Source: Porticoccus sp.
Lineage (GTDB): Bacteria; Pseudomonadota; Gammaproteobacteria; Pseudomonadales; Porticoccaceae
Assembly (NCBI GenBank): GCA_011049795.1
Contig: DRHD01000142.1
Span: 1 to 7,185, forward strand
Length of the DNA stretch: 7,185 nucleotides
Reading direction: 5' to 3'
In this document: positions 1-7,185 of the stretch, in pieces
Position numbering within the stretch: the first letter of the stretch is position 1
Layout: each line of letters begins with the position of its first letter
The notes under the pieces: model-generated
What the model was told of the DNA's origin: nothing
Database searches by the model: none
The model's input: only the letters and a program-made list of their open reading frames with translations
Position numbers and translations under genes: made by a program

Positions 1-161
1 GCTCTAAAGAGCGCCATATTCAGTTGCATTATGTGATCCAGTAAATAGCTCTTCAGACCTACCTCGTAATTCATCGCCTCTTCGTCTACAAACTCACGTT
101 GCGCCGCCGTTAGCTTACTGGTGTTGCCAGCCCAACCGCCACCCTTGCCGCCTTTACCCAT
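1..161 (-). pseudogene. TonB-dependent receptor fragment, 5'-truncated paralogue of the intact receptor
   Basis: Read on the minus strand from 161, an open frame runs to the window edge with no stop. It begins MGKGGKGGGWAGNTSK and continues through DEEAMNYEVG and KSYLLD. Over 51 residues it matches the mid-barrel part of the receptor encoded at 233-2641 (KGGKGGGWVGNTSG...KSYLLD) at 37 identities by my count. The DNA is clearly more diverged, so this is a paralogue and not a recent copy. It has no signal peptide, TonB box or plug: homology starts abruptly inside the barrel, about 10 bp from the T-tract of the terminator at 172-205. The ATG looks accidental, has no ribosome-binding site, and follows a terminator, so expression is unlikely. 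The 3' part lies outside the window, so I cannot say whether the barrel is complete downstream. Confidence 0.85.
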
Positions 162-171
162 TAAAAAACTC

Positions 172-205
172 AAAAAAAAACCAGGCCAGCAAAAAGCTGA
201 TCTGG
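172..205 (-). terminator. Rho-independent terminator of the receptor gene
   Basis: On the minus strand, 28 bases after the receptor stop codon, CCAGATCAGC and GCTGGCCTGG pair around a TTTTT loop. The stem has ten positions, with one A-C mismatch and one U-G wobble. It is followed directly by nine T residues (172-180 on the plus strand are A). This is a textbook intrinsic terminator pointing away from the receptor gene. It also separates that gene from the receptor fragment at 1-161. Confidence 0.87.
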
Positions 206-232
206 TTAACGTAGATAGAGAGACGACTACAT

Positions 233-2641
233 TTAGTAAGTATAGCTAACCGTTAAACCCATAGTGCGTGGTTGAGTTAAAAAATACTGCGTTGATGCTG
301 TAACAACGTTACCCATGCCCGAAACATTCACCACCGTTTCATCAGTCAGGTTATTCGCCCATAAGCTGGCATTCCACGATTGAGTGTCACCAAATGTCAA
401 GCCAGCACGCGCATTAACCAGCGTAAAGGAATCTTGCTTTTCAGCAGCATTCATATTTGCGTTGGTGAGGTATTCATCGCTCCAGCTGGTATCAACACGC
501 GCAACAACAGTACCGATACTGATATCTTGCTCATATTGCACACCGAGAGTGAATTTTAACTCAGGTACGAAAGCAAAACTTTCACCATCTCGAATACAGG
601 CAACTCCATTAGGTGCAGTAGGTGTTTCGCCAAGAGCACATACACCCGCATCCCAATCTTTGTATTCGGTATCGATGTAAGCACCACCAAAGTCAACCGA
701 GAACTCATCATTGATAAGGAAACGGCCATCAAATTCAATCCCCTGAACCACAGCCTCTTTAGCGTTGGATACCGCGAAGGTTAAACCGGTAAAACCTGCT
801 ACCTGATAATCATCATACTGACCATGGAATACCGCAGCATTTAACTGCATACGACGATCAAGAAGATAGCTTTTTACACCCACTTCAAAATTGAGAACTT
901 CTTCATCATCGAATGCTCGCTCAGCAGCAGTCAACCCGCTGGTATTACCGACCCAACCACCACCTTTACCACCTTTAGCGACAGTCGCATAAGTCGTTAT
1001 ATCATCTGATAAATGATAGGTCGCACTGATTTGCCACGTTACGGCATCGGTATCACGGCTGTCTTCAACATTACCATCTCCATTAAAAGGAGCGAGTGTA
1101 TTAAAGAGACTCCATGAGCCATTCAAAGGCACATCAAGACCATTAGAAGTCTGCCACGTAGCCGTACTAACCGATGACTCTAATACATTACTAAAGTCTT
1201 TTTCTTCTTCCAAGTAACGGATACCGCCACTTAAGACAAAATCATCGCTAACAGACCAGGACACATGGGCAAATGTCGCCCAGTAAGTGGTTTCTGTCTG
1301 GGAATACCACCAGTATTGATCACCACCAACGCCAAGCGGCATTGCTGGACCACTAGGCCCCGTTAAAGGACCGTCCTGTATGCCATCAGCAGTACCACCC
1401 GGCCAAAATGCATCAAAATCTCCTCCTGCGGGGAAGCCAGCAGTAGGCGTCACAGGAATAAAACCAAGCAACGGCGTCAATACCGCTCTAGGGGTACCAC
1501 CGGGTTTATCACCTAACTCTTGCTCGTTGTCGTAGTAAAATAATCCCGCCTGCCATTCAACATCGCCGTCGCCAAAATATGACAAACGTAACTCTTGCTG
1601 AAAAGCACTGGCTTCCTGCATATCGATGGTTGTATCAACATCAATTGCTAATTGGAAACCGTCGAATACCCGCTTCATCTCATAGCTATCCCAAGAGGTG
1701 ACGGAATTAAGGGTATACTCATCATTGATCGCATATTCGACAAAAAGGCTTACCTCATCTTGAGTCAAATCAACATCGGCAAGTTTAGATGAACAGTTAG
1801 TGCGATTCTCTATATCATTATCACAATTACCATTGGGGTTAATCGCATTTAGCCCTTGTGATAGAGCGCTGTAAAATATCTCTGGCTCACCAAAATTACC
1901 ATCACTCGCACCATGACCCGCCGTTAGTTTAATTTCCAGCCCTTCAGCGGCATCAACGACTAACTGACCACGAACTGAGGTACGCTCTTGTTCATTCGTC
2001 GTTGCGTCATGAAAGCTATTCTCAGCATTACCACCATTATCGGTATAAACGGTACTGATACTCGCACGAACAGAGTCAGTCAAAGGGCCAGAAACGGAGG
2101 CCTTAATACGATACAAATCTTCGGTATTAGCACCATCAATCTGGCCATATGTTGCTTCAGCATAAGCGCTTAACTCATGAGTAGGCTCTTTAGTAATGAC
2201 ATTGATCACACCACCTGTTACGTTTTTGCCGTACAAGGTACTTTGTGGCCCTTTTAATATTTCGATACGTTCGACATTCACTAAATCACTCACACCCAAA
2301 CCGCTGCGTGAACGAAATACGCCATCGACAAAATAACCTACAGAGGGCTCGAAATTGGGAATATTACCTTCACTACCAATGCCACGAAGACGTAAAGTTG
2401 CCGTTAAAGGGTTGGTATTAACATTCATAGTTAGTGATGGGGTACGCATGGCGATATCAGACATATCCTGAATACCCGCATCTTTTAACATAGAGCTATC
2501 AATGGCTGTAATCGCAAAAGGCACATCTTGGGTTGTTTCCAATTTCTTCTGTGCCGTTACAATTATTTCTTCCAGTGCAAGATTTTGCCCCATGGACACT
2601 GAACTGGCCAGTGCGATGGATGCTGCTAGTAGTTTCTTCAT
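233..2641 (-). CDS. TonB-dependent outer-membrane receptor
   Basis: This 802-residue protein is an outer-membrane beta-barrel that would import a ligand using energy from TonB-ExbB-ExbD. It begins with a Sec signal peptide (MKKLLAASIALASSVSMG, cleavage near residue 18-19). A TonB-box-like stretch LEEIIVTAQK follows at 23-32. The plug domain spans about 40-155 and includes LRLRGIG, VGYFVDGVF and the hallmark ERIEILKGPQSTLYGKN then GGVINVITK. The barrel fills the rest and ends in aromatic SYTY, as expected for insertion by the BAM machinery. Length is normal for the family. A Pro/Gly-rich stretch around residues 380-450 and two Cys pairs probably lie in extracellular loops. The ATG at 2641 gives a clean signal peptide; the ribosome-binding site is weak (GGGGGC). 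The substrate cannot be read from sequence: siderophores, sugars and lipid-like compounds are all possible for this class. It is transcribed alone, with a terminator just downstream and a duplicated operator-like element 57-131 bp upstream. Confidence 0.95.
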   Translation of the reverse strand: MKKLLAASIALASSVSMGQNLALEEIIVTAQKKLETTQDVPFAITAIDSSMLKDAGIQDMSDIAMRTPSLTMNVNTNPLTATLRLRGIGSEGNIPNFEPSVGYFVDGVFRSRSGLGVSDLVNVERIEILKGPQSTLYGKNVTGGVINVITKEPTHELSAYAEATYGQIDGANTEDLYRIKASVSGPLTDSVRASISTVYTDNGGNAENSFHDATTNEQERTSVRGQLVVDAAEGLEIKLTAGHGASDGNFGEPEIFYSALSQGLNAINPNGNCDNDIENRTNCSSKLADVDLTQDEVSLFVEYAINDEYTLNSVTSWDSYEMKRVFDGFQLAIDVDTTIDMQEASAFQQELRLSYFGDGDVEWQAGLFYYDNEQELGDKPGGTPRAVLTPLLGFIPVTPTAGFPAGGDFDAFWPGGTADGIQDGPLTGPSGPAMPLGVGGDQYWWYSQTETTYWATFAHVSWSVSDDFVLSGGIRYLEEEKDFSNVLESSVSTATWQTSNGLDVPLNGSWSLFNTLAPFNGDGNVEDSRDTDAVTWQISATYHLSDDITTYATVAKGGKGGGWVGNTSGLTAAERAFDDEEVLNFEVGVKSYLLDRRMQLNAAVFHGQYDDYQVAGFTGLTFAVSNAKEAVVQGIEFDGRFLINDEFSVDFGGAYIDTEYKDWDAGVCALGETPTAPNGVACIRDGESFAFVPELKFTLGVQYEQDISIGTVVARVDTSWSDEYLTNANMNAAEKQDSFTLVNARAGLTFGDTQSWNASLWANNLTDETVVNVSGMGNVVTASTQYFLTQPRTMGLTVSYTY

Positions 2642-2697
2642 TTAGGTTGCCCCCGTTTGGCTTTATATGATTTAACTAGCACCCAGTCTCCAACAAA

Positions 2698-2772
2698 CCA
2701 CTAAATACAGGTATAGGGCGTCCGGACGTTCCTGTATTAATTCCGGACAACACCGTCCGCAACACGTACAAC
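2698..2772 (-). repeat. 75-bp operator-like repeat, copy L, upstream of the receptor
   Basis: Read on the minus strand from 2772 to 2698, this segment aligns without gaps to 5902-5976 read on the plus strand. I count 62 of 75 bases identical. The core GTGTTGTCCGGAATTAATAC is the same in both. The two copies are therefore inverted relative to each other and about 3.1 kb apart. This copy ends 57 bp before the receptor start codon, where a promoter and operator belong. A TATTTA box just after the core could serve as -10, but that is weak. Confidence 0.85.
2721..2748 (-). promoter_or_regulatory. Candidate AraC-type operator of the receptor gene
   Basis: On the minus strand GTCCGGA occurs twice as a direct repeat, starting exactly 21 bp apart (TCCGGAC at 2721-2727 and 2742-2748 on the plus strand). 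The repeat nearer the gene sits in the perfect palindrome CGTCCGGACG. An extra half-site lies next to the other, giving GGACGGTGTTGTCC (2745-2758). Two half-sites on one helix face at 21 bp is the classic arrangement for AraC-family activators. That this region binds such a protein is inference. Confidence 0.5.
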
Positions 2773-2980
2773 TACCTATATGTCTTCGCAATGCCCCGAT
2801 ATTTTTTCCATCTAACGAAATATAAAAACCTGTTAACCACACTTATGCTGCCGACATTGTCGCCCTACCGCAGCTAAAGCGGGTAATACCCGGCAGTCCA
2901 ACGGCGAACGTTAGTCTTTCTAAAACCCGGAGAAACAGTAGTAGTTTTTAAATCAATAAGCTACAACGCAACTCCTGCTT
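2773..2980. other. Intergenic stretch without a recognisable gene
   Basis: With the operator region, this makes a 339-bp gap between the receptor start and the dehydrogenase scrap. I find no convincing reading frame. There is one short perfect hairpin, CGGGT-AAT-ACCCG at 2880-2892, but no T-run follows on either strand, so it is not a normal intrinsic terminator. A weak stem, TTTCT/AGAAA, lies around 2917-2937. The far upstream part of the receptor promoter may extend into the AT-rich patch near 2800-2830. Confidence 0.5.
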
Positions 2981-3082
2981 TTATAGTGTCATACCACCAT
3001 CAACAACAATGCGTTCTCCCGTATAATTATTGATAATAGCAGAGACTATATAGAGTACGGTTTGCATTAAAACAAAGCGCCC
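2981..3082 (-). pseudogene. C-terminal remnant of a short-chain dehydrogenase/reductase (SDR)
   Basis: On the minus strand the frame ending at 2981 reads GRFVLMQTVLYIVS, then NNYTGERIVVDGGMTL and a stop. The ending YxTGExIVVDGGMTL is the hallmark C-terminus of classical SDR NAD(P)-dependent oxidoreductases. GRF...VLYIVS matches the preceding helix, usually G(R/W)...E(V/I)...VLFL(A/V)S, apparently with a few residues missing after LMQ. The frame stays open up to about 3163, but upstream residues lose SDR character and run into the end of the binding-protein gene. The Rossmann nucleotide-binding N-terminus and the YxxxK active site are absent, so this cannot be an enzyme. It looks like what is left after a deletion fused the tail of an SDR gene to its neighbour. 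Confidence 0.75.
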
Positions 3083-3137
3083 ATAGCAAGACTCAATAGT
3101 AGATCCATAACCACTAGTGAGGGGACAGGCAAAACAA

Positions 3138-3899
3138 CTAATCGGTTGGCCGAACAGCACCATGTATATTAGGAGGGGTTACAAAGGGACCAAGATTGAG
3201 CTCTTTCTGAAAAACTTTTTTAGAAATTTCATTATTAGCTAAAAAAACGCTAGCAATACGTGCTCTCAATTCAGAGGGAAGCGACGTGGATACCAATACA
3301 CCGGCCGAAGCTTTCTGATCAAATGTATGTATCACCCGCCAACTATCACTCAGCCGCCTACGTACTGCGGAGTTAGCATTTTCCGCAGCGATAAATGCTT
3401 GAATATTATCCTCTTTCAAGTTGTTCATAAGCTCAAAATAGTTTTTGTAAGTAACGATCTGAAATTTATTAGAGATTTGCGCAAGCTCCTTACGCACCAC
3501 CGCACTGAGATCTTGATCTTCCAATAAAGCGATTACCCTCAGCTCATCAATACCAGGCGCTACTTCATCATCCCTACCTAGCAATACACCAGCTTGATAC
3601 ATTACCGCAATGTTAACGTACTGACACTGCTCAAGTACCCGTTTAATAACAGACATTGAGGCCACTATGATGGCAGGCACGCCAGTCTTGCAGCGCTCTA
3701 ATAAGTTAGCAGTATCGTTACTGGCCCGTATAATAAATTTTGCCCCCACTTCATCAGACAGATGCTTAAAAAAGGGATTGACCATAGATCGAGTGGTGTC
3801 AGGCGTATGCACTGCATACCCCCACACCTCATAAGTCTCCTCGGCAAACGCCGAAGAAATTAAACACAGCCAAATAAAGCTTACTCGTAGAATTGACAT
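3138..3899 (-). CDS. Periplasmic PhnD/SsuA-like substrate-binding protein
   Basis: This 253-residue protein has a Sec signal peptide (MSILRVSFIWLCLISSAFA, cleavage AFA|EE near residue 19). The mature part resembles the type-2 periplasmic binding fold of the phosphonate-binding (PhnD-like) family. NPFFKHLSDEVGAKFIIRAS is the usual opening 'P...yLs...g' segment, CKTGVPAIIVASMSV the first-lobe strand and loop, and YFELMNNLKEDNIQAFIA the typical second-lobe 'l..G.vDa' region. Such proteins bind small anions or act as ligand sensors. No ABC permease or ATPase gene is nearby, so it is an orphan. It starts 16 bp after the DUF3604 stop, with only a weak ribosome-binding site, which suggests co-transcription and translational coupling. 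The last ten or so residues (NIHGAVRPTD) lie where the sequence joins the dehydrogenase scrap and may not be the native C-terminus. The ligand is unknown. Confidence 0.85.
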   Translation of the reverse strand: MSILRVSFIWLCLISSAFAEETYEVWGYAVHTPDTTRSMVNPFFKHLSDEVGAKFIIRASNDTANLLERCKTGVPAIIVASMSVIKRVLEQCQYVNIAVMYQAGVLLGRDDEVAPGIDELRVIALLEDQDLSAVVRKELAQISNKFQIVTYKNYFELMNNLKEDNIQAFIAAENANSAVRRRLSDSWRVIHTFDQKASAGVLVSTSLPSELRARIASVFLANNEISKKVFQKELNLGPFVTPPNIHGAVRPTD

Positions 3900-3915
3900 A
3901 ATAACCAGACTGCCG

Positions 3916-5817
3916 CTATTTTTGGGGCGAATACCATATGGGCGATGTATAAGCTCTTTCTGTATTGATTAAGGGAATATTTTCATCCAGCTCGATACCG
4001 TATCGAATTTTGTCATATAGCGTCCATCGTGGCGTAGGAATTTCTATAACGCGAACATAATAAAAAGCTTCAAGTGATGGATCGAAATCGGGGTCTACCC
4101 ACACCGCATTTAATTGTGCTGAACCCGTGGTATTATCCCAGCTGCCATCTTCAAGACTGACTGTATTAGCGATCAAAGGCACTTTGCCGTTCTCAGCCTT
4201 TTTGCGATCACCACTCCATACCACATCATAAACTTTTTCAGCAAGCTTGCCGTCTTGACCCAACCAGCCTTTAATAATTTGAATGCGATCTAAGCTACCG
4301 CCTTCAGGGTCTTGAATAGCGGCAACAATAAAAGATGGCGCTGCGTTACTTGGCTTGGTTAAATCGCCCCCCATTGGCACACCTTTTTGATAGCCTGCAG
4401 CGACTAAGTCGCCGTTAAGATCATTGGCAGAAAAAACCCAGCCACCAAAGAAACGCACCGTCATTCTGGAGCCGGTAGTCGCGTAAGTTTCTTTCCGACG
4501 CATTGCATCCCACAAAGACTCGCGGGTATTTTCATGCGCCCAAACAGCTGCATAACCGGAGGAAACTGTCTCCCAGTTATAGATTGTGCCATTTTTAGAT
4601 TTCACAAAAGGTTTAATCGACCGGGTTGGCGAAGGCTCGACACTACTGGCCTTGCCAAAAAAATTATTATCATCCGCTGTCGCTAGTGAAGTATGCGAAT
4701 CCGTACTACCAATCATCCCGAACTTATAAGGGTTTGTTCCCAATGACTGCTTAATTTTCAGCCCTAATTTTAAAGCAGAACGACCATACTCATATTCAAG
4801 CATGTCGTCAGTTTTTAATTGCGAGAAATCAAGATTCGCTCTATCCCAATTTTCAAAATCGGCAAACTCATCATCGGGTGATAGAAACGGGTGCGCTTCG
4901 CCGTCGCCCTTAATTTGAGTGACTTCATATAAAGGCTCCCACTGAATACGACGTTTCACATAATCTTCGTTAAAGGCATCACCGGAAAGTGTTTCTTCCA
5001 TAAACATCATGCCATTGCTCAAATTGCCATTGTGAGGAATAGCTAATACTTTGCCACCAGTCAGTTTTTCATAGGCGGCCAAATTTTCCCAAAGTAATTC
5101 AGGGTCAGAACTGTCTTCATTGGTAAACGGTAATTGCTGAATGGCTTTGTCTCCATCATCTTTAAAAATAACAACACGGTGCAAATTGTTGCCTTTAACC
5201 AGCGAGGTCCATTCATAACCGATCAGCGCAGTGAAAACTCCCGGCTGATTATATTTATCGGCGGCATCGACAATTGATTTCCATACCGGGGTCATCATTG
5301 CAGGATCATTCGATTTATAAGACAAAGTGCCCTGACTAAAATTACTGATAATATCAACGGCTAGCTCTGTCGTTTTACCTTCTTTTAACCATTGGCTCCA
5401 ACGCTTCCCTTCTGCCGTATTCATAATACTGCCGCGGTTATTGAGCAAATCCGGGAAGATACCCATACCATCCGAGTGATCAGCGATCACCACAAAATCC
5501 AAGGGGCGAGAAAGTTGCGCGCTTATACCTGTTGTTGAAGTAACTTGATCACCCCGGGCAAATTCGTAGGCAGCATCTAAACCCAGGCGATTACCAAAAG
5601 CACCGGCATCCAAAGATAAGTTAGTATGTATGTGGGTATCACCGAAAAAGGGCTTTTCGGGATATGACGATTGAACCGAGACTGAAGCGGAAGATGCATC
5701 GGCACTCACAGCATCTAACGGGTCAATGGTTTTTTCTTTAGGTTGCGCGATATCAGCTGAATTACCACAAGCTTGCAATAACAATGTAACCATGGATAGT
5801 AAAAAATAACGCCTCAT
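3916..5817 (-). CDS. DUF3604 (PHP-like metallohydrolase) lipoprotein
   Basis: This 633-residue protein starts with a lipoprotein signal. The lipobox is LQAC with Cys17, followed by Gly rather than Asp, so the outer membrane is the likely site. A Ser/Ala-rich linker reaches residue ~52. The body matches the DUF3604 family, which resembles PHP/amidohydrolase metal-dependent hydrolases. The metal-binding motifs are visible: FFGDTHIHT (57-65; His62, His64), IADHSDGMG (111-119; Asp113, His114, Asp116), IPHNGNLSNG (260-269; His262) and GSTDSHTS (370-377; Asp373, His375). All are intact, so it is probably catalytic, with hydrolysis of a phosphate or other ester as a family-based guess. The true substrate is not established to my knowledge. 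Length is typical. The ATG at 5817 is preceded by a GAGAG ribosome-binding site and gives a proper lipoprotein signal. It heads a likely two-gene operon with the binding protein downstream, and its promoter region holds the second 75-bp operator-like repeat. Confidence 0.93.
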   Translation of the reverse strand: MRRYFLLSMVTLLLQACGNSADIAQPKEKTIDPLDAVSADASSASVSVQSSYPEKPFFGDTHIHTNLSLDAGAFGNRLGLDAAYEFARGDQVTSTTGISAQLSRPLDFVVIADHSDGMGIFPDLLNNRGSIMNTAEGKRWSQWLKEGKTTELAVDIISNFSQGTLSYKSNDPAMMTPVWKSIVDAADKYNQPGVFTALIGYEWTSLVKGNNLHRVVIFKDDGDKAIQQLPFTNEDSSDPELLWENLAAYEKLTGGKVLAIPHNGNLSNGMMFMEETLSGDAFNEDYVKRRIQWEPLYEVTQIKGDGEAHPFLSPDDEFADFENWDRANLDFSQLKTDDMLEYEYGRSALKLGLKIKQSLGTNPYKFGMIGSTDSHTSLATADDNNFFGKASSVEPSPTRSIKPFVKSKNGTIYNWETVSSGYAAVWAHENTRESLWDAMRRKETYATTGSRMTVRFFGGWVFSANDLNGDLVAAGYQKGVPMGGDLTKPSNAAPSFIVAAIQDPEGGSLDRIQIIKGWLGQDGKLAEKVYDVVWSGDRKKAENGKVPLIANTVSLEDGSWDNTTGSAQLNAVWVDPDFDPSLEAFYYVRVIEIPTPRWTLYDKIRYGIELDENIPLINTERAYTSPIWYSPQK

Positions 5818-5882
5818 AACTTAACTCTCTCTAATCGATGGATACAAAATTCAGGCTAGCATCCCGAATGGAGACCGAAACT

Positions 5883-5907
5883 TACAACAATCAGCGCAGT
5901 TGTTGTA
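5883..5907. promoter_or_regulatory. Perfect 8-bp inverted repeat upstream of the DUF3604 gene
   Basis: TACAACAA (5883-5890) and TTGTTGTA (5900-5907) are exact reverse complements around a 9-base spacer. The element lies 66-90 bp before the DUF3604 start codon, a plausible dimeric operator position. Its right arm overlaps the first bases of the 75-bp repeat. The left arm has no counterpart at the receptor copy, so this dyad is specific to this promoter. Confidence 0.4.
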
Positions 5908-5976
5908 CCTGGTCTGGACAGTGTTGTCCGGAATTAATACAAAAACGTCCGGACGGCCTATGCCCATGCTTAGTGG
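5902..5976 (+). repeat. 75-bp operator-like repeat, copy R, upstream of the DUF3604 gene
   Basis: This is the plus-strand counterpart of 2698-2772 (62 of 75 bases identical, no gaps). It lies 85-159 bp upstream of the DUF3604 start, in the opposite orientation to the receptor copy relative to the gene it precedes. Its high-coordinate end (5976) coincides within about two bases with the point where AraC homology stops (5978). This suggests a rearrangement joint. The TATTTA box of copy L is TGCTTA here. Confidence 0.85.
5926..5953 (+). promoter_or_regulatory. Candidate AraC-type operator before the DUF3604 gene
   Basis: GTCCGGA is directly repeated at 5926-5932 and 5947-5953, a 21-bp period, the same as in the receptor copy. 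The second repeat lies in the palindrome CGTCCGGACG. The first is part of GGACAGTGTTGTCC (5916-5929), a 5-4-5 dyad that is better preserved here than upstream of the receptor. These motifs survive while nearby bases differ, which argues for selection on protein binding. This is inference. Confidence 0.5.
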
Positions 5977-5977
5977 C

Positions 5978-6094
5978 TAACGACAAGCTGCTGCCCTCCA
6001 GCAACTTTTTGGCCGTTTCAATACGCTGGTTTTGTAAATACCCAAGTGGCGGTGTACCGGCTTCGGTTTTTAACTTTCGAATCAAAGTGCGCCT
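5978..6094 (-). pseudogene. AraC-family transcriptional regulator remnant
   Basis: The minus strand encodes RRTLIRKLKTEAG, then PPLGYLQNQRIETAKKLL and EGSSLSL. This is the standard AraC/XylS DNA-binding pattern: recognition helix of the first helix-turn-helix (S.RtLiRrFk...G), then the linker helix (P..YLq..RiE.AK.LLE). The second helix-turn-helix should follow but is missing. After SLSL the frame runs into the 75-bp repeat and gives unrelated residues until 5891. Upstream of RRTL, resemblance fades within about ten codons, and no N-terminal ligand domain is found up to 6450. The open frame has only a TTG or internal ATG start and no ribosome-binding site. About 40 residues of a family usually near 300 remain. 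It may be a relic of the regulator that used the neighbouring operator elements. Confidence 0.8.
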
Positions 6095-6145
6095 GCAAAT
6101 GACGCACCGAAACCTATACTTATACATTACGTTAGAAGAACACAA

Positions 6146-6453
6146 AGTCGATTCGTAAGGCTTCGACGTTCCGGTTAGCCGAATACCATACGTTATTGGC
6201 CGGTATTAATTGAGTCAGACGACGAATGCGCCCATATACTAAAAACAATAGCCGGAGATCGAATTTTGGGCAGGGTGTTTAGACCGTATCAGCAACCCAA
6301 GCTGGTGATAAATTCATCCATTAGATGCCAAGCGTGTTACTGATTGACGCACGCAATAGATTTATTTCTGTCACTCATCAATGGAATCCATTGAGTGAAA
6401 ATTGGTCTCCCAGGCAAACGTAGAAAGTAAAATCAATAGTCAAAGAGGTTCTC
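6146..6453. other. Intergenic region before the membrane-protein gene
   Basis: I recognise no gene in this 308-bp gap on either strand. Plus-strand codons from about 6241 stay open for roughly 30 residues but resemble nothing I know. Contents: a short dyad, AATACC/GGTATT (6182-6187 and 6202-6207), the stronger hairpin at 6372-6397, and the ribosome-binding site of the next gene. The promoter of the plus-strand pair must lie here, but no clear -35/-10 pair stands out. Confidence 0.5.
6372..6397. promoter_or_regulatory. Bulged palindrome upstream of the membrane-protein gene
   Basis: CACTC and AATGG on the left pair with CCATT and GAGTG on the right around an AAT loop. This gives ten base pairs with a three-base bulge (ATC) in the left arm. 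It sits 57-82 bp before the start codon at 6454. No T-run follows, so an operator or a 5'-leader hairpin is likelier than a terminator. Its function is unknown. Confidence 0.35.
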
Positions 6454-6879
6454 ATGACCCAGCCTATACGCCCCACGCAAGTTACTATTTTTGCAATTCT
6501 TTCATTTGTAGCCGCTCTATTCACGCTCTATCTAGGCACCATCGCTTCTGCTTATTACCTGATGGCGATCAGTTTGCTACTGGCGGCTTACTGTCTGTGG
6601 ACCGGCTGGTATCAAAAGGTTTTCAAAAATGTTTTGCTGCTTAATCAAGTAACAGGAATTGCCCTTATTGTATTAATCGCCTATCGCAAAATTGCCCTTC
6701 CCAGCGAGGAGTTCACCCTTACTCTTAGTGGCATTGCGCTAGTTGGAAACGTCTTGGTTGGCGGTCCCTTCCTTGCGATTCTGGCTATTCCATTAATCCC
6801 CCTTCTGTCGAACGGTAAAACCTTGCCCGCCTGGTTTAATGCCCAGTCTAAGCAGACACCGAACCTGACTAATAAGTAA
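6454..6879 (+). CDS. Small integral membrane protein of unknown function
   Basis: This 141-residue hydrophobic protein has about four membrane segments, near residues 10-30, 33-52, 58-77 and 91-117. A short basic loop (WYQKVFKN) lies between the second and third, and a polar C-terminal tail (QSKQTPNLTNK) ends it. There is no signal peptide apart from the first membrane helix and no catalytic motif, and I do not recognise a named family. The ATG is well supported by AGAGG at 6444-6448, five bases upstream. The gene ends 18 bp before the next plus-strand start, so the two are probably one operon. It could be a membrane partner for the secreted protein downstream, but only position supports that. 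Confidence 0.85.
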   Translation: MTQPIRPTQVTIFAILSFVAALFTLYLGTIASAYYLMAISLLLAAYCLWTGWYQKVFKNVLLLNQVTGIALIVLIAYRKIALPSEEFTLTLSGIALVGNVLVGGPFLAILAIPLIPLLSNGKTLPAWFNAQSKQTPNLTNK

Positions 6880-6897
6880 AGTAGAGAGGAAACCATT

Positions 6898-7185
6898 ATG
6901 TCATTGAATAAATTAACTGCTGTATTATCGATTGCCATCTCTACGCTGACCGCTACGACAGCCAATAGTGCTGGCTTAACGGGCACTATTAGCACTGAAT
7001 CTGGCAAGCCCGTTATGGGGGCAATGCTCAGTGTATGGAACGAAGACAAAACACGAAAGGAAACTGTCTATACCTATGGTGATATCCTTCATGGAGTCGG
7101 CAAAGTTAAGCAGACGTGCCCGCACTTGCAGGCTGCCGCCAAAATCGGTGCGAATGGCATAGGCACCTTCTGCATCGGTATAGAC
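6898..7185 (+). CDS. Secreted carboxypeptidase-regulatory-like domain protein, partial and disrupted by an inverted segment
   Basis: A strong ribosome-binding site (AGAGGAAA, 6884-6891) precedes the ATG. The product has a Sec signal peptide (MSLNKLTAVLSIAISTLTAT, then TANSA; cleavage near residue 25). The mature part opens with GLTGTISTESGKPVMGAMLS and VWNEDKTRKETVYT, the first half of a CarboxypepD_reg-like (Ig-like beta-sandwich) domain. The expected continuation, a 'DaeGxYxixT' strand, is not on this strand. The plus-strand frame stays open but gives unrelated residues (YGDILHGVGKVK...). The missing half is encoded in frame on the minus strand of the same bases, beginning VYTDAEGAYAIRTDFGG. 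Relatives often carry such a domain ahead of a beta-propeller or lyase-like region; that part, if present, is beyond the window. As written, the gene is either broken or mis-assembled at its edge. Confidence 0.75.
   Translation, partial: MSLNKLTAVLSIAISTLTATTANSAGLTGTISTESGKPVMGAMLSVWNEDKTRKETVYTYGDILHGVGKVKQTCPHLQAAAKIGANGIGTFCIGID
7066..7185 (-). other. Inverted 120-bp segment bounded by GTCTATACC inverted repeats
   Basis: GTCTATACC at 7066-7074 is the exact reverse complement of GGTATAGAC at 7177-7185, the last nine bases of the window. Flipping the segment turns the plus-strand reading into ...KETVYTDAEGAYAIRT... then GGSLQVRARLLNFAD, SMKDITI and GID. This is a continuous in-frame completion of the domain begun upstream, and the length is a multiple of three. 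Past the 9-bp arms, one mismatch is followed by a shared ATG. The segment is therefore inverted relative to the ancestral gene. Confidence 0.8.

Follow-up and report, generated by a model that had tools for sequence, protein, structure and literature searches.

The right end of the contig described here is very probably a fold-back (inverted) chimera, that is an artefact and not a rearranged gene. The window, by which we mean the whole stretch of DNA that was analyzed, is one entire contig of 7185 bp, as its 96-amino acid end protein (P0001) is recorded on a single contig of 7185 bases. The last gene starts at position 6898 on the plus strand and can be read for 96 codons, up to the window end, without a stop. 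Its 5' part (6898–7074, plus strand), which belongs to a probable secreted-protein gene and encodes the first half of a carboxypeptidase-regulatory-like domain, reads MSLNKL...RKETVYT and is identical to residues 1–59 of the public protein P0003. The remainder lies on the minus strand, where positions 7185 to 7075 (111 nt) read VYTDAEGAYAIRTDFGGSLQVRARLLNFADSMKDITI, which is exactly residues 57–93 of P0003. The initial annotation had placed the first half on the plus strand up to VYT and the rest on the minus strand of the next 111 bases, and this description agrees with P0003 residue by residue. A tblastn comparison of P0003 residues 40–110 with the window returned the minus strand of 7185–7066, with 97.5% over 40 residues and an E-value of 8.6e-23, and the match of the window end to P0003 on two strands is far beyond chance. 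The joined, unflipped reading scores 40.4 bits for PF13620 (3.8e-10; cut-off 32.3), whereas the plus strand as it stands, which is the flipped reading, reaches 15.4 bits and stays below this cut-off. As the public protein matches the normal orientation of the gene, an artefact rather than a genetic switch is the most likely explanation.

P0003 was identified in a protein search with the joined 93-amino acid reading, extended by the tail of a relative, and the scoring was restricted to residues 1–93. Three proteins were returned, of which P0003 (603 amino acids, encoded on another contig of 6352 bp) was the best and agrees with the joined unflipped reading at 93/93 residues; the other two, P0004 (64% identity) and P0005 (60%), are unflipped as well. 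Both halves of the window's gene therefore form one uninterrupted protein, in which the order is VYT-DAEG...KDITI-GKD-DIGKLD and which continues with a CxxCH site and a propeller domain. Besides PF13620, the Pfam families of P0003 are PF24684 (Virginiamycin B lyase family, an assignment that refers to the family name only) and PF08450, and the CxxCH motif was recognized by eye. The gene is thus an ordinary member of a family with a carboxypeptidase-regulatory-like domain, a CxxCH motif and a Vgb_lyase/SGL propeller, and the window differs from P0003 and its relatives in that only the first 59 codons stand in the normal orientation. A shorter relative, P0002 (58 amino acids, on a contig of 617 bp), is 85% identical over 51% of the query; it diverges from the window protein past MLTVW and then reaches a stop, and is possibly another broken or chimeric end.

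The details of the two arms at the bounds of the reversed segment point to a copying process. The left arm, GTCTATACC (7066–7074, plus strand), represents the codons V-Y-T and is the proposed folded-back 3' end. It is followed by a reverse-complement copy of the next 102 nt of the gene (7075–7176, minus strand), which encodes residues 60–93, DAEGAYAI...KDITI, identical to P0003, and then by the right arm, GGTATAGAC (7177–7185, minus strand), a second, reversed copy of the V-Y-T codons that is cut by the contig end. The right arm is the exact reverse complement of the left arm, and in its reading the minus strand continues past KDITI with GID, whereas P0003 reads GKD. Compared with the possible G-K-D codons of P0003 (GGN AAR GAY, derived from the protein), the right arm agrees at 5 to 8 of 9 bases and never at all nine. 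In P0003 the VYT codons are followed after about 100 nt by the G-K-D site, which forms an imperfect inverted repeat with them; five of nine pairs are guaranteed and at most eight are possible. If the P0003 form is inverted conservatively, the two arms are not obtained: none of 160 products (16 codon choices combined with 10 crossover points, P0003 taken as the parent) fits them and the nearest is one base off, whereas a fold-back copy fits both arms with no mismatch. As recombination would keep the bases of both original arms in its product, conservative inversion is disfavoured, but this case may hang on a single base at the contig end (AAR versus ATA) and assumes that P0003, known from its protein and not from its DNA, is the parental form.

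The coding segment “flipped in place” between two short inverted repeats, as first proposed, is not supported, because the window ends before any return to the normal gene and the right arm copies the left one where P0003 differs. The two arms themselves are present as had been described, but on its outer side the right arm is limited by nothing more than the end of the contig, so that the “9-bp inverted repeat” lacks a true boundary; the same pair of arms would appear in any copy running back through VYT.

We therefore favor the following scenario, whose priming step and stage of occurrence we infer. In the real genome the gene would continue in one direction, as in P0003. A strand with the 3' end GTCTATACC would anneal to the imperfect G-K-D repeat, either within itself or on a sister strand, and extension of this 3' end backwards would copy the downstream stretch in reverse and then the strand's own VYT codons, which yields GGTATAGAC. 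This could have happened during amplification or library end-repair, and the assembler would then have kept the reverse copy as the final 111 bases of the contig. We assume here that the source DNA went through amplification, sonication or short-read assembly. Priming sites of this kind are available, as complementarity of at least 5/9 at equal spacing is not rare in coding DNA and was found for 62 of 1325 codon-aligned 9-mers in two other genes of the window. Two points count against a fold-back. The contig breaks off precisely where the right arm ends and where complementarity to the P0003 codons would end, and this coincidence is not accounted for by the fold-back reading; furthermore, one flipped and one unflipped contig would also be expected from a mixed population with both orientations.

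Relatives at a greater distance were sought in genomes sampled from the class and the order to which G005 belongs. The 93-amino acid reading was matched at 1e-4 in 4 of the 369 class genomes, and P0003 at 1e-30 in 36 of the 390 order genomes. Both arm positions are covered in 13 of the 16 loci examined (11 genomes), and all 13 are unflipped; in the other three (L099, L090 and L102) one arm residue is absent from the alignment. The 13 loci were judged by alignments to the whole P0003. The stretch of residues 40–110 alone matches at an E-value of 0.01 in eight of them (not in L093, L095, L100, L103 and L105). L089, L091 and L092 are three paralogues from a single genome (G129), and L094 has one stop in its frame. 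L081–L083 and L085–L088 represent the same places as used loci and were left out, as were L084 (a distant match) and L104 (the match begins past the left arm). The flipped plus-strand reading of 7066–7185 was matched at an E-value of 0.01 in none of the 25 loci L081–L105, several of which are the same place. The identity of P0003 to the unflipped form together with the uniform orientation of the 13 relatives indicates that the orientation in the window is the aberrant one. Between the arm positions of these 13 relatives, 1 to 6 of the 9 bases are complementary, so there is no conserved inverted repeat, which also speaks against the proposed flip in place. Perfect inverted repeats of 6–10 nt are present in the same region of the relatives, which shows that short arms alone mean little.

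An invertible switch, a fixed micro-inversion and a fold-back had all been offered as explanations at the outset. The reversal of orientation is real in the letters and the fold-back is the best supported of them. That a real micro-inversion exists in some cells seems unlikely to us, although it is the most probable of the alternatives. It could arise by template switching in vivo at the same imperfect inverted repeat, with replication changing strands, running back through the left arm and then returning, and would represent a rare altered or broken allele. This route yields identical letters, including a right arm that copies the left one, and would be distinguished from a fold-back only by the sequence past 7185; the 160 modeled products bear only on conservative inversion, the flipped frame is open to the window end, and P0003 and the window would in that case represent two alleles. 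However, it requires a return switch that is not seen within the window, it would scramble 34 residues of a domain recognized only in the unflipped form, the segment sits at the contig end as predicted for an artefact, and such a form occurs in none of the 13 relatives covering both arms. It is equally unlikely that we are looking at a rare natural variant in which template switching at an imperfect 9-bp inverted repeat turned 102 bp in frame in the regulatory-like domain, with a population carrying two protein forms. The open frame, which had been put forward for both the flipped and the unflipped form, does exist as far as the window end but carries little weight, as antisense frames elsewhere in the window can be open too: among in-phase 37-codon antisense stretches of three other genes, 143/766, 101/597 and, in the 141-amino acid gene, 0/105 are open, which corresponds to about 18% in the two large genes.

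A switch between two forms of the secreted protein driven by a site-specific recombinase, as in an intragenic inverton, is in our view very improbable. One contig per orientation exists and both forms are open frames as far as they can be seen, but the conservative inversion expected from such an enzyme misses the observed arms by one base at best, the parental arms comprise 9 nt with at most 8/9 complementarity compared with the 10–40 nt stated for inverton repeats in PMC11892184, and the arm positions of the 13 relatives show complementarity at no more than 6 of 9 bases. Furthermore, no site-specific recombinase was recognized among five scanned proteins of the window, which covers 7.2 kb and one side of the segment. 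Short and imperfect arms, their lack of conservation and the absence of a recombinase among these five proteins together make a recombinase-driven switch unlikely, and the missing conservation of the arms in the 13 relatives led us to reject a conserved switch. We consider it next to inconceivable that the gene is normally flipped and that P0003 is the aberrant copy. The sole support is the plus-strand frame that is open to the window end, and against it stand the Pfam scores of the two readings, the unflipped P0004 and P0005, the 13 unflipped loci among the 16 and the failure of the plus-strand reading of 7066–7185 to match any of the 25 loci.

Several other searches returned no useful relatives. 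A pattern scan of genome contigs with the joined 93-amino acid reading matched 241 stretches, none of which encodes a relative, and viral contigs contained no match to DUF3604, to a 20-mer of the unflipped junction or to P0003. Phage records gave no match to 3916–7185. Plasmid records with matches to the DUF3604 protein (80) all remained below 60% identity, and the 10 records with matches to P0003 were likewise below 60%, none of them covering 80% of P0003. No Rfam family reached the gathering score in the window. In 80 loci found via DUF3604, no match at 1e-3 to the joined 93-amino acid reading or to the 141-amino acid protein was present within the DNA fetched.

The neighbor of the truncated gene is an uninterrupted gene for a protein of 141 amino acids (6454–6879, plus strand; 100% identity to P0006), which has no Pfam family and by eye is probably a membrane protein. 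P0006 is recorded on two contigs, of which the longer is the 7185-bp window and the second is probably the contig of P0003. In P0004 (720 amino acids) a membrane-protein-like stretch that by eye resembles the 141-amino acid neighbor is followed by the secreted protein in one open frame, which suggests that both genes belong together. Elsewhere in the window a pair of 78-nt inverted repeats (2698–2775 and 5899–5976, 82% alike) flanks about 3.1 kb with phosphonate-binding-like and DUF3604 genes. An exact search for the core pattern of this repeat gave no match in a sample of 145 genomes from the order that includes G005, and one copy as a single strand showed no notable fold (z −1.05). The remnant of a helix-turn-helix gene, which we take to be AraC-type, is located at 5891–6145 on the minus strand (PF12833, 2.4e-6, 28.2 bits, below the curated cut-off of 33.6); its reading enters the repeat copy at 5899–5976 and it looks like a truncated gene. 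At the left contig end, positions 35–156 (minus strand) contain a fragment like part of the adjacent TonB-dependent receptor gene (82/122 nt, 67%) joined to unrelated sequence. This fragment, whose reading matches no Pfam family at 0.01, is either a tandem copy in decay or a further end chimera. A short frame at 2981–3163 (minus strand), also with no Pfam match at 0.01, ends in GERIVVDGGMTL, which presumably resembles the C-terminus of short-chain dehydrogenases, and is a possible gene remnant.

Chanin et al. reportedly described in 2024 intragenic invertons, in which a stretch is inverted inside a reading frame between inverted repeats. The window resembles them in the inverted stretch within a reading frame and in the inverted repeats on either side, but its parental repeats are short and imperfect and are not conserved in the relatives, the right arm is not explained by a conservative inversion, and the five scanned proteins include no recombinase. 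It is a worked case of how a contig-end fold-back chimera can mimic an invertible coding switch; the tell-tale is a second arm that copies the first and conflicts with an intact copy of the gene, and checking the arms in this way could help to remove spurious intragenic inversions from metagenome contigs. Were the window a true variant after all, it would be an example of coding micro-inversions that arise from imperfect repeats of 9 bp.

The window end resembles published artefacts. In sonicated libraries, most of the soft-clipped reads with artefacts carried natural inverted repeats that were nearly perfect, and the stretch enclosed by these repeats was inverted (PMC10908179). The window shares with this PDSM model the inversion of a sequence between two natural repeats, but those chimeras are reads from human DNA, whereas here an assembled contig end is concerned and the repeat of the intact form is known from the protein only. 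PMC8674242 attributes chimeric reads to single strands mis-annealed at end-repair. For multiple displacement amplification (MDA), 406 of 475 chimeras were inverted joins (Table 1 of PMC1855051) and more than 70% of the chimera junctions were primed at 2–21 complementary nucleotides. The window, whose DNA may or may not have been amplified by MDA, is like these inverted chimeras in the inverted join of close segments, the short complementary priming site and the omission of the intervening stretch.
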